From: Planctomycetales bacterium | GTDB lineage: Bacteria; 4484-113 | Length of the DNA stretch: 51,847 nucleotides | Direction: 5' to 3' | NCBI GenBank assembly: GCA_030606285.1 | Contig: JAUWGS010000015.1 | Location: 1-51,847, forward strand | Notes under the pieces: model-generated | Databases searched by the model: none | What the model was told of the DNA's origin: nothing | What the model saw: only the letters and a program-made list of their open reading frames with translations | Program-made: the position numbers and the translations under genes | In this document: positions 1 to 51,847 of the stretch, piece after piece | Numbering within the stretch: the stretch's first letter is position 1 | Layout of the letters: each line of letters opens with the position of its first letter

Positions 1-1
1 G

Positions 2-2056
2 AACTACAACTCCGAGCTTGCCGGATACAACATCTACCGCGCCGAAGTCGTCGATTCGCTGCTGACCTTCAGTGTAGTCCCGCTGCTGAACCTGCTAGAC
101 GGCGCAAGCGAGCTGACGTTCGCGCTTGCCGAATGGGCGGATGTAGAAGAAGCCCAATCCGGCCTGAGTGCTGGTGTTGCCGGACGCTACATATTCACTC
201 TCGAGACCGAAGCGCCGCCACCGGGCGAGGTCTTTGGCTTCCGCGCGCACGCCTTCGGCGACGACGAGGAAGGCCCACCGGGGAACGTGGACACTGTCTC
301 CACTCCCTCTGAGGAAGATACCGTACCTCCATACTGGATTGACGCTGTCGGCGTAACTTCAACGCTGGCGCTCAATGAGGGCGTGGAGGTCAGCTGGGGC
401 GCGGCTTACGACGCCAAGACGCCGCCGGTGCATTACCGCATCTACTATTCCGCCGGCACCGAGCTTGACTGGGGAAGCGCCACCGTAGTAGATGATGTAG
501 TGTCGCCGTACGCAATCTACGGTCTCACGACGCTTGAGCCTTACACCTTCGCCGTGCGCGCCTACGACAGCTCACCGGCACAGAACCTGGAGCTGAACAC
601 GGTGACCCGCACCGAGTATCCCGGCCCTCGCGATATCTACCCGCCGGAGTGGAACTACGGGGAGGGTTGTATGGCGGTGGTGGTCGACGACGACCGGTTC
701 TACGTGACGTGGCCGAGAGCAACCGATTACCATGAAGAGGACGGTCACATCTTCGAGTCCAATCCCGTCCAGTATACGGTTTATTACTCGACAGAATTCC
801 CCCTCGACACGGAAACCGCAGAGAAGGTGATTGTTGAAGACTACGATATGTCGAGCCTGTACACAGAAATCACCGATATCGCTCACGATGTTCGCTACTA
901 CTTCCTGGTCAGAGCATCAGATAGTGCCATCATCCCTAATGAGGACGGGAATACCGTGGTGTGCTCCGGGAAGACCCACGAGATTGTCTCTTCCACCGTC
1001 GTTTCCAACAATGAGGAGTTTGAATACCGTCATTCCCAGATATTCATGGAGCCCGGAGGAATCGTTGGCTTCTATGTGTTGTTCGACAAAGCTGGCACCT
1101 CGGCTCTTGGGGTGTCATTGCACACCTTCAGGCAGCAAGAGGACGAATGGGTTGATGAGCTTCTCTTTGAGCCGACTGGCGGTAGGTCGATAAGCGAGTT
1201 CTCGGTGATAAGGGATGTGAAAGGTGTATATCACTTGGCTGTCTATGCGTCTAATATCTTTAGCTCTCCCATTCTCTATTACATCATCTGGGACGGCTCG
1301 CAGCTCACAACGGAAACCCATGAGAACGGACGTCATTTTTGCGGGATTTCTATTGCTCTAAAGAGAGACGGCATCGTCGGCTTTGCTTATACCAATCCTG
1401 GTGCAATCCCTGATCCCGCTACTTATACGTATTGCATAGAATATGAAAATGGCGAATGGTGCGAAGAACTTGTGTACTCTGGGGAAGAAGGCTTATTTGT
1501 TAAAGGCAATTCGCTGGCTTATGACGAGAACGGAGAGCCGCTAATTTTCCCGTACGATAATACGGGTTCGGTTTTGCTCGGTAGGCACGGCGGCTCCTGG
1601 CAGGTAATAATAAGTGACGATGACATCGACCCATACGAACTCTGTCAGGGCACGCTGGTGCAGCAGGGCTTAGCGGTGTACGTGGCTGCTGGGTACTACT
1701 CTTCTTCGTCAGCAAAATGTGTTTACCGCGTGAACGCCCAGGGCGTATTCAGCAAAGAACTCACACTTCCTTTCTGGCTGAGCGGGAGATGCTTTGTGGT
1801 TTCGTCCGCCGAACATGTTATTGGCATGGGATGGATTTATCTGAGTGGCCCGGAAAATGGAAGGTGGCTTTATGTTGCATCTGTTGTAAACGAAGGTTGG
1901 CTCGACCTAGTGTATTCTGAAGATCCGCTTGTGCCGAGAGGGATTAGGAATCTTGTTGTAGGAGGTGATGGTAGCCTATATTACGCATACGAGCAGGATC
2001 GAACGTCGATCGGAGAAGAATCAGTCTTGCTCAAGGTAGATAGGATTCTCCCTTGA
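2..2056 (+). CDS. fibronectin type III surface protein, 5' end outside window
   Basis: The frame is open from the first bases of the window to a TGA, so the start lies upstream. The first 220 or so residues read as fibronectin type III-like units: a GYNIYRAEV strand at the very start, then DTVPPYWIDAVGV and DIYPPEWNYGEG, each opening a unit with a Y-x-V-Y/I-Y-Y-S strand. The remaining ~370 residues hold repeated four-strand blocks (GIVGFYVLF, GVYHLAVYAS, GIVGFAYTN) that look like a beta-propeller. The lipoprotein at 6815-9697 has the same FN3-then-propeller order, so the two are probably paralogues. The role is unknown; an exported or cell-surface location is inferred from the domains, as the signal peptide is not in the window. 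A small lipoprotein gene follows after 28 bases. Confidence 0.75.
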   Translation, partial: NYNSELAGYNIYRAEVVDSLLTFSVVPLLNLLDGASELTFALAEWADVEEAQSGLSAGVAGRYIFTLETEAPPPGEVFGFRAHAFGDDEEGPPGNVDTVSTPSEEDTVPPYWIDAVGVTSTLALNEGVEVSWGAAYDAKTPPVHYRIYYSAGTELDWGSATVVDDVVSPYAIYGLTTLEPYTFAVRAYDSSPAQNLELNTVTRTEYPGPRDIYPPEWNYGEGCMAVVVDDDRFYVTWPRATDYHEEDGHIFESNPVQYTVYYSTEFPLDTETAEKVIVEDYDMSSLYTEITDIAHDVRYYFLVRASDSAIIPNEDGNTVVCSGKTHEIVSSTVVSNNEEFEYRHSQIFMEPGGIVGFYVLFDKAGTSALGVSLHTFRQQEDEWVDELLFEPTGGRSISEFSVIRDVKGVYHLAVYASNIFSSPILYYIIWDGSQLTTETHENGRHFCGISIALKRDGIVGFAYTNPGAIPDPATYTYCIEYENGEWCEELVYSGEEGLFVKGNSLAYDENGEPLIFPYDNTGSVLLGRHGGSWQVIISDDDIDPYELCQGTLVQQGLAVYVAAGYYSSSSAKCVYRVNAQGVFSKELTLPFWLSGRCFVVSSAEHVIGMGWIYLSGPENGRWLYVASVVNEGWLDLVYSEDPLVPRGIRNLVVGGDGSLYYAYEQDRTSIGEESVLLKVDRILP

Positions 2057-2084
2057 GTCTTTGAAACACAGAAGGAGGTTTGAA

Positions 2085-2186
2085 ATGCTTCGGAGAGCAC
2101 TGCTATTATGCTTTGTGGCACTTGTCTTGACGGCCTGCGGCAAAGCAGCCCGTCTTATCGGAACCTCCTTTCCCTCCCTGTGCTAA
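2085..2186 (+). CDS. 33-residue predicted lipoprotein
   Basis: A strong Shine-Dalgarno AAGGAGGT lies at 2072-2079, six bases before the ATG. The protein starts MLRRALLLCFVALVLTACGK: a positive N-terminus, a hydrophobic stretch and a textbook lipobox L-T-A-C with Cys18. The predicted mature part is only 16 residues (CGKAARLIGTSFPSLC), resembling entericidin-type mini-lipoproteins in size but not clearly in sequence. The gene sits 28 bases after the surface-protein gene and ends ten bases before the glycosyltransferase, so it may be co-transcribed with the former. It could also be the remnant of a longer lipoprotein truncated by the early TAA. The start is well supported; the function is unknown. 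Confidence 0.6.
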   Translation: MLRRALLLCFVALVLTACGKAARLIGTSFPSLC

Positions 2187-2189
2187 ACT
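2181..2189 (+). promoter_or_regulatory. candidate extended -10 box for the glycosyltransferase gene
   Basis: TGC followed by TAAACT lies six bases before the ATG at 2196, so transcription would start on or beside the start codon. No Shine-Dalgarno sequence is seen for that gene. The -35 is not recognisable. Confidence 0.35.
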
Positions 2190-2195
2190 CACCGC

Positions 2196-2987
2196 ATGGC
2201 GCGCATGTGGGTGCTGCTGCCGTGTTTTAATGAGGAACAGGCTCTGCCCGGCCTGCTGACGCGCTTTCGAGAGATGCTTCCTCAACTTCGTGAAATAGAG
2301 CCATCTGCAAACAACCCGGTCAACGAGCTGACAGTTCTCGTGGTTGACGATGGAAGCCGTGATTCCACCGCGCAAATCGCGCAGGACGCGGCTGACAGAT
2401 CGAATGTGCAGGATGGCTTCTGCGTCATCCTCCTTCAGCATGAGAACAACCTCGGCCTGGGCGCGGCGATGCGCACGGGCATCTCGCGCTTCCTCAAGCA
2501 CGCTGCGCAGGACGACTGGCTGGCAGCGATGGACTGCGACGGTACGCATCCACCGGAGCTTGTGCCTGAAATGCTCCACGCAGCCCGTGAGCGCAACCTG
2601 GACGTGGTAATCGCCTCTCGCTATGCTCCTGGCGGCGCGGAAGTCGGTCTATCACCCTCACGCAGAGCCTACTCGCGCATCTGCTCGTGGGGACTGGGAG
2701 TGCTATTCCACCTGCGCGGCGTGCGCGACTATACCTGCGGCTTCCGCCTGTACTCGCGTCACGCTCTCATCCGCGCGCACGAGCGCTACGGCGACTCGCT
2801 CATCCGCGAGCGCGGCTTCGTGTGCCAGGCGGAGCTGCTCATCCATCTCGCTAGAAGCGGCGCTCGCATCGGCGAAATCCCGCTCACACTTCGCTACGAC
2901 CAGAAGCGCGGGCGCAGCAAGATGCGCGTGATGAACACCATTTGGCGCTATACTGTTATGACCGCACGGGAGCTTTCGCGCCGATGA
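2196..2987 (+). CDS. family 2 glycosyltransferase, polyprenyl-phosphate sugar synthase type
   Basis: This 263-residue protein has the GT-A features of the dolichyl-phosphate mannosyltransferase/ArnC branch: LLPCFNEEQALPGLL near the start, the nucleotide-sugar motif VVDDGSRDST around residue 50, the metal-binding region AAMDCDGTHPPELVPEML around 109, and SRYAPGGAE downstream. No C-terminal membrane helices are visible, so it is probably a soluble or membrane-associated enzyme that moves a sugar from a nucleotide donor onto a polyprenyl phosphate at the inner face of the membrane. The next two genes encode a small EamA-type transporter and a multi-pass GT-C-like protein, which fits a synthesise-flip-transfer pathway. 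The sugar and acceptor cannot be read from the sequence. The start lacks a ribosome-binding site and may be leaderless. Confidence 0.85.
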   Translation: MARMWVLLPCFNEEQALPGLLTRFREMLPQLREIEPSANNPVNELTVLVVDDGSRDSTAQIAQDAADRSNVQDGFCVILLQHENNLGLGAAMRTGISRFLKHAAQDDWLAAMDCDGTHPPELVPEMLHAARERNLDVVIASRYAPGGAEVGLSPSRRAYSRICSWGLGVLFHLRGVRDYTCGFRLYSRHALIRAHERYGDSLIRERGFVCQAELLIHLARSGARIGEIPLTLRYDQKRGRSKMRVMNTIWRYTVMTARELSRR

Positions 2988-3015
2988 CGACAGCGCGTTC
3001 GGGGAATCACTGCGC

Positions 3016-3384
3016 ATGACAAGCCGGCTGATAACCATTCTGCTTGCGTCAATCGTTCTGGGGGCAACGGGCCAGTTGATGTTGCGCTACGCGGCCCGCC
3101 TGCTTGGGGCGCCATCACAGCTCGGTATCTGGCGCTGGGTGGTCACGGTCTTCTCCACACCATGGATACTCGGCGCATTCGCATTATTCGCCATCAGCGC
3201 GCTTGGGTGGATTGTCGCGCTGCGCGAAGTGCCGCTCACGGTCGCCTACCCGGTGGGCGCGCTGGCGTACATCATCATCTTCACCGGCAGTTACTTCCTC
3301 TTCGCCGAGCCTATCACCTGGACGAAGATTATCGGCGCCGCGCTCATCGTAACCGGCATAATCATCATTCACCTGGGGCGGTGA
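3016..3384 (+). CDS. small EamA/SMR-type transporter, probable lipid-linked sugar flippase subunit
   Basis: A 122-residue protein with four hydrophobic helices. The first carries GATGQLMLRYA, close to the pattern of ArnE/ArnF and other small multidrug-resistance-fold proteins; the last two are joined by PLTVAYPVGALAYI and PITWTKIIGAALIVTG, typical of the EamA/DMT superfamily. It lies 28 bases after the polyprenyl-phosphate glycosyltransferase and four bases before the GT-C-like gene. By analogy with arnC-arnE/F-arnT order, it probably helps flip the lipid-linked sugar to the outer face of the membrane. A drug-efflux role is possible but less likely in this context. Confidence 0.75.
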   Translation: MTSRLITILLASIVLGATGQLMLRYAARLLGAPSQLGIWRWVVTVFSTPWILGAFALFAISALGWIVALREVPLTVAYPVGALAYIIIFTGSYFLFAEPITWTKIIGAALIVTGIIIIHLGR

Positions 3385-3387
3385 GAG

Positions 3388-5004
3388 TTGCCCGAGTCTG
3401 CGAGAAAAGGTGGCGGCGTATTAGCCATCATCCTGCTGGCTGTGCTTGCAGCGGCGGTGACAGCAACCTATCTCTGGAGGCTCTACAGCCCCGGTCTTAT
3501 CCTGTGGAATCCCGACTTCCTGGCGTTCACCCAGGGCTTTTCACCTGCTCGGTTCTTCCCTGGCTTATACAGCGCCCTTGTGGGATGGCTGGGTGGTGGC
3601 ATCGCCGCCGGACGCATCCTGAGCGCCATAGGACTCGGGCTTGCAGTCACCGCGCTGATGACCGCAACTATCCGCCGGTCAGAGGTCTCCTTCCCGCTGG
3701 CCATCCTGGGGCTGCTACTCGCGTTCACCGCGCCGCACCTCTTCGTCACCGCGCTCTCGCCTTCGGTGGACATGCTCTACACCGGCGTCGCGCTACTCGG
3801 CCTGGTCACGCTCTCACATCTCACAATGCCGCTTGCGAAGCCAAATGTGCTTCCAGCGCGCATACTGATATTGCAGCTATGCCTTTACGTCCTCTACCTC
3901 CTGCGTTACCACGGCCAGATGCTCGTGCTGGCAATGAGCCTCGTTATGGCGCTATTTCCCGGTAACAGGAAGGTGCGCATCTACGGCTGGGCATTCACCT
4001 TCATGTTTCTCCTTTTCCTTCTCATGTTTGGACGGACGGGAATGAACGCTGCCACAGAGCAGGTCTGGTGCGGGCTGGAGCTCCGCTACCACCGCCTCGC
4101 CGAAGCAGGCGTGCTTGACGGACAGCCGCGCGGCGGTGACGTCAACGGCTACATCTGGGATCAGTACGCCACGGTAATTCAGATCTCTAACAACCTTAGC
4201 CTGCGTTACCACTACTCCGCGGGCGAAATCGCTGCGCACGTCGCGGACAACTACTACCATTACCTCAGGCGTCCGCTGGTGCTAATGGGGCTTGCGCTGT
4301 TTATGCTAGGCGGATGGTCGGTATGGCGGCGGCGCGACCGCTACCTGTTTGCCGCATTCCTGCTGCTCTACCCGCTGGCGCTAAGCCCGGCTTACTACAC
4401 CGCGCGCGCTAGCCTGCTCGTGGAACTCGCAGGCCTGTACCTGGCGCTGCAAGTCCTCCGCGATATCGCAGAAGACAGTGCAAGGCTCAGGCGCATTCTC
4501 GCCTACGGCGCCGCTGGGCTATTCACCTTGCTGGCGCTCGCCACGTCCTACCCCCGGATGCGACACGAAGTCGCGAACTGGCGGCAGCAGCTCCGCGAAG
4601 CTGACGCAGTTGAGCAGGTGATGCGGGAACGGAACATCTACTCAGCATTTGTCTGGACCGAAGACAGCAGTGTCACTTTTCGCTATCGGAATCCACGCTC
4701 GCTTCTCACCGACCGTGCCTATTACTCATGGCTGGACTACGCATACTCTCCTTTTCGTGGCTCCACCCGCTCTTGGCAGGAGCACTCCTACCAGGTTAAT
4801 TACTCCGGTGAAGTCTCAGGAGTCATCCCGCCGGAAGAGCTCCTGGCGCAATCCGCAATTCGCTACAATCTGTTGATAATACGCGACGAAGCGCTGGCTG
4901 CGAAGTTCATCGCAACCGGTAACTGGGAATACACAACGAGAGATACACTCCCTGCCCTGCACTTGCTGACGCGCGCATCTGCGCCGAAGCTACTCGGAGA
5001 CTAG
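3388..5004 (+). CDS. multi-pass membrane protein, GT-C glycosyltransferase-like
   Basis: This 538-residue protein has about ten predicted membrane helices followed by a soluble C-terminal region of ~140 residues. After the first helix comes an acidic motif in LWNPDFLAF, at the place where GT-C enzymes such as ArnT and PMT carry the catalytic acidic residue in the first outer loop. The start is a TTG four bases after the flippase stop; GGTGAG just upstream can serve as ribosome-binding site. Operon position supports transfer of a polyprenyl-linked sugar to an acceptor outside the inner membrane, but I do not recognise a named family. Its last 15 bases overlap the end of the convergent gene on the minus strand. 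Confidence 0.6.
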   Translation: MPESARKGGGVLAIILLAVLAAAVTATYLWRLYSPGLILWNPDFLAFTQGFSPARFFPGLYSALVGWLGGGIAAGRILSAIGLGLAVTALMTATIRRSEVSFPLAILGLLLAFTAPHLFVTALSPSVDMLYTGVALLGLVTLSHLTMPLAKPNVLPARILILQLCLYVLYLLRYHGQMLVLAMSLVMALFPGNRKVRIYGWAFTFMFLLFLLMFGRTGMNAATEQVWCGLELRYHRLAEAGVLDGQPRGGDVNGYIWDQYATVIQISNNLSLRYHYSAGEIAAHVADNYYHYLRRPLVLMGLALFMLGGWSVWRRRDRYLFAAFLLLYPLALSPAYYTARASLLVELAGLYLALQVLRDIAEDSARLRRILAYGAAGLFTLLALATSYPRMRHEVANWRQQLREADAVEQVMRERNIYSAFVWTEDSSVTFRYRNPRSLLTDRAYYSWLDYAYSPFRGSTRSWQEHSYQVNYSGEVSGVIPPEELLAQSAIRYNLLIIRDEALAAKFIATGNWEYTTRDTLPALHLLTRASAPKLLGD

Positions 5005-6099
5005 GTACGCAATGATGCGCTCGGTTCCCGCGAACGTGCCCGCGGTGTAAATCGCGTGGATGCACCCGTTGCCGTCGGTTTCCGCCTCCAGGACTTCGAG
5101 GAAGCCCAGCTGGTCCGCCAGCTTGAAGCGCACCTTGGCGCCCGCAATCGGCGTGTCCACCAGCGACAGCACCTGCGCTACGACGACGAAGCTTGAAACC
5201 CCGTCGGCGGGAAGCACTGCGCGCTCCTCAAAGAAGCCGCCTGCATCGTCCTCCAGCCACAGCTTCAGCTTCGCGGGGCCGGCTTCGACTACGGTGATTT
5301 CCACCGACGCGCGCTCGCCCGTCGTCAGCTCAACCGCCTCGATGACGACCATGCCAACGCGGTTGCTGACGCGGTAGAACGCGGTGATATAGCCGTCGCG
5401 GTCGGTCAGCTCCTGCTCCTGCGCGATGCTGCCGCTGCCGGATGCAATCATGAATTTCACCGGGAAGCCCGCCGCCGGTCGCCCGTCCTTGTACGTGAGA
5501 TACGCCGTGAGCCGCGACGACGACACTTCATCCGCCGGCAGCGCTTCGGGGAACGCGGTAAGCGCAAGGTCGAACACGTCCGGACGCGCCATCGCGCTTG
5601 CCACGCGGCTTGCATATACCGACGGCTCTACTAGCTCGACGGTGACTTCGGCGGTAAGGCTCGTGGGCAGCGTAAACTCCAGCCTTTCGCCCGAGTTGAG
5701 ATCCAGCAGTTCAAAGTGGTTGGTGATTGCCAGGCGTCCCGCCCGGTAGGTAAACAGCGCAACGCCCTCGGCGTCCGTAACGGGCTCGTCGGGTATCACA
5801 CTGCCATCGCCCTCGAAGAGCAGAAGCGCCAGCCTGCGGCCCGATACGGGCGCACCCTCGGCATCCGTCAGGCGCACGGTGATCGCCGCTTCGGTTTCGC
5901 TGTCAGCCGGGACGGTCGCATAGTCGCACTCCACGACTGCGCTGAATTCGCCCAGCTCGCCTTCAACGAGAACGTACGCGGGCTGCTCGTCGAACATTGA
6001 AAGGGGATCTATGGGAGCAAAAATCTGGGCGTGAACGACCGCCGCCGCAAGCACGACAGCCCCAATCAGGCAAACTGTCCCGATTACCCCTCTCACCAC
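4990..6099 (-). CDS. exported protein with three Ig-like (Big_1-type) domains
   Basis: From the chosen GTG, the 369-residue product begins with a signal peptide (hydrophobic GVIGTVCLIGAVVLAAAVV, cleavage near VHA-Q). Three repeated Ig-like domains of roughly 100 residues follow, each with the invasin/intimin pattern: ATVPADSETEAAITVRLTDA, G-x-P-V-x-G, and a closing TDxDGxxxxxYRAG-like strand. Such domains usually act as stalks in surface or periplasmic proteins. The frame stays open upstream to 6315, but a promoter-like TTAACT-17-TATAAT lies at 6211-6239, so the long start is unlikely. No good Shine-Dalgarno marks the GTG at 6099 (another GTG follows at 6096), so the exact start is uncertain. 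Confidence 0.7.
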   Translation of the reverse strand: MVRGVIGTVCLIGAVVLAAAVVHAQIFAPIDPLSMFDEQPAYVLVEGELGEFSAVVECDYATVPADSETEAAITVRLTDAEGAPVSGRRLALLLFEGDGSVIPDEPVTDAEGVALFTYRAGRLAITNHFELLDLNSGERLEFTLPTSLTAEVTVELVEPSVYASRVASAMARPDVFDLALTAFPEALPADEVSSSRLTAYLTYKDGRPAAGFPVKFMIASGSGSIAQEQELTDRDGYITAFYRVSNRVGMVVIEAVELTTGERASVEITVVEAGPAKLKLWLEDDAGGFFEERAVLPADGVSSFVVVAQVLSLVDTPIAGAKVRFKLADQLGFLEVLEAETDGNGCIHAIYTAGTFAGTERIIAYLVSE

Positions 6100-6210
6100 T
6101 TTGTTAGATGCGCAAATACGCACGTTTATTCCACGAGCCGGGAGTATTGCAGTCCCGGCGATTCTCCTCACACAAGCGCCAGGTCCGGGCCCAACCCACT
6201 TTCCACATAT

Positions 6211-6239
6211 ATTATAACCCCTATAAGCGCCGAAGTTAA
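6211..6239 (-). promoter_or_regulatory. promoter-like boxes for the Ig-like protein gene
   Basis: On the minus strand TTAACT and a perfect TATAAT are 17 bases apart. The predicted start near 6204 would leave a leader of about 105 bases before the GTG at 6099 and rules out the longer reading frame. Confidence 0.5.
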
Positions 6240-6347
6240 GTAAAACGCGCCAAATACCACAGTAGAACCAGACTTCAGCTTTGCTCGTTAAGCCTTTCAG
6301 CAGTGATAGATTCAATCAGGTGCGCGCCAACTGCTCACGCTCACGGC

Positions 6348-6683
6348 TCACACTTTGACCACATCGTCGTCGCCCGTGATGACACTGGCGATTTCTTGCA
6401 TATCGCTTTTGCGCCCGACTGCTATCTTATCCAGCAACCCGAAGTGCGTAAGGCACGTGCCACACGCGATTAGCTCGACTCCCTGGTCGGCGAGCGTGCT
6501 GATCGCATCCAGCACTTCCGAGCCCTGGACAATGAGCTTCACGCCGCTGTTGTAGAACACGATGCGCTCGGGCCTGTTATTCACTACGCAGAGCTTGCGC
6601 AGGAAGCTCCCCATGAGCTTCGCGCCCAGGTCATCGTCACCGCGACCGAAATAGCTAGATGTTATTAGTATCGTACGCACCAT
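6348..6683 (-). CDS. DsrE-family protein, YedF C-terminal-like
   Basis: A 111-residue protein matching the C-terminal DsrE-like half of selenium-metabolism protein YedF: a start with ILITSSYFGRGDDDLGAKLM, then FYNSGVKLIVQGSEVLDAI, and the conserved cysteine motif IACGTCLTHFGLLD. YedF proteins normally carry an N-terminal TusA domain, which is missing here. The Cys in CGTC may handle persulfide or selenium-type sulfur chemistry; this is inference from the family. No TusA, SelD or SelA gene is near. It is a single gene between two exported-protein genes, with several -10-like boxes upstream. Confidence 0.75.
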   Translation of the reverse strand: MVRTILITSSYFGRGDDDLGAKLMGSFLRKLCVVNNRPERIVFYNSGVKLIVQGSEVLDAISTLADQGVELIACGTCLTHFGLLDKIAVGRKSDMQEIASVITGDDDVVKV

Positions 6684-6721
6684 AGATGTATCCTATACGT
6701 GTGTTATGGATTATCTATAGC

Positions 6722-6750
6722 ATTATACACCACAGCGCGGGTACGCTAAA
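6722..6750 (-). promoter_or_regulatory. promoter-like boxes for the DsrE-family gene
   Basis: TTTAGC and a perfect TATAAT on the minus strand are 17 bases apart, about 39 bases before the ATG at 6683. The -35 is weak; a second -10-like box TATAGG lies closer to the ATG. Confidence 0.35.
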
Positions 6751-6814
6751 CGCGCGGGCTGGTGGTTGAAGTCCTTAGCTCAACTCCAGCATCGCCGGTG
6801 GGCTCGGCCCCGCC

Positions 6815-9697
6815 CTACTCTCTGTAGTACGCCAGATCGCCTTCCGAATAGTCGTTGCGCGAGGTGGGCAAGGTCCAATAGGTCAGAGTCTCTATTTTTG
6901 CGTAGCTTGCCTGGATGCCGCCAATGACATAGACCATAGAGTCTGCGCTTGCCCCAGTGCCGAAGCTAGTCACGTCTAGACCGGTAGACCAGGTGTGCAT
7001 ACCGGTATCGTAAGTGGAAGCTTCAAGGTTCGTGTGGATCAGCGTGTCCCACATGTCACTGCCGATCATATCAATGTGAACCCAGGTAAACTTGCCTTTG
7101 CCATCCGCCCTGAACGAAATCTGTGGATCCGCACCCTCGAACTCGAGGTGGATCACTTCGCCACCTTCGGGATACCAGGTAGCCGTCTCGGCTAGGTCAA
7201 ACGTCCAGACATCTCCACCGTATGCTCCTACTACTGCCTCGTATCCATCGTAATTCTCCGTATCAACCGTTAAAGTGACTTTCTGGGCTAGAGCAAGGAA
7301 AACAATACCAGTTGTAGGATCGACTGAGATATCGATTGCTTCCATTCTCCTTTCCCCAGGGAGCTGTGTAACTGTCCATTCGTCTTCACCAATACGTTCC
7401 GCCCAGCATAAAAGCGCATTGCTGACTAGGCTCAGAAAGTTTAGTTCGCCTCTGCCCAAACCGACTAGCGGAGCCCCAGTAATGGGATGGTACATGAACG
7501 TGCCGAAGCAATCCTGCTTGGAGCTATCAATCAGCTCGTTCTCCCATGCGCCGCCGGATAGAAGGCGCGTAAAGTACCTCAGTTCATCGTTCGCCCCGCT
7601 CTCTCCGACCAGGTTTAGGGAGGCAACGATTCCAATCTTGCCTGTCGTCTCGTGGATGTCCAGGTCTACGGAAAACGCTTCCGCATAGCCCGACACGACG
7701 ACCTCGGGCAGCCAACTGTCGCCTGCCGTGTTACCCACATACAGTTTCAGCTCGCCGGTGGCACCGTCGAATGCTGCAACGTATATCTGCTCGCCCGACA
7801 GCACAATCTGCGGGTGATAGAATTCGTGAGTCGGTTCTATCTCGTGGTCTTGCCACGCACTCCCAGTGTCATCATAGTAGTGCAGATTCAGGCCGGGAGC
7901 GGTCTTGCTGTCAGCGCTGACAATTACCGGCTGGGCTTCAACATCACAGGCGATTGCGCTGTCGGTGCAGCTCCAATCGGTAAGCACTCCCGAGGGTGGA
8001 TTCCCAAATGAATATGGGCTCTCGGCGTCGCCCGTCGGTGTCGCATTCAGAGTATCGGTATTCGTCGTCGTGTTCTGGTTGACCGAGCTATCGCGCGCGC
8101 GCACACCGAACTCGTATTCGACGTCGTTGCTCAGGCTCCCTACCACTGTGGAGAGCGTGCCTGACGGATATGTGTTGTAAGGCGTCTCCCAATCAACGCC
8201 TTCGGCGGCTTCTGCAACGAACAGCAGATACATTACCGGCTCGGATTCAGCGTCCGTGGCCTCACCCCAAGTGACGGTCACTTGTCCGTCTCCAGCAACA
8301 GCGCCTGTGATGCCTTCTTCAGACGTCCACGCGGGCGGCGTTGTATCATCCGGGCTGCCGCCACCCACGTTCAAGTAGTTCACATTGGCAGTCTCATTGC
8401 CCAGATCGTCAAATGCCCGCACGCTCAGCGAATACATCTGCTCTTCCACGATGCCGTCGCTCAGTATCCTCGTGTACGGAATGGGCTCTTCACCGCTGAC
8501 TTCATAGACTCTTGCATGAGCGCTGCCGAAATTCACCGGCCCCGGCCCTTCCTGCCAGTAGAGCGCATACTTCACCGGTGGCGAGTCCGCGTCCACCGCC
8601 TGGCCGAAGGTGAAGCTGATACTTGTGGGATCATCTAACTCGGCTGAGATGATGCCCACGTCCGAGACCCACATTGGAGGTATCGTATCTCTGGTAAACG
8701 GCCGGATATCATCGGACGCAACGCCGACTTCTCCGTCTCCGTACGGATAGAATACGTAATAAACCGTGTCGTCGGGCGCAGTGTCGCTATAGGTGTACAC
8801 CAATCGTCCCGGCGGCGCCGTCTCCTCATCGGGGCGCGAGGCGCTAACGTCGGAAAGCGGATTTCCCGGCTCCGGCAGATACTGCCCGCCCATAAGATCG
8901 CTGCGCCAGATGCGATAGCCCTCAATGACGTCGGCGTAGTTCATCGCGATTGGAGTGATATCGGCAATGTCAACTACGCCGTTCTCGCTGCCGTCAACAA
9001 GGTCCACCACGTCCGGATCTTCATCGGTCACTTTGCCGTAATGCATCGCGATGGGTGTAATGTCGGCGATGCCCACCACTCCATCTCGATCGTAGTCGCC
9101 GCAATTCCTCTCCTTCCATTCAAAATCAACGTTCAGGTCGTCCACGACGATTGCGATGTCTCGATCATGCAGCACATTGTAGCCGCCTTCAGGAGCTCTG
9201 CTCACAGCATGCGGCGACGACAATGCGCCCGGCGCGAACTCAACCGTGAAAAGCTCTCCTGCGGGAATTGTCTCATCACGGTGCGCGCCGATAAGGCTTA
9301 CACCAACCGGTAGCGGACACCGATCCAGCACCGCAAGGCTTATCGAGCGTTCCTCGTCGCCAAATGCGTCACCTACGGCGAAACTCACCGGATGCACGTC
9401 CGCCGGATACGAAAGCTCCGTATACAGGTCCGCTCCTAGTGGTAATCCGTCTTCGCGCAGAACCGCTGCGACTCTAATCCTGCCGCCGGACACCTCAGCA
9501 GACAGCGCTATTCGCCCGTCATCAGGCATTGCATTTCTGAAGCTGTCCAGCATCGCGAGCGAGTATCCGTCTGTCGACGCGTTCCACGCTGGAATAGCCG
9601 CAGGCGCGCCGCCTTTGCCGCATGCCGATAGCACAAACGCGATGATTAGCCCGACAAGCGCAGTCGCCGCGCCGATTAAGACCTTCCTGACCGTCAT
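6815..9697 (-). CDS. 960-residue lipoprotein with dockerin-like segment, FN3 domains and propeller-like region
   Basis: The N-terminus is a clear lipoprotein signal ending in VLSAC (Cys26). Residues ~199-255 hold two copies of a dockerin-like calcium loop and helix: CGDYDRDGVVGIADITPIAM and GSENGVVDIADITPIAMNY, 37 residues apart. Three FN3-like domains follow (~256-555), with the WGEATDAESEPV strand typical of them. The last ~400 residues are beta-rich repeats such as GKIGIVASLNLVG and GIVFLALAQKV, perhaps a propeller. A ribosome-binding site GGACGGTGAG precedes the ATG. Real dockerins usually sit at the C-terminus of cellulosomal enzymes; here the segment is internal and no cohesin is seen, so cellulosome function should not be assumed. 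Substrate or partner is unknown. Confidence 0.8.
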   Translation of the reverse strand: MTVRKVLIGAATALVGLIIAFVLSACGKGGAPAAIPAWNASTDGYSLAMLDSFRNAMPDDGRIALSAEVSGGRIRVAAVLREDGLPLGADLYTELSYPADVHPVSFAVGDAFGDEERSISLAVLDRCPLPVGVSLIGAHRDETIPAGELFTVEFAPGALSSPHAVSRAPEGGYNVLHDRDIAIVVDDLNVDFEWKERNCGDYDRDGVVGIADITPIAMHYGKVTDEDPDVVDLVDGSENGVVDIADITPIAMNYADVIEGYRIWRSDLMGGQYLPEPGNPLSDVSASRPDEETAPPGRLVYTYSDTAPDDTVYYVFYPYGDGEVGVASDDIRPFTRDTIPPMWVSDVGIISAELDDPTSISFTFGQAVDADSPPVKYALYWQEGPGPVNFGSAHARVYEVSGEEPIPYTRILSDGIVEEQMYSLSVRAFDDLGNETANVNYLNVGGGSPDDTTPPAWTSEEGITGAVAGDGQVTVTWGEATDAESEPVMYLLFVAEAAEGVDWETPYNTYPSGTLSTVVGSLSNDVEYEFGVRARDSSVNQNTTTNTDTLNATPTGDAESPYSFGNPPSGVLTDWSCTDSAIACDVEAQPVIVSADSKTAPGLNLHYYDDTGSAWQDHEIEPTHEFYHPQIVLSGEQIYVAAFDGATGELKLYVGNTAGDSWLPEVVVSGYAEAFSVDLDIHETTGKIGIVASLNLVGESGANDELRYFTRLLSGGAWENELIDSSKQDCFGTFMYHPITGAPLVGLGRGELNFLSLVSNALLCWAERIGEDEWTVTQLPGERRMEAIDISVDPTTGIVFLALAQKVTLTVDTENYDGYEAVVGAYGGDVWTFDLAETATWYPEGGEVIHLEFEGADPQISFRADGKGKFTWVHIDMIGSDMWDTLIHTNLEASTYDTGMHTWSTGLDVTSFGTGASADSMVYVIGGIQASYAKIETLTYWTLPTSRNDYSEGDLAYYRE

Positions 9698-9734
9698 GGT
9701 CTCACCGTCCTTTTTCTAACCAGCAGGTGTGAAG

Positions 9735-10298
9735 CTACTGAGGAAACCAGATGTAAGGCTCTTTATCCTCTTCCAGCTGCTCCAGGATGTATGCCGCCCA
9801 GGGATGGTAGCCGTCGTTCCAGCATTCGCTGGAGTAGTAAATCCAGGGGCAGTCCGGAAAAACCTTGTCCTGGAACGGCGTCAACTGGTGCCTTGCGCAA
9901 TTGCCAACACGGTGATTAAGCGCGGTAAGCCGATGGTTCAGCTCAACCACATCCATCCTGCGGTCGCTGAAGTACCGGTGCATCAGCTCAACCACGCCAT
10001 CGTCGAACCTGTCCGACAGCCATCTGAGCCGCATCTGCTGGCAGCAGCGAAGGCGCAGCTTGGCGTCGAAGTCACCCTGCAGCGCCATCATAACCATTCT
10101 CCGGTAGGATTCACGGTCCTGCTCCCGCATATCTCCTCGCATCCTCAGATGCTGATGCCTGTCCGCCCTGTGCCAGCGGACCCTCTTTTCGCGCTTATTC
10201 CCGCAATCGCGGTCGCTTTCGCCTGCACGTGCAAGTGGTATAACGAAAGCGAGAAACGCGCAGCCAAGTATCACGGTCAGAACGAGTCGCTTCACCAT
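9735..10298 (-). CDS. small exported protein rich in Arg and Cys, unknown function
   Basis: The ATG at 10298 is preceded by an AGGGGGA ribosome-binding site and begins a 187-residue protein with a signal peptide, MVKRLVLTVILGCAFLAFVI, cleaved near ARA-G. The mature part is unusually basic and helical, with many Arg, His and Asp residues (RVRWHRADRHQHLRMRGDMR), and has CC and single cysteines. The C-terminus is aromatic and acidic (CPWIYYSSECWNDGYHPW). I do not recognise the family. The frame extends upstream, but the promoter-like boxes at 10330-10358 fix the start. It lies 37 bases upstream of the 960-residue lipoprotein gene on the same strand, so the two may form an operon. Confidence 0.6.
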   Translation of the reverse strand: MVKRLVLTVILGCAFLAFVIPLARAGESDRDCGNKREKRVRWHRADRHQHLRMRGDMREQDRESYRRMVMMALQGDFDAKLRLRCCQQMRLRWLSDRFDDGVVELMHRYFSDRRMDVVELNHRLTALNHRVGNCARHQLTPFQDKVFPDCPWIYYSSECWNDGYHPWAAYILEQLEEDKEPYIWFPQ

Positions 10299-10329
10299 CG
10301 CAGTCCCCCTAATAGTATTCACTACATTG

Positions 10330-10358
10330 ATAATACCCTCTAGCACGGCTGTTCGCAA
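10330..10358 (-). promoter_or_regulatory. promoter-like boxes for the small basic exported protein
   Basis: TTGCGA and TATTAT on the minus strand with 17 bases between, about 32 bases upstream of the ATG at 10298. Confidence 0.45.
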
Positions 10359-10479
10359 TCGCACGCAGCTTCCGGACGTCCAAGCCAATCCGCGCAACAC
10401 GCCGCCAGATGCCGCGCAACTCCTTTGCCACGCCCGGTGTGGCGCGCTTTCGCCCGTTTCAGGTCATTATCCATTCTGG

Positions 10480-10485
10480 TATAAT
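10480..10485 (+). promoter_or_regulatory. -10 box of tRNA-Asn gene
   Basis: A perfect TATAAT ends 11 bases before the mature tRNA 5' end. The expected -35 place holds only TTTCAG. Confidence 0.5.
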
Positions 10486-10496
10486 CCAGAGCGCAT

Positions 10497-10569
10497 TCCG
10501 CGGTAGCTCAACTGGCAGAGCGGCTGGCTGTTAACCAGTAGGTTGGGGGTTCAAGTCCCTCCCGCGGAG
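10497..10569 (+). tRNA. tRNA-Asn (anticodon GTT)
   Basis: The cloverleaf can be drawn in full: acceptor TCCGCGG with CCGCGGA, D-stem GCTC/GAGC, anticodon arm GCTGG-CTGTTAA-CCAGT with anticodon GTT, five-base variable loop, T-arm GGGGG-TTCAAGT-CCCTC, and discriminator G. The 3' CCA is not encoded. It reads towards the RRM gene that follows. Confidence 0.95.
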
Positions 10570-10606
10570 CTTTCAGGCTGCGCAAGTGCTTTGCCACCAG
10601 TCAGAC

Positions 10607-10634
10607 TTGATTCCATTGGAATTGCTGCTATCAT
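10607..10634 (+). promoter_or_regulatory. promoter-like boxes for the first RRM gene
   Basis: TTGATT and TATCAT are 16 bases apart between the tRNA and the RRM gene, leaving a leader of about 70 bases. Confidence 0.45.
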
Positions 10635-10713
10635 ACTTTGCTCTGGCAAGGGGTATCCCGGTTCTGCTATCGCAGGCACTGAAGCCGGAAATCAAGAAGC
10701 TAAAGGTTTACCG

Positions 10714-10968
10714 ATGAACATCTATGTGGGTAATTTGAGCTATTCCACCACAGATGACTCTTTGCGCGCGCTATTTGAGCAGCACGGCGAAGTGTCATCG
10801 GCGGAGGTTATCGAGAACCGGGAGACCGGGCGTTCTCGTGGATTTGGCTTTGTCGAAATGCCGAACGACGAAGAGGCGCGAGCTGCAATCGAGGCTGTAA
10901 ACGATACCGAGTTCGAAGGGCGCACGCTTAAGGTAAACGAAGCGCGTCCGAGAACCGAGCGCGCCTGA
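10714..10968 (+). CDS. single-RRM RNA-binding protein
   Basis: An 84-residue protein that is almost entirely one RNA recognition motif: RNP2 is IYVGNL at residues 3-8 and RNP1 is RSRGFGFVEM around 43-52. It ends in a short Arg-rich tail. Bacterial single-RRM proteins of this kind (as in cyanobacteria) bind single-stranded RNA and are often induced in the cold; the family link is certain, cold induction is inference. The frame is open further upstream into the tRNA, but MNIYVGNL is the standard start and AAAGG lies eight bases before it. A closely similar paralogue follows at 11302. Confidence 0.9.
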   Translation: MNIYVGNLSYSTTDDSLRALFEQHGEVSSAEVIENRETGRSRGFGFVEMPNDEEARAAIEAVNDTEFEGRTLKVNEARPRTERA

Positions 10969-10999
10969 GTGCAAGTTTCTGGGCATTCCTGCTGCTGCG

Positions 11000-11021
11000 G
11001 CTCCGGCATGAAGACCGGAGC
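11000..11021 (+). terminator. hairpin after the first RRM gene
   Basis: GCTCCGG and CCGGAGC form a perfect 7-bp stem around an 8-base loop, 31 bases after the stop. There is no T-run, so termination by this hairpin alone is unsure. Confidence 0.35.
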
Positions 11022-11301
11022 TGGGGCTTCATCCTGCCCACCCACGGCGTTTCACCATGCAGTGCCTGGCTGGACAGAGCGGCAACAGCGCGATAGAATC
11101 AACTCCGCGGTGACTGATATATGTTGTGAGTAAGTCCGGGGCCGGGGGATTGCCTTCTTGCACCGAACTACATTGAAGTCTACGACTTGATTCCCGCGGG
11201 ACAGCTGCCGCTGCAACTGTCCGATTTCTTCGGCCGTGGGATGTTTCGGTTGGGACTTTGCCAAACTCAGGGCCGGAGACAAGCAGCTAAGAGGTATTCG
11301 A
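11022..11301 (+). other. leader region of the second RRM gene
   Basis: No gene is seen here. The stretch includes an imperfect stem GGACAG/CTGTCC at about 11197-11221, some 80 bases before the ATG, and no convincing promoter. A long untranslated leader would fit the cold-regulated expression known for bacterial RRM genes, but this is inference. Confidence 0.3.
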
Positions 11302-11592
11302 ATGAACATTTATGTTGGTAACCTGGAATTTTCCTCTACAGAGGAATCAATTCGTGCGCTGTTTGAACAGCACGGTGAAGTGACATCGGTCAAGCTTATT
11401 ACTGACCGGGATACCGGGCGTTCACGCGGCTTCGCCTTCGTCGAGATGTCAAACGACGATGAGGGACGGGCTGCGATTACCGCGCTGGACGGCAAGGATC
11501 TGGATGGGCGTTCGCTTAAAGTAAACGAGGCCCGTCCGAGGACCGAGCGCGGGGGCGGAGGCGGGGGTGGATCCTCCCGCGAACGCTGGTAG
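11302..11592 (+). CDS. single-RRM RNA-binding protein with glycine-rich tail
   Basis: A 96-residue paralogue of the RRM protein at 10714. RNP2 is IYVGNL and RNP1 is RSRGFAFVEM. After the RRM the sequence runs through NEARPRTERG into seven consecutive glycines and ends SSRERW, a short Gly/Arg tail like that of cyanobacterial Rbp proteins. The ATG follows AAGAGG by seven bases. The two proteins share most residues, so they arose by duplication; this one adds the Gly tail. It probably binds single-stranded RNA and may act as an RNA chaperone. Confidence 0.9.
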   Translation: MNIYVGNLEFSSTEESIRALFEQHGEVTSVKLITDRDTGRSRGFAFVEMSNDDEGRAAITALDGKDLDGRSLKVNEARPRTERGGGGGGGSSRERW

Positions 11593-11726
11593 GCTTGCGC
11601 CCAGGGCTCCAGCCCATTCCTTCTGAGCCCGTAGATTCTGCATTCACAAACGCCCGTGCGACGGCGCGGTAAGCGCTTTGCGCTAAGCCTACCCGAAGCC
11701 GCCGGATCGTTTCGGCCTATCCGCCG

Positions 11727-12665
11727 CTAACCGGTCTTCTTAACCCACCACTCGCCGCTGCCGCCTTCAATGTACCTCAACGGATAGTAGTCGCCGCCTT
11801 CGCGGACCTGCCTTCCCTGCGGCACGAACTTCCCGCCAGCCACCTGGAAGTCGTAGCGCCCATAGAGCTGGTCGTCGAGGAAAAGCTGCAGGCTGTACTT
11901 GCCGTCGCTTCCGAACATGTCGGTGCCGCAGAACCAGCCTCCGCCGGATGCGCGAAGCTTGGACAGGTCGAAGCTCTTTGACCGCCAGATCTTATCCCGG
12001 TTGAGCTTCGTGCGCGGGTCCTCGTTGAACATCGCGACTAGCTTGCCGTCGCGATAGAACTTGATCTTCGGTGTCGGGCGCACGTCGCTTTCGGGCTCCG
12101 CCTTCGGGCTGCGGAAGTAGGTCGCGAACTTGACCCGCTGGCTTACATCGTCACTCAGGCAGCTCAAGTAGCCGTACTCCTCCCACGGGCCGTCTAAAAA
12201 CCACCATGTCTCGGGATTGTATACGTCGCCACCCTCGATTTTAGAGACGCTGAACGGGAACTCGTAGAACAGCACTCCCTCAGCTTTGAACCTGAGGACG
12301 TAATCCCCCGCGTCGGGAATGAACATGGACGGGTCTCCCTCGTTATCCCTCATCTTCCACCAGACGCCGCTCTTCTTGGTCACATTCCATTCCAGCGTCT
12401 GGCAGACCGTGCCGTCAGCGCTGCAAACCTCGGTGATTAGATGCCGGTCGTCGAACTTACCATAGTCCGACTCGCCGGGCAGGAACGCCGCCATCATCTT
12501 CGTCATGTAGAACCCGCCGTTTTCGTAATGCATGTTCACCGAATCCAGCAGCGAGCTGTAGAGCAACGTGCACGGAAAATCAGCCGACCTCGCTTTCTGC
12601 GATGGGAGCACGGCCAGAGCGGTCACTAACGCCAGAAACGCGATTACCGGTAAGAAACGTCTCAT
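11727..12665 (-). CDS. exported protein of unknown function
   Basis: A 312-residue protein with a clean signal peptide (MRRFLPVIAFLALVTALAVL, cleavage near ARS-A) and a good ribosome-binding site GGGAGGGGG seven bases before the ATG. The mature part looks like two beta-sandwich halves: DAGDYVLRFKAEGVLFYEFPF ends the first, GKYSLQLFLDDQLYGRYDF the second, both close to strands of chaperone-usher or bacterial C2-like folds. Two Cys pairs are visible. I do not recognise the family, and no neighbour suggests a pathway. Its 3' end faces the RRM genes; its 5' end is divergent from cutA. Confidence 0.6.
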   Translation of the reverse strand: MRRFLPVIAFLALVTALAVLPSQKARSADFPCTLLYSSLLDSVNMHYENGGFYMTKMMAAFLPGESDYGKFDDRHLITEVCSADGTVCQTLEWNVTKKSGVWWKMRDNEGDPSMFIPDAGDYVLRFKAEGVLFYEFPFSVSKIEGGDVYNPETWWFLDGPWEEYGYLSCLSDDVSQRVKFATYFRSPKAEPESDVRPTPKIKFYRDGKLVAMFNEDPRTKLNRDKIWRSKSFDLSKLRASGGGWFCGTDMFGSDGKYSLQLFLDDQLYGRYDFQVAGGKFVPQGRQVREGGDYYPLRYIEGGSGEWWVKKTG

Positions 12666-12801
12666 AACTACCCCCTCCCGGGTTTCAGAATATGGGGTAA
12701 TTCTAGCAGAAACCGCAGTGCCCCGGCGACAGCGCTCCGGGCAATCCCCGATAGTGTATTATGTGTACGGTCCGCTGAAGCGGGGCTGCGGGGAGGATAC
12801 A

Positions 12802-13137
12802 ATGGGTTCGGACTTCGTAATTGTCAGTACGACGATTGGCTCGACCGAGGATGCCGGGCGGCTGGGCCGCGCACTCGTTGAGATGCGCCTTGCGGCCTGC
12901 GTGCATATGATGCCGGTTGCCAGCGTCTACCGCTGGAAGGGCGACATCAAGACCGCCGAGGAGTACCGCATACTCGCCAAGACCCGCGCCGACCTCGCTG
13001 ACAGCCTGGTGGAGTTCATCAAGGAAAACCACCCGTACGAAGTGCCCGAGATCATCGTGACCCCCATCCTCTCCGGCCACAAATCCTACCTGCACTGGCT
13101 CACCGAAGAAACCGGCCAGAACCCGGCGACTGATTGA
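12802..13137 (+). CDS. cutA: divalent-cation tolerance protein CutA
   Basis: A 111-residue protein of normal CutA length. It shows the family hallmarks: a start FVIVSTTIGSTEDAGRLGRA, the RLAACVHMMP segment with the conserved Cys, SVYRWKGDI around 40-48, and the C-terminal HPYEVPEIIVTPI and YLHWL. CutA forms a very stable trimer of ferredoxin-like subunits; in E. coli it was linked to copper tolerance but its biochemical role is unsettled. The ATG follows GGGAGG by six bases. The frame is open further upstream but without homology. A hairpin pair lies just after the gene. Confidence 0.92.
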   Translation: MGSDFVIVSTTIGSTEDAGRLGRALVEMRLAACVHMMPVASVYRWKGDIKTAEEYRILAKTRADLADSLVEFIKENHPYEVPEIIVTPILSGHKSYLHWLTEETGQNPATD

Positions 13138-13206
13138 AGTAAGCACTATTTCACTGAGCCAAGTCTCCGCCCGGCTTTCCCATCACACTGCCACCCATAT
13201 TGGGAG

Positions 13207-13250
13207 GGGCAGCTTCCAAGCTGCCCATTTCGGCGGTTTGGAAACCGCCG
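13207..13250. repeat. two adjacent perfect palindromes
   Basis: GGGCAGCTT-CC-AAGCTGCCC (13207-13226) is followed after four bases by CGGCGGTTT-GG-AAACCGCCG (13231-13250). GGGAG before and CTCC after extend the symmetry. They sit between cutA and uvrA and could act as a bidirectional terminator or belong to a repeat family; similar palindromes recur at 35.8-35.96 kb. Confidence 0.6.
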
Positions 13251-13304
13251 CTCCTGCTAGGATACACATTTTCACCCCCCATACTTCACGGCGGTATAGT
13301 GGTG

Positions 13305-13313
13305 TGATAGACT
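13305..13313 (+). promoter_or_regulatory. candidate extended -10 box of uvrA
   Basis: TGA followed by TAGACT ends eight bases before the GTG start at 13322. A second box TATAGT lies at 13295-13300. The mnmA gene has the same TAGACT hexamer in the same place. Confidence 0.35.
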
Positions 13314-13321
13314 AGAGTATT

Positions 13322-16141
13322 GTGGCGGACAAGTTTATCCATATTCGCGGCGCGCGGGTGCACAACCTTAAAGATCTCGACGTCAAGTTGCCCCGCGATA
13401 AGCTCCTGGTCTTCACCGGCGTGTCCGGCAGCGGCAAGAGCTCGCTCGCGTTCGACACGCTCTACGCCGAGGGCCAGCGCCGCTACCTTGAATCGCTTTC
13501 CAGCTACGCGCGCCAGTTCCTGATGAACTTCGACAAGCCCGAGGTCGAACAAATTATCGGCCTCTCCCCCACCATCGCCATCGAGCAGCGCACCGCCAGC
13601 CACAATCCGCGCTCCACCGTTGGCACCGTCACCGAAGTCTACGACTACCTGCGCGTGCTGTTCGCGCGCGTCGGGGTGCAGCACTGCGTCAAGTGCGGTA
13701 AGGTCGTTGGCAAGCAGACGGTGGACAACATCGTGGACGCGATTCTTAGCTTCCCGCGCGACAGCCGCATCTACCTGCTCGCACCGGTGATAAGCGGGCG
13801 CAAGGGCGAGTACAAGGACGTCTTCACCGCCGCCCGCGCGTCGGGATTCGTCCGCATGCGCGTCAACGGCCGTATCGTCTCGCTGGACGAGGAAATCCGC
13901 CTGGACAAGAAGCGCAAACACAACATCGAAATCGTCGTCGACCGGTTGCGCATCGATCCCGAGGAACGCACTCGCATCGCCGAATCCGTGGAGACCGCGC
14001 TTGCCGAAAGCGAGGGCGTCGTGCTCACGCTGGATGCCGACTCGGGCGAGGAGCGCGTGTTCAGCCTGAAGCTCGCGTGCACCGAATGCGCCATCTCCTA
14101 CGAGGAACTCACGCCACAGATGTTCTCGTTCAACAACCCGCAGGGGATGTGCGAATCCTGCGACGGCCTGGGCATCAGCCAGGAAGTGGACCTGGAAACC
14201 CTCATCCCTGACCCGACCCTTCCCATCAGCGAAGGCGCGATAAGATTCTTCGGCCTCAGCGCCGGCCCCGGAAGCTGGCACTACCACGGCGTGGACGAAT
14301 TGCTGCGCTCGATGAACGCGGACATCACAACGCCCTGGCGCGAGCTGCCGGAGAAGGTGCGCAAGGCGGTGCTCAACGGATCCAGGTACAAACGTCGCGG
14401 GCGGATGCGCGAAATCGAAGGCGTCGTGAATACCATCAAGCGCCTCTACCACGAGACACAGAGCGAAGGCGCGCGCCGTTACTACTCCTATTTCTTTGCC
14501 AACAGCCCGTGCAAAGCGTGCGAGGGTAAGCGCCTGAAGCCTCAGCCGCTGGCAGTGTGGGTTGCCGGAAAGACGATTGACGCTATTACTGATATGCCGG
14601 TAACGGACTCGCTTCAGTTCTTCGAAGAAATAAAGCTCACAGGCGCAAGCGCAGAAATCGCCCGCGAACTCATCAAAGAAGTCCGCTCGCGCCTGCAGTT
14701 TATGGTGGACGTCGGGCTGGGCTACCTCACACTTTCGCGCAGCGCGCCGCATCTCTCAGGCGGCGAGAGCCAGCGCATCCGCCTGGCGTCGCAGATTGGC
14801 AGCGGACTGACCGGCGTGCTCTACGTGCTGGACGAGCCAAGCATCGGCCTGCACTCCCGCGACATCGGCCGGCTGCTGAAAACACTCACCTACCTACGCG
14901 ACCTCGGCAACACGGTTATCGTAGTGGAGCACGACCGCGCGACTATGGAAGCAGCCGACCGCGTATTCGACTTCGGGCCCGGCGCGGGCGTGCATGGTGG
15001 GTGGATCGTAGCCGAGGGAACCGCGAAGCAGCTTGCGAGCGACGGCGAAACCCTCACCGGCAAGTACCTGAGCGGCGAATTGAAGATTGACATCCCGAAC
15101 TCGCGGCGCTGCGGCAACGGTCACGCCGTCAAAGTCACCGGCGCGCGGGCGCACAACCTCAAGCGCATCACGGTGAACTTCCCGCTGGGGCGGTTCATCG
15201 CCATTACCGGCGTCTCCGGCAGCGGCAAGAGTTCGCTGATTAACGACACGCTCTACAAGGCGCTATACAACTACATCAACCGCGGCCTGCACCGCACCGG
15301 CCCGTTCGACCGCATCGAAGGCGTCGCGGAAAATGTTGACCGCGTCATCCGCATCAGCCAGAAGCCCATCGGCCGCACTCCGCGCTCCAATCCCGCGACT
15401 TACACCGGCGTGTGGGACCCCATCCGCAAGCTCTTTTCCGAGCTGCCCGAGAGCCGCGTGCGCGGGTACAAGCCAGGGCGCTTCAGCTTCAACGTGCGCG
15501 GCGGCCGCTGCGAGGCCTGCCAGGGCGACGGCATCAAGCGCGTCGAGCTCCATTTCCTGCCCGACGCGCACGTGACGTGCGAAGAATGCGGCGGCAAGCG
15601 CTTCAACCGCGAGACCCTCACCGTCGCCTACAAGGGTAAAAACATCTACGACATCCTGCAGATGACCGTAGCCGAAGCCGCAGAGCACTTCAGCGCCATC
15701 CCGCCGATAGTGCGCATCATGCAAACGCTCATTGACGTGGGCCTGGACTACATCACGCTGGGCCAGCCCGCCCCCACCCTTTCCGGCGGCGAAAGCCAGC
15801 GCGTGAAGCTCGCCAAGGAACTCACCAAGCGCAGCACGGGCAAGACGCTTTACCTGCTCGACGAGCCCACGACAGGCTTGCACTTCGAAGACATCCGCAA
15901 GCTGCTCGGCGTGCTCAACCGCCTCGTGGACGGCGGTAACACGGTCGTCGTCATTGAGCACAACATGGACGTGATTAAGTGCGCCGACTGGGTGATAGAC
16001 CTGGGCCCGGAGGGCGGCGACGCCGGTGGAAGGATTGTCGCCGAAGGCACGCCAGAACAGGTGGCGAAGCATCCCACAAGCTACACCGGCAAGTACCTGA
16101 AACAGATGCTGAAGTCCCCGCGCACCCGCCGCCAGCCTTAA
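13322..16141 (+). CDS. uvrA: excinuclease ABC subunit A
   Basis: A 939-residue protein of normal UvrA length. Both ATPase halves are complete: Walker A GVSGSGKSS near residue 32 and again in the second half, and ABC signatures LSGGESQRIRLASQ and LSGGESQRVKLAKE with their Walker B segments (VLDEPSIGL, LLDEPTTGL). Zinc sites CxxC occur at CVKCG, CTEC...CESC and CEAC...CEEC. UvrA finds bulky DNA lesions with UvrB in nucleotide-excision repair. The start is a GTG with no Shine-Dalgarno; MADKFIHIRGARVHNLK is the expected family start, so the GTG is well placed. The gene stands alone; uvrB and uvrC are not in the window. Confidence 0.97.
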   Translation: MADKFIHIRGARVHNLKDLDVKLPRDKLLVFTGVSGSGKSSLAFDTLYAEGQRRYLESLSSYARQFLMNFDKPEVEQIIGLSPTIAIEQRTASHNPRSTVGTVTEVYDYLRVLFARVGVQHCVKCGKVVGKQTVDNIVDAILSFPRDSRIYLLAPVISGRKGEYKDVFTAARASGFVRMRVNGRIVSLDEEIRLDKKRKHNIEIVVDRLRIDPEERTRIAESVETALAESEGVVLTLDADSGEERVFSLKLACTECAISYEELTPQMFSFNNPQGMCESCDGLGISQEVDLETLIPDPTLPISEGAIRFFGLSAGPGSWHYHGVDELLRSMNADITTPWRELPEKVRKAVLNGSRYKRRGRMREIEGVVNTIKRLYHETQSEGARRYYSYFFANSPCKACEGKRLKPQPLAVWVAGKTIDAITDMPVTDSLQFFEEIKLTGASAEIARELIKEVRSRLQFMVDVGLGYLTLSRSAPHLSGGESQRIRLASQIGSGLTGVLYVLDEPSIGLHSRDIGRLLKTLTYLRDLGNTVIVVEHDRATMEAADRVFDFGPGAGVHGGWIVAEGTAKQLASDGETLTGKYLSGELKIDIPNSRRCGNGHAVKVTGARAHNLKRITVNFPLGRFIAITGVSGSGKSSLINDTLYKALYNYINRGLHRTGPFDRIEGVAENVDRVIRISQKPIGRTPRSNPATYTGVWDPIRKLFSELPESRVRGYKPGRFSFNVRGGRCEACQGDGIKRVELHFLPDAHVTCEECGGKRFNRETLTVAYKGKNIYDILQMTVAEAAEHFSAIPPIVRIMQTLIDVGLDYITLGQPAPTLSGGESQRVKLAKELTKRSTGKTLYLLDEPTTGLHFEDIRKLLGVLNRLVDGGNTVVVIEHNMDVIKCADWVIDLGPEGGDAGGRIVAEGTPEQVAKHPTSYTGKYLKQMLKSPRTRRQP

Positions 16142-16167
16142 TTGGCACGTCAAGCTCGACATCCCGG

Positions 16168-16176
16168 TGCTATAAT
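16168..16176 (+). promoter_or_regulatory. extended -10 promoter upstream of the small membrane protein
   Basis: TGC directly followed by a perfect TATAAT, 27 bases after the uvrA stop. No clear -35. The transcript would carry a ~60-base leader holding a 15-codon ATG reading frame (16181-16228) that ends next to the ribosome-binding site. Confidence 0.5.
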
Positions 16177-16244
16177 CGGAATGCTGGTTGCTCGCAATCC
16201 GCGTGTGGCCGGTAGCCTGGAGATCTGAGGGGGGGAATGCACTA

Positions 16245-16433
16245 GTGAATGTCATTATCATTTTGCTTCTCGAGCACTTCACCTACCCCACGCTAACGCT
16301 GGTGCTCTTCGGCGTCATTTTGCTGCTGTTCAGCCTGGGAGTTGTCTGGCTGGGCATCGTGAAAGCCATCGAGTTCCGCTCCGGCCCCGGCGCAGCCATC
16401 CTTCGCGCCAATATCGAAAGAATTGAGGATTAG
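16245..16433 (+). CDS. 62-residue membrane protein, unknown
   Basis: The GTG at 16245 follows a G-rich ribosome-binding site (GAGGGGGGG at 16227-16235). The product starts MNVIIILLLEHFTYPTLTLV and has two hydrophobic stretches, about residues 2-10 and 15-41, the latter containing FGVILLLFSLGVVWLGIV, then a polar tail (EFRSGPGAAILRANIERIED). It looks like a single- or double-pass inner-membrane protein. The frame can be extended to a TTG at 16188, but that would ignore the ribosome-binding site. I know no family for it. Its stop is two bases from the stop of the convergent gene at 16436. Confidence 0.55.
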   Translation: MNVIIILLLEHFTYPTLTLVLFGVILLLFSLGVVWLGIVKAIEFRSGPGAAILRANIERIED

Positions 16434-16435
16434 GG

Positions 16436-18250
16436 CTACCCCCTGCCAACCGTTAGTTCCGCGATCTCGCCTAAAGGTTTCACGGTTACAGAGTCATACT
16501 CCTGCGCAGTTGATACCGACTGCACGAGTTCATCCACGATGCCACACGCGAAATCAGGTACATGCAACAGTCCGCTGTCTCTCATCCTGCTTATCGAAGA
16601 TATTGCATCCTTCACCTCAGCGCCAATCCTGGAGCTTGTCGACTCCTCCGAACTGATTAGGAATAGCCTCCCTCTCTCCAACCTTACCTGATATCCGATG
16701 TCCTGATGCCGGCGAAAGAGACTCAATTTAGGGATGAAGTCAAGCGTGGCAACCCGGCTCGTAGCGCGGAAGTACATGTCACCGTCCTGCACTCTCGGGA
16801 TAACAAGCAAGTACATCATCTCGTCTCTGCCGCCAATGACCAGTTCCATGAGCGAAGTCCCCACGTGCGATGGTGACACAACACTCAGCCTTCGCTCTGC
16901 CACCTTCGCTAGTGCGTCAAGACACTCACCATTCATCTTCTCTTTGGCTTCGCTGGACGCCAGAACTGTTTGGGCCATTGTGCTCAGCGCCGAAACTGCA
17001 TCCTCAACATCCGGGGTAGTAGCTCGGTCCATAACCACATCCGTGACTACAACGGGCAACACTACAGGTCCTTCCCATCTGTCATCTATGTACCCCGCAA
17101 TAAGACCGCTCGGCCTAGGCTCAAATATAATCCTCCAGTCCTTTCCCTCTAGCATGCACCCCCAGTCCCAGTCCTCGTAGTCAATGAAATCAAGTTTCAC
17201 ATCGTAGATCTGCATCTTGATATCACAGGATACGGGGCCGGGATCATGTCCAGTCCAATGGCGTGGTGGCGAAAGACCCTCACCCATTACCAATTGCTCG
17301 TACAGTTCATTCAGGTACATCCATAATCTTGTTCCATGCACTTCGGGAACATGTGTCGATAGCACGTCCGCGACGGTCCTAAACTCCGCAACCTGCCTAT
17401 CGTCAAGTAGCTTGGCTGCGTCTGCGATAGCCGCGAGTTTGGCGATATTCCGGGCGCAAACCCGCTGCGCTTCTTCTAGCGGAACCGGATTGTCGAGTTC
17501 GGCATGCGGGATTGCGCTGAGGAATTTCCCGTCGTAGTAGAAGGCGACCTCACCGCCTAATTCCGGCCCCCAAGAGACAATGAAGCCTGCGGGGATCAGA
17601 AGGAGATTAGCGGTTCCATAGTGACTGAGACTATTACCGCTCTTGAACGCCGCATAGGTATCGCCACCGCAGTATAGCTCTCTTGCGGCAACGGTAAATG
17701 TCATTTGCAGGTAGTACGCTGCTTCTATTCGTCCTTCGGCAACGGCCTGTAGGACACGCATCTCCTCTTCCTCCAGTTCCTCCTGCAAAGAATCTTCGTC
17801 ATCCAATGATGACTTAGCAACACTTATCGCCGTTCTTGCGGGGCCAGCAAGCTCAGTAATGAGTGCATCCGGCTCCAGCGGTAGGATATCTTCAAGGGGC
17901 GCAGCCCTGAACCAGGTCGATGGTCCTATATCTACTTCCAAATAATGCGGAGCTTCAGTTCCCTTGAAGAGCCGTAACTCCCATACGCCAACCTCATCCG
18001 GCCAGCCATGGGAGAAAGCTAAGACGTTTTCACCGTCAGATACCCAAAACTCCCAGCCGGAGTCGTCCCCCATACTACCAAGCACCTTGAACGCCTGCTC
18101 TAATACACTTGTGCCTGAAGCACGAGCCGCTGTATCCGCAGCCTGTTTCTGCGCTGACGCTGCGTTTTGAGCGCTCTTCTCATTCACGCAATTCGCCGTG
18201 AGCAACAGCAACAGCGCAAGACCAAGCATCAATCCCACAACCCGCATCAT
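16436..18250 (-). CDS. large exported protein of unknown function
   Basis: A 604-residue product. The ATG at 18250 lies six bases after AAAGGAGG, the best-placed start of three consecutive possible ones (GTG 18253, ATG 18250, ATG 18247). The signal peptide is MMRVVGLMLGLALLLLLTAN; a Cys follows, but Asn at -1 is not a normal lipobox residue, so lipid attachment is doubtful. A helical Ala/Gln/Ser segment comes next, then a Glu-rich stretch (LQEELEEEEMRVLQ) and alternating beta-rich regions. No catalytic motif is visible. Weak resemblances, such as an LYC segment followed by beta strands, hint at kinship with the exported protein at 28122, but I could not establish it. Confidence 0.55.
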   Translation of the reverse strand: MMRVVGLMLGLALLLLLTANCVNEKSAQNAASAQKQAADTAARASGTSVLEQAFKVLGSMGDDSGWEFWVSDGENVLAFSHGWPDEVGVWELRLFKGTEAPHYLEVDIGPSTWFRAAPLEDILPLEPDALITELAGPARTAISVAKSSLDDEDSLQEELEEEEMRVLQAVAEGRIEAAYYLQMTFTVAARELYCGGDTYAAFKSGNSLSHYGTANLLLIPAGFIVSWGPELGGEVAFYYDGKFLSAIPHAELDNPVPLEEAQRVCARNIAKLAAIADAAKLLDDRQVAEFRTVADVLSTHVPEVHGTRLWMYLNELYEQLVMGEGLSPPRHWTGHDPGPVSCDIKMQIYDVKLDFIDYEDWDWGCMLEGKDWRIIFEPRPSGLIAGYIDDRWEGPVVLPVVVTDVVMDRATTPDVEDAVSALSTMAQTVLASSEAKEKMNGECLDALAKVAERRLSVVSPSHVGTSLMELVIGGRDEMMYLLVIPRVQDGDMYFRATSRVATLDFIPKLSLFRRHQDIGYQVRLERGRLFLISSEESTSSRIGAEVKDAISSISRMRDSGLLHVPDFACGIVDELVQSVSTAQEYDSVTVKPLGEIAELTVGRG

Positions 18251-18277
18251 CACCGGCCTCCTTTGCTATTCTATCAC

Positions 18278-18300
18278 GAAGCCGCATCAGGTGCGGCTTC
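18278..18300. terminator. perfect hairpin between the cytochrome gene and the exported-protein gene
   Basis: GAAGCCGCA and TGCGGCTTC form a 9-bp stem around five bases. It lies downstream of the cytochrome stop and just upstream of a TAGAAT -10-like box (18268-18273, minus) for the next gene. There is no T-run. Confidence 0.4.
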
Positions 18301-18368
18301 GCCGCCATCCCCTACCCCCGACCAGCCGCGACAGGTTAGGCGCTTTGGTGCAGCTTTGCGGTTTCCGG

Positions 18369-18800
18369 CTACTGCCGGACCAGGTACGCGAACAGCGGCT
18401 GCCATTTGAGGTTGGCGAATGCAATAGTGCCGCCGTTAATGCGTTTGGGAGAACTCAGACAGCGGTTCACCTGGCTTAGCAGCTTGTCCGGATTCCCGAT
18501 GACGCCAACCCCGAACCTCTTTTTGATGCCCTTTAGCTCCACGTAGGTGAAGTCTTCCATCTCAACCTTGGTGTAATTGGGTGAGAGCGTGTAGTCCTTT
18601 GTGTGGCACATAGCGCAGCTTCGGTTCTCCGGCCCCCATGCGCTGGCGTCGTAGAAAATCTCCTCGCCAACCAGGTAGTCGCTGCCCTCTTTAGGCTCGC
18701 GAGCTTGGTTGATGGCGTTCATCACCGGCTTATAGGCAACGATGACCACCACAATGATGATGGCGAAGACGATCCAGCTGTAGTCAAAAGGTTTACTCAC
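18369..18800 (-). CDS. membrane-anchored mono-haem c-type cytochrome
   Basis: A 143-residue protein with one N-terminal helix (WIVFAIIIVVVIVAY) that anchors it, then a periplasmic domain with a single haem-c site CAMCH at residues 62-66. GEEIFYDASAWG before the motif resembles the start of class I cytochrome c domains and of SoxA-like proteins; NRCLSSPKRINGG and the C-terminal LAYLVRQ-like helix also fit that group. The GTG start has AGGAG eight bases upstream, overlapping the dnaX stop, so the gene is co-transcribed with dnaX. It presumably passes electrons in the periplasm; partners are not evident, though the complex I operon is on the same strand 23 kb away. Confidence 0.75.
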   Translation of the reverse strand: MSKPFDYSWIVFAIIIVVVIVAYKPVMNAINQAREPKEGSDYLVGEEIFYDASAWGPENRSCAMCHTKDYTLSPNYTKVEMEDFTYVELKGIKKRFGVGVIGNPDKLLSQVNRCLSSPKRINGGTIAFANLKWQPLFAYLVRQ

Positions 18801-18810
18801 AAATCCACTC

Positions 18811-20652
18811 CTATTCCCCTAGTTCAGCAGGAGCACTGCCGGGAAAAATATCCAGCGCGGCTCTCTCCGCAGCCTCCGATGCGTCTTCATGGGCGCCTTC
18901 AACAGCCACGCGCGCTTCCACCTGCTCACCGAAGTGGCGTTTCACCATCGCCGAGAGCAGGCGCAGGTGCTTTGGGTCCTGCAGCAACTGTGCAAAATAA
19001 CGCAGGCGGTGGGGGTAGCTAACGGTGAGCGTGTCACCCGCAAGCGTGGCCGCAGGGCCTTCAAAAACCAGACAGAAAGTCGCCACACTCTCCTTCCGCA
19101 GATCGGCCATTACGCTTGTCCACCGTGGGTCGGCGGCAAGCCCGGTATCGTCAGACGCTGTGCCCGCTGTCACATCGCCCTGAACCGATGTTGCCGGAAC
19201 CGCGGAACCCGATGCGCCTCTATGCTCGTTCTTTGCCAGCGCAGCGCGCAGCTTGTCTCCGAACATCTCCGCTGTGCCGGGATCCTCCGGCTGCTGCTCG
19301 CCCTCCGCCGGCACGGGCCTTAGTTCGTCCTCATCCGAAAGCGGAACCGGCTCATCATCAGGTGTTGCCCCCGCGGGCGGCGGTGTTGCCGGCTCAAGAG
19401 ATTCTTCCTTCGGCTGAGGGGGCTTGGGCTCTTTCGTCTTGTTCACCGATGGTTCCCGCTTGGTCACCTCTTTCCTGGGCTGGGCGTCCGTGCGCGGCGC
19501 GCTCCTGCCCACCGGCTGCAGGCTGGGCATGCCTTCCCGCAGCGAATTGCGGCTTCCCACATTGGAGGCTGCGCCGACAGGCGTGGCGGGCGCAAACCCA
19601 CCCGCGATCCGGTACAGCGTTATGCGGAATAGCAATGCGGGATTGCCCTCGCGCTTCAAGCGGTTTCCGGCCTCCCAGCACTCGCCGATCGCGCCGATGA
19701 GCACCTGATCCGAAGGCGGTTCATACGCGAAGCCGCGCTCCTCCATGGCTTTTTGCAGCCGCGCGCGGTTCAGCAGGAAACGCTCCATCATCTCCGCAAT
19801 CTCCACCAGCAACCACTCCGGATCCTTACCCGAGGCGACGAGGTCCTTTGCGACCTCGTTCATCTTCTCAGAGTCGCGCCGGACAATCGCAACGCACAGG
19901 TCAACGATGTGCTCCATGCTGGTGAGGTAAAAAAGCTCCTCGACGTCATCGCGCGAAAGCGACTTCTCGCGGTAGATCATTGCCTGATCGAGGTGGCTGA
20001 TGGAGTCGCGCACGCATCCGCCAGCGAGCTCCGCCAGCAGCAGCGCCGCGTCTTCGGCAAGCCCGTACTTTTCTGCCTTCGCAATCATCAGCAGGTGCTT
20101 TGCCAGCGCCTTGTACGGTATGAGATGAAATTCGAACTTCATCACACGCGAGAGAATCGTCAGCGGAAGCTTGTGCGGCTCGGTGGTGCAGAGGACAAAG
20201 ACAACGTGCTTCGGCGGCTCTTCCAGCGTCTTCAGCAGCGCATTGAACGCGGGGCCGGTAATCATGTGCGCTTCGTCGATGATGTAAGTTTTATGCTTGA
20301 AGCGCGCAGGTGCGTACTGCACCCGCTCCCGCAGGTCGCGGATGTCGTCAATCCCCCGGTTGCTGGCGGCGTCAATCTCGATAACGTCAGGCGCGGCGCC
20401 GTTAGCGATATCGGTGCAGACATCGCAGTCGCCGCAGGGATCGCCCTCATTTATCTTCGGGCAGTTGAGCGCCTTGGCGAAGATCCGCGCAATGCTCGTC
20501 TTGCCGGTTCCGCGCGGGCCGGAAAACAGGTACGCGTGGCCTACCCGGCCGTGCTTCAAGCTGTTGCGCAGAATCTGCGTGACATGCCGCTGACCGATGA
20601 CTTCAGCGAAGTTCTTGGGTCTGTATTTGCGATACAGGGCCTGAAACGCCAC
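18811..20652 (-). CDS. dnaX: DNA polymerase III subunits gamma and tau
   Basis: A 613-residue clamp-loader ATPase. The product starts VAFQALYRKYRPKNFAEVIG, the exact family start. Walker A is GPRGTGKT (45-52), the zinc site is C64 plus C73, C76 and C79, Walker B is DEAH (126-129), and the sensor segment TTEPHKLPLTILSR follows. The C-terminal third is a Pro/Glu-rich linker and a tau-like domain. The frame is open 18 bases further, but a perfect TATAAT ends six bases before the GTG, so the GTG at 20652 is the start and the mRNA may be leaderless. I saw no obvious frameshift signal for a short gamma form. A cytochrome gene follows ten bases after the stop. Confidence 0.95.
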   Translation of the reverse strand: MAFQALYRKYRPKNFAEVIGQRHVTQILRNSLKHGRVGHAYLFSGPRGTGKTSIARIFAKALNCPKINEGDPCGDCDVCTDIANGAAPDVIEIDAASNRGIDDIRDLRERVQYAPARFKHKTYIIDEAHMITGPAFNALLKTLEEPPKHVVFVLCTTEPHKLPLTILSRVMKFEFHLIPYKALAKHLLMIAKAEKYGLAEDAALLLAELAGGCVRDSISHLDQAMIYREKSLSRDDVEELFYLTSMEHIVDLCVAIVRRDSEKMNEVAKDLVASGKDPEWLLVEIAEMMERFLLNRARLQKAMEERGFAYEPPSDQVLIGAIGECWEAGNRLKREGNPALLFRITLYRIAGGFAPATPVGAASNVGSRNSLREGMPSLQPVGRSAPRTDAQPRKEVTKREPSVNKTKEPKPPQPKEESLEPATPPPAGATPDDEPVPLSDEDELRPVPAEGEQQPEDPGTAEMFGDKLRAALAKNEHRGASGSAVPATSVQGDVTAGTASDDTGLAADPRWTSVMADLRKESVATFCLVFEGPAATLAGDTLTVSYPHRLRYFAQLLQDPKHLRLLSAMVKRHFGEQVEARVAVEGAHEDASEAAERAALDIFPGSAPAELGE

Positions 20653-20658
20653 GACCCC

Positions 20659-20664
20659 ATTATA
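20659..20664 (-). promoter_or_regulatory. -10 box of dnaX
   Basis: A perfect TATAAT on the minus strand, six bases before the GTG start codon. No good -35. Transcription would begin at the GTG itself. Confidence 0.5.
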
Positions 20665-20825
20665 GGGCATCCTCGGCGAGTCATAGCCCGTCCTGCGGAT
20701 TCATTTAGGGATTTAGCACCGGCAGCAGTCAGAAGGCAATGAAGGTAGTAGCATGGGATTGAATAGCCTAAGGTTGCGGGGATGGCACCTTCACCAGGGC
20801 GGGGCACCAAGCCCCCTAAACGTGT

Positions 20826-20831
20826 TATGAT
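20826..20831 (+). promoter_or_regulatory. candidate extended -10 box of the antiporter gene
   Basis: TGT followed by TATGAT, 35 bases before the ATG at 20867, which has its own GGTGA ribosome-binding site. Confidence 0.35.
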
Positions 20832-20866
20832 TCTGCCGTTCTGTTCACTGTAACATCGGTGAAAGC

Positions 20867-22891
20867 ATGCTCGCAACGTTGATCGGAGACATTGTTCTCA
20901 TTTGCGCACTATCCGTCCTCATCATTCTGCTCTGCCACTGGCTCCGTATTCCTCCAATAATCGGGTTCCTGGTTACGGGCATCGTTGCGGGCCCGTACGG
21001 CCTGGGGCTTATCGAAGCAGTCCGCGAGGTTGAGATGCTCGCGGAAATAGGCATAGTCCTGCTCCTCTTCACCATCGGTATCGAATTCTCACTCAAAAGC
21101 GTGCTCCAGATAGGGAAGACCGTCCTCCTTGGCGGGACACTTCAGGTCCTGCTGACAGTGGGGGTCGTCTTCGCTATCGCGTTTTACGTCACACATTCCG
21201 TCGGGCAGGCTTTCTTTGCGGGTTTCCTCGTGGCGCTAAGCAGCACCGCGATTGTACTGAAGACACTTCAAGAGCGCGGCGAGATTGAGACCCCGCACGG
21301 GCGCTCCGCTCTGGGGATCCTCATCTTCCAGGACATAATAATCGTGCCGTTTATGCTTCTTACACCCGTGCTGGCGGGCGTGGACAAAGGCGATGCGTCA
21401 GTGATGTGGCTCATCCCGAAGGGGATCGCTATCATCGTATTCACAGTGGTGGCAGCGAAGTGGATAGTCCCCGCCCTGCTCTACCGAATAGCAGCAACGC
21501 GCAACCGCGAACTCTTTCTTATCTCCATCCTGGCCATCTGTTTTGTGGTTGCATGGCTCACATCCGCATGGGGATTGACTCTCGCACTCGGCGCATTCCT
21601 CGCGGGACTGATTATCTCGGAATCCGAGTACAGCCACGAGGCTTTCGCTAACATTGTGCCGTTCCGAGCTATCTTCACCAGCTTCTTCTTCATCTCCGTC
21701 GGCATGTTGCTCAACGTGAGCTTCCTGGTGGAGCACGTGTTCCTGATTGTGCTGCTTTCCGCCGGAGTTCTCGTTGTGAAAGCATTCCTGGCTACAATGG
21801 CGGCCGGCATGCTGGGCTACCCCGCGCGAACCTCGGTCCTAACCGGGCTGTCCCTTAGCCAGATCGGCGAGTTCTCCTTTCTACTCGCCGGGGTCGGCAT
21901 CGTCTACGGTCTGCTGCCACCGGAGGGTTACCAGACCTTCCTCGCGGTGGTGATAGTTACAATGGCCGCCACGCCATTTGTCATCGCTGTCTCCCCCAAA
22001 GTGGCAGACCTGGTTCTGGCGTTGCCGTTACCCCACAAACTGAAGTACGGGTTTGCACCGGGCATTGCCGCGCCGGCAGACTTGGGAACCGAAGCACTCA
22101 CAGACCACCTTATTATCGTCGGCTACGGAATTGGAGGAGTGAACGTTGCGCGAGCCGCTAAAGCTTCCGGAGTTCAGTACTTCATTGTGGAAATGAACGC
22201 GGCCACCGTATGGACGGAGAAGAAGCGCGGGGAGCGCATCTTCTATGGCGACGCAACGCACGAATCGGTTCTACAGCACGCCGGAATCGGGGACGCCAGA
22301 GTGCTCGTGATTGTCATCTCCGATCCCGCTGCAACGCGAAGGATTACTTCCACTGCGCGACGACTCAACCAGAAGCTGAGCATCATTGTGCGTACGAGAT
22401 TCCTCCAGGAGATGAATCCCCTGTATGCGCTTGGCGCGAGTGAGGTTGTGCCTGAAGATTTCGAGACCTCGATTGAGCTCTTCTCCCGGGTGCTAGCGAA
22501 ATACCTGGTGCCGCTGGACGAAGTTAAGCGCTTAATACGGGAAGCGCGGGTGGACGGCTACAAACTGCTGCGAGAGGTCCCCGCCGAAGTCATCGATCTG
22601 GACCGCTTGAGGTGTGACATCCCTGGTTTAGAGGTGAGCACGATCGCCGTGTCGGGGGACTCACCCGCGGTCGGGCAATCCCTGGAAGGAATGCACATGC
22701 GCAAGGAGTACGGTGTCACTCTCGTCGCTATCCGGCGAGAAAAGGACGTTTTCCTTAACCCGTCGGCGGAGACCGTGCTACTCTCCGGGGATGTCGTGAT
22801 GCTGCTCGGGTATCCTGAAGGCATAGAACGAGCCTTCAGGCTGTTTCAGCCGTCCTCTAACCAGCGCAACCAGCTCCAAGATTCGCCATGA
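20867..22891 (+). CDS. KefB/KefC-type cation:proton antiporter with TrkA domains
   Basis: A 674-residue protein of the CPA2 family. Residues ~1-390 are a dozen membrane helices with family motifs: IPPIIGFLVTGIVAGPYGLG, LLFTIGIEFSL and, for ion binding, LGILIFQDIIIVP (the FQD segment). A TrkA-N Rossmann domain follows (DHLIIVGYGIGGVNVARAA, then FYGDATHESVL), then a short helix and a TrkA-C domain at ~585-665 (VGQSLEGMHMRKEYGVTLVAI). It should exchange K+ or Na+ for protons across the inner membrane, gated by nucleotide or a bound ligand; glutathione gating as in E. coli KefC is not implied. It stands alone, divergent from dnaX. Confidence 0.9.
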   Translation: MLATLIGDIVLICALSVLIILLCHWLRIPPIIGFLVTGIVAGPYGLGLIEAVREVEMLAEIGIVLLLFTIGIEFSLKSVLQIGKTVLLGGTLQVLLTVGVVFAIAFYVTHSVGQAFFAGFLVALSSTAIVLKTLQERGEIETPHGRSALGILIFQDIIIVPFMLLTPVLAGVDKGDASVMWLIPKGIAIIVFTVVAAKWIVPALLYRIAATRNRELFLISILAICFVVAWLTSAWGLTLALGAFLAGLIISESEYSHEAFANIVPFRAIFTSFFFISVGMLLNVSFLVEHVFLIVLLSAGVLVVKAFLATMAAGMLGYPARTSVLTGLSLSQIGEFSFLLAGVGIVYGLLPPEGYQTFLAVVIVTMAATPFVIAVSPKVADLVLALPLPHKLKYGFAPGIAAPADLGTEALTDHLIIVGYGIGGVNVARAAKASGVQYFIVEMNAATVWTEKKRGERIFYGDATHESVLQHAGIGDARVLVIVISDPAATRRITSTARRLNQKLSIIVRTRFLQEMNPLYALGASEVVPEDFETSIELFSRVLAKYLVPLDEVKRLIREARVDGYKLLREVPAEVIDLDRLRCDIPGLEVSTIAVSGDSPAVGQSLEGMHMRKEYGVTLVAIRREKDVFLNPSAETVLLSGDVVMLLGYPEGIERAFRLFQPSSNQRNQLQDSP

Positions 22892-22978
22892 CAGCCAAGG
22901 AACTAGCCCGAGCCTGTTGAGAAGCGCCATAAGTAGCCTGAACCCAGCAGCAGCTCAGCAGTTACTACAGCAAACAGG

Positions 22979-23022
22979 TATAATTATCTTAGCAGGGCGG
23001 TACGCAAATAGGGCTGCCCTGC
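22979..23022 (+). promoter_or_regulatory. -10 box and 5'-leader hairpin of the TPR lipoprotein gene
   Basis: A perfect TATAAT (22979-22984) is followed after seven bases by GCAGGGC...GCCCTGC (22992-22998 and 23016-23022). If transcription starts near 22991, the hairpin forms at the extreme 5' end of the mRNA and ends a few bases before the Shine-Dalgarno GGGAGG. Confidence 0.4.
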
Positions 23023-23041
23023 ACCGGGAGGTGAAAGCTTC

Positions 23042-24346
23042 GTGAGAAACCGCGTAGTTTTATGGGGATTGATTGTCTCATTCATCTTATTACTCATCTC
23101 TGCGGCCTGTGTTCCATCCGCCGAGGATGAAGGGCCGGCTATTGAGAAGGGACCGGCGCGCGGCATTGGTGGGGTCGAGACCGAGAAGCCCGTGCAGGTA
23201 AGCGATATGGACCTTGGGGGAACTGACGATCCTGAGCTTGACGAGCTTGCGCGCGAGCTCTTAGACGCTCGGGGCGCATTTATCCCCGGTGACGAGAAAT
23301 CCGATGACGAATGGATGAGCTACCGGGATACGCTCAGCGCAAAGGTGAAGGACAGCCCGTCGCCGTTCGCATACTGGCTGCTGGCGGGTGTCAACAACGC
23401 CATTTCGGCGGGTTCTGCTGATGCGCTAACGGCTGCCAGGGAAGCCGTCCGGCTCGCTCCAAACTCAAGCTGGGCTTACGACATGCTCGGCTTCGTGCTG
23501 TCCGCAGCCGGCCAGGAAGCAGAAGCGCAAGCCGCTCTCGATAAAGCGCTTGGCTTCGCCGGCGACGGCGTCCGGCCCCCGCACGTAAGGGCGATGGCCG
23601 GCGGGCAGGACGATGACATCACAGGCGGTGGTCAGGACGACGACATCACGGCCGGAGGCCAGGATGACGACATCACAGGTGGCGGCCAGGACGACGACAT
23701 CCTGCGCGCTCTCGGTGAAGGCGCGTTCAAGGATGTGCGCACAAGCCACCTCGCTCCGTCCCTGGCGCTGGTGAAGAAGCATCGGAGTGAGCCGATAGAG
23801 CTTACTGCTCTCGGGTTGCCGGGCGTGGAAGACGCCGAGACCGCTGAATTGTCGCAGCGCGTGCTGACGCCGCAGGGCTACATCATGCGCCCGGCGGATA
23901 TGAAAGACCGCGAGTGGAACGATATCGCCAAGGACCTGCGCAACCGGCTCAGGAAGGATCCCAGCGCATTCAAGGCGTGGCTGGCTGCGGGAGTGGTGCT
24001 GGCCGACGCCGAGTGGGGAGACACCGCAAAAGTCGGCGAGGCGCTTCGGGCCGCACAGCAGGCTGTTGAGCTGGCTGCCGACTCGGCACGCGCCTACTGC
24101 ATGCTAGGCATAGCGTATTACTTCTACAAGATGCCTGCGCGCGCCGTAAACCAGCTCAACAAAGCGGTGGAACTCGACGAAACCCTCGCCGCGCCGCACT
24201 TTGCACTTGCCGATATCTACGCGCGGCAGAAGGACTACCGTCGTGCGAGAGCCGAGCTGAAAGCGATTATGGATCTCGGCAAGTCCGGCGAGGCAGAATA
24301 CGAAACCGCCGCGCAGAAGCTGCAATTGCTCGACAAACCGATGTAG
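23042..24346 (+). CDS. TPR lipoprotein with Asp-rich GGQDDDI repeats
   Basis: The GTG start has a strong ribosome-binding site GGGAGGTGA. The 434-residue product begins with a lipoprotein signal ending in LISAAC (Cys23). Two tetratricopeptide blocks follow, about residues 100-180 (ALTAAREAVRLAPNSSWAYD) and 310-425 (LRAAQQAVELAADSARAYCM, then AVNQLNKAVELDETLAAPHF). Between them lie four tandem copies of GGQDDDI with a period of nine residues. TPR blocks usually mediate protein contacts; the Asp-rich repeats could bind calcium, but this is inference. The same heptad occurs once in the 1331-residue lipoprotein. Function unknown. Confidence 0.75.
   Translation: MRNRVVLWGLIVSFILLLISAACVPSAEDEGPAIEKGPARGIGGVETEKPVQVSDMDLGGTDDPELDELARELLDARGAFIPGDEKSDDEWMSYRDTLSAKVKDSPSPFAYWLLAGVNNAISAGSADALTAAREAVRLAPNSSWAYDMLGFVLSAAGQEAEAQAALDKALGFAGDGVRPPHVRAMAGGQDDDITGGGQDDDITAGGQDDDITGGGQDDDILRALGEGAFKDVRTSHLAPSLALVKKHRSEPIELTALGLPGVEDAETAELSQRVLTPQGYIMRPADMKDREWNDIAKDLRNRLRKDPSAFKAWLAAGVVLADAEWGDTAKVGEALRAAQQAVELAADSARAYCMLGIAYYFYKMPARAVNQLNKAVELDETLAAPHFALADIYARQKDYRRARAELKAIMDLGKSGEAEYETAAQKLQLLDKPM
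23600..23701 (+). repeat. four in-frame 27-bp repeats encoding GGQDDDI
   Basis: The units are GGQDDDITG, GGQDDDITA, GGQDDDITG and GGQDDDI. Codons differ between copies (GAT or GAC, GGG or GGT or GGC), so the amino acids are kept while the bases drift, which suggests selection on the protein. Confidence 0.85.
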
Positions 24347-24396
24347 CGCACCGCCGATAACGACTGAGCTTAATCTGCGCTCCCCGGTGGATCATC

Positions 24397-24536
24397 GCGG
24401 GGGGCGATAAGCCGGGTTCTGTCCATCCGCCAGCTTTACATCTACTTGGAGCTTTAAGACCCGGCGTCAGCTTACTGAGGTAAACCCGCCAAACTTTCCC
24501 TGCCCATAGCGCACTGCTATAGGCGTCACTACGTGC
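24397..24536 (-). pseudogene. 3' fragment of an rnpB-like gene
   Basis: The 36 bases 24397-24432 match the 3' end of the intact rnpB (26288-26323) at 35 positions, including the P1 strand GCCCCCCGC and the conserved ACAGAACCCGGCTTA. Upstream on the minus strand, landmarks of the rnpB 5' domain recur in the right order but much closer together: AGTGC, GGAAAGT and GACGCCGGGT. Small stems are also possible (CCTATAG/CTATGGG and GTTTAC/GTAAGC). The middle of the gene is missing and no 5' P1 strand is present. It lies directly after the stop of the lipoprotein gene at 24540. I read it as a shrunken, broken rnpB copy; only the 36-base match is firm. Confidence 0.6.
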
Positions 24537-24539
24537 GAG

Positions 24540-25460
24540 CTAGCTAACAGAGAGGATATTCTGGTCTTTGAGGGAGCATACAAGAACCCCGGTTCTGATG
24601 ACACCCGTTTCGCCGTACACTCTGTACGCAACCAGCACAATATCCTCCACGCTACCCGCGTCCTGCCCGACGTGGAGATCGTAGATAATGCCGAGGTCTT
24701 CGGCACTGAATCTGGACATCGGGAATGCATCAATGACCATATTTCCACGAGAGAACTCTGGACAGCCGATTTCTACCAGCTTCCCCGTAATCGGGCTTGT
24801 TACGTAGTCCAGGAGTTCCTGTTTCATAACCGCACCTGATTCTGCCAGCGTTTCGCCCCACCGGAAGTTCTCTAACAGCACAGCCGTATCGGTCAGCTTC
24901 TCGCCGGTCTTAAGGAAGTGCAGCGTCCATCTCCTGGCAATCTCAAGAACCGGGTCAACCTTGGACACCCAGAAGCCTCTGCGCTCTACGTTTTCCCTCT
25001 CCATCAGCCACTTATACTGCTCATCGTGCGTCAGGCCCCACCATTCCTCTGCATTCTTGTGCACCCAGCCAAAGGCGAAGAGACGCTCATATATTGTCAG
25101 TTCATCGGGATTCTCTCTTTCCACATTAGGAAAGATGTCTTTCTCCACACTGTCAGGAAGCAGAAGAGGTAGCGCGTACTGGGGCTCGCCGCTAGCATTA
25201 GCGGGAACGCGCAAGTATATCGGATTCTCAGGATAGCAGGGATCGATGTTCTCTCTCAGCGAGCTAAAATACGCCCTGAACTGCTCGCCACTGAACCCGT
25301 TTCCACCGCCACCTCCCATATCAGCGCTTACCGGTTTGCCTTTAACCGCAACCTGATCGCGGCAACCCGGGACAGCTAATAGTGCCAAGACGGCAAGCAT
25401 CATTACAATCGCACTGACCCTCGCCAATCGAGGTCCGATTACGGTTCGCATGCTTCTCAC
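24540..25460 (-). CDS. predicted lipoprotein, unknown function
   Basis: The GTG at 25460 is placed six bases after GGGAGG; the alternative TTG at 25466 would sit on the ribosome-binding site. The 306-residue product has a signal peptide with a lipobox AVPGC, then a Gly-rich linker (DMGGGGGNGFSG) and a mixed alpha/beta domain. Notable segments are EEWWGLTHDEQYKWLMERE and FRWGETLAESGAVMKQELLDYV, followed by VDGxP-free strands to the end. I recognise no family. Together with the next gene upstream it fills the stretch between the rnpB 3' fragment and the intact rnpB. Its stop lies within a few bases of the edge of the rnpB fragment. Confidence 0.6.
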   Translation of the reverse strand: MRSMRTVIGPRLARVSAIVMMLAVLALLAVPGCRDQVAVKGKPVSADMGGGGGNGFSGEQFRAYFSSLRENIDPCYPENPIYLRVPANASGEPQYALPLLLPDSVEKDIFPNVERENPDELTIYERLFAFGWVHKNAEEWWGLTHDEQYKWLMERENVERRGFWVSKVDPVLEIARRWTLHFLKTGEKLTDTAVLLENFRWGETLAESGAVMKQELLDYVTSPITGKLVEIGCPEFSRGNMVIDAFPMSRFSAEDLGIIYDLHVGQDAGSVEDIVLVAYRVYGETGVIRTGVLVCSLKDQNILSVS

Positions 25461-25513
25461 AGTCAACCTCCCATTTCACTGTTTATTAATGGTACTTCTA
25501 TTCCCAAGAGGCT

Positions 25514-25897
25514 TCAGCAGGGCTGACAATTGGGCTTTAGGAAGAAACCCAACATTTGCTTATTCCTTGGCTCTTCTGGACACGGAAAAAAAGTGCATCC
25601 ATCATAAAACGGCGGCGAAAGACACTCCAACTGCACATAGAGTGTGGGCTCCGGCGGTCCGATGGGCTCCTTGTCGGGGTCCCAGACCCAACGCGGAGTA
25701 TACGCGATCGCGCCGTACAGGCAATAACCGCCGAATGGGTCTGGTACTGGGCAGGTCGCTATACACCAATCGGGCGAACTGTCAAAACCGTCGAATACGT
25801 CGCACCCGGGACAGTCTGCCCAGACTCTTGTCGGCGCAATGCTTGCCAGCAAAAGCGCACCTAGAATGACAAGACACAGGTAGAGAAACCTGTTCAT
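25514..25897 (-). CDS. cysteine-rich exported protein, unknown function
   Basis: The ATG at 25897 follows GGGGGAG by six bases; the longer frame to 25939 lacks one. The 127-residue product has a signal peptide (MNRFLYLCLVILGALLLASI, cleavage near VWA-D). The mature chain of about 97 residues holds ten cysteines, enough for five disulfides, and begins DCPGCDVFDGFDSSPDWC. It is rich in Pro, Trp and Tyr (YTPRWVWDPDKEP). No known motif is recognised. The gene lies 53 bases upstream of the lipoprotein at 24540-25460 on the same strand and is probably in one operon with it. Confidence 0.6.
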   Translation of the reverse strand: MNRFLYLCLVILGALLLASIAPTRVWADCPGCDVFDGFDSSPDWCIATCPVPDPFGGYCLYGAIAYTPRWVWDPDKEPIGPPEPTLYVQLECLSPPFYDGCTFFPCPEEPRNKQMLGFFLKPNCQPC

Positions 25898-26287
25898 ACT
25901 TCTCCCCCTTAACACACAATAATAAATGTGATTCCTCAATATCGGTCAGCTAAGCACATACACTAAATGTAATATTAACACATAATTACAGCTTTGCCAA
26001 GGTCACAATAGCGCTAATCAGGAATTTAACCTCCAACCGCCCAATTCGTACCCCACTGCCAATCGATAAGTCAACAACTAAGTTCCGGGACCATCGGTTG
26101 ATGTTGCACATCTAACGTTCTACTGTCAACCCATTTACTTGCCCGAAACTCGAGATGACGATCAACTCCCCTATGTCTATATGATACCGGAAAGCGCTGT
26201 CATGGAGCGTGTCTGAAGTAGCCTACACGGCCCCTGGAGGCAATCGCAAGAGGGAGCCGTAAAACACGCCAAACACTATGGTAACGT
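25898..26287. other. AT-richer non-coding stretch between the Cys-rich gene and rnpB
   Basis: No gene is supported. The part from 25910 to 26000 is clearly poorer in GC than the surroundings, with TATTAT- and TAATAT-like boxes that could serve the Cys-rich gene. I see no hairpin with a T-run after rnpB. The lower GC is compatible with recently acquired DNA but is also common in promoter regions. Confidence 0.35.
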
Positions 26288-26733
26288 GCGGGGGGCGATA
26301 AGCCGGGTTTTGTCCATCCGCCATTGCCTTGCGGCGGCGGATTGGGCGGCCATTTCTCTAGCCCCGGTGTCTCCACCGGAGTCCAGCGGGCTGAAGTGAC
26401 ACCGGCGAGCTACCGGTATGCCCCGCCTTTCGGCAGAGCATCGTCACCTGCCTTGCACCGGACGGGGTTGCCCACCCGGGAACTTCACAGCCCCGGACGT
26501 GCGCTCTTACCGCACGGTTTCACCCTTGCCAGAGGACTCAACCGAAATTTCGGCCGAGGCCGGCCTGACGCCGACGCGCCGACCGAGGGTCTGGCGGTTC
26601 TTTTCTGTGGCGCGTTCCATATCCCGTTTCGCGGGATTCCGGGAGTTACCCGGCGTCCTGCTCCGCGGTGCCCGGACTTTCCTCACCCGCCTTGGCACTT
26701 AGCTTCAGCGAGCGCGACCGCCTGGCCCCCCGC
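26288..26733 (-). ncRNA. rnpB: RNase P RNA
   Basis: The minus strand holds a complete bacterial RNase P RNA of about 446 nucleotides. P1 is GCGGGGGGC at the 5' end with GCCCCCCGC at the 3' end. The universally conserved region GAGGAAAGTCCGG lies at 26672-26684, and the 3' region ACAAAACCCGGCTTATC at 26297-26313. Length and the order of helices fit type A. The RNA removes the 5' leader of precursor tRNAs together with the RnpA protein. The 3' region reads ACAAAA where the nearby fragment has the commoner ACAGAA. rnpB-derived fragments lie on both sides (24397-24432 and 27940-28034). Confidence 0.95.
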
Positions 26734-26807
26734 ACATTAATGATACCAGAAACGCCACCAGTAAACTCGGTTGGGCTGCTAGCAGCTTGCAGAATAGGCC
26801 GTCGCGC
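26713..26807. repeat. 95-bp direct repeat, copy 1 (rnpB 5' end and promoter)
   Basis: It covers the first ~21 bases of rnpB and 74 bases upstream. Copy 2 is at 27940-28034, same length and orientation, with 87 of 95 positions identical by my alignment. The endonuclease-family gene lies between the copies. Confidence 0.85.
26740..26748 (-). promoter_or_regulatory. extended -10 promoter of rnpB
   Basis: TGG followed by TATCAT, six bases before the first base of P1, so the mature 5' end can be the transcription start. The -35 is weak. Confidence 0.6.
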
Positions 26808-26810
26808 AAC

Positions 26811-26839
26811 TTGACACAGCCAGTCAGATATGCGAGAAT
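26811..26839 (+). promoter_or_regulatory. promoter of the endonuclease-family gene
   Basis: A perfect TTGACA and GAGAAT are 17 bases apart, and TGC stands before the -10 as in extended promoters. It starts four bases outside the 95-bp repeat, so the duplicated copy lacks it. Confidence 0.6.
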
Positions 26840-26870
26840 GGAAGCAGCCGGTCAAAACAAGGAGGGAAAC

Positions 26871-27845
26871 ATGAGTGAATATTACATAGGTTGGTGGAAC
26901 CTTGAGAATCTTTTCGACGCAAACATGTCCCCACAAAGAGCGCTATGGCTGCAAAAGCACCTGCGTAAGGAGCTGAAAGGATGGACGAGGCAAGTCGTGG
27001 CCAAGAAGATACGCCAGTTGAGAAGAATCATCCTGCAAATGAACAGTGGTAACGGTCCCGATATCCTTGGCATCTGCGAGATCGAGAACGAGCGCGTTGT
27101 TGAGAAACTGGTGGAAAGCCTGGCGCTGTCCGCCAGGAACTACAGAGTCGCTCACCACGACACGAGTGACAAGCGCGGAATCGATGTTGCGTTCATCTAC
27201 GACAGCAGGAAGTTCACAACCAATGAGAAGGAGCAGTTCCACTACGAGGTCCTGAAGCGGACGGCGACCCGGGACATATTCCAGGTGAATTTCAAGCTGA
27301 AGGCTTCCGGCAGGGATCTGGTGCTAGTGGGGAATCACTGGCCATCAAGGTCCGGCGGAAGGTACGAGTCGGAGCCGTACAGAATTATCGCTGCGGAGAC
27401 CCTAAGCTACTGGATGAAGCGTATCCTTGAGATTAAGGGCGAGGACGTGGCCGTGCTCGTGATGGGTGACTTCAACGACCAGCCCTACGACAGATCGATG
27501 ACCGATTACGCTCTCAGCACAAGAAGCGCGGCAAAGGTCAGGAACGCGCGCACGCCGATGCTCTACAATCTGATGTGGCCGTTGACGGGCCAGGGCCGTG
27601 GAACGTACTACTTCGCAAACTTCCCCAATATGCTCGACCAGTTTCTCGTATCAAAGGGAATGCTGAAGCGTGGAGCGCATATTAGAGTTGTCACAGACTC
27701 AGTAAGCATCCAGGCTATTCCGGAAATGACCAAGGGCAGATACAAGGTGCCGCGGCGCTTCGGCAGACCTTCGAGCAAGAAAAGCTACGATAAAGACGGC
27801 TTCAGTGACCATTTCCCTATCTCAGTGATACTGAAGGAAACCTAG
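26871..27845 (+). CDS. endonuclease/exonuclease/phosphatase family protein
   Basis: The ATG follows AAGGAGGG by four bases. The 324-residue protein has all landmarks of the metal-dependent EEP fold: GWWNLENLFD at the start, DILGICEIEN (metal-binding Glu), GIDVAFIYD, NHWPSR (catalytic His), GDFNDQP (Asp/Asn), LDQFLVS, and C-terminal GFSDHFPI (Asp-His). It should cleave phosphodiester or phosphomonoester bonds; substrates in this family range from DNA to phospholipids and nothing here decides. There is no signal peptide, so it is probably cytoplasmic. It reads away from rnpB and lies between the two 95-bp repeats. Confidence 0.88.
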   Translation: MSEYYIGWWNLENLFDANMSPQRALWLQKHLRKELKGWTRQVVAKKIRQLRRIILQMNSGNGPDILGICEIENERVVEKLVESLALSARNYRVAHHDTSDKRGIDVAFIYDSRKFTTNEKEQFHYEVLKRTATRDIFQVNFKLKASGRDLVLVGNHWPSRSGGRYESEPYRIIAAETLSYWMKRILEIKGEDVAVLVMGDFNDQPYDRSMTDYALSTRSAAKVRNARTPMLYNLMWPLTGQGRGTYYFANFPNMLDQFLVSKGMLKRGAHIRVVTDSVSIQAIPEMTKGRYKVPRRFGRPSSKKSYDKDGFSDHFPISVILKET

Positions 27846-27939
27846 ACATAAACTGGTGCTCGCTGGCGTTCCTATTGGTGAAGGCTGCGCTACTGCGAGC
27901 AAACGCAAAGATGTGCCACGAAAGCGCATACGTGCCGGA

Positions 27940-28034
27940 CGCGACCGCCTAGCCCCCCGCATGGATGTGATACCAGAAACGCCACCAGTAAACTCGGTTG
28001 GGCTACTAGCAGCTTGCAGAATAGGCCGTCGCGC
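27940..28034 (-). pseudogene. duplicated rnpB 5' end and promoter (copy 2 of the 95-bp repeat)
   Basis: Bases 27940-27960 repeat the first 21 nucleotides of rnpB, including the P1 strand GCGGGGGGC, and 27961-28034 repeat its promoter region with -10 TATCAC. After 27940 the similarity to rnpB stops. It is therefore a 5' fragment of an rnpB gene. The seven bases TACGTGC at 27929-27935 recur at 24530-24536 beside the 3' fragment. Confidence 0.75.
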
Positions 28035-28121
28035 CGACTGGCAATCGCTTTCCATCCCCCGAGGCAAGTCAGCGGACTTCGTGCCGTAGAGAAGACGCCG
28101 CGCCCGGCGGGTAGTCTCAAG

Positions 28122-29852
28122 CTATCGGCTGGGTGAAAGGGCCTTAGTCCTCTCCTGCCTGTGCTCAGCAGACCAGTCGGGTGCTTCGAGTGTATCCACG
28201 AGTATGGGCTGCGGAATCTGCGGGTCGGTCGCAAACGCGACGAGGACATCCAGCGATTGCCGCAGTTCTTCCGGCACTTCGCTTTTGTACTCGCGCAGCA
28301 TCCCTGCCAGCGCTGCGAACGTTGCCGCGTCGAAAGCCTTCCCTGCCGTCTCGTCAGTCCGCCGTTGGGTCAACCGCACGCTATCTCCATCCGCTACCAG
28401 CAAGCTCCCGCTACGTTGGTCGAATGCCTTAATACCACCTGCATCGAGCAACACGTCGAGACTTCCTGTGCAGTCAAACCGTATAAAGGTCGTCTGAGAA
28501 ACCGAAAACTCAAGCTCATTCCCTTCAGCCATGACGCGCGCGCCTACGTGATACCCGTTAAGTCCACCTCTGGCGCAATACCTACCCTCGTCAACGCCCC
28601 TTAGGGTTGACAGCAGCTCTTCCCGCCACACAATCGCAGGCCATTCCTCAAGCGGAACTGATAGCATATCCCGCGCCATCGCTCGCACTTCGTCCAGCAC
28701 TTCCTGCTCCTCGCCTTCAAAGCGCGCCGTTACCGAAGGATACTCGGTATCCTCTGTAACGATCATCGTCAGAGCTTCATAACCTCCTCTCTCAACGGTT
28801 AGTTTGCTTCTGCCACCCATAAACCTCCACGTGACGCTTACATCATCTTTCGCTAGTTTCAGAGACGCGCAACCGTCCTTGGAAATCTCCACTCCTGCTA
28901 CCGTTGCCGAACGAACAAGGGCTTCTTCGGGCTCATCGTTGGACGCACCTTTAGAGCTCGTATGCACGATGCTCGCATCCCAGGGGCTCATGAGCTGGTC
29001 TCGTCCAGCTCTATCCAGCTCTGGCTTGCGCGCATAATCCTGGCTTTCAAATAGTGTCCTCGCTTCTCCCAGCTTCTTGATCGCATCAGCAGGCTTACTC
29101 GGCGCGGCTTGCAGGGCTTCAACGGCTGAATCTATCGCGTTAATCACTCTGGTTTGCAGTAACGCAACGTCCGCGGTTTCGTCGGCGTAGGCGATATTAC
29201 CGGCACTCCCAAAGTCAAGCACCGAGTCCTTGACCCTGGCGACAGCCCGGCCATCCCAGACAGTCAGTCGGGCCCATTCCCCGAATGTGTTGATACTAAA
29301 AGCCTTCTCGGAGCCATACAGGATCTCACTGCAATAAAGCCCTCTACCAGGCTCCGTAGACGCCTCCACCCGCATTCTCCGCTCGGCAACATCGCGCACG
29401 CGCCGGCCGATGCTTCGCAGCGACCAGGGCCAGGGCTTGTGCTGGCGCATCTCCTGCGCGACAAGCTGCGCCGCATCGGCTGCTTCGGTCAGCAGCTCAG
29501 GCAATTCCTCTCGTAGCACCTCTTCAGCCGGTAGCACGCCCATGTAGGTATCGTGATCCTTGATGACATGGCCCGTCCGGTACACTTCGCCGTCTTCGCC
29601 CTTCGCGGTAACCAACGACATATCGATGTCGCCCATAGACGCACGGTACACTTCCAGGCGCGGCCTTCCCGTCCCCTCTCGCCGCAAATGAACATCGCCC
29701 AGCCGCCAGTATTTAGGGTGCAGTCTTTCGTCTATCCCCGCTCGCACACACTCCGTCGTCTTGCACCAGTACGACCATGTCCCGGCTGTATAGGCGATGA
29801 CCATCACGACAACGCCCACCACCACTCCCCAGGCTATGCGCTTCACACTCAT
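28122..29852 (-). CDS. exported or membrane-anchored protein, unknown function
   Basis: The 576-residue product starts MSVKRIAWGVVVGVVVMVIA, a hydrophobic helix that may be a signal anchor because no clear cleavage site follows (TAGTWSYW). The rest is mainly soluble. A helical part (LTEAADAAQLVAQEMRQ) is followed by paired blocks around GLYCSEILYG and GRYCARGGLNGY, each with a Tyr-Cys and beta strands, which suggests two related domains of ~190 residues. No active-site motif is recognised. The reading frame goes on upstream, but a perfect TATAAT lies at 29860-29865, seven bases before the ATG at 29852 (another ATG is at 29855), so the long form is excluded and the mRNA may be leaderless. Confidence 0.6.
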   Translation of the reverse strand: MSVKRIAWGVVVGVVVMVIAYTAGTWSYWCKTTECVRAGIDERLHPKYWRLGDVHLRREGTGRPRLEVYRASMGDIDMSLVTAKGEDGEVYRTGHVIKDHDTYMGVLPAEEVLREELPELLTEAADAAQLVAQEMRQHKPWPWSLRSIGRRVRDVAERRMRVEASTEPGRGLYCSEILYGSEKAFSINTFGEWARLTVWDGRAVARVKDSVLDFGSAGNIAYADETADVALLQTRVINAIDSAVEALQAAPSKPADAIKKLGEARTLFESQDYARKPELDRAGRDQLMSPWDASIVHTSSKGASNDEPEEALVRSATVAGVEISKDGCASLKLAKDDVSVTWRFMGGRSKLTVERGGYEALTMIVTEDTEYPSVTARFEGEEQEVLDEVRAMARDMLSVPLEEWPAIVWREELLSTLRGVDEGRYCARGGLNGYHVGARVMAEGNELEFSVSQTTFIRFDCTGSLDVLLDAGGIKAFDQRSGSLLVADGDSVRLTQRRTDETAGKAFDAATFAALAGMLREYKSEVPEELRQSLDVLVAFATDPQIPQPILVDTLEAPDWSAEHRQERTKALSPSR

Positions 29853-29859
29853 CATACAG

Positions 29860-29865
29860 ATTATA
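29860..29865 (-). promoter_or_regulatory. -10 box of the exported-protein gene
   Basis: A perfect TATAAT on the minus strand, seven bases from the ATG at 29852. No -35 is recognised. Confidence 0.5.
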
Positions 29866-29906
29866 CCGCGCACGACGGCTTACGTTCATCCGCCTGCTCG
29901 TCCCTT

Positions 29907-29959
29907 CCGAGTACGCGGTGTTTACCCGTCTCTGGATGGCTCACCAGCGCCGCATTCTT
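29907..29959. repeat. hairpin repeat, copy A
   Basis: CCGAGTAC, then a stem GCGGTG/CGCCGC, and GGCTCACCAG before the second stem strand. Copy B (35800-35856) shares these landmarks and their order while the stem bases differ in compensating ways. Confidence 0.5.
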
Positions 29960-29984
29960 CTGAACAGGTGACTCGTCGCCGTCT

Positions 29985-30025
29985 GCTGGGCTAGTGAGCC
30001 CAGCCTACCCATAGGGGTGCCCCTA
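29985..30025. terminator. two perfect palindromes at the end of the DUF885 gene
   Basis: GCTGGGCT-AGTG-AGCCCAGC (29985-30004) and TAGGGG-TG-CCCCTA (30012-30025). The second includes the TAG stop of the gene on the minus strand. They are likely to end or protect that mRNA. Confidence 0.45.
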
Positions 30026-31663
30026 CAATCCCATCAGCTCGCGGACATACTTCACGGGTATCGTGCCGTGCGCTAAAAGCTCATTGTGGAACTTACGCAG
30101 CTTGAACTTGTCGCCCGCGCGCGCTTTGTAGTCGGCCAGTAGCTCCAGCATCAGCTTCTTGCCCAAGAGATAGCTCATCGGCTGCGTCGGTGTCTGGCAG
30201 TAGCGGCGAACCTCGGTGATGGCGTTGACCTCCTCCAGCTTCGCTTCCTTCACCAGATATTTCACCGCCTGGCCAAACGTCATCTTTCCCGTGTGCAGGC
30301 TCACGTCCACAATCACCCGGCAGGCGCGCCACAGCGCGTCCTTAAGCTGCAACAGCCGGCTGCGAAGGTCGTGGTAGAACCCCTGCTCCCACATCATCTC
30401 CTCGCAGTAAAGCGCCCAGCCCTCGGCGAACACGCTGGTGTGCATCATGTGGCGCATCTTGTCGGGATGGTACGACGCGACGGAAAGCTGCAGGTGGTGG
30501 CCCGGATAACCCTCATGCAGTGCCGTCACCGCGATGCCCGCCTTCGGATGGCCTTCGAGCTGTTCTCTGGCCTTCGCGCGCGACGTGCCCTTGGCGACCT
30601 TCGTCACCCAGAAGATGCCTTCCTTCTTATCCTCGAACGGCGCGACAGGCAGGTACGCCGCGTACGGAATAATCGGCGCCGCGAAGTCCGGCGTCTCGAT
30701 TACGCGCAGCTTTTCGCGCCTGGGGAAAGTGACGAGCTTGTTTGCGCGCACGAAATCCCGCGCGCGCTTCATCTCCTTGGCATAGAAGTCCACGAGCTTA
30801 GCGTTGGTCGGGTGATCCTGCTTCAGCTCGTCAACTATCCGCTCCCACGACTTCGTGCGGCTGATCTTGCGCGCAACCACGGCAAGCTCCCGCTTAATCT
30901 CGCGGAAATGCTTCCGCCCCAGCTTCAGCAGCACTTCGGCGTCAACGTCCACGTGGTGCTGGTGCTTCAGCGCCGAATTAAACATCTGCTTGCCAACAGC
31001 GAACTTGCCCTTGCTACGCGGCAGAAGATCTTCGCGCAGGAATTTGATGAACCGCTCAAACGCCTTCTCGGCCCGGTCGGTGGCGCCGTGCAGGTCTTCG
31101 CGCAGCTTCGCGAAGTCCTTGCCGCGAATCGCGCTGATGAACTTGCGCGCGGTGGTCTTCAGGAATCCCAGTGCGCCCTGCGCCTCCAGTATCGCGCTTT
31201 CGGTGAACTCCTTCGGCGGACTATCGAGATTCGCCATCGCTTCCCTGAGCCGCGTCGGCACCTGGCGCATCCGCTTTAGCAGCGACCGCGCGCGCTTGTC
31301 CTTGGGTGCGAAGTCGCGCTCGATGAGCACGTAAAGCCCGAAAAGGATGTCGCCGACGTACATCGACGGCTCGCGCATGTGTGCGGGGAAGCGCCGCTCA
31401 AACATCTCCCAGAACTTGAGGTGCCCGGTAACATAGTCTGCGTCCACCCGGTCGTCGCCGGTAAGCTTGCGCAAGTCGAACTTGCCGACCTTTTTTAGCA
31501 TCGCCTTGACGCGGCGGTTGCGCGCCTTCACCGTGGCTTCGTCGTACCTGGTCAGCTTACCGTCGTACTTGTGGATCCCCATCCACGTGGCCCACGTGGG
31601 GAACTCCGCCGTGAAGTAATCGAAAAATTCGTTGCGAAATCGATTAAATGCCTTGTCGGCCAT
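30023..31663 (-). CDS. DUF885-family metallopeptidase-like protein
   Basis: The ATG at 31663 has a strong ribosome-binding site GAGGAGGGAG, and the product starts MADKAFNRFRNEFFDYFTAE. The 546 residues are of normal length for DUF885. The family motif HEGYPGHHLQ, a variant of HExxH with a third ligand-like His, lies in the C-terminal half, followed by FAEGWALYCEEMM. Further family features are the repeated Arg/Lys-rich helices and the CQTPTQPMSYLLG segment. Such proteins are thought to be zinc peptidases, but substrates are mostly unknown. No signal peptide is seen, so it is probably cytoplasmic. A good promoter lies just upstream, inside the end of mnmA. Confidence 0.85.
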   Translation of the reverse strand: MADKAFNRFRNEFFDYFTAEFPTWATWMGIHKYDGKLTRYDEATVKARNRRVKAMLKKVGKFDLRKLTGDDRVDADYVTGHLKFWEMFERRFPAHMREPSMYVGDILFGLYVLIERDFAPKDKRARSLLKRMRQVPTRLREAMANLDSPPKEFTESAILEAQGALGFLKTTARKFISAIRGKDFAKLREDLHGATDRAEKAFERFIKFLREDLLPRSKGKFAVGKQMFNSALKHQHHVDVDAEVLLKLGRKHFREIKRELAVVARKISRTKSWERIVDELKQDHPTNAKLVDFYAKEMKRARDFVRANKLVTFPRREKLRVIETPDFAAPIIPYAAYLPVAPFEDKKEGIFWVTKVAKGTSRAKAREQLEGHPKAGIAVTALHEGYPGHHLQLSVASYHPDKMRHMMHTSVFAEGWALYCEEMMWEQGFYHDLRSRLLQLKDALWRACRVIVDVSLHTGKMTFGQAVKYLVKEAKLEEVNAITEVRRYCQTPTQPMSYLLGKKLMLELLADYKARAGDKFKLRKFHNELLAHGTIPVKYVRELMGL

Positions 31664-31704
31664 AACTCCCTCCTCATTCATTCGCGCTTCTGCGCGCAGC
31701 TCCC

Positions 31705-31733
31705 ATTTTACCACTCACTCGCGCTTGTGTGAA
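31705..31733 (-). promoter_or_regulatory. promoter of the DUF885 gene
   Basis: TTCACA and TAAAAT on the minus strand are 17 bases apart, with TGG before the -10. It starts just after the mnmA stop, so the gene does not depend on mnmA transcription. Confidence 0.6.
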
Positions 31734-31740
31734 AGGGCTT

Positions 31741-32895
31741 TCAGCGTTCTGTGCCAACTCTCTCTATCATCCCGCATCCGATAACCACGTCGCCGTCGTA
31801 GAATACGCACCACTGCCCCGGCGAGATATGTTCCTGCGGAGTTTCGTATCGGACAAACAGGCCGTCCTTCTCTATCGTATCCAGCGTCGCGGGAACTTCC
31901 CTCTGCCGGTAGCGCGTCTTGACCATCACGCGCCGCCCGTTATCCGTGTAGCCGCGCGCGAGCACATTGACCTGCGAAAGCTCAATGCGGGTAATCGGCA
32001 CGCTCCCCGACTCGCCGACAACCACTTCCTGCTTCTCCGCGTCAATGTCCACAACGTACTTCGCCGGCCCGCCGCCCAGCCTGAGTCCCTTGCGCTGTCC
32101 CCGCGTAAAATGCTCGATGCCGTCGTGCTCCCCCAGCGCATCGCCGCTCACGTCACGTATCACGCCCGCCTGCGGTTCCTCACCCGCCACGCGCCGCAGC
32201 CAGTAGTCGACATCGCGCTCAGGCGTCAGAAAGCACGCGTCCTGGCTCTCCGGCGCCTCGTATGTGGGCAATTCCGCTTCCCGCGCCAGCTTACGCACCT
32301 GCACCTTGGTCAGATCCCCGCAGGGGAACATCATCCTTGCCAGCTGCTCCCGCGTGATCACGGCGAGGAAGTACGACTGATCCTTGTCTTCATCCACACC
32401 ACGCATGAGCTGCAGCAGGTCTTTCGTCCTCCCGCGCCAGTCGGTCGGCGAATCGCCCACACGCTTGTCCACCGGCCCGAATGTTTCGCGCGGTCTGATG
32501 CCGATACGCGCGTAGTGGCCGGTGGCGAGGAACTGGCAGTCCAGCCAGTCAGCGACCCGTAAAAACTCGTCGAACTTCACGAAACGGTTGCAGTCGATGC
32601 AGGGATTGGGAGTCCTGCCAGCGCGGTATTCGCTGACGAAACGCCCGATAACCTTATCGCGGAACGCCTCTTCAAGATTCACCGTGATGTGCTGCGCGCC
32701 GATGATGTCGCACGCGCGCCGCGCTCTCACCACCGCATCGGCTGAGCAGCACGCTCCATCAGTCTCATCGTCTAGCAGCTTCGCAGTGAAGCCGAAAACC
32801 TCATAGCCTTCGCGCACGAGAAGAAGCGCCGCGATGCTGCTGTCCACACCGCCGCTCATGGCAACCGCGACCCGGTTCTTCCGCTCCACGCTCAC
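31741..32895 (-). CDS. mnmA: tRNA-specific 2-thiouridylase MnmA
   Basis: A 384-residue protein of normal length. The ATP-binding PP-loop is SGGVDSS at residues 14-20. The catalytic cysteine pair is C102 in NPCIDCNRFVKF and C221 in ESQDACFL. Other family motifs are ATGHYAR and KDQSYFL. MnmA adds sulfur to U34 of tRNAs for Lys, Glu and Gln, using a persulfide on the second Cys. The start is a GTG with no Shine-Dalgarno; an extended -10 box TGT-TAGACT ends six bases before it, so the mRNA may be leaderless. It is divergent from the lipoprotein gene at 32945. Confidence 0.95.
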   Translation of the reverse strand: MSVERKNRVAVAMSGGVDSSIAALLLVREGYEVFGFTAKLLDDETDGACCSADAVVRARRACDIIGAQHITVNLEEAFRDKVIGRFVSEYRAGRTPNPCIDCNRFVKFDEFLRVADWLDCQFLATGHYARIGIRPRETFGPVDKRVGDSPTDWRGRTKDLLQLMRGVDEDKDQSYFLAVITREQLARMMFPCGDLTKVQVRKLAREAELPTYEAPESQDACFLTPERDVDYWLRRVAGEEPQAGVIRDVSGDALGEHDGIEHFTRGQRKGLRLGGGPAKYVVDIDAEKQEVVVGESGSVPITRIELSQVNVLARGYTDNGRRVMVKTRYRQREVPATLDTIEKDGLFVRYETPQEHISPGQWCVFYDGDVVIGCGMIERVGTER

Positions 32896-32901
32896 GGCTT
32901 T

Positions 32902-32910
32902 AGTCTAACA
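32902..32910 (-). promoter_or_regulatory. candidate extended -10 box of mnmA
   Basis: TGT followed by TAGACT on the minus strand, six bases before the GTG start codon. Confidence 0.4.
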
Positions 32911-32927
32911 CGCGATCCTGGAACTTG

Positions 32928-32936
32928 TGGTAGTAT
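32928..32936 (+). promoter_or_regulatory. candidate extended -10 box of the lipoprotein gene
   Basis: TGG followed by TAGTAT, eight bases before the ATG at 32945. It is back to back with the mnmA box, with 17 bases between them. Confidence 0.35.
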
Positions 32937-32944
32937 TTCCCCCT

Positions 32945-34054
32945 ATGAGACGGCTAACGATGGCAACGATGCTCGCAATACTTGCTGCAGCCCTCACGCT
33001 CTGCGTCGGCTGCACGTACACTGACGGCGGCGAGGATGCAGGCAGCGCAATTACCGCGTCCAGTGATTCTACACTCGCAACAACCAGGGAAGACTCGGTT
33101 CCCGTGTTCGTCAGCAAGGCTAAGGTGGGGAAGGATACACGCTACGTCCTGTCGTACCGGGGCCGGGAGGTACACATCTTCGCCGGTGAATCCGGGCTCC
33201 TCGGCGTGAAGGTAGTCGCCGACGAGAGTGAGGCATCCTGGAACAGCCTGTGGCTGGCGTTCAGTCCACGGCGCGTGCGTCCACGGGAACACGGCGAGGA
33301 CGATCTCGCTCCCGATGGCGGGGTGAAGCTGGATTTCGTGCCCGAAGAGCTTCGCGGATACGTGCAGGATGCGCAACAGCTTGCGCTCCACCTCGCCCCC
33401 CAGACTCCACGCACAGGCGAGGAAGCGGCCTCCCCGCCGCGCTCCAGGGCGGTCATCCGCGAGGTGCAACTGCCGCCGATCGCTGCCAATGAACTCGCAA
33501 TTTTCGCGCGAACCGACCGGTTGGCAGTCACCCAGAACCTTAAGTTCCCAGCACGCGAAGCCCCGGGCGAGATGACCAACCGGGGCAGCATCAAGTTCGA
33601 ACGATGTGTTTCGAGTGTCACCTACGTCCCGGCTGGCGCCTGGGCTTCTTTCAAGCTCGTGCTGCGCGACAGCCACACGGTTCATTATGTTATACGCGAT
33701 CAGGCTGGGGATTATACGTCCTACACGGAAGCCTACGCGCATAAACGCGGAGACACGCTAGAAATCGTGCTCGAACAGCTGGTCACCAACAAGGGTGGAA
33801 CTCTATCCATCGACTACTACGAACCGGTAGCCGGTGACCCGATGGTTCTCTCAAACCAGGTGCGTAGAGCAGCCGGCATTACGCTATCACTTCTGGATGC
33901 AGGTGTGCTTGATCTGCCGGAAGACTTCAAGCGCCAACTCATCGTCACTACCACACTCTTGATGGAGCGCGAACAGGTGAGCGACTACAAGGTTCAGCGC
34001 GAGGGGCCTCGCGGAGTTGAGCCTATCTTGCAGGAGTTTGAAAGCGGCAACTAG
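32945..34054 (+). CDS. predicted lipoprotein, unknown function
   Basis: The ATG at 32945 begins MRRLTMATMLAILAAALTLC; the signal ends in CVGC, an imperfect lipobox. The GTG 18 bases upstream overlaps the -10 box and is rejected. The 369-residue product has a Ser/Thr/Asp-rich linker, then a beta-rich domain (DTRYVLSYRGREVHIFAGES) and a second half around SVTYVPAGAWASFKLVLRDS and VHYVIRDQAGDYTSYTEAYA. No catalytic motif is seen. No Shine-Dalgarno precedes the start. A terminator-like hairpin follows the stop. Function unknown; an outer- or inner-membrane lipid anchor is inferred. Confidence 0.6.
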   Translation: MRRLTMATMLAILAAALTLCVGCTYTDGGEDAGSAITASSDSTLATTREDSVPVFVSKAKVGKDTRYVLSYRGREVHIFAGESGLLGVKVVADESEASWNSLWLAFSPRRVRPREHGEDDLAPDGGVKLDFVPEELRGYVQDAQQLALHLAPQTPRTGEEAASPPRSRAVIREVQLPPIAANELAIFARTDRLAVTQNLKFPAREAPGEMTNRGSIKFERCVSSVTYVPAGAWASFKLVLRDSHTVHYVIRDQAGDYTSYTEAYAHKRGDTLEIVLEQLVTNKGGTLSIDYYEPVAGDPMVLSNQVRRAAGITLSLLDAGVLDLPEDFKRQLIVTTTLLMEREQVSDYKVQREGPRGVEPILQEFESGN

Positions 34055-34057
34055 CCG

Positions 34058-34085
34058 CAAGGGCGCTTCGCGAGCCGCGCCCTTG
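34058..34085 (+). terminator. hairpin after the lipoprotein gene
   Basis: CAAGGGCGC and GCGCCCTTG form a perfect 9-bp stem with a 10-base loop, three bases after the stop codon. Only a short T-rich tract follows, and the ribF -35 box begins six bases later. Confidence 0.55.
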
Positions 34086-34090
34086 TCGCT

Positions 34091-34120
34091 TTGGCACGTG
34101 CATTAGGGTTCTGCTATAGT
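34091..34120 (+). promoter_or_regulatory. promoter of ribF
   Basis: TTGGCA and TATAGT are 18 bases apart, with TGC before the -10. The transcript would start about three bases before the ATG at 34130. Confidence 0.6.
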
Positions 34121-34129
34121 GAACCGGCT

Positions 34130-35155
34130 ATGATGTGGCGGACCGCGGTCTATCGCAACTGGAAGCAGCTCGCCGCTCTGCGCGGCAAGAGAGTGGCGAT
34201 GACCATGGGTATCTTCGACGGCATCCATCGCGGGCACATCCAGCTCTTCAACCTGACCCGCGAGCTCGCTGTCGATATGGCGGGCGTCCCGCTTATATTC
34301 ACTTTCAGCAACCACCCGCTCCAGGTGCGCCAGCCGGAACGGGACGTGAAGTTCATCACACTGCCCGGCGAGAAAGTGTTCCTGCTGCGCAAGCTGGGCT
34401 TCGAGCACGTCGCCTGCTTCGACTTCGACTCTGAGTTCATGAAGATGCACGCTTACCAGTTCTTCGCCAGACTCCGGAGTGTCTTCAGACTTCTCGCATT
34501 CGTCGCGGGGCACGACACGACACTGGGCTCCGACCGCGTGAGCTCCGACAGGCGTTTCAAAGAGCTCGCCAAACAGCACGGCTTCGAATTCTTCCGCATC
34601 GGGCCGGTAACCGACGCCGGTGAGCCCATCTCCTCGCGCCGCATCCGCCAGCTTATCCAGGAAGGCAATGTCGCCGCAGCCAACGAGATGCTGGTCTATC
34701 CGTACTTCGTGCGCGGACGCGTCCAGCCGGGGCGCGGCATCGGTAAACGGCTGCTAGGTATCCCCACCGCGAATCTGCACCTGCCAAATGAGAAGCTCCT
34801 GCCAAGAGAAGGCGTCTATGCCGGCAGCTTCCACAAAAGCCGCAGGCACTACCCCGCCGCGCTTGTAGTAATCCCCGCAGGCCGCCGTCCGGGCTTCCTT
34901 CCGCGCGGCCAGCGCGAAAAATCCGCCGCAACCCAGACGGGCGCTGGACAAGGCGCAATGATTGTGGAGGGCCACATCATCGGGCAGGATATCTCGCTGC
35001 AAGGACGCACGACCGAGTTCATCTTCCTTGAACGCCTGCGCGACAACCGCCGGTTCAGGTCAGCCGACAAACTGCAATCGCAGATACATGACGACATCGC
35101 CGCCACGAATCGTATCTTCGAGCGTTCGGTAGTGCGGCTGCAATTCCTGCCGTAG
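34130..35155 (+). CDS. ribF: bifunctional riboflavin kinase / FAD synthetase
   Basis: The 341-residue product has both enzyme domains. The N-terminal FMN adenylyltransferase has GIFDGIHRGH at residues 27-36 and SSRRIRQLIQEG near 165. The C-terminal riboflavin kinase has GRGIGKRLLGIPTANLHLPN and a GVYAGSF strand. The linker around GRRPGFLPRGQREKSAATQT is longer than usual, and the common GxNPTF segment cannot be seen there. RibF turns riboflavin into FMN and then FAD in the cytoplasm. The frame reaches a TTG at 34091, but that codon is part of the -35 box, so the ATG at 34130 (or 34133) is the start. No Shine-Dalgarno: probably leaderless. Confidence 0.92.
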   Translation: MMWRTAVYRNWKQLAALRGKRVAMTMGIFDGIHRGHIQLFNLTRELAVDMAGVPLIFTFSNHPLQVRQPERDVKFITLPGEKVFLLRKLGFEHVACFDFDSEFMKMHAYQFFARLRSVFRLLAFVAGHDTTLGSDRVSSDRRFKELAKQHGFEFFRIGPVTDAGEPISSRRIRQLIQEGNVAAANEMLVYPYFVRGRVQPGRGIGKRLLGIPTANLHLPNEKLLPREGVYAGSFHKSRRHYPAALVVIPAGRRPGFLPRGQREKSAATQTGAGQGAMIVEGHIIGQDISLQGRTTEFIFLERLRDNRRFRSADKLQSQIHDDIAATNRIFERSVVRLQFLP

Positions 35156-35315
35156 CTGCACAAGGTCGCATAGCCCACTCGCCGCTCGTCGCGCCTCAGC
35201 CCATTATTGATGCGGTTCCCGCAAGTACGCGCATGCCAACGACTGCAAATTGCGGCTGCTTCGTTGTGGATAACTATGCGGATAAGTTGCTCAGCCTATT
35301 TAACACCAAAACCCC
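35156..35315. other. non-coding stretch with two DnaA-box-like sites
   Basis: No gene is supported between ribF and the candidate RNA. It contains TGTGGATAA (35265-35273), a perfect reverse DnaA box, and TGCGGATAA (35277-35285), one base off, 12 bases apart in the same orientation. Confidence 0.35.
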
Positions 35316-35344
35316 TTGACACCCCATTGCCCACCGACTATCCT
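35316..35344 (+). promoter_or_regulatory. strong promoter of the candidate structured RNA
   Basis: A perfect TTGACA and TATCCT are exactly 17 bases apart. Transcription should start near 35350-35351, about 11 bases before the terminal helix of the RNA. Confidence 0.65.
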
Positions 35345-35350
35345 GACCGT

Positions 35351-35714
35351 GGTATACCGGACTGGCCCCGTGGAGGGCGAGATCCTTGAAAGGTGGGACA
35401 GGCGGACTTCCCTGGAGGCGAGCTTCCGGCGGATGGAGAAGCTTCGGTTTCCCCAGAACCCGAAAGCGGACTTTAGGAGAGGACCGGAAATAACCAAGCC
35501 CTGCTTCGGTAAGGCATGGCGAGTACCGGAACTCAAGACGACTGGACTCGGCGCGAGTGGAGGGCGAGCCCCGGCAGACCCAAGGCCCGTATACGACCCA
35601 GACGTGGGGGAGATGCGAACCAGCCCACCCCCTTTAGCGGAACCCGGAGGCTCTTCGGAGCCATCGGAGGAAGCCAAAGTAGAGGAACTCCCTGTTGATA
35701 CGGGGCCAGCATCC
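35351..35714 (+). ncRNA. candidate ~360-nt structured RNA, family not recognised
   Basis: The ends pair as a perfect 10-bp helix: CTGGCCCCGT (35362-35371) with ACGGGGCCAG (35700-35709). Inside are three UUCG-capped hairpins: TGG-A-GAAGC/GTTTC-C-CCA (35434-35455), GCC-C-TGC/GTA-A-GGC (35498-35515) and GGCTC/GAGCC (35649-35662) with an outer CCG/CGG. The first two each have one A-C mismatch. Further helices are TTCCGG/CCGGAA (35424-35429 with 35484-35489) and ACTCG/CGAGT (35546-35558). The same frame is open as a 134-codon Arg/Pro-rich ORF (35316-35720), but with AGG, AGA and ATA codons and no ribosome-binding site. I found no match to tmRNA, 6S, SRP RNA, RNase P RNA or group I or II introns. 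Confidence 0.55.
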
Positions 35715-35754
35715 ATTTAAGGCCGGGTTAAAAAGCATCTTCTGTAGGGATTTA

Positions 35755-35957
35755 TGCGCCTTTGGCGCACAGGTTTATGAATTGCCCTAAGCCCCTCCCC
35801 CGAGTACGCCGGGCTTCAGCCTGAGTTCAGCCGAACGGCTCACCAGCCCGGCTCTTACACTGGCCGGAGTGGGGACCTCCAGGTCACCACACCTTGAATC
35901 GCGCGACCTGAAGGTCGCGCGTCCGGTTATGTAGTCCAACAACCGCGCCTTTGGCGC
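35755..35957. repeat. patch of small perfect palindromes
   Basis: No gene is seen from 35721 to 36021. Palindromes are TGCGCC-TTT-GGCGCA (35755-35769), GACCT-CC-AGGTC (35874-35885), CGCGCGACC-TGAA-GGTCGCGCG (35900-35921) and GCGCC-TTT-GGCGC (35945-35957), besides repeat copy B at 35800-35856. The first and last share the core GCGCCTTTGGCGC. Confidence 0.6.
35800..35856. repeat. hairpin repeat, copy B
   Basis: CCGAGTAC is followed by an 8-bp stem GCCGGGCT/AGCCCGGC, with GGCTCACCAG just before the second stem strand, as in copy A at 29907-29959. Confidence 0.5.
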
Positions 35958-36021
35958 TTAACGGCTCAGTCGTGAAGTAGGCGTATCTGAGGTCGTTTGC
36001 GGCAACGGCAACGCTCCGAGC

Positions 36022-36267
36022 TTACTTCCGAAGCGCGCTCAGAAACTCCTCCTCAGACACGCCCATTTCTTTAAGGCGACCGATGAGTCTGCGCACAATT
36101 CTAATGTCGAGGTCTCCTTTATGACTTGGAAGGGTGAAGAAGTCTTGTGAACTCGTCGGCAAGAAGAAGGTAACGTGGCTTCCCCTGGCATGTCGCTGGC
36201 AAAAACCCAGTCGCTTCAATGCGGAACTTGCTTCACGAAAAGTGATGACTGGGAGCTTCTTCCCCAC
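36022..36267 (-). CDS. hicA: HicA-family toxin
   Basis: An 81-residue HicA/YcfA-like protein. It shows the double-stranded-RNA-binding-like fold pattern: ALKRLGFCQRHARGSHVTF with the catalytic-type His after Gly-Ser, the strand ending TLPSHKGDLDIR, and the C-terminal GVSEEEFLSAL helix. HicA toxins cut mRNA, and HicB neutralises them. It starts three bases after the stop of its hicB partner (36271-36645), so antitoxin and toxin are translated together. This is the last gene of two tandem hicB-hicA pairs. Confidence 0.9.
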   Translation of the reverse strand: MGKKLPVITFREASSALKRLGFCQRHARGSHVTFFLPTSSQDFFTLPSHKGDLDIRIVRRLIGRLKEMGVSEEEFLSALRK

Positions 36268-36270
36268 TTT

Positions 36271-36645
36271 CTATGCCACTACCGCTTGCTCGACTGAAAC
36301 TTCACAAGAGACGCTCAGAGTTACCACTTTGAACGTAATGGGGCCATCCTCTAAGAACTCCTTCGGAATAACGATGTCGCTTGCAGGAGCAGTCCAGCGA
36401 ACCGTGCCATTCCTGCTCTTCCTCGGCCTGAGCCCGCAAGACCTAAGATGCTTGTCAAGAATCTTTTCCTCGGCTAGAAATTCAAGGGTTAGCGAGATTG
36501 CTTCTTTAGCCATCTCAATGGCTTCTTTCTCTGTGTCCCCCTGGGAGTAGATATCAAGAATGGGGGAGCCGGCAACATACGCAATCTCGCTCCAGAACAC
36601 TATGCCTGGGACCTTCACGGTCATAGTGCTGGTTTGTTTGCCCAT
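36271..36645 (-). CDS. hicB: HicB-family antitoxin
   Basis: A 124-residue HicB-like protein. The partial RNase H-like domain is recognisable in PGIVFWSEIAYVAGSPILDI, then YSQGDTEKEAIEMAKEAISL, the family signature. The C-terminal part (WTAPASDIVIPKEFLEDG) is probably the dimerising or DNA-binding tail, but no clear helix-turn-helix or ribbon motif is seen. It should bind HicA and repress its own operon. The ATG lies six bases after a perfect TATAAT and lacks a Shine-Dalgarno, so it is probably read from a leaderless mRNA. An in-frame ATG at 36624 is the alternative. Confidence 0.85.
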   Translation of the reverse strand: MGKQTSTMTVKVPGIVFWSEIAYVAGSPILDIYSQGDTEKEAIEMAKEAISLTLEFLAEEKILDKHLRSCGLRPRKSRNGTVRWTAPASDIVIPKEFLEDGPITFKVVTLSVSCEVSVEQAVVA

Positions 36646-36651
36646 AGGGCC

Positions 36652-36660
36652 ATTATAACA
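36652..36660 (-). promoter_or_regulatory. extended -10 promoter of the hicB-hicA pair nearest ribF
   Basis: TGT followed by a perfect TATAAT on the minus strand, six bases before the hicB ATG. The next hicA ends upstream at 36700, so this pair has its own promoter. Confidence 0.55.
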
Positions 36661-36699
36661 TTGACCCGGCTGGTTATGAGATCGTCCCCTACAGGGAAG

Positions 36700-36927
36700 T
36701 CACCGAGTAAGAGAAAGGAATTCCTCAACCGTCAGCCCGGCCTGCCGGATTATCGAGCGCAGCGTCCCTCTGGCGACTTCTTTGTGGTCTGGCACCGATA
36801 GCCTTCTGTAAGGTGGTTTCACATTACGCAGGATGATGTGGCTTCCGGTTTGATGGTCGACCTTGTAGCCGAGCTTCTCTAGAGCCTGGCAGATTTTTCT
36901 TCCCGACAGGACAGGTAGTCGCGGCAT
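36700..36927 (-). CDS. hicA: HicA-family toxin, second pair
   Basis: A 75-residue HicA-like protein: KICQALEKLGYKVDHQTGSH carries the core with Gly-Ser-His, then LSVPDHKEVARGTLRSIIRQ and the C-terminal GLTVEEFLSL. It differs strongly from the HicA at 36022, so the two pairs are not recent copies. It starts seven bases after its hicB partner (36935-37147). Role: mRNA-cleaving toxin held by HicB, by family. Confidence 0.9.
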   Translation of the reverse strand: MPRLPVLSGRKICQALEKLGYKVDHQTGSHIILRNVKPPYRRLSVPDHKEVARGTLRSIIRQAGLTVEEFLSLTR

Positions 36928-36934
36928 CCGGTTC

Positions 36935-37147
36935 TCACACCGCGATTTCGACGATTTCTTCTTCTATCGGCGGCGGGATGGGCTCACCGTGCTTGGCCAG
37001 GCTTTCCAGGTAACCTTTTATCGCATCCTGTATATTCGCCAGCGCTTCTTCGCGTGTATCCCCTTGCGAAACGCATCCGGGCAGCGCCGGACACTCCACA
37101 ACGAACACGCCGTCTTCATCCTGCTCGATTAGAACCCGGTATTTCAT
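36935..37147 (-). CDS. hicB: HicB-family antitoxin, second pair (short)
   Basis: A 70-residue HicB of the short type: YRVLIEQDEDGVFVVECPAL, LPGCVSQGDTREEALANI and a C-terminal IPPPIEEEIVEIAV. It lacks any DNA-binding extension, so autoregulation, if present, needs another protein. A perfect TATAAT lies at 37166-37171 on the minus strand, giving a short leader with AAAAAG before the ATG. It heads the four-gene run hicB-hicA-hicB-hicA. Confidence 0.9.
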   Translation of the reverse strand: MKYRVLIEQDEDGVFVVECPALPGCVSQGDTREEALANIQDAIKGYLESLAKHGEPIPPPIEEEIVEIAV

Positions 37148-37243
37148 CTTTTTCGCCCCAGCATCATTATACCCGCAGTGCGTGCCGCACGTCCGGTTTT
37201 GAGAATTACCGGCCGGAAAGCGTACCCGCCAATGGAGAGGTCA

Positions 37244-37360
37244 GGAATTAGGGATTGGTAGTTGGCAAGCAGGGGTTAGAAGTTGGGGGCTAGGGGTTAG
37301 CTAATCTCTATCCCCTAATCCCTATCCTCTATTCCCTATCCCCTATTCTCTAATCCCTGC
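37244..37360. repeat. imperfect palindrome of TTAGGG-like units
   Basis: The left arm is made of GGGATTGG, GGGGTTAG and GGGGGCTAGGGGTTAG units; the right arm of CCCCTAATCCCTATCC and CCCTATTCTCTAATCCC units. Several 3-5-base G-runs on the plus strand could form a G-quadruplex. No gene is seen here; it is the 3' side of the 1331-residue lipoprotein gene. Confidence 0.65.
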
Positions 37361-37373
37361 GGGCTTCGCCCGC
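37359..37373 (-). terminator. hairpin at the stop codon of the 1331-residue lipoprotein gene
   Basis: GCGGGC-TTC-GCCCGC is a perfect 6-bp stem that overlaps the last base of the TAG stop. The TTAGGG-like repeat follows at once. Confidence 0.5.
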
Positions 37374-40300
37374 TACCCCGGATAGTACTTCATGATGAGG
37401 ACATCATCCCCGCCGCCACCGGTGTCCTGTACACCTTCCGGGGAGGACTCGCTGCCATCAGGAGTCGTCTCAGTGCCGCTCGGAGTCGTTTGTGTACCCT
37501 CCGGCGAACCCACTGACCCTGACGGAGACGGAGTCCCCCCACTGACATTCTGCCACGAACCATAGGCATTGGGGGCTTTACCACCTATATAAACTGTTCC
37601 GTTAGCATCTCTGAATATGCCGAAAGCCGTAACGCTTCCACTCGTATGCCATATAGCTTGCCTGTTGACGTTTCCTGATGAGTCCAGCATAAGTAGGATG
37701 GCATCCCAATCAGAACTGAAGCCCATTGTACCCCCAGAGACGAAGATGTTGTTGGAATCATCGACGGTAATATCCCAGCCTTGATCCCTTTGAGTACTCC
37801 CCCAAGTCTTCTGGAACTGAAGGTTTCCACTGGAATCGAACTTCAAGATGAATACGTCGTCACTCCCCGAACCATAAGAATAGGTCGAACCAATGACGAT
37901 CAAATCTCCATTTGCATCGATGTAAACACTCTCAGCACAATCACTACTTGACCCACCCCAGGTTTTCACCCACTGTCTGTTGCCCTCAGCATCGAATTTA
38001 ATGAGGAATGTGTCGTACCCCCCCGCACCATAACTGGAAGTATACCCCAATAGGTATATGTTCTGCTCAACTGCCAGGATATGGGTGCTGTACTCGGTTG
38101 CTGATCCACCCCATGTCCTAGCCCATAGGAGGTTACCTGAAGGAGAATACTTACGTATTACGGCATCCCAACCACCAGCGCCGAAAGTATTCGTACGCCC
38201 CGAAACGTATATGTTCCCAGACGCATCCAGATCAACGAAGCTTAGTGCTTCGTCTCCAGCCCCTCCCCAGGTCTTCTGCCACAGCAAATCTCCCGCCGCA
38301 CTATACTTCAGCAATACGTCGTCATCACCGCCCGCACCGAAACTTTCGGTGAGTCCCACAACGATAAAATCACCATTCGCATCAACGATTCCTTGCGTCG
38401 CATAGTCTTCCGCAGATCCGCCCCACGTCTTTACCCACGCTAAGCTACCATCTGGATGGTACTTGATTACTAGTACGTCACGATTTCCCGCACCATAGCT
38501 CGAGGCGTGTCCCGCTACGAATACCTCACCAGTGGAACTCACTATAGGTCTTCCAACTAGCTCTTTATCACTCCCGCCCCACGTGTGGACCCAGACCGTT
38601 CCAATTGCTTTGACAACGAGGATATCCGTATCCATCGCCCCGTCGTCGTCGGTCACCCGCAGCTTACACGTATATTCCCCCGCGCTGGTGTATTCGTGTT
38701 CTACGGTCGGGTCGGTGCCGGAGTCGTGGTCGTACGTGCCGTCGTTGGTCCAGTCCCATTCGTACTTGACGATTTCGCCATCCTCATCGTAAGAATCGGA
38801 TGCGTCGAAATTCACCGTTAGCGGTGCGTCGCCTTCGGTGGGATCGGCACTCAAGGACGCTACCGGCGACTTGTTGCCAATCGTCCCCACATCATCGGCG
38901 CTGCGCGGGCCCTCGTTTAGCTGAATGGTTATCCACGCGCTCACCGAATACCAGTACTGCACGTTTGGCACCGCGCTCGTGTCGTCGTAGCTCGTGGTCG
39001 TCCCGCCGGTGACGCTATCGAGCAGCGGCGGGCTCGGGTCGTCGTCTGTCTCGCTGCGATATATCCGGTAGCCCGTCGCCGTGTTCACCATTCCCCACGT
39101 GACGGCAATCTTGTCCACGTATTCGCCATCCGAGGCCTGCACGTTTACCGGCGCGAGCAGGCCGCGCCAGCCTTCGTCGCTTGCGCTCTCAGGCCCATAG
39201 CCCAGCGCAATCCCCGCGCTCACCGAATAGTCGTGATAGGCGTTGAACGCCGTGTCGTAGTCGTCGTATGTAGTCGTCGGCGCTTCAATTGGCACGCCTA
39301 TCGGCGATTCGTCGCGGTACACCTGATAGACCGTCGCCTGCGATACCGCCGACCACGAGATAGCCACGCGGTCGCCCAGCGTACCGTTTGTTGCAGTAAC
39401 GGTCGCAGGCGCAGCGATGCCCCGCCAGCCCTCGGCGGGAGCGCTCAAGTCGCTTCGCTCCGTATCCGGCCCACCGTGCAGCGCGGCAACGAAGTAATAA
39501 TAGTGCACTCCCTCCGTTCCGCTCCAGCCGTCCGGCGCGTCGTTCAGCGTAGTCAGCATCGCTTCCACTTCGCCAACCTCCGTCGGATCGGGATCGTCCG
39601 GATTGATCGCTCGGAACAGCTTGTAGCGTGAGGCGTAATTCCCCGCATCCCAGCTCACAGTTACCTTCATCGCGTCCGTGCCCTGCGTCGCCATCACATT
39701 CGCGGGAACTGCCAACCCCCGGTGCCCCCAGTCGCCCACGCCGCGCGGCTGCTCATCGCCCACCACCGGCTTCACGAAGTAGAAGCGCGGCTCGTTCCAG
39801 GGCGCGCCATAATCGGTGAACTCGTGCTCCGGCGGGTAAACCCAGTCTAATAACTCTGCGCCCGCTTCTTCTTCGTCGGTATCGCGGTAGATGTTGTATT
39901 GCATGAGTAACGGCTCATCTAACTCGCCCCACACCAGTTCCACTTTGTACGGCCAGTCCCCGTCCGTCGCCGTCACCTGCACTGGCTCCAGCTCGATGCA
40001 GAACCCGCTATCCGGTCCGCCCATTGGCCCGTCAATATCCTCACCCAGCGCTCGCGCCCAGTAGTAGTAGATCTGTTCGAGAACGCAATCGTAATCGTCG
40101 TAGCCAAACTCATCCACCCCAAATACGGCCAGGGGCATATCCGTCGGCTGCGGCTCGTCTTCCGCGCTATCAGTGCGGAAGAGCTGATATCCCACAGCAC
40201 CCTCCACCTCGAGCCCATGCTTTGCTTCGCCCCACACTACGCGCACAAAGTCACTGTAAGCTCCATCGCTTGCGCAAACTACGAGGACATACAGACTGCG

Positions 40301-41368
40301 GGCGGCGCTGACGGCGGCAAATCCACCACCCTCCAGGTCGCCCAGCTTCAGCGCCCGCACCGAATACTCGTATTGCTTCCCCGGCGCGCCGGTCTCGTCC
40401 CGGTATTCCACGTCCGGCGCGGCGATGCCCTTTATCAGAACCTTCGCGTCCTCGTCGTCTCTATCATCACGGAAAACCTGGTACATGAATACATCAGGAT
40501 CGAGGTTCACGTCCCAGGTCAGTGTCACTCCTCCGGCATCAGTGACTGCGGCAAGCCCGGTCACCACCGCCGGCTCGGTGTCCAGACCCTCTTCGGTGTC
40601 CGTTATCACAGCTTCAATCGTCACTCCGCCGGGATCCAGCTCATCTTCTGAAACCGCTCGCATCATAGGCTCGAACGGCACAGGCGCTACCAGTCCGTCC
40701 ACTGGCAGCGAACTCGCCGCCCGTCCGGGATTTGTTGTCATAACGCAGATGTAGAAGTTGTCGTTGGGTGACTTGAACCGGCTCTTTAGCGCTGCGCTGT
40801 TCACCTCAACGACCACATCAACGTCCCCAAAAGGTCCAAACCAGCGCCACGAGCCAACCGAGTAGTCTGCAAAACCCAGGTAATACACCAGCGGTATGTC
40901 GTCGTCCTGCCCCCCGCCAAACTCGCAGACCTCGCTGTCAATCAGCGTCTGCAAAGGCTTGGGACTTCCGTCGATCTCCTGGCCGTACAGCGCGAAGGCG
41001 TAGTCGCCCGGCGCATAGGCGCGCAGCTTCAAGCTCGTGCCCGATGACTCGATGCTGTACTCGCGGTCGCTCGTCGTGCCGGAAAGCTCCGGCGAATAAT
41101 CCGCGCCGAAGCTCATCACCTGCGTGCCGTTGCTCACGCTCCTGCACGCCCCCGCCGCAAGCGCGTCAAGCGCCAGCACCCCCGGCAGCACACCGCTGCC
41201 AGTGTCACCTGTCTGCTCGGAGCTGTCCTGCACTTGTTGCTCCGACAGCATTGGCGTCAGCTGAACCACCTGCCCGCGTCTGTGCCCACAAGCGGCAAAC
41301 AGAAGTGGAATCGCGACGCCTGCCAGCATCGCAACTGCGACTATACGGATAACACCTTTCGCCTTCAT
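37373..41368 (-). CDS. 1331-residue multidomain lipoprotein (FN3, PKD, propeller repeats)
   Basis: The ATG at 41368 has GGGGAGG upstream. The signal ends in LLFAAC (Cys27). Residues 151-158 are GGGQDDDI, the heptad repeated in the TPR lipoprotein. Six fibronectin type III-like units run from ~266 to 830, several closing and opening with EGWRG-LAAP. A PKD domain is at ~833-922 (PVASLSADPTEGDAPLTVNF). From ~924 come about seven repeats with TWGG and GNIYVSGRT-type strands (SBBP-like), probably a propeller. A Thr/Pro/Ser/Glu tail with PSG, SPEG and TPDG units ends the protein. It is surely exposed outside the cytoplasm; adhesion or polymer binding is a guess. It has its own -10-like TATAGT (41404-41409). 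Confidence 0.85.
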   Translation of the reverse strand: MKAKGVIRIVAVAMLAGVAIPLLFAACGHRRGQVVQLTPMLSEQQVQDSSEQTGDTGSGVLPGVLALDALAAGACRSVSNGTQVMSFGADYSPELSGTTSDREYSIESSGTSLKLRAYAPGDYAFALYGQEIDGSPKPLQTLIDSEVCEFGGGQDDDIPLVYYLGFADYSVGSWRWFGPFGDVDVVVEVNSAALKSRFKSPNDNFYICVMTTNPGRAASSLPVDGLVAPVPFEPMMRAVSEDELDPGGVTIEAVITDTEEGLDTEPAVVTGLAAVTDAGGVTLTWDVNLDPDVFMYQVFRDDRDDEDAKVLIKGIAAPDVEYRDETGAPGKQYEYSVRALKLGDLEGGGFAAVSAARSLYVLVVCASDGAYSDFVRVVWGEAKHGLEVEGAVGYQLFRTDSAEDEPQPTDMPLAVFGVDEFGYDDYDCVLEQIYYYWARALGEDIDGPMGGPDSGFCIELEPVQVTATDGDWPYKVELVWGELDEPLLMQYNIYRDTDEEEAGAELLDWVYPPEHEFTDYGAPWNEPRFYFVKPVVGDEQPRGVGDWGHRGLAVPANVMATQGTDAMKVTVSWDAGNYASRYKLFRAINPDDPDPTEVGEVEAMLTTLNDAPDGWSGTEGVHYYYFVAALHGGPDTERSDLSAPAEGWRGIAAPATVTATNGTLGDRVAISWSAVSQATVYQVYRDESPIGVPIEAPTTTYDDYDTAFNAYHDYSVSAGIALGYGPESASDEGWRGLLAPVNVQASDGEYVDKIAVTWGMVNTATGYRIYRSETDDDPSPPLLDSVTGGTTTSYDDTSAVPNVQYWYSVSAWITIQLNEGPRSADDVGTIGNKSPVASLSADPTEGDAPLTVNFDASDSYDEDGEIVKYEWDWTNDGTYDHDSGTDPTVEHEYTSAGEYTCKLRVTDDDGAMDTDILVVKAIGTVWVHTWGGSDKELVGRPIVSSTGEVFVAGHASSYGAGNRDVLVIKYHPDGSLAWVKTWGGSAEDYATQGIVDANGDFIVVGLTESFGAGGDDDVLLKYSAAGDLLWQKTWGGAGDEALSFVDLDASGNIYVSGRTNTFGAGGWDAVIRKYSPSGNLLWARTWGGSATEYSTHILAVEQNIYLLGYTSSYGAGGYDTFLIKFDAEGNRQWVKTWGGSSSDCAESVYIDANGDLIVIGSTYSYGSGSDDVFILKFDSSGNLQFQKTWGSTQRDQGWDITVDDSNNIFVSGGTMGFSSDWDAILLMLDSSGNVNRQAIWHTSGSVTAFGIFRDANGTVYIGGKAPNAYGSWQNVSGGTPSPSGSVGSPEGTQTTPSGTETTPDGSESSPEGVQDTGGGGDDVLIMKYYPG

Positions 41369-41452
41369 CTTTCACGCCTCCCCGCGTGCCATTATTCGCC
41401 ATTACTATATCACACGCTAATCGTGCTGCGCCCTGCTTTCTGTCAGCTCACG

Positions 41453-43195
41453 CTAGAACACAACCAGAACTCTCTGTGCCAACGCGCAGCTGAAGAACTC
41501 GAACATCTGCATCAGCGGGCGCGGGTAAAGCCCCAAGAACACGATGAAGACCGCGATGGGCACCAGCGCCCAGTATTCGCGCGCAATCATGTCCGGCAGG
41601 CCCTTCCAGCGCGGATTCTCCCGCCCCAGCATCACCCGCTCGACCATCCACAGGATGTAGGCTGCTGTAAGCACGATGCCGATCGCCGCGATAATCGCAT
41701 AGATGCGCATGAGCGTGTCGCCCGGCACGCCCCACGCAATCACCTGCTGCCAGACCGCATTGTTGGCGAATGCGCCCTTTATGATGAGGAACTCGCCCCA
41801 GAATCCGACGAGGCTCGGCAGTCCAAGCGAACTGAGCGCGGCGACATACATCACGAACGCAAAGCGCGGCATCGTTATCATCAGTCCGCCGAGGTCCTTG
41901 ATGAACCTCGTGTGCGTGCGGTCGTAGATGACGCCGACGAGCAGGAACAGCGCGCCCGTGCCCAGGCCGTGCGCCACCATCTGCATAATGGCGCCGTTAA
42001 ACCCATCCGGACTCATGCTCACAATGCCTAAAATGATGAAGCCCATGTGCGAAACCGAGCTGTACGCGACGAGCTTCTTCAAGTCCGGCTGCACCATCGC
42101 CACCATCGCGCCGTAGATGATTGAAATCACCGCCAGCAGCCCGATGAACGCGCCCAGCCAGTAGCCCAGGTCGGGGAATGTGGGATACAGCACGCGCATG
42201 TATCCGTAAGCGCCCATCTTCAGCAGGATGCCGGCCAGGATGACCGAAATCGGCGTGGGCGCTTCGACGTGCGCGTCCGGCAGCCACGTGTGGAACGGAA
42301 ATAGCGGGACTTTAATGGAGAACGCCAGGAAGAATCCACCGAACATCAGCAGCCGGTATCCCACCATCGCCGAGGCCAGACCCGGTGAATCCGCCAGCTC
42401 GATCATAGAGAAGCTCTGCACGCCGGAGAACAGGAACATCATGATGATGGAGATGAGCATGAACACGCTGCCAAACAGCGTGAACAGGAAGAACTTGATT
42501 GCCGCGTACATCCTGCGCGCGCCGCCCCAGATGCCAATGAGGAAGTACATAGGCACCAGGCTTACTTCCCAGAACACGTAGAACAAAAAGTAGTCCAGCG
42601 CCGCGAACACTCCGAGCATCCCGCCTACCAACAGCAGGTAGAGTATGAAGTATTCCTTCACCCGCTCCTTGATGCCGAAGCTCGCAATGCACGCCAGCAC
42701 GCTGATGAACGCCGTCATCAAAAACAGCGGGAACGAGAGCCCGTCCAGGCCCACAATGTACTGCACCTTCAGTATGTCAATCCAGTCGCGCGCGAAGAAG
42801 TAGTTGAAGCCCTCGAAGGAAGGCACGAAGCGCAGCCACACCCGCATCGTCTCGCCCAGAAAACTCCCCGGGCTGACAACCTGCGAAAGCGCGTTCCACC
42901 ACCCCAGCCAGAGGCCGGTCGTGACTATTAGCGGCACCATCGTGAACGTCATCGCCCAGCCGCGCAGCACACCGTGCTTGCGGTGGTTGATGAACATCAG
43001 CGCCACTGCGCCGAAGAACGGGATGAAGATGCTCAGGCTTACCGGATTGCGGAAGAAGTTGGTGAACGCGCCTATAAGAGCGTTCTCGCTGGATCGCCCG
43101 ACCGCTGCGAGAACGAACAGCACGGCGAGAACGATAGCGACCGTCACGCCCTGCTTGAGTATCCCACGGAGCAGGTTTCGCCTTGCTTCAGACAT
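41453..43195 (-). CDS. nuoM: complex I subunit NuoM
   Basis: A 580-residue antiporter-like membrane subunit with about 14 helices. Family motifs are visible: YFLFYVFWEVSLVPMYFLIG with the conserved Glu, KVPLFPFHTWLPDAHVEAPT, and LLKMGAYGYMRVLYP. It carries protons in the membrane arm. The ATG at 43195 follows GGGAG by five bases; a GTG two codons earlier is less well placed. It is the last gene of the nuo operon; nuoN, which usually follows, is absent. An 84-base gap separates it from the lipoprotein gene downstream. Confidence 0.95.
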   Translation of the reverse strand: MSEARRNLLRGILKQGVTVAIVLAVLFVLAAVGRSSENALIGAFTNFFRNPVSLSIFIPFFGAVALMFINHRKHGVLRGWAMTFTMVPLIVTTGLWLGWWNALSQVVSPGSFLGETMRVWLRFVPSFEGFNYFFARDWIDILKVQYIVGLDGLSFPLFLMTAFISVLACIASFGIKERVKEYFILYLLLVGGMLGVFAALDYFLFYVFWEVSLVPMYFLIGIWGGARRMYAAIKFFLFTLFGSVFMLISIIMMFLFSGVQSFSMIELADSPGLASAMVGYRLLMFGGFFLAFSIKVPLFPFHTWLPDAHVEAPTPISVILAGILLKMGAYGYMRVLYPTFPDLGYWLGAFIGLLAVISIIYGAMVAMVQPDLKKLVAYSSVSHMGFIILGIVSMSPDGFNGAIMQMVAHGLGTGALFLLVGVIYDRTHTRFIKDLGGLMITMPRFAFVMYVAALSSLGLPSLVGFWGEFLIIKGAFANNAVWQQVIAWGVPGDTLMRIYAIIAAIGIVLTAAYILWMVERVMLGRENPRWKGLPDMIAREYWALVPIAVFIVFLGLYPRPLMQMFEFFSCALAQRVLVVF

Positions 43196-43213
43196 GTTCA
43201 CTCCCGATAGACA

Positions 43214-45340
43214 CTAGAAAATGTACCTCACGACCCAGAACAGCACTGCCGCAACAATCAGCACGAGCATGTAGTGCTGCAGGTAACCGCTCTGCAGCGG
43301 GCGGATGCACCGCTTCGCGCCCAGCCACATATATCCTGAAAGGTTCACCAGGCCGTCCACCACCCACAGGTCAAACCACGCGTACGCGTAGGAAAACATC
43401 TTCGTGCCCGCGCCAACCGCGTTCACGATAAGGTCCACAACCCAAATGTCGAAAATCCAGAGCGCCTTTGACAGCACTGTGAAACCGCGAATGATGACTC
43501 CGTCGTAGAAGTGGTCAATGTAGTAGCGGTTCACCAGCACAGTCTGAAGCCCCCGCACCCACCGCATATGATAAAGCTGCGTGAACACCGTAAATTTCAC
43601 GCCCCAGATAAGGTAAGCCGTCAGGACTCCGCCCAGCGCCATCGCCGTCGAGATGCCCATCACCAGCCAGTTTACCTCTGCGTGATGCGCGTGCCCGAAC
43701 GTGATGAAGCCCTGCCACCACGTGATGCCCACCGGCGCAGCGCCGACCAGCCCGAAGAAGCCGCCGAATAGCGCAAGCACCACGAGCGACGCCGTGACGA
43801 CCCAGGGCGATTCCTGCGGCTTGTGAGGATGCGCGCTATGGTCTTCGTGCTCCCCGTCCTCGTGATACAGCGTCTTCAAGCCGCCCAGACTCCGGTCGTA
43901 TTTCTTTACCTCCCAGTTCTCCTGCTCAGCTAGCAGCTTCGCCTCATCCTCTTCGAAATCCTCCGACGGCTTGTCGTTGCCCCGGTACTTGCCGGAAAAC
44001 GTGAGGATTAGCAGCCGCGTCATATATGCCGCGGTGAGGAACGCCACCAGTTCACCGGCCAAAAACAGCAGCCAGTAAGCCCCGCCGTGCTGGGTCGCCC
44101 ACGCATAAGCGCTTCCCAGGATCTCGTCTTTGCTCCAGAAACCGGAGAACGGCGGGATGCCCATCAGCGAAAGCGATGCGACGAGGAACGTGATGAACGT
44201 AATCGGCATCAGCTTCGCCAATCCGCCCATCCGCCGCATGTCCTGCTGATGGTGACAGCCCAGTATCACCGACCCGCTGCCGAGGAACAAACAGGCTTTG
44301 AAGAACGCGTGATTGATGAGATGGAACACACCGGCGCTGTACCCCGCCACGCCGAGCGCCAGGAACATATACCCGAGCTGGCTCATCGTCGAGTACGCCA
44401 GCACCTTCTTGATATCGTTCATCACCAGCCCGACCAGCGCCGTTATCAACGCGGTGAATGCGCCGACGGCAGCGACGACAGTCAGCGTTACCACGCTGGC
44501 CTGGACAATGGGGAATACCCGCACCACGAGATACACGCCGGCGGAGACCATCGTGGCGGCGTGAATCAACGCGCTGACCGGCGTTGGGCCTTCCATAGCG
44601 TCGGGTAGCCACACGTGCAGCGGGAACTGCGCGCTCTTGCCGATGGCGCCGCAAAACAGCAGCAACCCGATTGCTGTGACCACCGTCTGGCTGAGGTGCG
44701 GCTCACCGTTCCCGAAGTACGCCGCCATCTCGGAGAACCGAAGCGGCGCGCCGACGTAGTACATCAGGAATATCCCCAGGAGCATGCCAACGTCGCCGAT
44801 GCGCGTGACAATGAACGCCTTTTTCATTGCCAGCTGCGCGCTTCGCTTCTCGATGTAGAAGCCGATGAGGGCGTAGCTGCAAAAGCCCATGATCTCCCAG
44901 AAGATGAGGAACGAAATGAAATGGTCGGTGAGCACGACGCCAAACATCGAGAAGCTGAACAGTGAGATCAGTGCGAAGAAGAGGCTGTAGCGCACGTCCC
45001 CCTTCATGTAGCCCTGGGAGAAAAGGTGGATTAGGCCTGCTGTTATCGAAACCATCAGCAGTGTAATTGCCGCAGGATTGTCCAGAAACGTCGTAAACGG
45101 GATTTCCAGGTCGCCCACCGCTACCCAGGGGAATGCCTGGACGAACGGTCCCGTCACTGCGCCGGTGAACTTCTCCAATAGCACTAGCGCCGCGCCGGCG
45201 ATGGTGAACATCATCATCCACGTTGCCAGCAGGTGCGACGCGCGGTTCTTTATCCAGTAGCCGAAGAAGACTATTACGACGAACGAAACGAGCGGCAGCG
45301 CCGGAATCAGCCACACCCAGTTGTGCATCCAGCCCGTCAT
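43214..45340 (-). CDS. nuoL: complex I subunit NuoL
   Basis: A 708-residue antiporter-like subunit, longer than the usual ~610-650. Core motifs are present: LIFWEIMGFCSYALIGFYIE, QFPLHVWLPDAMEGPTPVSA and VSAGVYLVVRVFPI. The extra length comes mainly from a charged loop before the last helices (SEDFEEDEAKLLAEQENWEV, then EDGEHEDHSAHPHKP). The C-terminus includes the amphipathic and final helix segments. It forms the distal proton channel. The gene starts four bases after nuoK and has an 18-base gap to nuoM. Confidence 0.95.
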   Translation of the reverse strand: MTGWMHNWVWLIPALPLVSFVVIVFFGYWIKNRASHLLATWMMMFTIAGAALVLLEKFTGAVTGPFVQAFPWVAVGDLEIPFTTFLDNPAAITLLMVSITAGLIHLFSQGYMKGDVRYSLFFALISLFSFSMFGVVLTDHFISFLIFWEIMGFCSYALIGFYIEKRSAQLAMKKAFIVTRIGDVGMLLGIFLMYYVGAPLRFSEMAAYFGNGEPHLSQTVVTAIGLLLFCGAIGKSAQFPLHVWLPDAMEGPTPVSALIHAATMVSAGVYLVVRVFPIVQASVVTLTVVAAVGAFTALITALVGLVMNDIKKVLAYSTMSQLGYMFLALGVAGYSAGVFHLINHAFFKACLFLGSGSVILGCHHQQDMRRMGGLAKLMPITFITFLVASLSLMGIPPFSGFWSKDEILGSAYAWATQHGGAYWLLFLAGELVAFLTAAYMTRLLILTFSGKYRGNDKPSEDFEEDEAKLLAEQENWEVKKYDRSLGGLKTLYHEDGEHEDHSAHPHKPQESPWVVTASLVVLALFGGFFGLVGAAPVGITWWQGFITFGHAHHAEVNWLVMGISTAMALGGVLTAYLIWGVKFTVFTQLYHMRWVRGLQTVLVNRYYIDHFYDGVIIRGFTVLSKALWIFDIWVVDLIVNAVGAGTKMFSYAYAWFDLWVVDGLVNLSGYMWLGAKRCIRPLQSGYLQHYMLVLIVAAVLFWVVRYIF

Positions 45341-45344
45341 TCCG

Positions 45345-45797
45345 TCACCACTTCATCCCGCTTACATCTTCGATGTTCGCTGAGCGGATCTGGCGGTAGA
45401 TGGCGATGATTATCGCCAGCCCCACCGCGGCTTCCGCCGCCGCAATGATGATGATGAATATGGCGAATATCTGGCCCACCGGCGAGAGAACCTGCTCCGC
45501 GCTGGTGAACGCCGCGCGGGTGATCTTCAGCCCCCACCACCGGTTGAAGGCTACGAACAGGATGTTAACGCCGTTGAGCATAAGCTCCGTTGACATCAGC
45601 ACCGCAATCGCGTTGCGGCGCACGAGTACGCCGTACCAGCCGATGCAGAAAATCAGCGCACCAACTGTGAAGAACTGGCGGGGCCCGAACTCGGTGAAGA
45701 ACGTCGACACGAACGCCCCGATCAGCGACATCATCTGGCTGAACGTCAGGAACGAGCCATCTTGCAGCAGCAGAGCTATTCCGACGTGCTCAGTCAC
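45345..45797 (-). CDS. nuoK: complex I subunit NuoK, N-terminally extended
   Basis: The C-terminal ~105 residues are NuoK: IGWYGVLVRRNAIAVLMSTE, LMLNGVNILFVAF, then AAAEAAVGLAIIIAIYRQ. About 45 residues precede the normal start (VTEHVGIALLLQDGSFLTFS). The GTG at 45797 has GAGGGAG upstream and overlaps the nuoJ stop by eight bases, which supports the long form; an in-frame ATG at about residue 22 would be an alternative. NuoK is one of the small core membrane subunits, with three helices in the family; the Glu in STELMLN is the conserved proton-path residue. Confidence 0.9.
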   Translation of the reverse strand: MTEHVGIALLLQDGSFLTFSQMMSLIGAFVSTFFTEFGPRQFFTVGALIFCIGWYGVLVRRNAIAVLMSTELMLNGVNILFVAFNRWWGLKITRAAFTSAEQVLSPVGQIFAIFIIIIAAAEAAVGLAIIIAIYRQIRSANIEDVSGMKW

Positions 45798-46305
45798 CGG
45801 GCTTCTCCCTCCGCGAGATGATGATTGCTCCCATCAACGCCATAAACAGCAGCAGGCTGGCGACTTCAAACGGCAGCGTGTACGTGGCCATAAGGCTCCA
45901 GCCGATCTGCCTCACGTTGCTCTCCAGCCACTGGCCTTCCGGGTTGAACGCGTAGACCGTCCGCATGTTTGCGTAGACCATGATGCAGAACAATGCGCCG
46001 GAAGCCACAAGAGCCGGCCACACCAGGCGGTTGACCATCACGATCTGCCGCCCCATGATGTTCTCCGACACCAGGATGGCGGAAATGACGAGGACCATAA
46101 TGGCACCGATGTAGATTATTATTTGCGCGGCGGCCAGAAACTCGGCGTTCAGCAAGACGTAGTAACCGGCAACACCGGCCAGGCATACGACAAGCGAAAG
46201 CGCAGCGTGGTAAAGGCTGCGCAGCGAGACCGTCCCCACAGCTCCGAGCACCACGGCGATGGTGAACAGCCACCAGTAGATGATGATGATGGTGTCAGCT
46301 GACAC
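45790..46305 (-). CDS. nuoJ: complex I subunit NuoJ
   Basis: A 171-residue membrane protein with five predicted helices. The family signature is YVLLNAEFLAAAQIIIYIGA, followed by IMVLVISAILV. The GTG at 46305 overlaps the nuoI stop by 11 bases and has a G-rich site upstream; the longer frame to 46380 runs into nuoI coding sequence without support. NuoJ contributes the pi-bulge helix near the quinone-linked proton path. Confidence 0.92.
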   Translation of the reverse strand: MSADTIIIIYWWLFTIAVVLGAVGTVSLRSLYHAALSLVVCLAGVAGYYVLLNAEFLAAAQIIIYIGAIMVLVISAILVSENIMGRQIVMVNRLVWPALVASGALFCIMVYANMRTVYAFNPEGQWLESNVRQIGWSLMATYTLPFEVASLLLFMALMGAIIISRREKPGD

Positions 46306-47332
46306 GCGCACCCCCAAACTTCGCCCGCAATTCAGCGGTTCGCTCGAAGTACTCGGCGAAGATGTCCAGCACCATCTCATTTCTCTCGTAGCAGGAGTAC
46401 TCGTACTCCGGGGTGTGCTTGATGGCGCCGGTCGGACAGGCGTCCTCGCACAGCCCGCAGAAGCAGCACCGCGAGTTGTCCAGCAGAAAGCCCGTCAGCT
46501 CGTTTTTCTTCGTTTCAGGATTGCGCACAGCCGATATGAGGATGAGCCGGTCGGGGCAGACACGTTCGCACGCGCGGCAAGCGGTGCACTTGTGCACCCC
46601 ACGCTCGTCCGCCATGAGGGCATGCCGGCCGCGAAAGTTCTCCGGCAGCTCGTCCCGGTGCTCCGGATACTCCACGCACACGTTCGGCCGCAGGAAGCAC
46701 ACGAGCGTCACCGCCAGCCCCTGCGGTATTGACACCGCAAATTCCCACGTCTCCTTCAGCCAGTCCCACGCGATGATGATCCCCTGCCTGATATAGTTCC
46801 ACAGCAGGAGCACTAGGAAAAAGAGAATGCACAGCCGGAAGAGAACCAGCATGGGATTGAACGCGGGGATGCCGTACTGCTCCAGCCGCGTTACCAGGTC
46901 AACCTGGGCGATAAGGCGTCCGAAGTTGTCCAGCGGGTCAATATACAGGTACGTGCCGATGGTTGGCACGAGGAACCAGAACCACCGCGCGGGAGCGGGT
47001 ACCATCTTGCCCGCCTCGGCCCATCCGGCCACGCGGGCCAGATACGCGCTCACCCACCAGTAAAAGCGCAGCGTCACGTATACGGCCAGAATTACCGGCA
47101 CGCCGGTGACGATAATCAGCCAGAGCTTACCCTCGCGCGTTAGCTGTGCCGCGTTTTCAAACGCGCCGAAGTCTTTTGCGAGCACGAAGGCTAAAGCGAA
47201 CCAGGCAACTGCGAACAGCGAGAAAAGCTTGAACCCCGCCGACTCCTGCTCGGTGAACCAGAATCGCACCAGCAGGTGTTCCTGCGAACCGTCGTCTACG
47301 CGCTTAGGGCCATTCTGGTGGATTTCACTCAC
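46295..47332 (-). CDS. nuoI: complex I subunit NuoI with a ~180-residue membrane extension
   Basis: The C-terminal part (from ~residue 205) is NuoI with two 4Fe-4S sites: CTACRACERVCP and CCFCGLCEDACPTGAI. NuoI is normally about 150-180 residues; this product has 345. The added N-terminus has four hydrophobic helices: near 35-54 (LFSLFAVAWFALAFVLA), 70-95, 110-130 (WFWFLVPTIGTYLYI) and 155-180 (FRLCILFFLVLLLWNYI). The frame is continuous from an ATG with neighbours overlapping at both ends (8 bases with nuoH, 11 with nuoJ), so this is a real single gene. The membrane part may anchor the iron-sulfur subunit. I know no such fusion as standard in complex I. Confidence 0.92.
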   Translation of the reverse strand: MSEIHQNGPKRVDDGSQEHLLVRFWFTEQESAGFKLFSLFAVAWFALAFVLAKDFGAFENAAQLTREGKLWLIIVTGVPVILAVYVTLRFYWWVSAYLARVAGWAEAGKMVPAPARWFWFLVPTIGTYLYIDPLDNFGRLIAQVDLVTRLEQYGIPAFNPMLVLFRLCILFFLVLLLWNYIRQGIIIAWDWLKETWEFAVSIPQGLAVTLVCFLRPNVCVEYPEHRDELPENFRGRHALMADERGVHKCTACRACERVCPDRLILISAVRNPETKKNELTGFLLDNSRCCFCGLCEDACPTGAIKHTPEYEYSCYERNEMVLDIFAEYFERTAELRAKFGGARVS

Positions 47333-48680
47333 TACCCTTCGCGTCCTCCAGTCGCATAATCTTCAATTCAATCTCCCGCTGGAAATCGCGGCTGGGCCGG
47401 AAGCCCCGGATTGTGCGGTAGAACATCGCGCCGAGCAGCAGTATCACCACAATCGCTCCCAGCACGCTCCAGCCGAAAGCCACCAGCTCGGGCGTGGTCA
47501 GGTGCGTCAGCGCTTCGGGCGTCGTCATATAATCGAAACCGCCGATCAGTCCGCCGTATGCTTCCACAGCGGTTGCCTTTGGGATGAGGTTCGCCGAAAA
47601 CCACGGGTTTCGGTACGTGATGCCCCACCCGACAATCATCACTTGAACCACCGCCACCGGCAGCAGCACCTTCCAGGAGAACACCATCAGCTGGTCAACA
47701 CGTATGCGGGGGAAAGTCCCGCGGAACCAGATGAAGCACCAGACGAAGAAGAACGACTTGGCCATGAACCAGAACATGCTCGTGAACCACAATCCGCCTT
47801 CGCCGAGGAACATCGGGCCTTTCCAGCCGCCGAAGAAGCACAAAACGATTAACGCCGACATCACCCACATCGCAAGGTATTCCGCGAGGAAGAACAGCGC
47901 GAAGCGCATGCCGGAATACTCGGTGTGGAAGCCGGCCACGACTTCGCTTTCAGCTTCCAGCAGGTCGAACGGGCAGCGGTTAGTTTCCGCAACCGCAGTG
48001 ATGAAGAATATAACAAACGCCGGGAACAGCGGGAAGATGGCCCACGTGCTGCTCTGCCTTTGCACGATGTCCACGAGCGACAGGCTGCCCGCAAAAAGGG
48101 CGACGCTTACGAGCGCCAGCACGAGCGGCACTTCGTAGCTGATAAGCTGGGCCACCGCGCGCATTGCGCCGATCAGCGAGTACTTGTTGCCCGACCCCCA
48201 GCCCGCCATAATCACGCCGATGAGCTCCACCGAGCCCATAGCCAGGATGAACAGCAGCGCGATGTTGAGGTCAGAGACAACGTAGAACCTGTAGGTTCCG
48301 TTGATGATAGCCACGCCGAACGGCAGCACAACGAGCATCAGCAGCACCGGCATGAATACCGCATACGGCGCGGCGAAATATGTCGGACGGTCCGCATTCA
48401 GCGGAACGATATCTTCCTTGTAAAGCAGCTTCAGCGCGTCAGCCACCGTCTGCAGCCAGCCGGTGCGCCCTCCGACGCGATTGGGGCCGGGACGCAACTG
48501 TATCCAGCCGATGAGCCTGCGCTCGATGAGCACCAGCGCGAGAACCAGTACGATGGCGAAGAGCGCGACGACCAGGAAGGCGACAAGCAGCATGATGACC
48601 TGCGCGGCCGGGTATCCGAGCCCCCAGCCCATCAGCAGGCTGCGGCAGGCCTCCCAGATTGTCGCGCTGTCGATAATCAC
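47325..48680 (-). CDS. nuoH: complex I subunit NuoH
   Basis: A 451-residue membrane subunit, longer than the usual ~330. Family motifs: ERRLIGWIQLRPGPNRVG, LLYKEDIVP, AETNRCPFDLLEAESEVVAG and RGTFPRIRVDQLM. It forms the quinone cavity with NuoB and NuoD. Extra length lies at the C-terminus after the core helices (FSANLIPKATAVEAYGGLIG and a further helix LGAIVVILLLGAMFY). The GTG start overlaps the nuoD stop by four bases. Confidence 0.95.
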   Translation of the reverse strand: MIIDSATIWEACRSLLMGWGLGYPAAQVIMLLVAFLVVALFAIVLVLALVLIERRLIGWIQLRPGPNRVGGRTGWLQTVADALKLLYKEDIVPLNADRPTYFAAPYAVFMPVLLMLVVLPFGVAIINGTYRFYVVSDLNIALLFILAMGSVELIGVIMAGWGSGNKYSLIGAMRAVAQLISYEVPLVLALVSVALFAGSLSLVDIVQRQSSTWAIFPLFPAFVIFFITAVAETNRCPFDLLEAESEVVAGFHTEYSGMRFALFFLAEYLAMWVMSALIVLCFFGGWKGPMFLGEGGLWFTSMFWFMAKSFFFVWCFIWFRGTFPRIRVDQLMVFSWKVLLPVAVVQVMIVGWGITYRNPWFSANLIPKATAVEAYGGLIGGFDYMTTPEALTHLTTPELVAFGWSVLGAIVVILLLGAMFYRTIRGFRPSRDFQREIELKIMRLEDAKGSE

Positions 48681-49825
48681 TTGTCCACGTCCCCCAGCAC
48701 GATGTCAATGCTGCCCAGGATGATGATGAGGTCGGCGAACAGGTACCCCCGGCACATCGCATCCAGCGCGCCAAGATTCAGGTAGCTTCCGGGACGCACG
48801 TGGAATCTCCAGGGCTTCCTGCCGCCGTCGCTGACGAGATAGCACCCGAATTCGCCCCGCGCCGCCTCCTGCCGCACGTAGACCTCGCCCGCCTTCGTCT
48901 TCGGGCTGACCGCCACCTTCGCCACGAAGTCGCCTTCCGGCAAGCCTTCCATCGCTTGCCGGACTATCTCGGTCGCCATCCGCATCTCATAGAAGCGCAC
49001 TTCGTAGCGGTCAAGCACGTCTCCGCGCTCACCCACCGGTATATCGAATTTGAGTTCGGGATAGACGCTGTACGGCTCGTCTTTGCGCAGGTCCCAGGCA
49101 ACGCCGCTTCCGCGCAGCACCGGCCCACTCACGCCCAGGTTGATGGCAGCTTCACGCGTTAGAACTCCCACGTCCCGCGCCCGGTTGATGAAGATGGCGT
49201 TTCCGGTGTAGAGCTGCTCGCACTCATCTAGGTATCGGGGGAACTCGCGGATGAACTTGGAGAGCTTCTCCATAAATTCGGGAGTGATGTCCGCCCGCAC
49301 GCCCCCCGGGCGTATGTAGTTGTAGAGCAGGCGCGCACCGCTCGCCATCTCAAACAGATCTATTATCTTTTCGCGCTCTTTCAGCCCATAGAAGAGCGGC
49401 GTGACCGCCCCCGAATCCAGGGCGAAGCTAGCGAACCAGAAGAGGTGGCTGGCGATGCGCTGGAGTTCCAGCATAATCACGCGTATGTATTCTGCGCGGC
49501 GCGGCACCTCCACGTCCATTAGCGCCTCCACCGCGCTCGTCACCATATAGTCCATGTGCATGGACGCCAGATAGTCGTTGCGATCCCATAGCGGGATAAG
49601 CTGGCGGTATTCGCGGCCTTCGCTGTTCTTCTCCATTCCCCGGTGCAGGAATCCGATGTGCGGTTCCAGGCTCTTGATGATTTCTCCGTCTGTCACCGCC
49701 ACCAGGCGCAGCACGCCGTGTGTTGACGGATGCTGCGGACCCACGTTCAGCGTCAGTTCCTGCGTGTCCAGGTCGTCTGACCGCCGTTTCATCACGTCCG
49801 GCTGGGTATACCTGCGCGCCATCAC
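48677..49825 (-). CDS. nuoD: complex I subunit NuoD
   Basis: A 382-residue 49-kDa-type subunit. Motifs include LNVGPQHPSTHGVLRLV near the start, EPHIGFLHRGMEK, the acidic segment EMASGARLLYNYIRPGGV, and GEFGCYLVSDGG near the end. It forms the quinone-binding site with NuoB. The start is a GTG overlapping the nuoC stop by four bases. NuoC and NuoD are separate proteins here, not fused as in E. coli. Confidence 0.95.
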   Translation of the reverse strand: MMARRYTQPDVMKRRSDDLDTQELTLNVGPQHPSTHGVLRLVAVTDGEIIKSLEPHIGFLHRGMEKNSEGREYRQLIPLWDRNDYLASMHMDYMVTSAVEALMDVEVPRRAEYIRVIMLELQRIASHLFWFASFALDSGAVTPLFYGLKEREKIIDLFEMASGARLLYNYIRPGGVRADITPEFMEKLSKFIREFPRYLDECEQLYTGNAIFINRARDVGVLTREAAINLGVSGPVLRGSGVAWDLRKDEPYSVYPELKFDIPVGERGDVLDRYEVRFYEMRMATEIVRQAMEGLPEGDFVAKVAVSPKTKAGEVYVRQEAARGEFGCYLVSDGGRKPWRFHVRPGSYLNLGALDAMCRGYLFADLIIILGSIDIVLGDVDK

Positions 49826-50367
49826 TTGTCTCCCGCCGGCTCCTTTTCCGCCTTAGCCGCCTTTGCCCGAGCCTTGGCTAGCTCGCGCTCACTCCCGCCG
49901 AGGTCGCGCACGTTCTCCACCGGCAGAGTCCTGAAGCTCTTGCGTAGCGGGAAGAAGCTGACCGTTTCTTCGAGATATATGCGCCGCAGGTCCGGATGGC
50001 CGGCGAAGCGTATGCCAAACATATCCCAGACCTCGCGCTCCATCCAGTTCGCGCTTTCCCAGTACTGTGTTGCGCTGAGCACCTCCATGCTCTCCGGCAC
50101 TTTCGCCACCACCATCAGCGTGTGATGGTGCTCAATGGAAACCCAGTTGTAGACGACGTGGAACTCGCCTTCCGGCTGCTCCTTCGCCGTCAGGTCCCGC
50201 AGGTAGTCCATCGCCAGGCGCTCGTCCATAGCCAGCAGTGCGAAAAGCTCCGGCAGATGCTCGGCATCCAGCCGCAGGATCTGGCTTGCCGGGTCGTACT
50301 CGTAGTCGAACTTCAGGTTCTCGCTGAAGAGTCCGCTGAAGTCCTTCTGGTCGAGTACGTGGTTCAT
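49822..50367 (-). CDS. nuoC: complex I subunit NuoC
   Basis: A 181-residue 30-kDa-type subunit. The family signature WMEREVWDMFGIRFAGHPDL lies near residue 110, followed by RRIYL. The C-terminus is a charged Ala/Lys/Glu tail (AKARAKAAKAEKEPAGDK). It stabilises the hydrophilic arm. The ATG shares one base with the nuoB stop (TGATG). Confidence 0.95.
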   Translation of the reverse strand: MNHVLDQKDFSGLFSENLKFDYEYDPASQILRLDAEHLPELFALLAMDERLAMDYLRDLTAKEQPEGEFHVVYNWVSIEHHHTLMVVAKVPESMEVLSATQYWESANWMEREVWDMFGIRFAGHPDLRRIYLEETVSFFPLRKSFRTLPVENVRDLGGSERELAKARAKAAKAEKEPAGDK

Positions 50368-50978
50368 CAGCTCAGGTCAATCCCCATCAAACGCGCAGCC
50401 TCGATCTCCACCGCCGCCTCGGGAGGCAGGGGAGTAATCTCGCCTTCCCTGCGGTTTTCAAAGATGTAGTTTGGCTTGTTCCGCCTTAGTGTCTGGCGGT
50501 CGATCTTTTTTTGCAGCGTCATCAGCCCGTGCAGCAGCGCTTCCGGTCGCGGCGGGCACCCCGGTACGTACACGTCCACCGGCAGTATTTTGTCGATGCC
50601 GCGCAGGACGCTATAGCTATCGGCGTGAATCCCCCCGGAATTCGAGCAGCTACCCATCGAGATGACGTACTTGGGTTCGGGCATCTGCTCGTAGATGCGC
50701 TTTACCCGCGCAGCCATCTTGTAGGTGACTGTGCCCGCGACAATCATCACGTCCGCCTGGCGCGGGCTCGGGCGGAACACTTCCATTCCGAACCGCGAGA
50801 TGTCGTAGCGCGCCGCGCTGGCGCAGATCATCTCGATGGCGCAGCACGCCAGACCCATTGTCAGTGGCCACAGGCTGTTGCGCCGGGCCACGTTGATGAC
50901 CCAATCGATGCTTGTAAGCGCCAGTCCCGGCATCGATCCGGCGGGCGCGTCCAAGTTGTGGCCGTCTATCAGACCCAC
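50367..50978 (-). CDS. nuoB: complex I subunit NuoB
   Basis: A 203-residue subunit with all four cysteines of iron-sulfur cluster N2: the CC pair in [18 protein letters not shown] and [11 protein letters not shown]. It passes electrons to quinone. The start is a GTG overlapping the nuoA end by ten bases. A C-terminal extension (~40 residues, ending LMGIDLS) goes beyond the core. Confidence 0.96.
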
Positions 50979-51388
50979 TCGAGCGCACCCCGCTTATAGG
51001 CGTAAAGCCACGCAACCAGTAAAATCCCCAGAAACGCAATCATCTCCCACAGCGCCGCCGGGCCGATGGGCTGGAAGTACAGGCTCGTATCGCCGAAGGT
51101 GAGCATCCTGAAAGCCACCGCCCAGGGAAAGATGAACACAACATCCACGTCGAAGACGAGGAACATCAGCGCGATGACATAGTAGCGGGTGTTAAACCGG
51201 ATCCACGAGGAGCCTATGGTCTGTTCGCCGCACTCGTAAGTAGTCAGCTTGGCGAAATCCGGCCTGTGCGGCCGCAAAACAGCCGCCAGTGCCAGGCATA
51301 TGACTACCAGGACAAACGCTCCCACGATGAAAAGCGCCACCCAGTTGTAGTCCATGTAAGTGTAGACCGGATCCAAGACCTTCTCCAT
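50969..51388 (-). CDS. nuoA: complex I subunit NuoA
   Basis: A 139-residue, three-helix subunit, normal for NuoA. Motifs: [20 protein letters not shown] with the conserved Cys, then [20 protein letters not shown]. The reading frame runs to 51523, but a very good promoter (TTGACA-17-TATCAT) lies within that stretch, so the start must be downstream. The ATG at 51388 ([16 protein letters not shown]) fits; its ribosome-binding site is weak, and an ATG at 51355 is the alternative. First gene of the nuoABCDHIJKLM operon. Confidence 0.92.
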
Positions 51389-51508
51389 GCCCAGGTGCAA
51401 AAGGGCGGTGGCCTGCGGGCCACGGGTCACGCCTAACTTGAAACCCGCAAAGCACGTCACCCCAATCCCGGACGGCAATTGCCGTGTCCACCTCTGCGGG
51501 CTAGTGAA

Positions 51509-51537
51509 ATGATAGATGGGCATACCGAGTATGTCAA
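51509..51537 (-). promoter_or_regulatory. promoter of the nuo operon
   Basis: A perfect TTGACA and TATCAT on the minus strand are 17 bases apart. Transcription would start near 51502, giving a leader of about 115 bases before nuoA. Confidence 0.7.
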
Positions 51538-51628
51538 TTGCGTGTAGAAGCTTTTAGACGGCTTCAGATAGCGAGTAGTCCCGCGCTACGGGTCGAAGGA
51601 GGGTGCCCCGCCATCTTCTGTAGATACT

Positions 51629-51847
51629 CTATTGGTGTGTCAAGGATTCTAGGGTGAGATGAGGGAAGAGAACAACGCCATTGAAGTTGGATGAGTTCTT
51701 GAACATACCCCAGATGGCGTGAAGGAGTTTGCGCATGACGGCGACGATGGCCTGTATTTTCTTCTTGCCCCGCTGAACCAGGTTTTCGGCGAAGGCCCGC
51801 ACGTGGGGGTCGGTTCTGCAGGCCACCATGGCGGCGAAGAAGAGGGC
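51629..51847 (-). CDS. IS110-family transposase, C-terminal part; start outside window
   Basis: The frame is open to the window edge and ends with TAG at 51629. The 72 residues match the C-terminal end of IS110-family transposases: ALFFAAMVACRTDPHVRAFA, then LVQRGKKKIQAIVAVMRKLL. In the family this follows the Transposase_20 domain. The gene is cut by the window, so completeness of the element is unknown. The stretch 51541-51628 holds no gene and probably includes one end of the insertion sequence; IS110 elements usually lack inverted repeats. Confidence 0.85.
   Translation of the reverse strand, partial: ALFFAAMVACRTDPHVRAFAENLVQRGKKKIQAIVAVMRKLLHAIWGMFKNSSNFNGVVLFPHLTLESLTHQ

Follow-up and report, generated by a model that had tools for sequence, protein, structure and literature searches.

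To our knowledge, large and intricately folded RNAs are few in bacteria, and OLE, GOLLD and ROOL (role unknown) serve as test cases for what RNA is capable of. OLE (ornate, large, extremophilic) is an RNA of about 600 nt that is found mostly in Bacillota and is associated with oapA; its kink-turn, the binding site of YbxF/OapC, is required for function (PMC9723947). GOLLD and ROOL, likewise large and ornate RNAs of bacteria, assemble into homo-oligomers (PMC12286853), and a standard kink-turn is also described in several orphan structured bacterial RNAs: namely, drum, HOLDH, RAGATH-18, and Actinomyces-1 (PMC8191799). The locus described here lies in a 51,847-nucleotide stretch of DNA (called the window below, at its full length) from a metagenome-assembled genome of the candidate phylum 4484-113, the GTDB name of the host lineage. 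We consider it reasonably probable that this region encodes a structured, non-coding RNA of ca. 364 nt that is transcribed independently, which would represent a new family with two branches, A and B.

Like OLE, this RNA would be standalone, large, structured, lineage-limited, and equipped with a kink-turn, but it is shorter and has no match to the OLE covariance model, and no oapA was noticed among the open reading frames (ORFs) near the copy in the window (A0). A likeness to GOLLD and ROOL is more speculative: the palindromic 5' end of the new RNA (GGUAUACC) might let two molecules pair and hence permit dimers. Unlike those RNAs, to which it has no sequence match, it is chromosomal and syntenic and is absent from the phage and plasmid records searched. 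With drum, HOLDH, RAGATH-18, and Actinomyces-1 the new RNA shares a predicted kink-turn, whereas its overall layout is its own. Indeed, an Rfam 15 covariance-model scan of the whole window (OLE, ROOL, GOLLD, the FMN riboswitch, and group I/II introns included) left the region without a match at the gathering threshold, and relaxed E-values gave no relevant match to any of the five members compared below; the sequence-only reading, which could not place the RNA in a known class, thus stands on this point. Our literature search also found no publication on the family. In terms of sequence and structure, the family is new to Rfam 15, and by its general character it belongs to the small group of RNAs in bacteria that are large, ornate, and standalone. 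Its 5' end is predicted to single-base precision, its kink-turn can be tested, and one genome holds two paralogues; the family would mean that poorly sampled candidate phyla harbour structured RNAs missed by current libraries.

A DNA search of 60 genomes gave one orthologue (A1, contig JAOZQG010000042.1), which is located downstream of ribF in a genome (G001) congeneric with the source genome (G000), just as A0 is in the latter. The block conserved between these two genomes (~35260-35727 in the window) is 86% identical, as compared with 78% over the longer match including ribF, and stops at 35727. By a relaxed search of ten genomes of the phylum, a further copy (A2) was found on the minus strand of contig MVCR01000073.1 of Planctomycetales bacterium 4484_113 (G002), which is placed in the same family but in a different genus; this copy carries the promoter and a middle motif as well as both the 5' and the 3' end. 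Sequence models were made of the promoter plus 5' end (R1), the 5' region (R2), and the 3' domain (R3). R1 revealed a second locus in G000 (B0) and in G001 (B1, minus strand) with E-values of 4.6e-5 and 1.3e-4, respectively; B0 and B1 are syntenic with each other and, judged from their sequences, are diverged paralogues of the A copies. The G002 assembly, which is 77% complete, yielded no B copy. With R2 and R3, these five loci were the only convincing matches in the phylum, and R2 under stricter filters hit only the three known genomes among 385 and none of the 382 others. A scan of GTDB r220 with a degenerate motif returned 17 stretches, two of which were the real, known relatives while the rest had no surrounding conserved sequence; motif and model matches beyond the bacterial family were also weak, and those inspected were without the conserved elements. 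As far as seen, therefore, the RNA family is confined to one family of bacteria. The search for homologues, which had been proposed when the region was first described, has yielded four further members, and the comparison given here concerns five sequences from three metagenome-assembled genomes. The features of A0 are collected in Table 1.

Table 1. Predicted features of the RNA gene A0 and its upstream region (window coordinates).
Feature	Positions	Strand	Remarks
Upstream region	35265-35310	+	DnaA-box-like TGTGGATAA at 35265-35273; GATAAGTTGC at 35281-35290; UP-element-like TATTTAAC...AA
Promoter	35310-35344	+	AACCCC-TTGACA, -35 box at 35316-35321; 17-nt spacer; -10 box TATCCT at 35339-35344
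Non-coding RNA	35351-35714	+	~364 nt; predicted +1 at 35351; basis: five homologues and folds
5'-terminal palindrome GGUAUACC	35351-35358	+	Invariant; 6 nt past the -10 box in 5/5 members
P1, 5' strand	35362-35371	+	Pairs with 35700-35709; 10/10 pairs in 5/5 members; 6 pairs changed on both sides
Kink-turn, non-bulged strand GGA (3n, 2n, 1n)	35372-35374	+	Invariant; fits the kink-turn definition in PMC8191799
P2, 5' strand (kink-turn C helix)	35375-35387	+	Pairs with 35682-35693
P3, 5' strand	35389-35397	+	Pairs with 35624-35629 and 35631-35635; hand alignment
UUCG hairpin 1	35438-35451	+	RNA position 90-94; UUCG in 4/5 members, CUCG in the other
UUCG hairpin 2	35498-35515 (about)	+	UUCG at RNA position 150-155 in A0, A1, and B0
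P3, 3' strand (CCCACC and CCUUU)	35624-35635	+	Partner of 35389-35397
P9, UUCG hairpin GGCUC-UUCG-GAGCC	35649-35662	+	UUCG in 5/5 members; 2 pairs with compensatory change
P2, 3' strand	35682-35693	+	Partner of 35375-35387
Kink-turn, bulged strand (L1-L3 GUU, G1b A2b, U3b)	35694-35699	+	GUUGA in four members; GGUGA in A2
P1, 3' strand	35700-35709	+	Partner of 35362-35371

In the five-member alignment, 100% of the cells are paired in P1 (10 pairs) and P9 (5 pairs), and eight of these 15 pairs are changed on both sides, a number that none of 500 shuffles equals; when the partner strand was slid by 1-3 columns, 33-51% of the cells were paired and, as against these eight, the slid controls gave 0-1. 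The basal helix is hence the perfect 10-bp helix of the sequence-only reading, and the covariation that was to be looked for consists of compensatory changes in this terminal helix and in one UUCG stem, P9. Some of the variants in P1 and P9 are wobble pairs such as UG, which would be AC on the opposite strand, so that the plus strand is the one predicted to be functional. P2 and P3 are also formable in all five members even from largely dissimilar sequences; P3, for example, is formed by AAAGGUGGG, CGAAGGA, AAGAAGGGC, and AAGAGGAGCUC with their partners and, in a hand alignment, amounts to 7-11 pairs per member despite these very different sequences. The pairings of P2 and P3, being aligned by hand, are weaker evidence than those of P1 and P9. 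Common to the five members are the 5' end, P1, P2, P3, and the UUCG arm P9. UUCG loops occur near RNA positions 92, 152, and 300 in both the A and the B branches, and all three hairpins noticed at first are found within the RNA, two of them (hairpins 1 and 2) with the single A-C mismatch when their stems are extended; the view that three such caps are unlikely to arise by chance agrees with the outcome of 1000 dinucleotide shuffles, none of which gave three with a stem of 3 bp or more. A long-range pairing of CUUGA near the 5' end with UCAAG in the middle was considered and rejected; both are conserved, but CUU belongs to P2.

The folding energy is less decisive for A0. Its minimum free energy of -150.3 kcal/mol corresponds to a z-score of -1.75, with five of 100 shuffles as good, and A1 has a similar value (z -1.84). 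The reverse strand of A0 scores equally, and the z-score of A0 by itself was rejected as too weak for a decision. A2, B0, and B1, in contrast, are clearly beyond their shuffles when folded singly (z -6.15, -4.97, and -5.68; none of the shuffles equals them in stability), and their single folds have the same layout of P1 and P2 followed by P3 as a large branched arm and by P9 as the arm with the UUCG cap. The comparison with shuffles is thus ambiguous for A0 itself, and it is the comparison of homologues, not the energy of A0, by which the predicted structured RNA is settled. Taken with its homologues, A0 supports the reading as a large structured RNA that had been drawn from its sequence.

In each of the five members, P1 and P2 are separated by an internal loop that conforms to a standard kink-turn, with GUU (GGU in A2) followed by GA opposite GA. 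Its 3b:3n pair is U:G, A:G, or G:G among the members, and the -1b:-1n pair is U:G in A0, A1, B0, and B1 and C:G in A2; the usual and preferred pair at this position is C:G. Standard kink-turns fold upon addition of Mg2+ or upon binding of an L7Ae-family protein, most of them upon protein binding, and we infer that the putative kink-turn of A0 is bound by such a protein.

With regard to transcription, the promoter TTGACA-17-TATCCT is present as first described. It matches the consensus at 10 of 12 positions, and no other sigma-70-like site occurs in 35150-36030, where shuffles average 0.2. The spacing of 17 nt between the -35 and -10 boxes is kept in all five members, and the -10 hexamers of the B copies are poor (CATTAT and GATTAT). 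Also, the order of the -10 box, 6 nt, and then GGTATACC is constant across the five members; given this constant distance, transcription very probably starts at the first G of the 5' end. Transcription of A0 is a prediction from sequence. For the A copy, the 3' end (~35714) is placed by P1 alone, and no terminator was found on the plus strand; a strong intrinsic terminator lies ~50 nt downstream of the B copy.

Probably, then, we are dealing with a lineage-restricted structural or regulatory RNA that forms a ribonucleoprotein, with its kink-turn presumably bound by an L7Ae-family protein. A role as a kink-turn-based ribonucleoprotein or scaffold is the most economical proposal: the RNA would act in trans, as a ribonucleoprotein or a folded scaffold, and a protein of the YbxF/YlxQ type would bind and bend the P1/P2 kink-turn, clamp the ends of the RNA, and position the P3 and P9 arms, while the invariant nucleotides of loops and junctions may form a functional centre. 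More tentatively, we would entertain a new class of large RNA with no known relatives, which might be a ribonucleoprotein machine or a ribozyme and the two paralogues of which may cooperate.

It is unlikely that the RNA is a cis-regulatory leader of a downstream gene, such as a riboflavin-linked switch near the rib genes, because the downstream context varies among the members and nothing on the same strand follows A0. The idea draws on the A copies, which follow ribF in G000 and G001 and, in G002, precede a gene for riboflavin synthase in the same orientation. The next ORFs after A0 in G000 are, however, convergent and hicA/hicB-like, the B copies (B0 in G000) are flanked by a dihydrolipoyl-dehydrogenase-like gene on one side and a convergent IF-2B-family gene on the other, and neither the FMN riboswitch nor any other relevant Rfam family is matched. 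An RNA of a mobile element, a phage, or a satellite, as is sometimes the case for ROOL, GOLLD, omega RNA, or retron RNA, might also be lineage-restricted and present in two copies per genome in one genus; this we regard as very improbable, given that both loci are syntenic between two species, that no transposase, reverse transcriptase, or integrase was noticed adjoining A0, and that phage, plasmid, and viral collections gave no match. A divergent or duplicate housekeeping RNA (RNase P, tmRNA, 6S, or SRP), to which the closed terminal helix and a size like that of RNase P or tmRNA would be suited, is scarcely credible: proper copies of all four are present elsewhere in the genome (198.6, 117.2, 52.8, and 68.6 bits for RNase P, tmRNA, 6S, and SRP, respectively), the four models have no match at the A0 locus, no member has even a weak match to these families, and their conserved motifs were not seen. 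Finally, long overlapping antisense ORFs are common in the window (e.g., 31729-32562 on the plus strand opposite 31741-32895 on the minus strand), and open frames alone hence say little. We give next to no weight to a small protein gene with G+C-rich chance folding, for which frames open across the whole block on both strands (134 aa at 35316-35720 on the plus strand, 138 aa on the minus strand) might speak, but in which the TTG start sits on the -35 box, the substitutions between G000 and G001 are spread evenly over the three codon positions in the plus-strand ORF (10/10/11 before the indel), a one-base deletion at 35606 between these genomes and, in A2, a two-base indel near the 5' end plus stops disrupt the frame, and neither strand's ORF has a Pfam match, so that no coding pattern is left.

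Returning to the independently transcribed RNA, its upstream region is kept wholly or partly in all five members and partly also at the promoter of dnaB in G000 and G001. The conserved elements are ATAA(G/C)TTG, ATTTAA, and AA(C/T)CCC, the last adjoining the -35 box. The DnaA-box-like element of A0 reads TGTGCATAA in G002 and TGTTGATAA at the B copies. The dnaB promoters of G000 (C32:49620-49724) and G001 (C91:12418-12461) have a AACCCCTTG box, GTTGATAAG, and a TTAA tract as in the promoters of the RNA family, and the dnaB leader contains a conserved GGGGAGAGGGCG. This resemblance, which is a resemblance only, suggests that the RNA may be co-regulated with the replication gene dnaB. The twelve-base box has no further site within one mismatch anywhere in the window.

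Also in the window, a bacterial class A RNase P RNA (198.6 bits) is encoded at 26283-26734 on the minus strand. Two genes for HicA toxin-like proteins lie within 36022-37147 on the minus strand (36022-36267 and 36700-36927), each preceded by a HicB-like gene, of which that at 36935-37147 is clear and that at 36271-36645 is below the Pfam cut-off. Downstream of the RNA, strong palindromes such as CGCGCGACCTGAAGGTCGCGCG are present at 35805-35930, which might be a miniature repeat element or a structure resembling a terminator.
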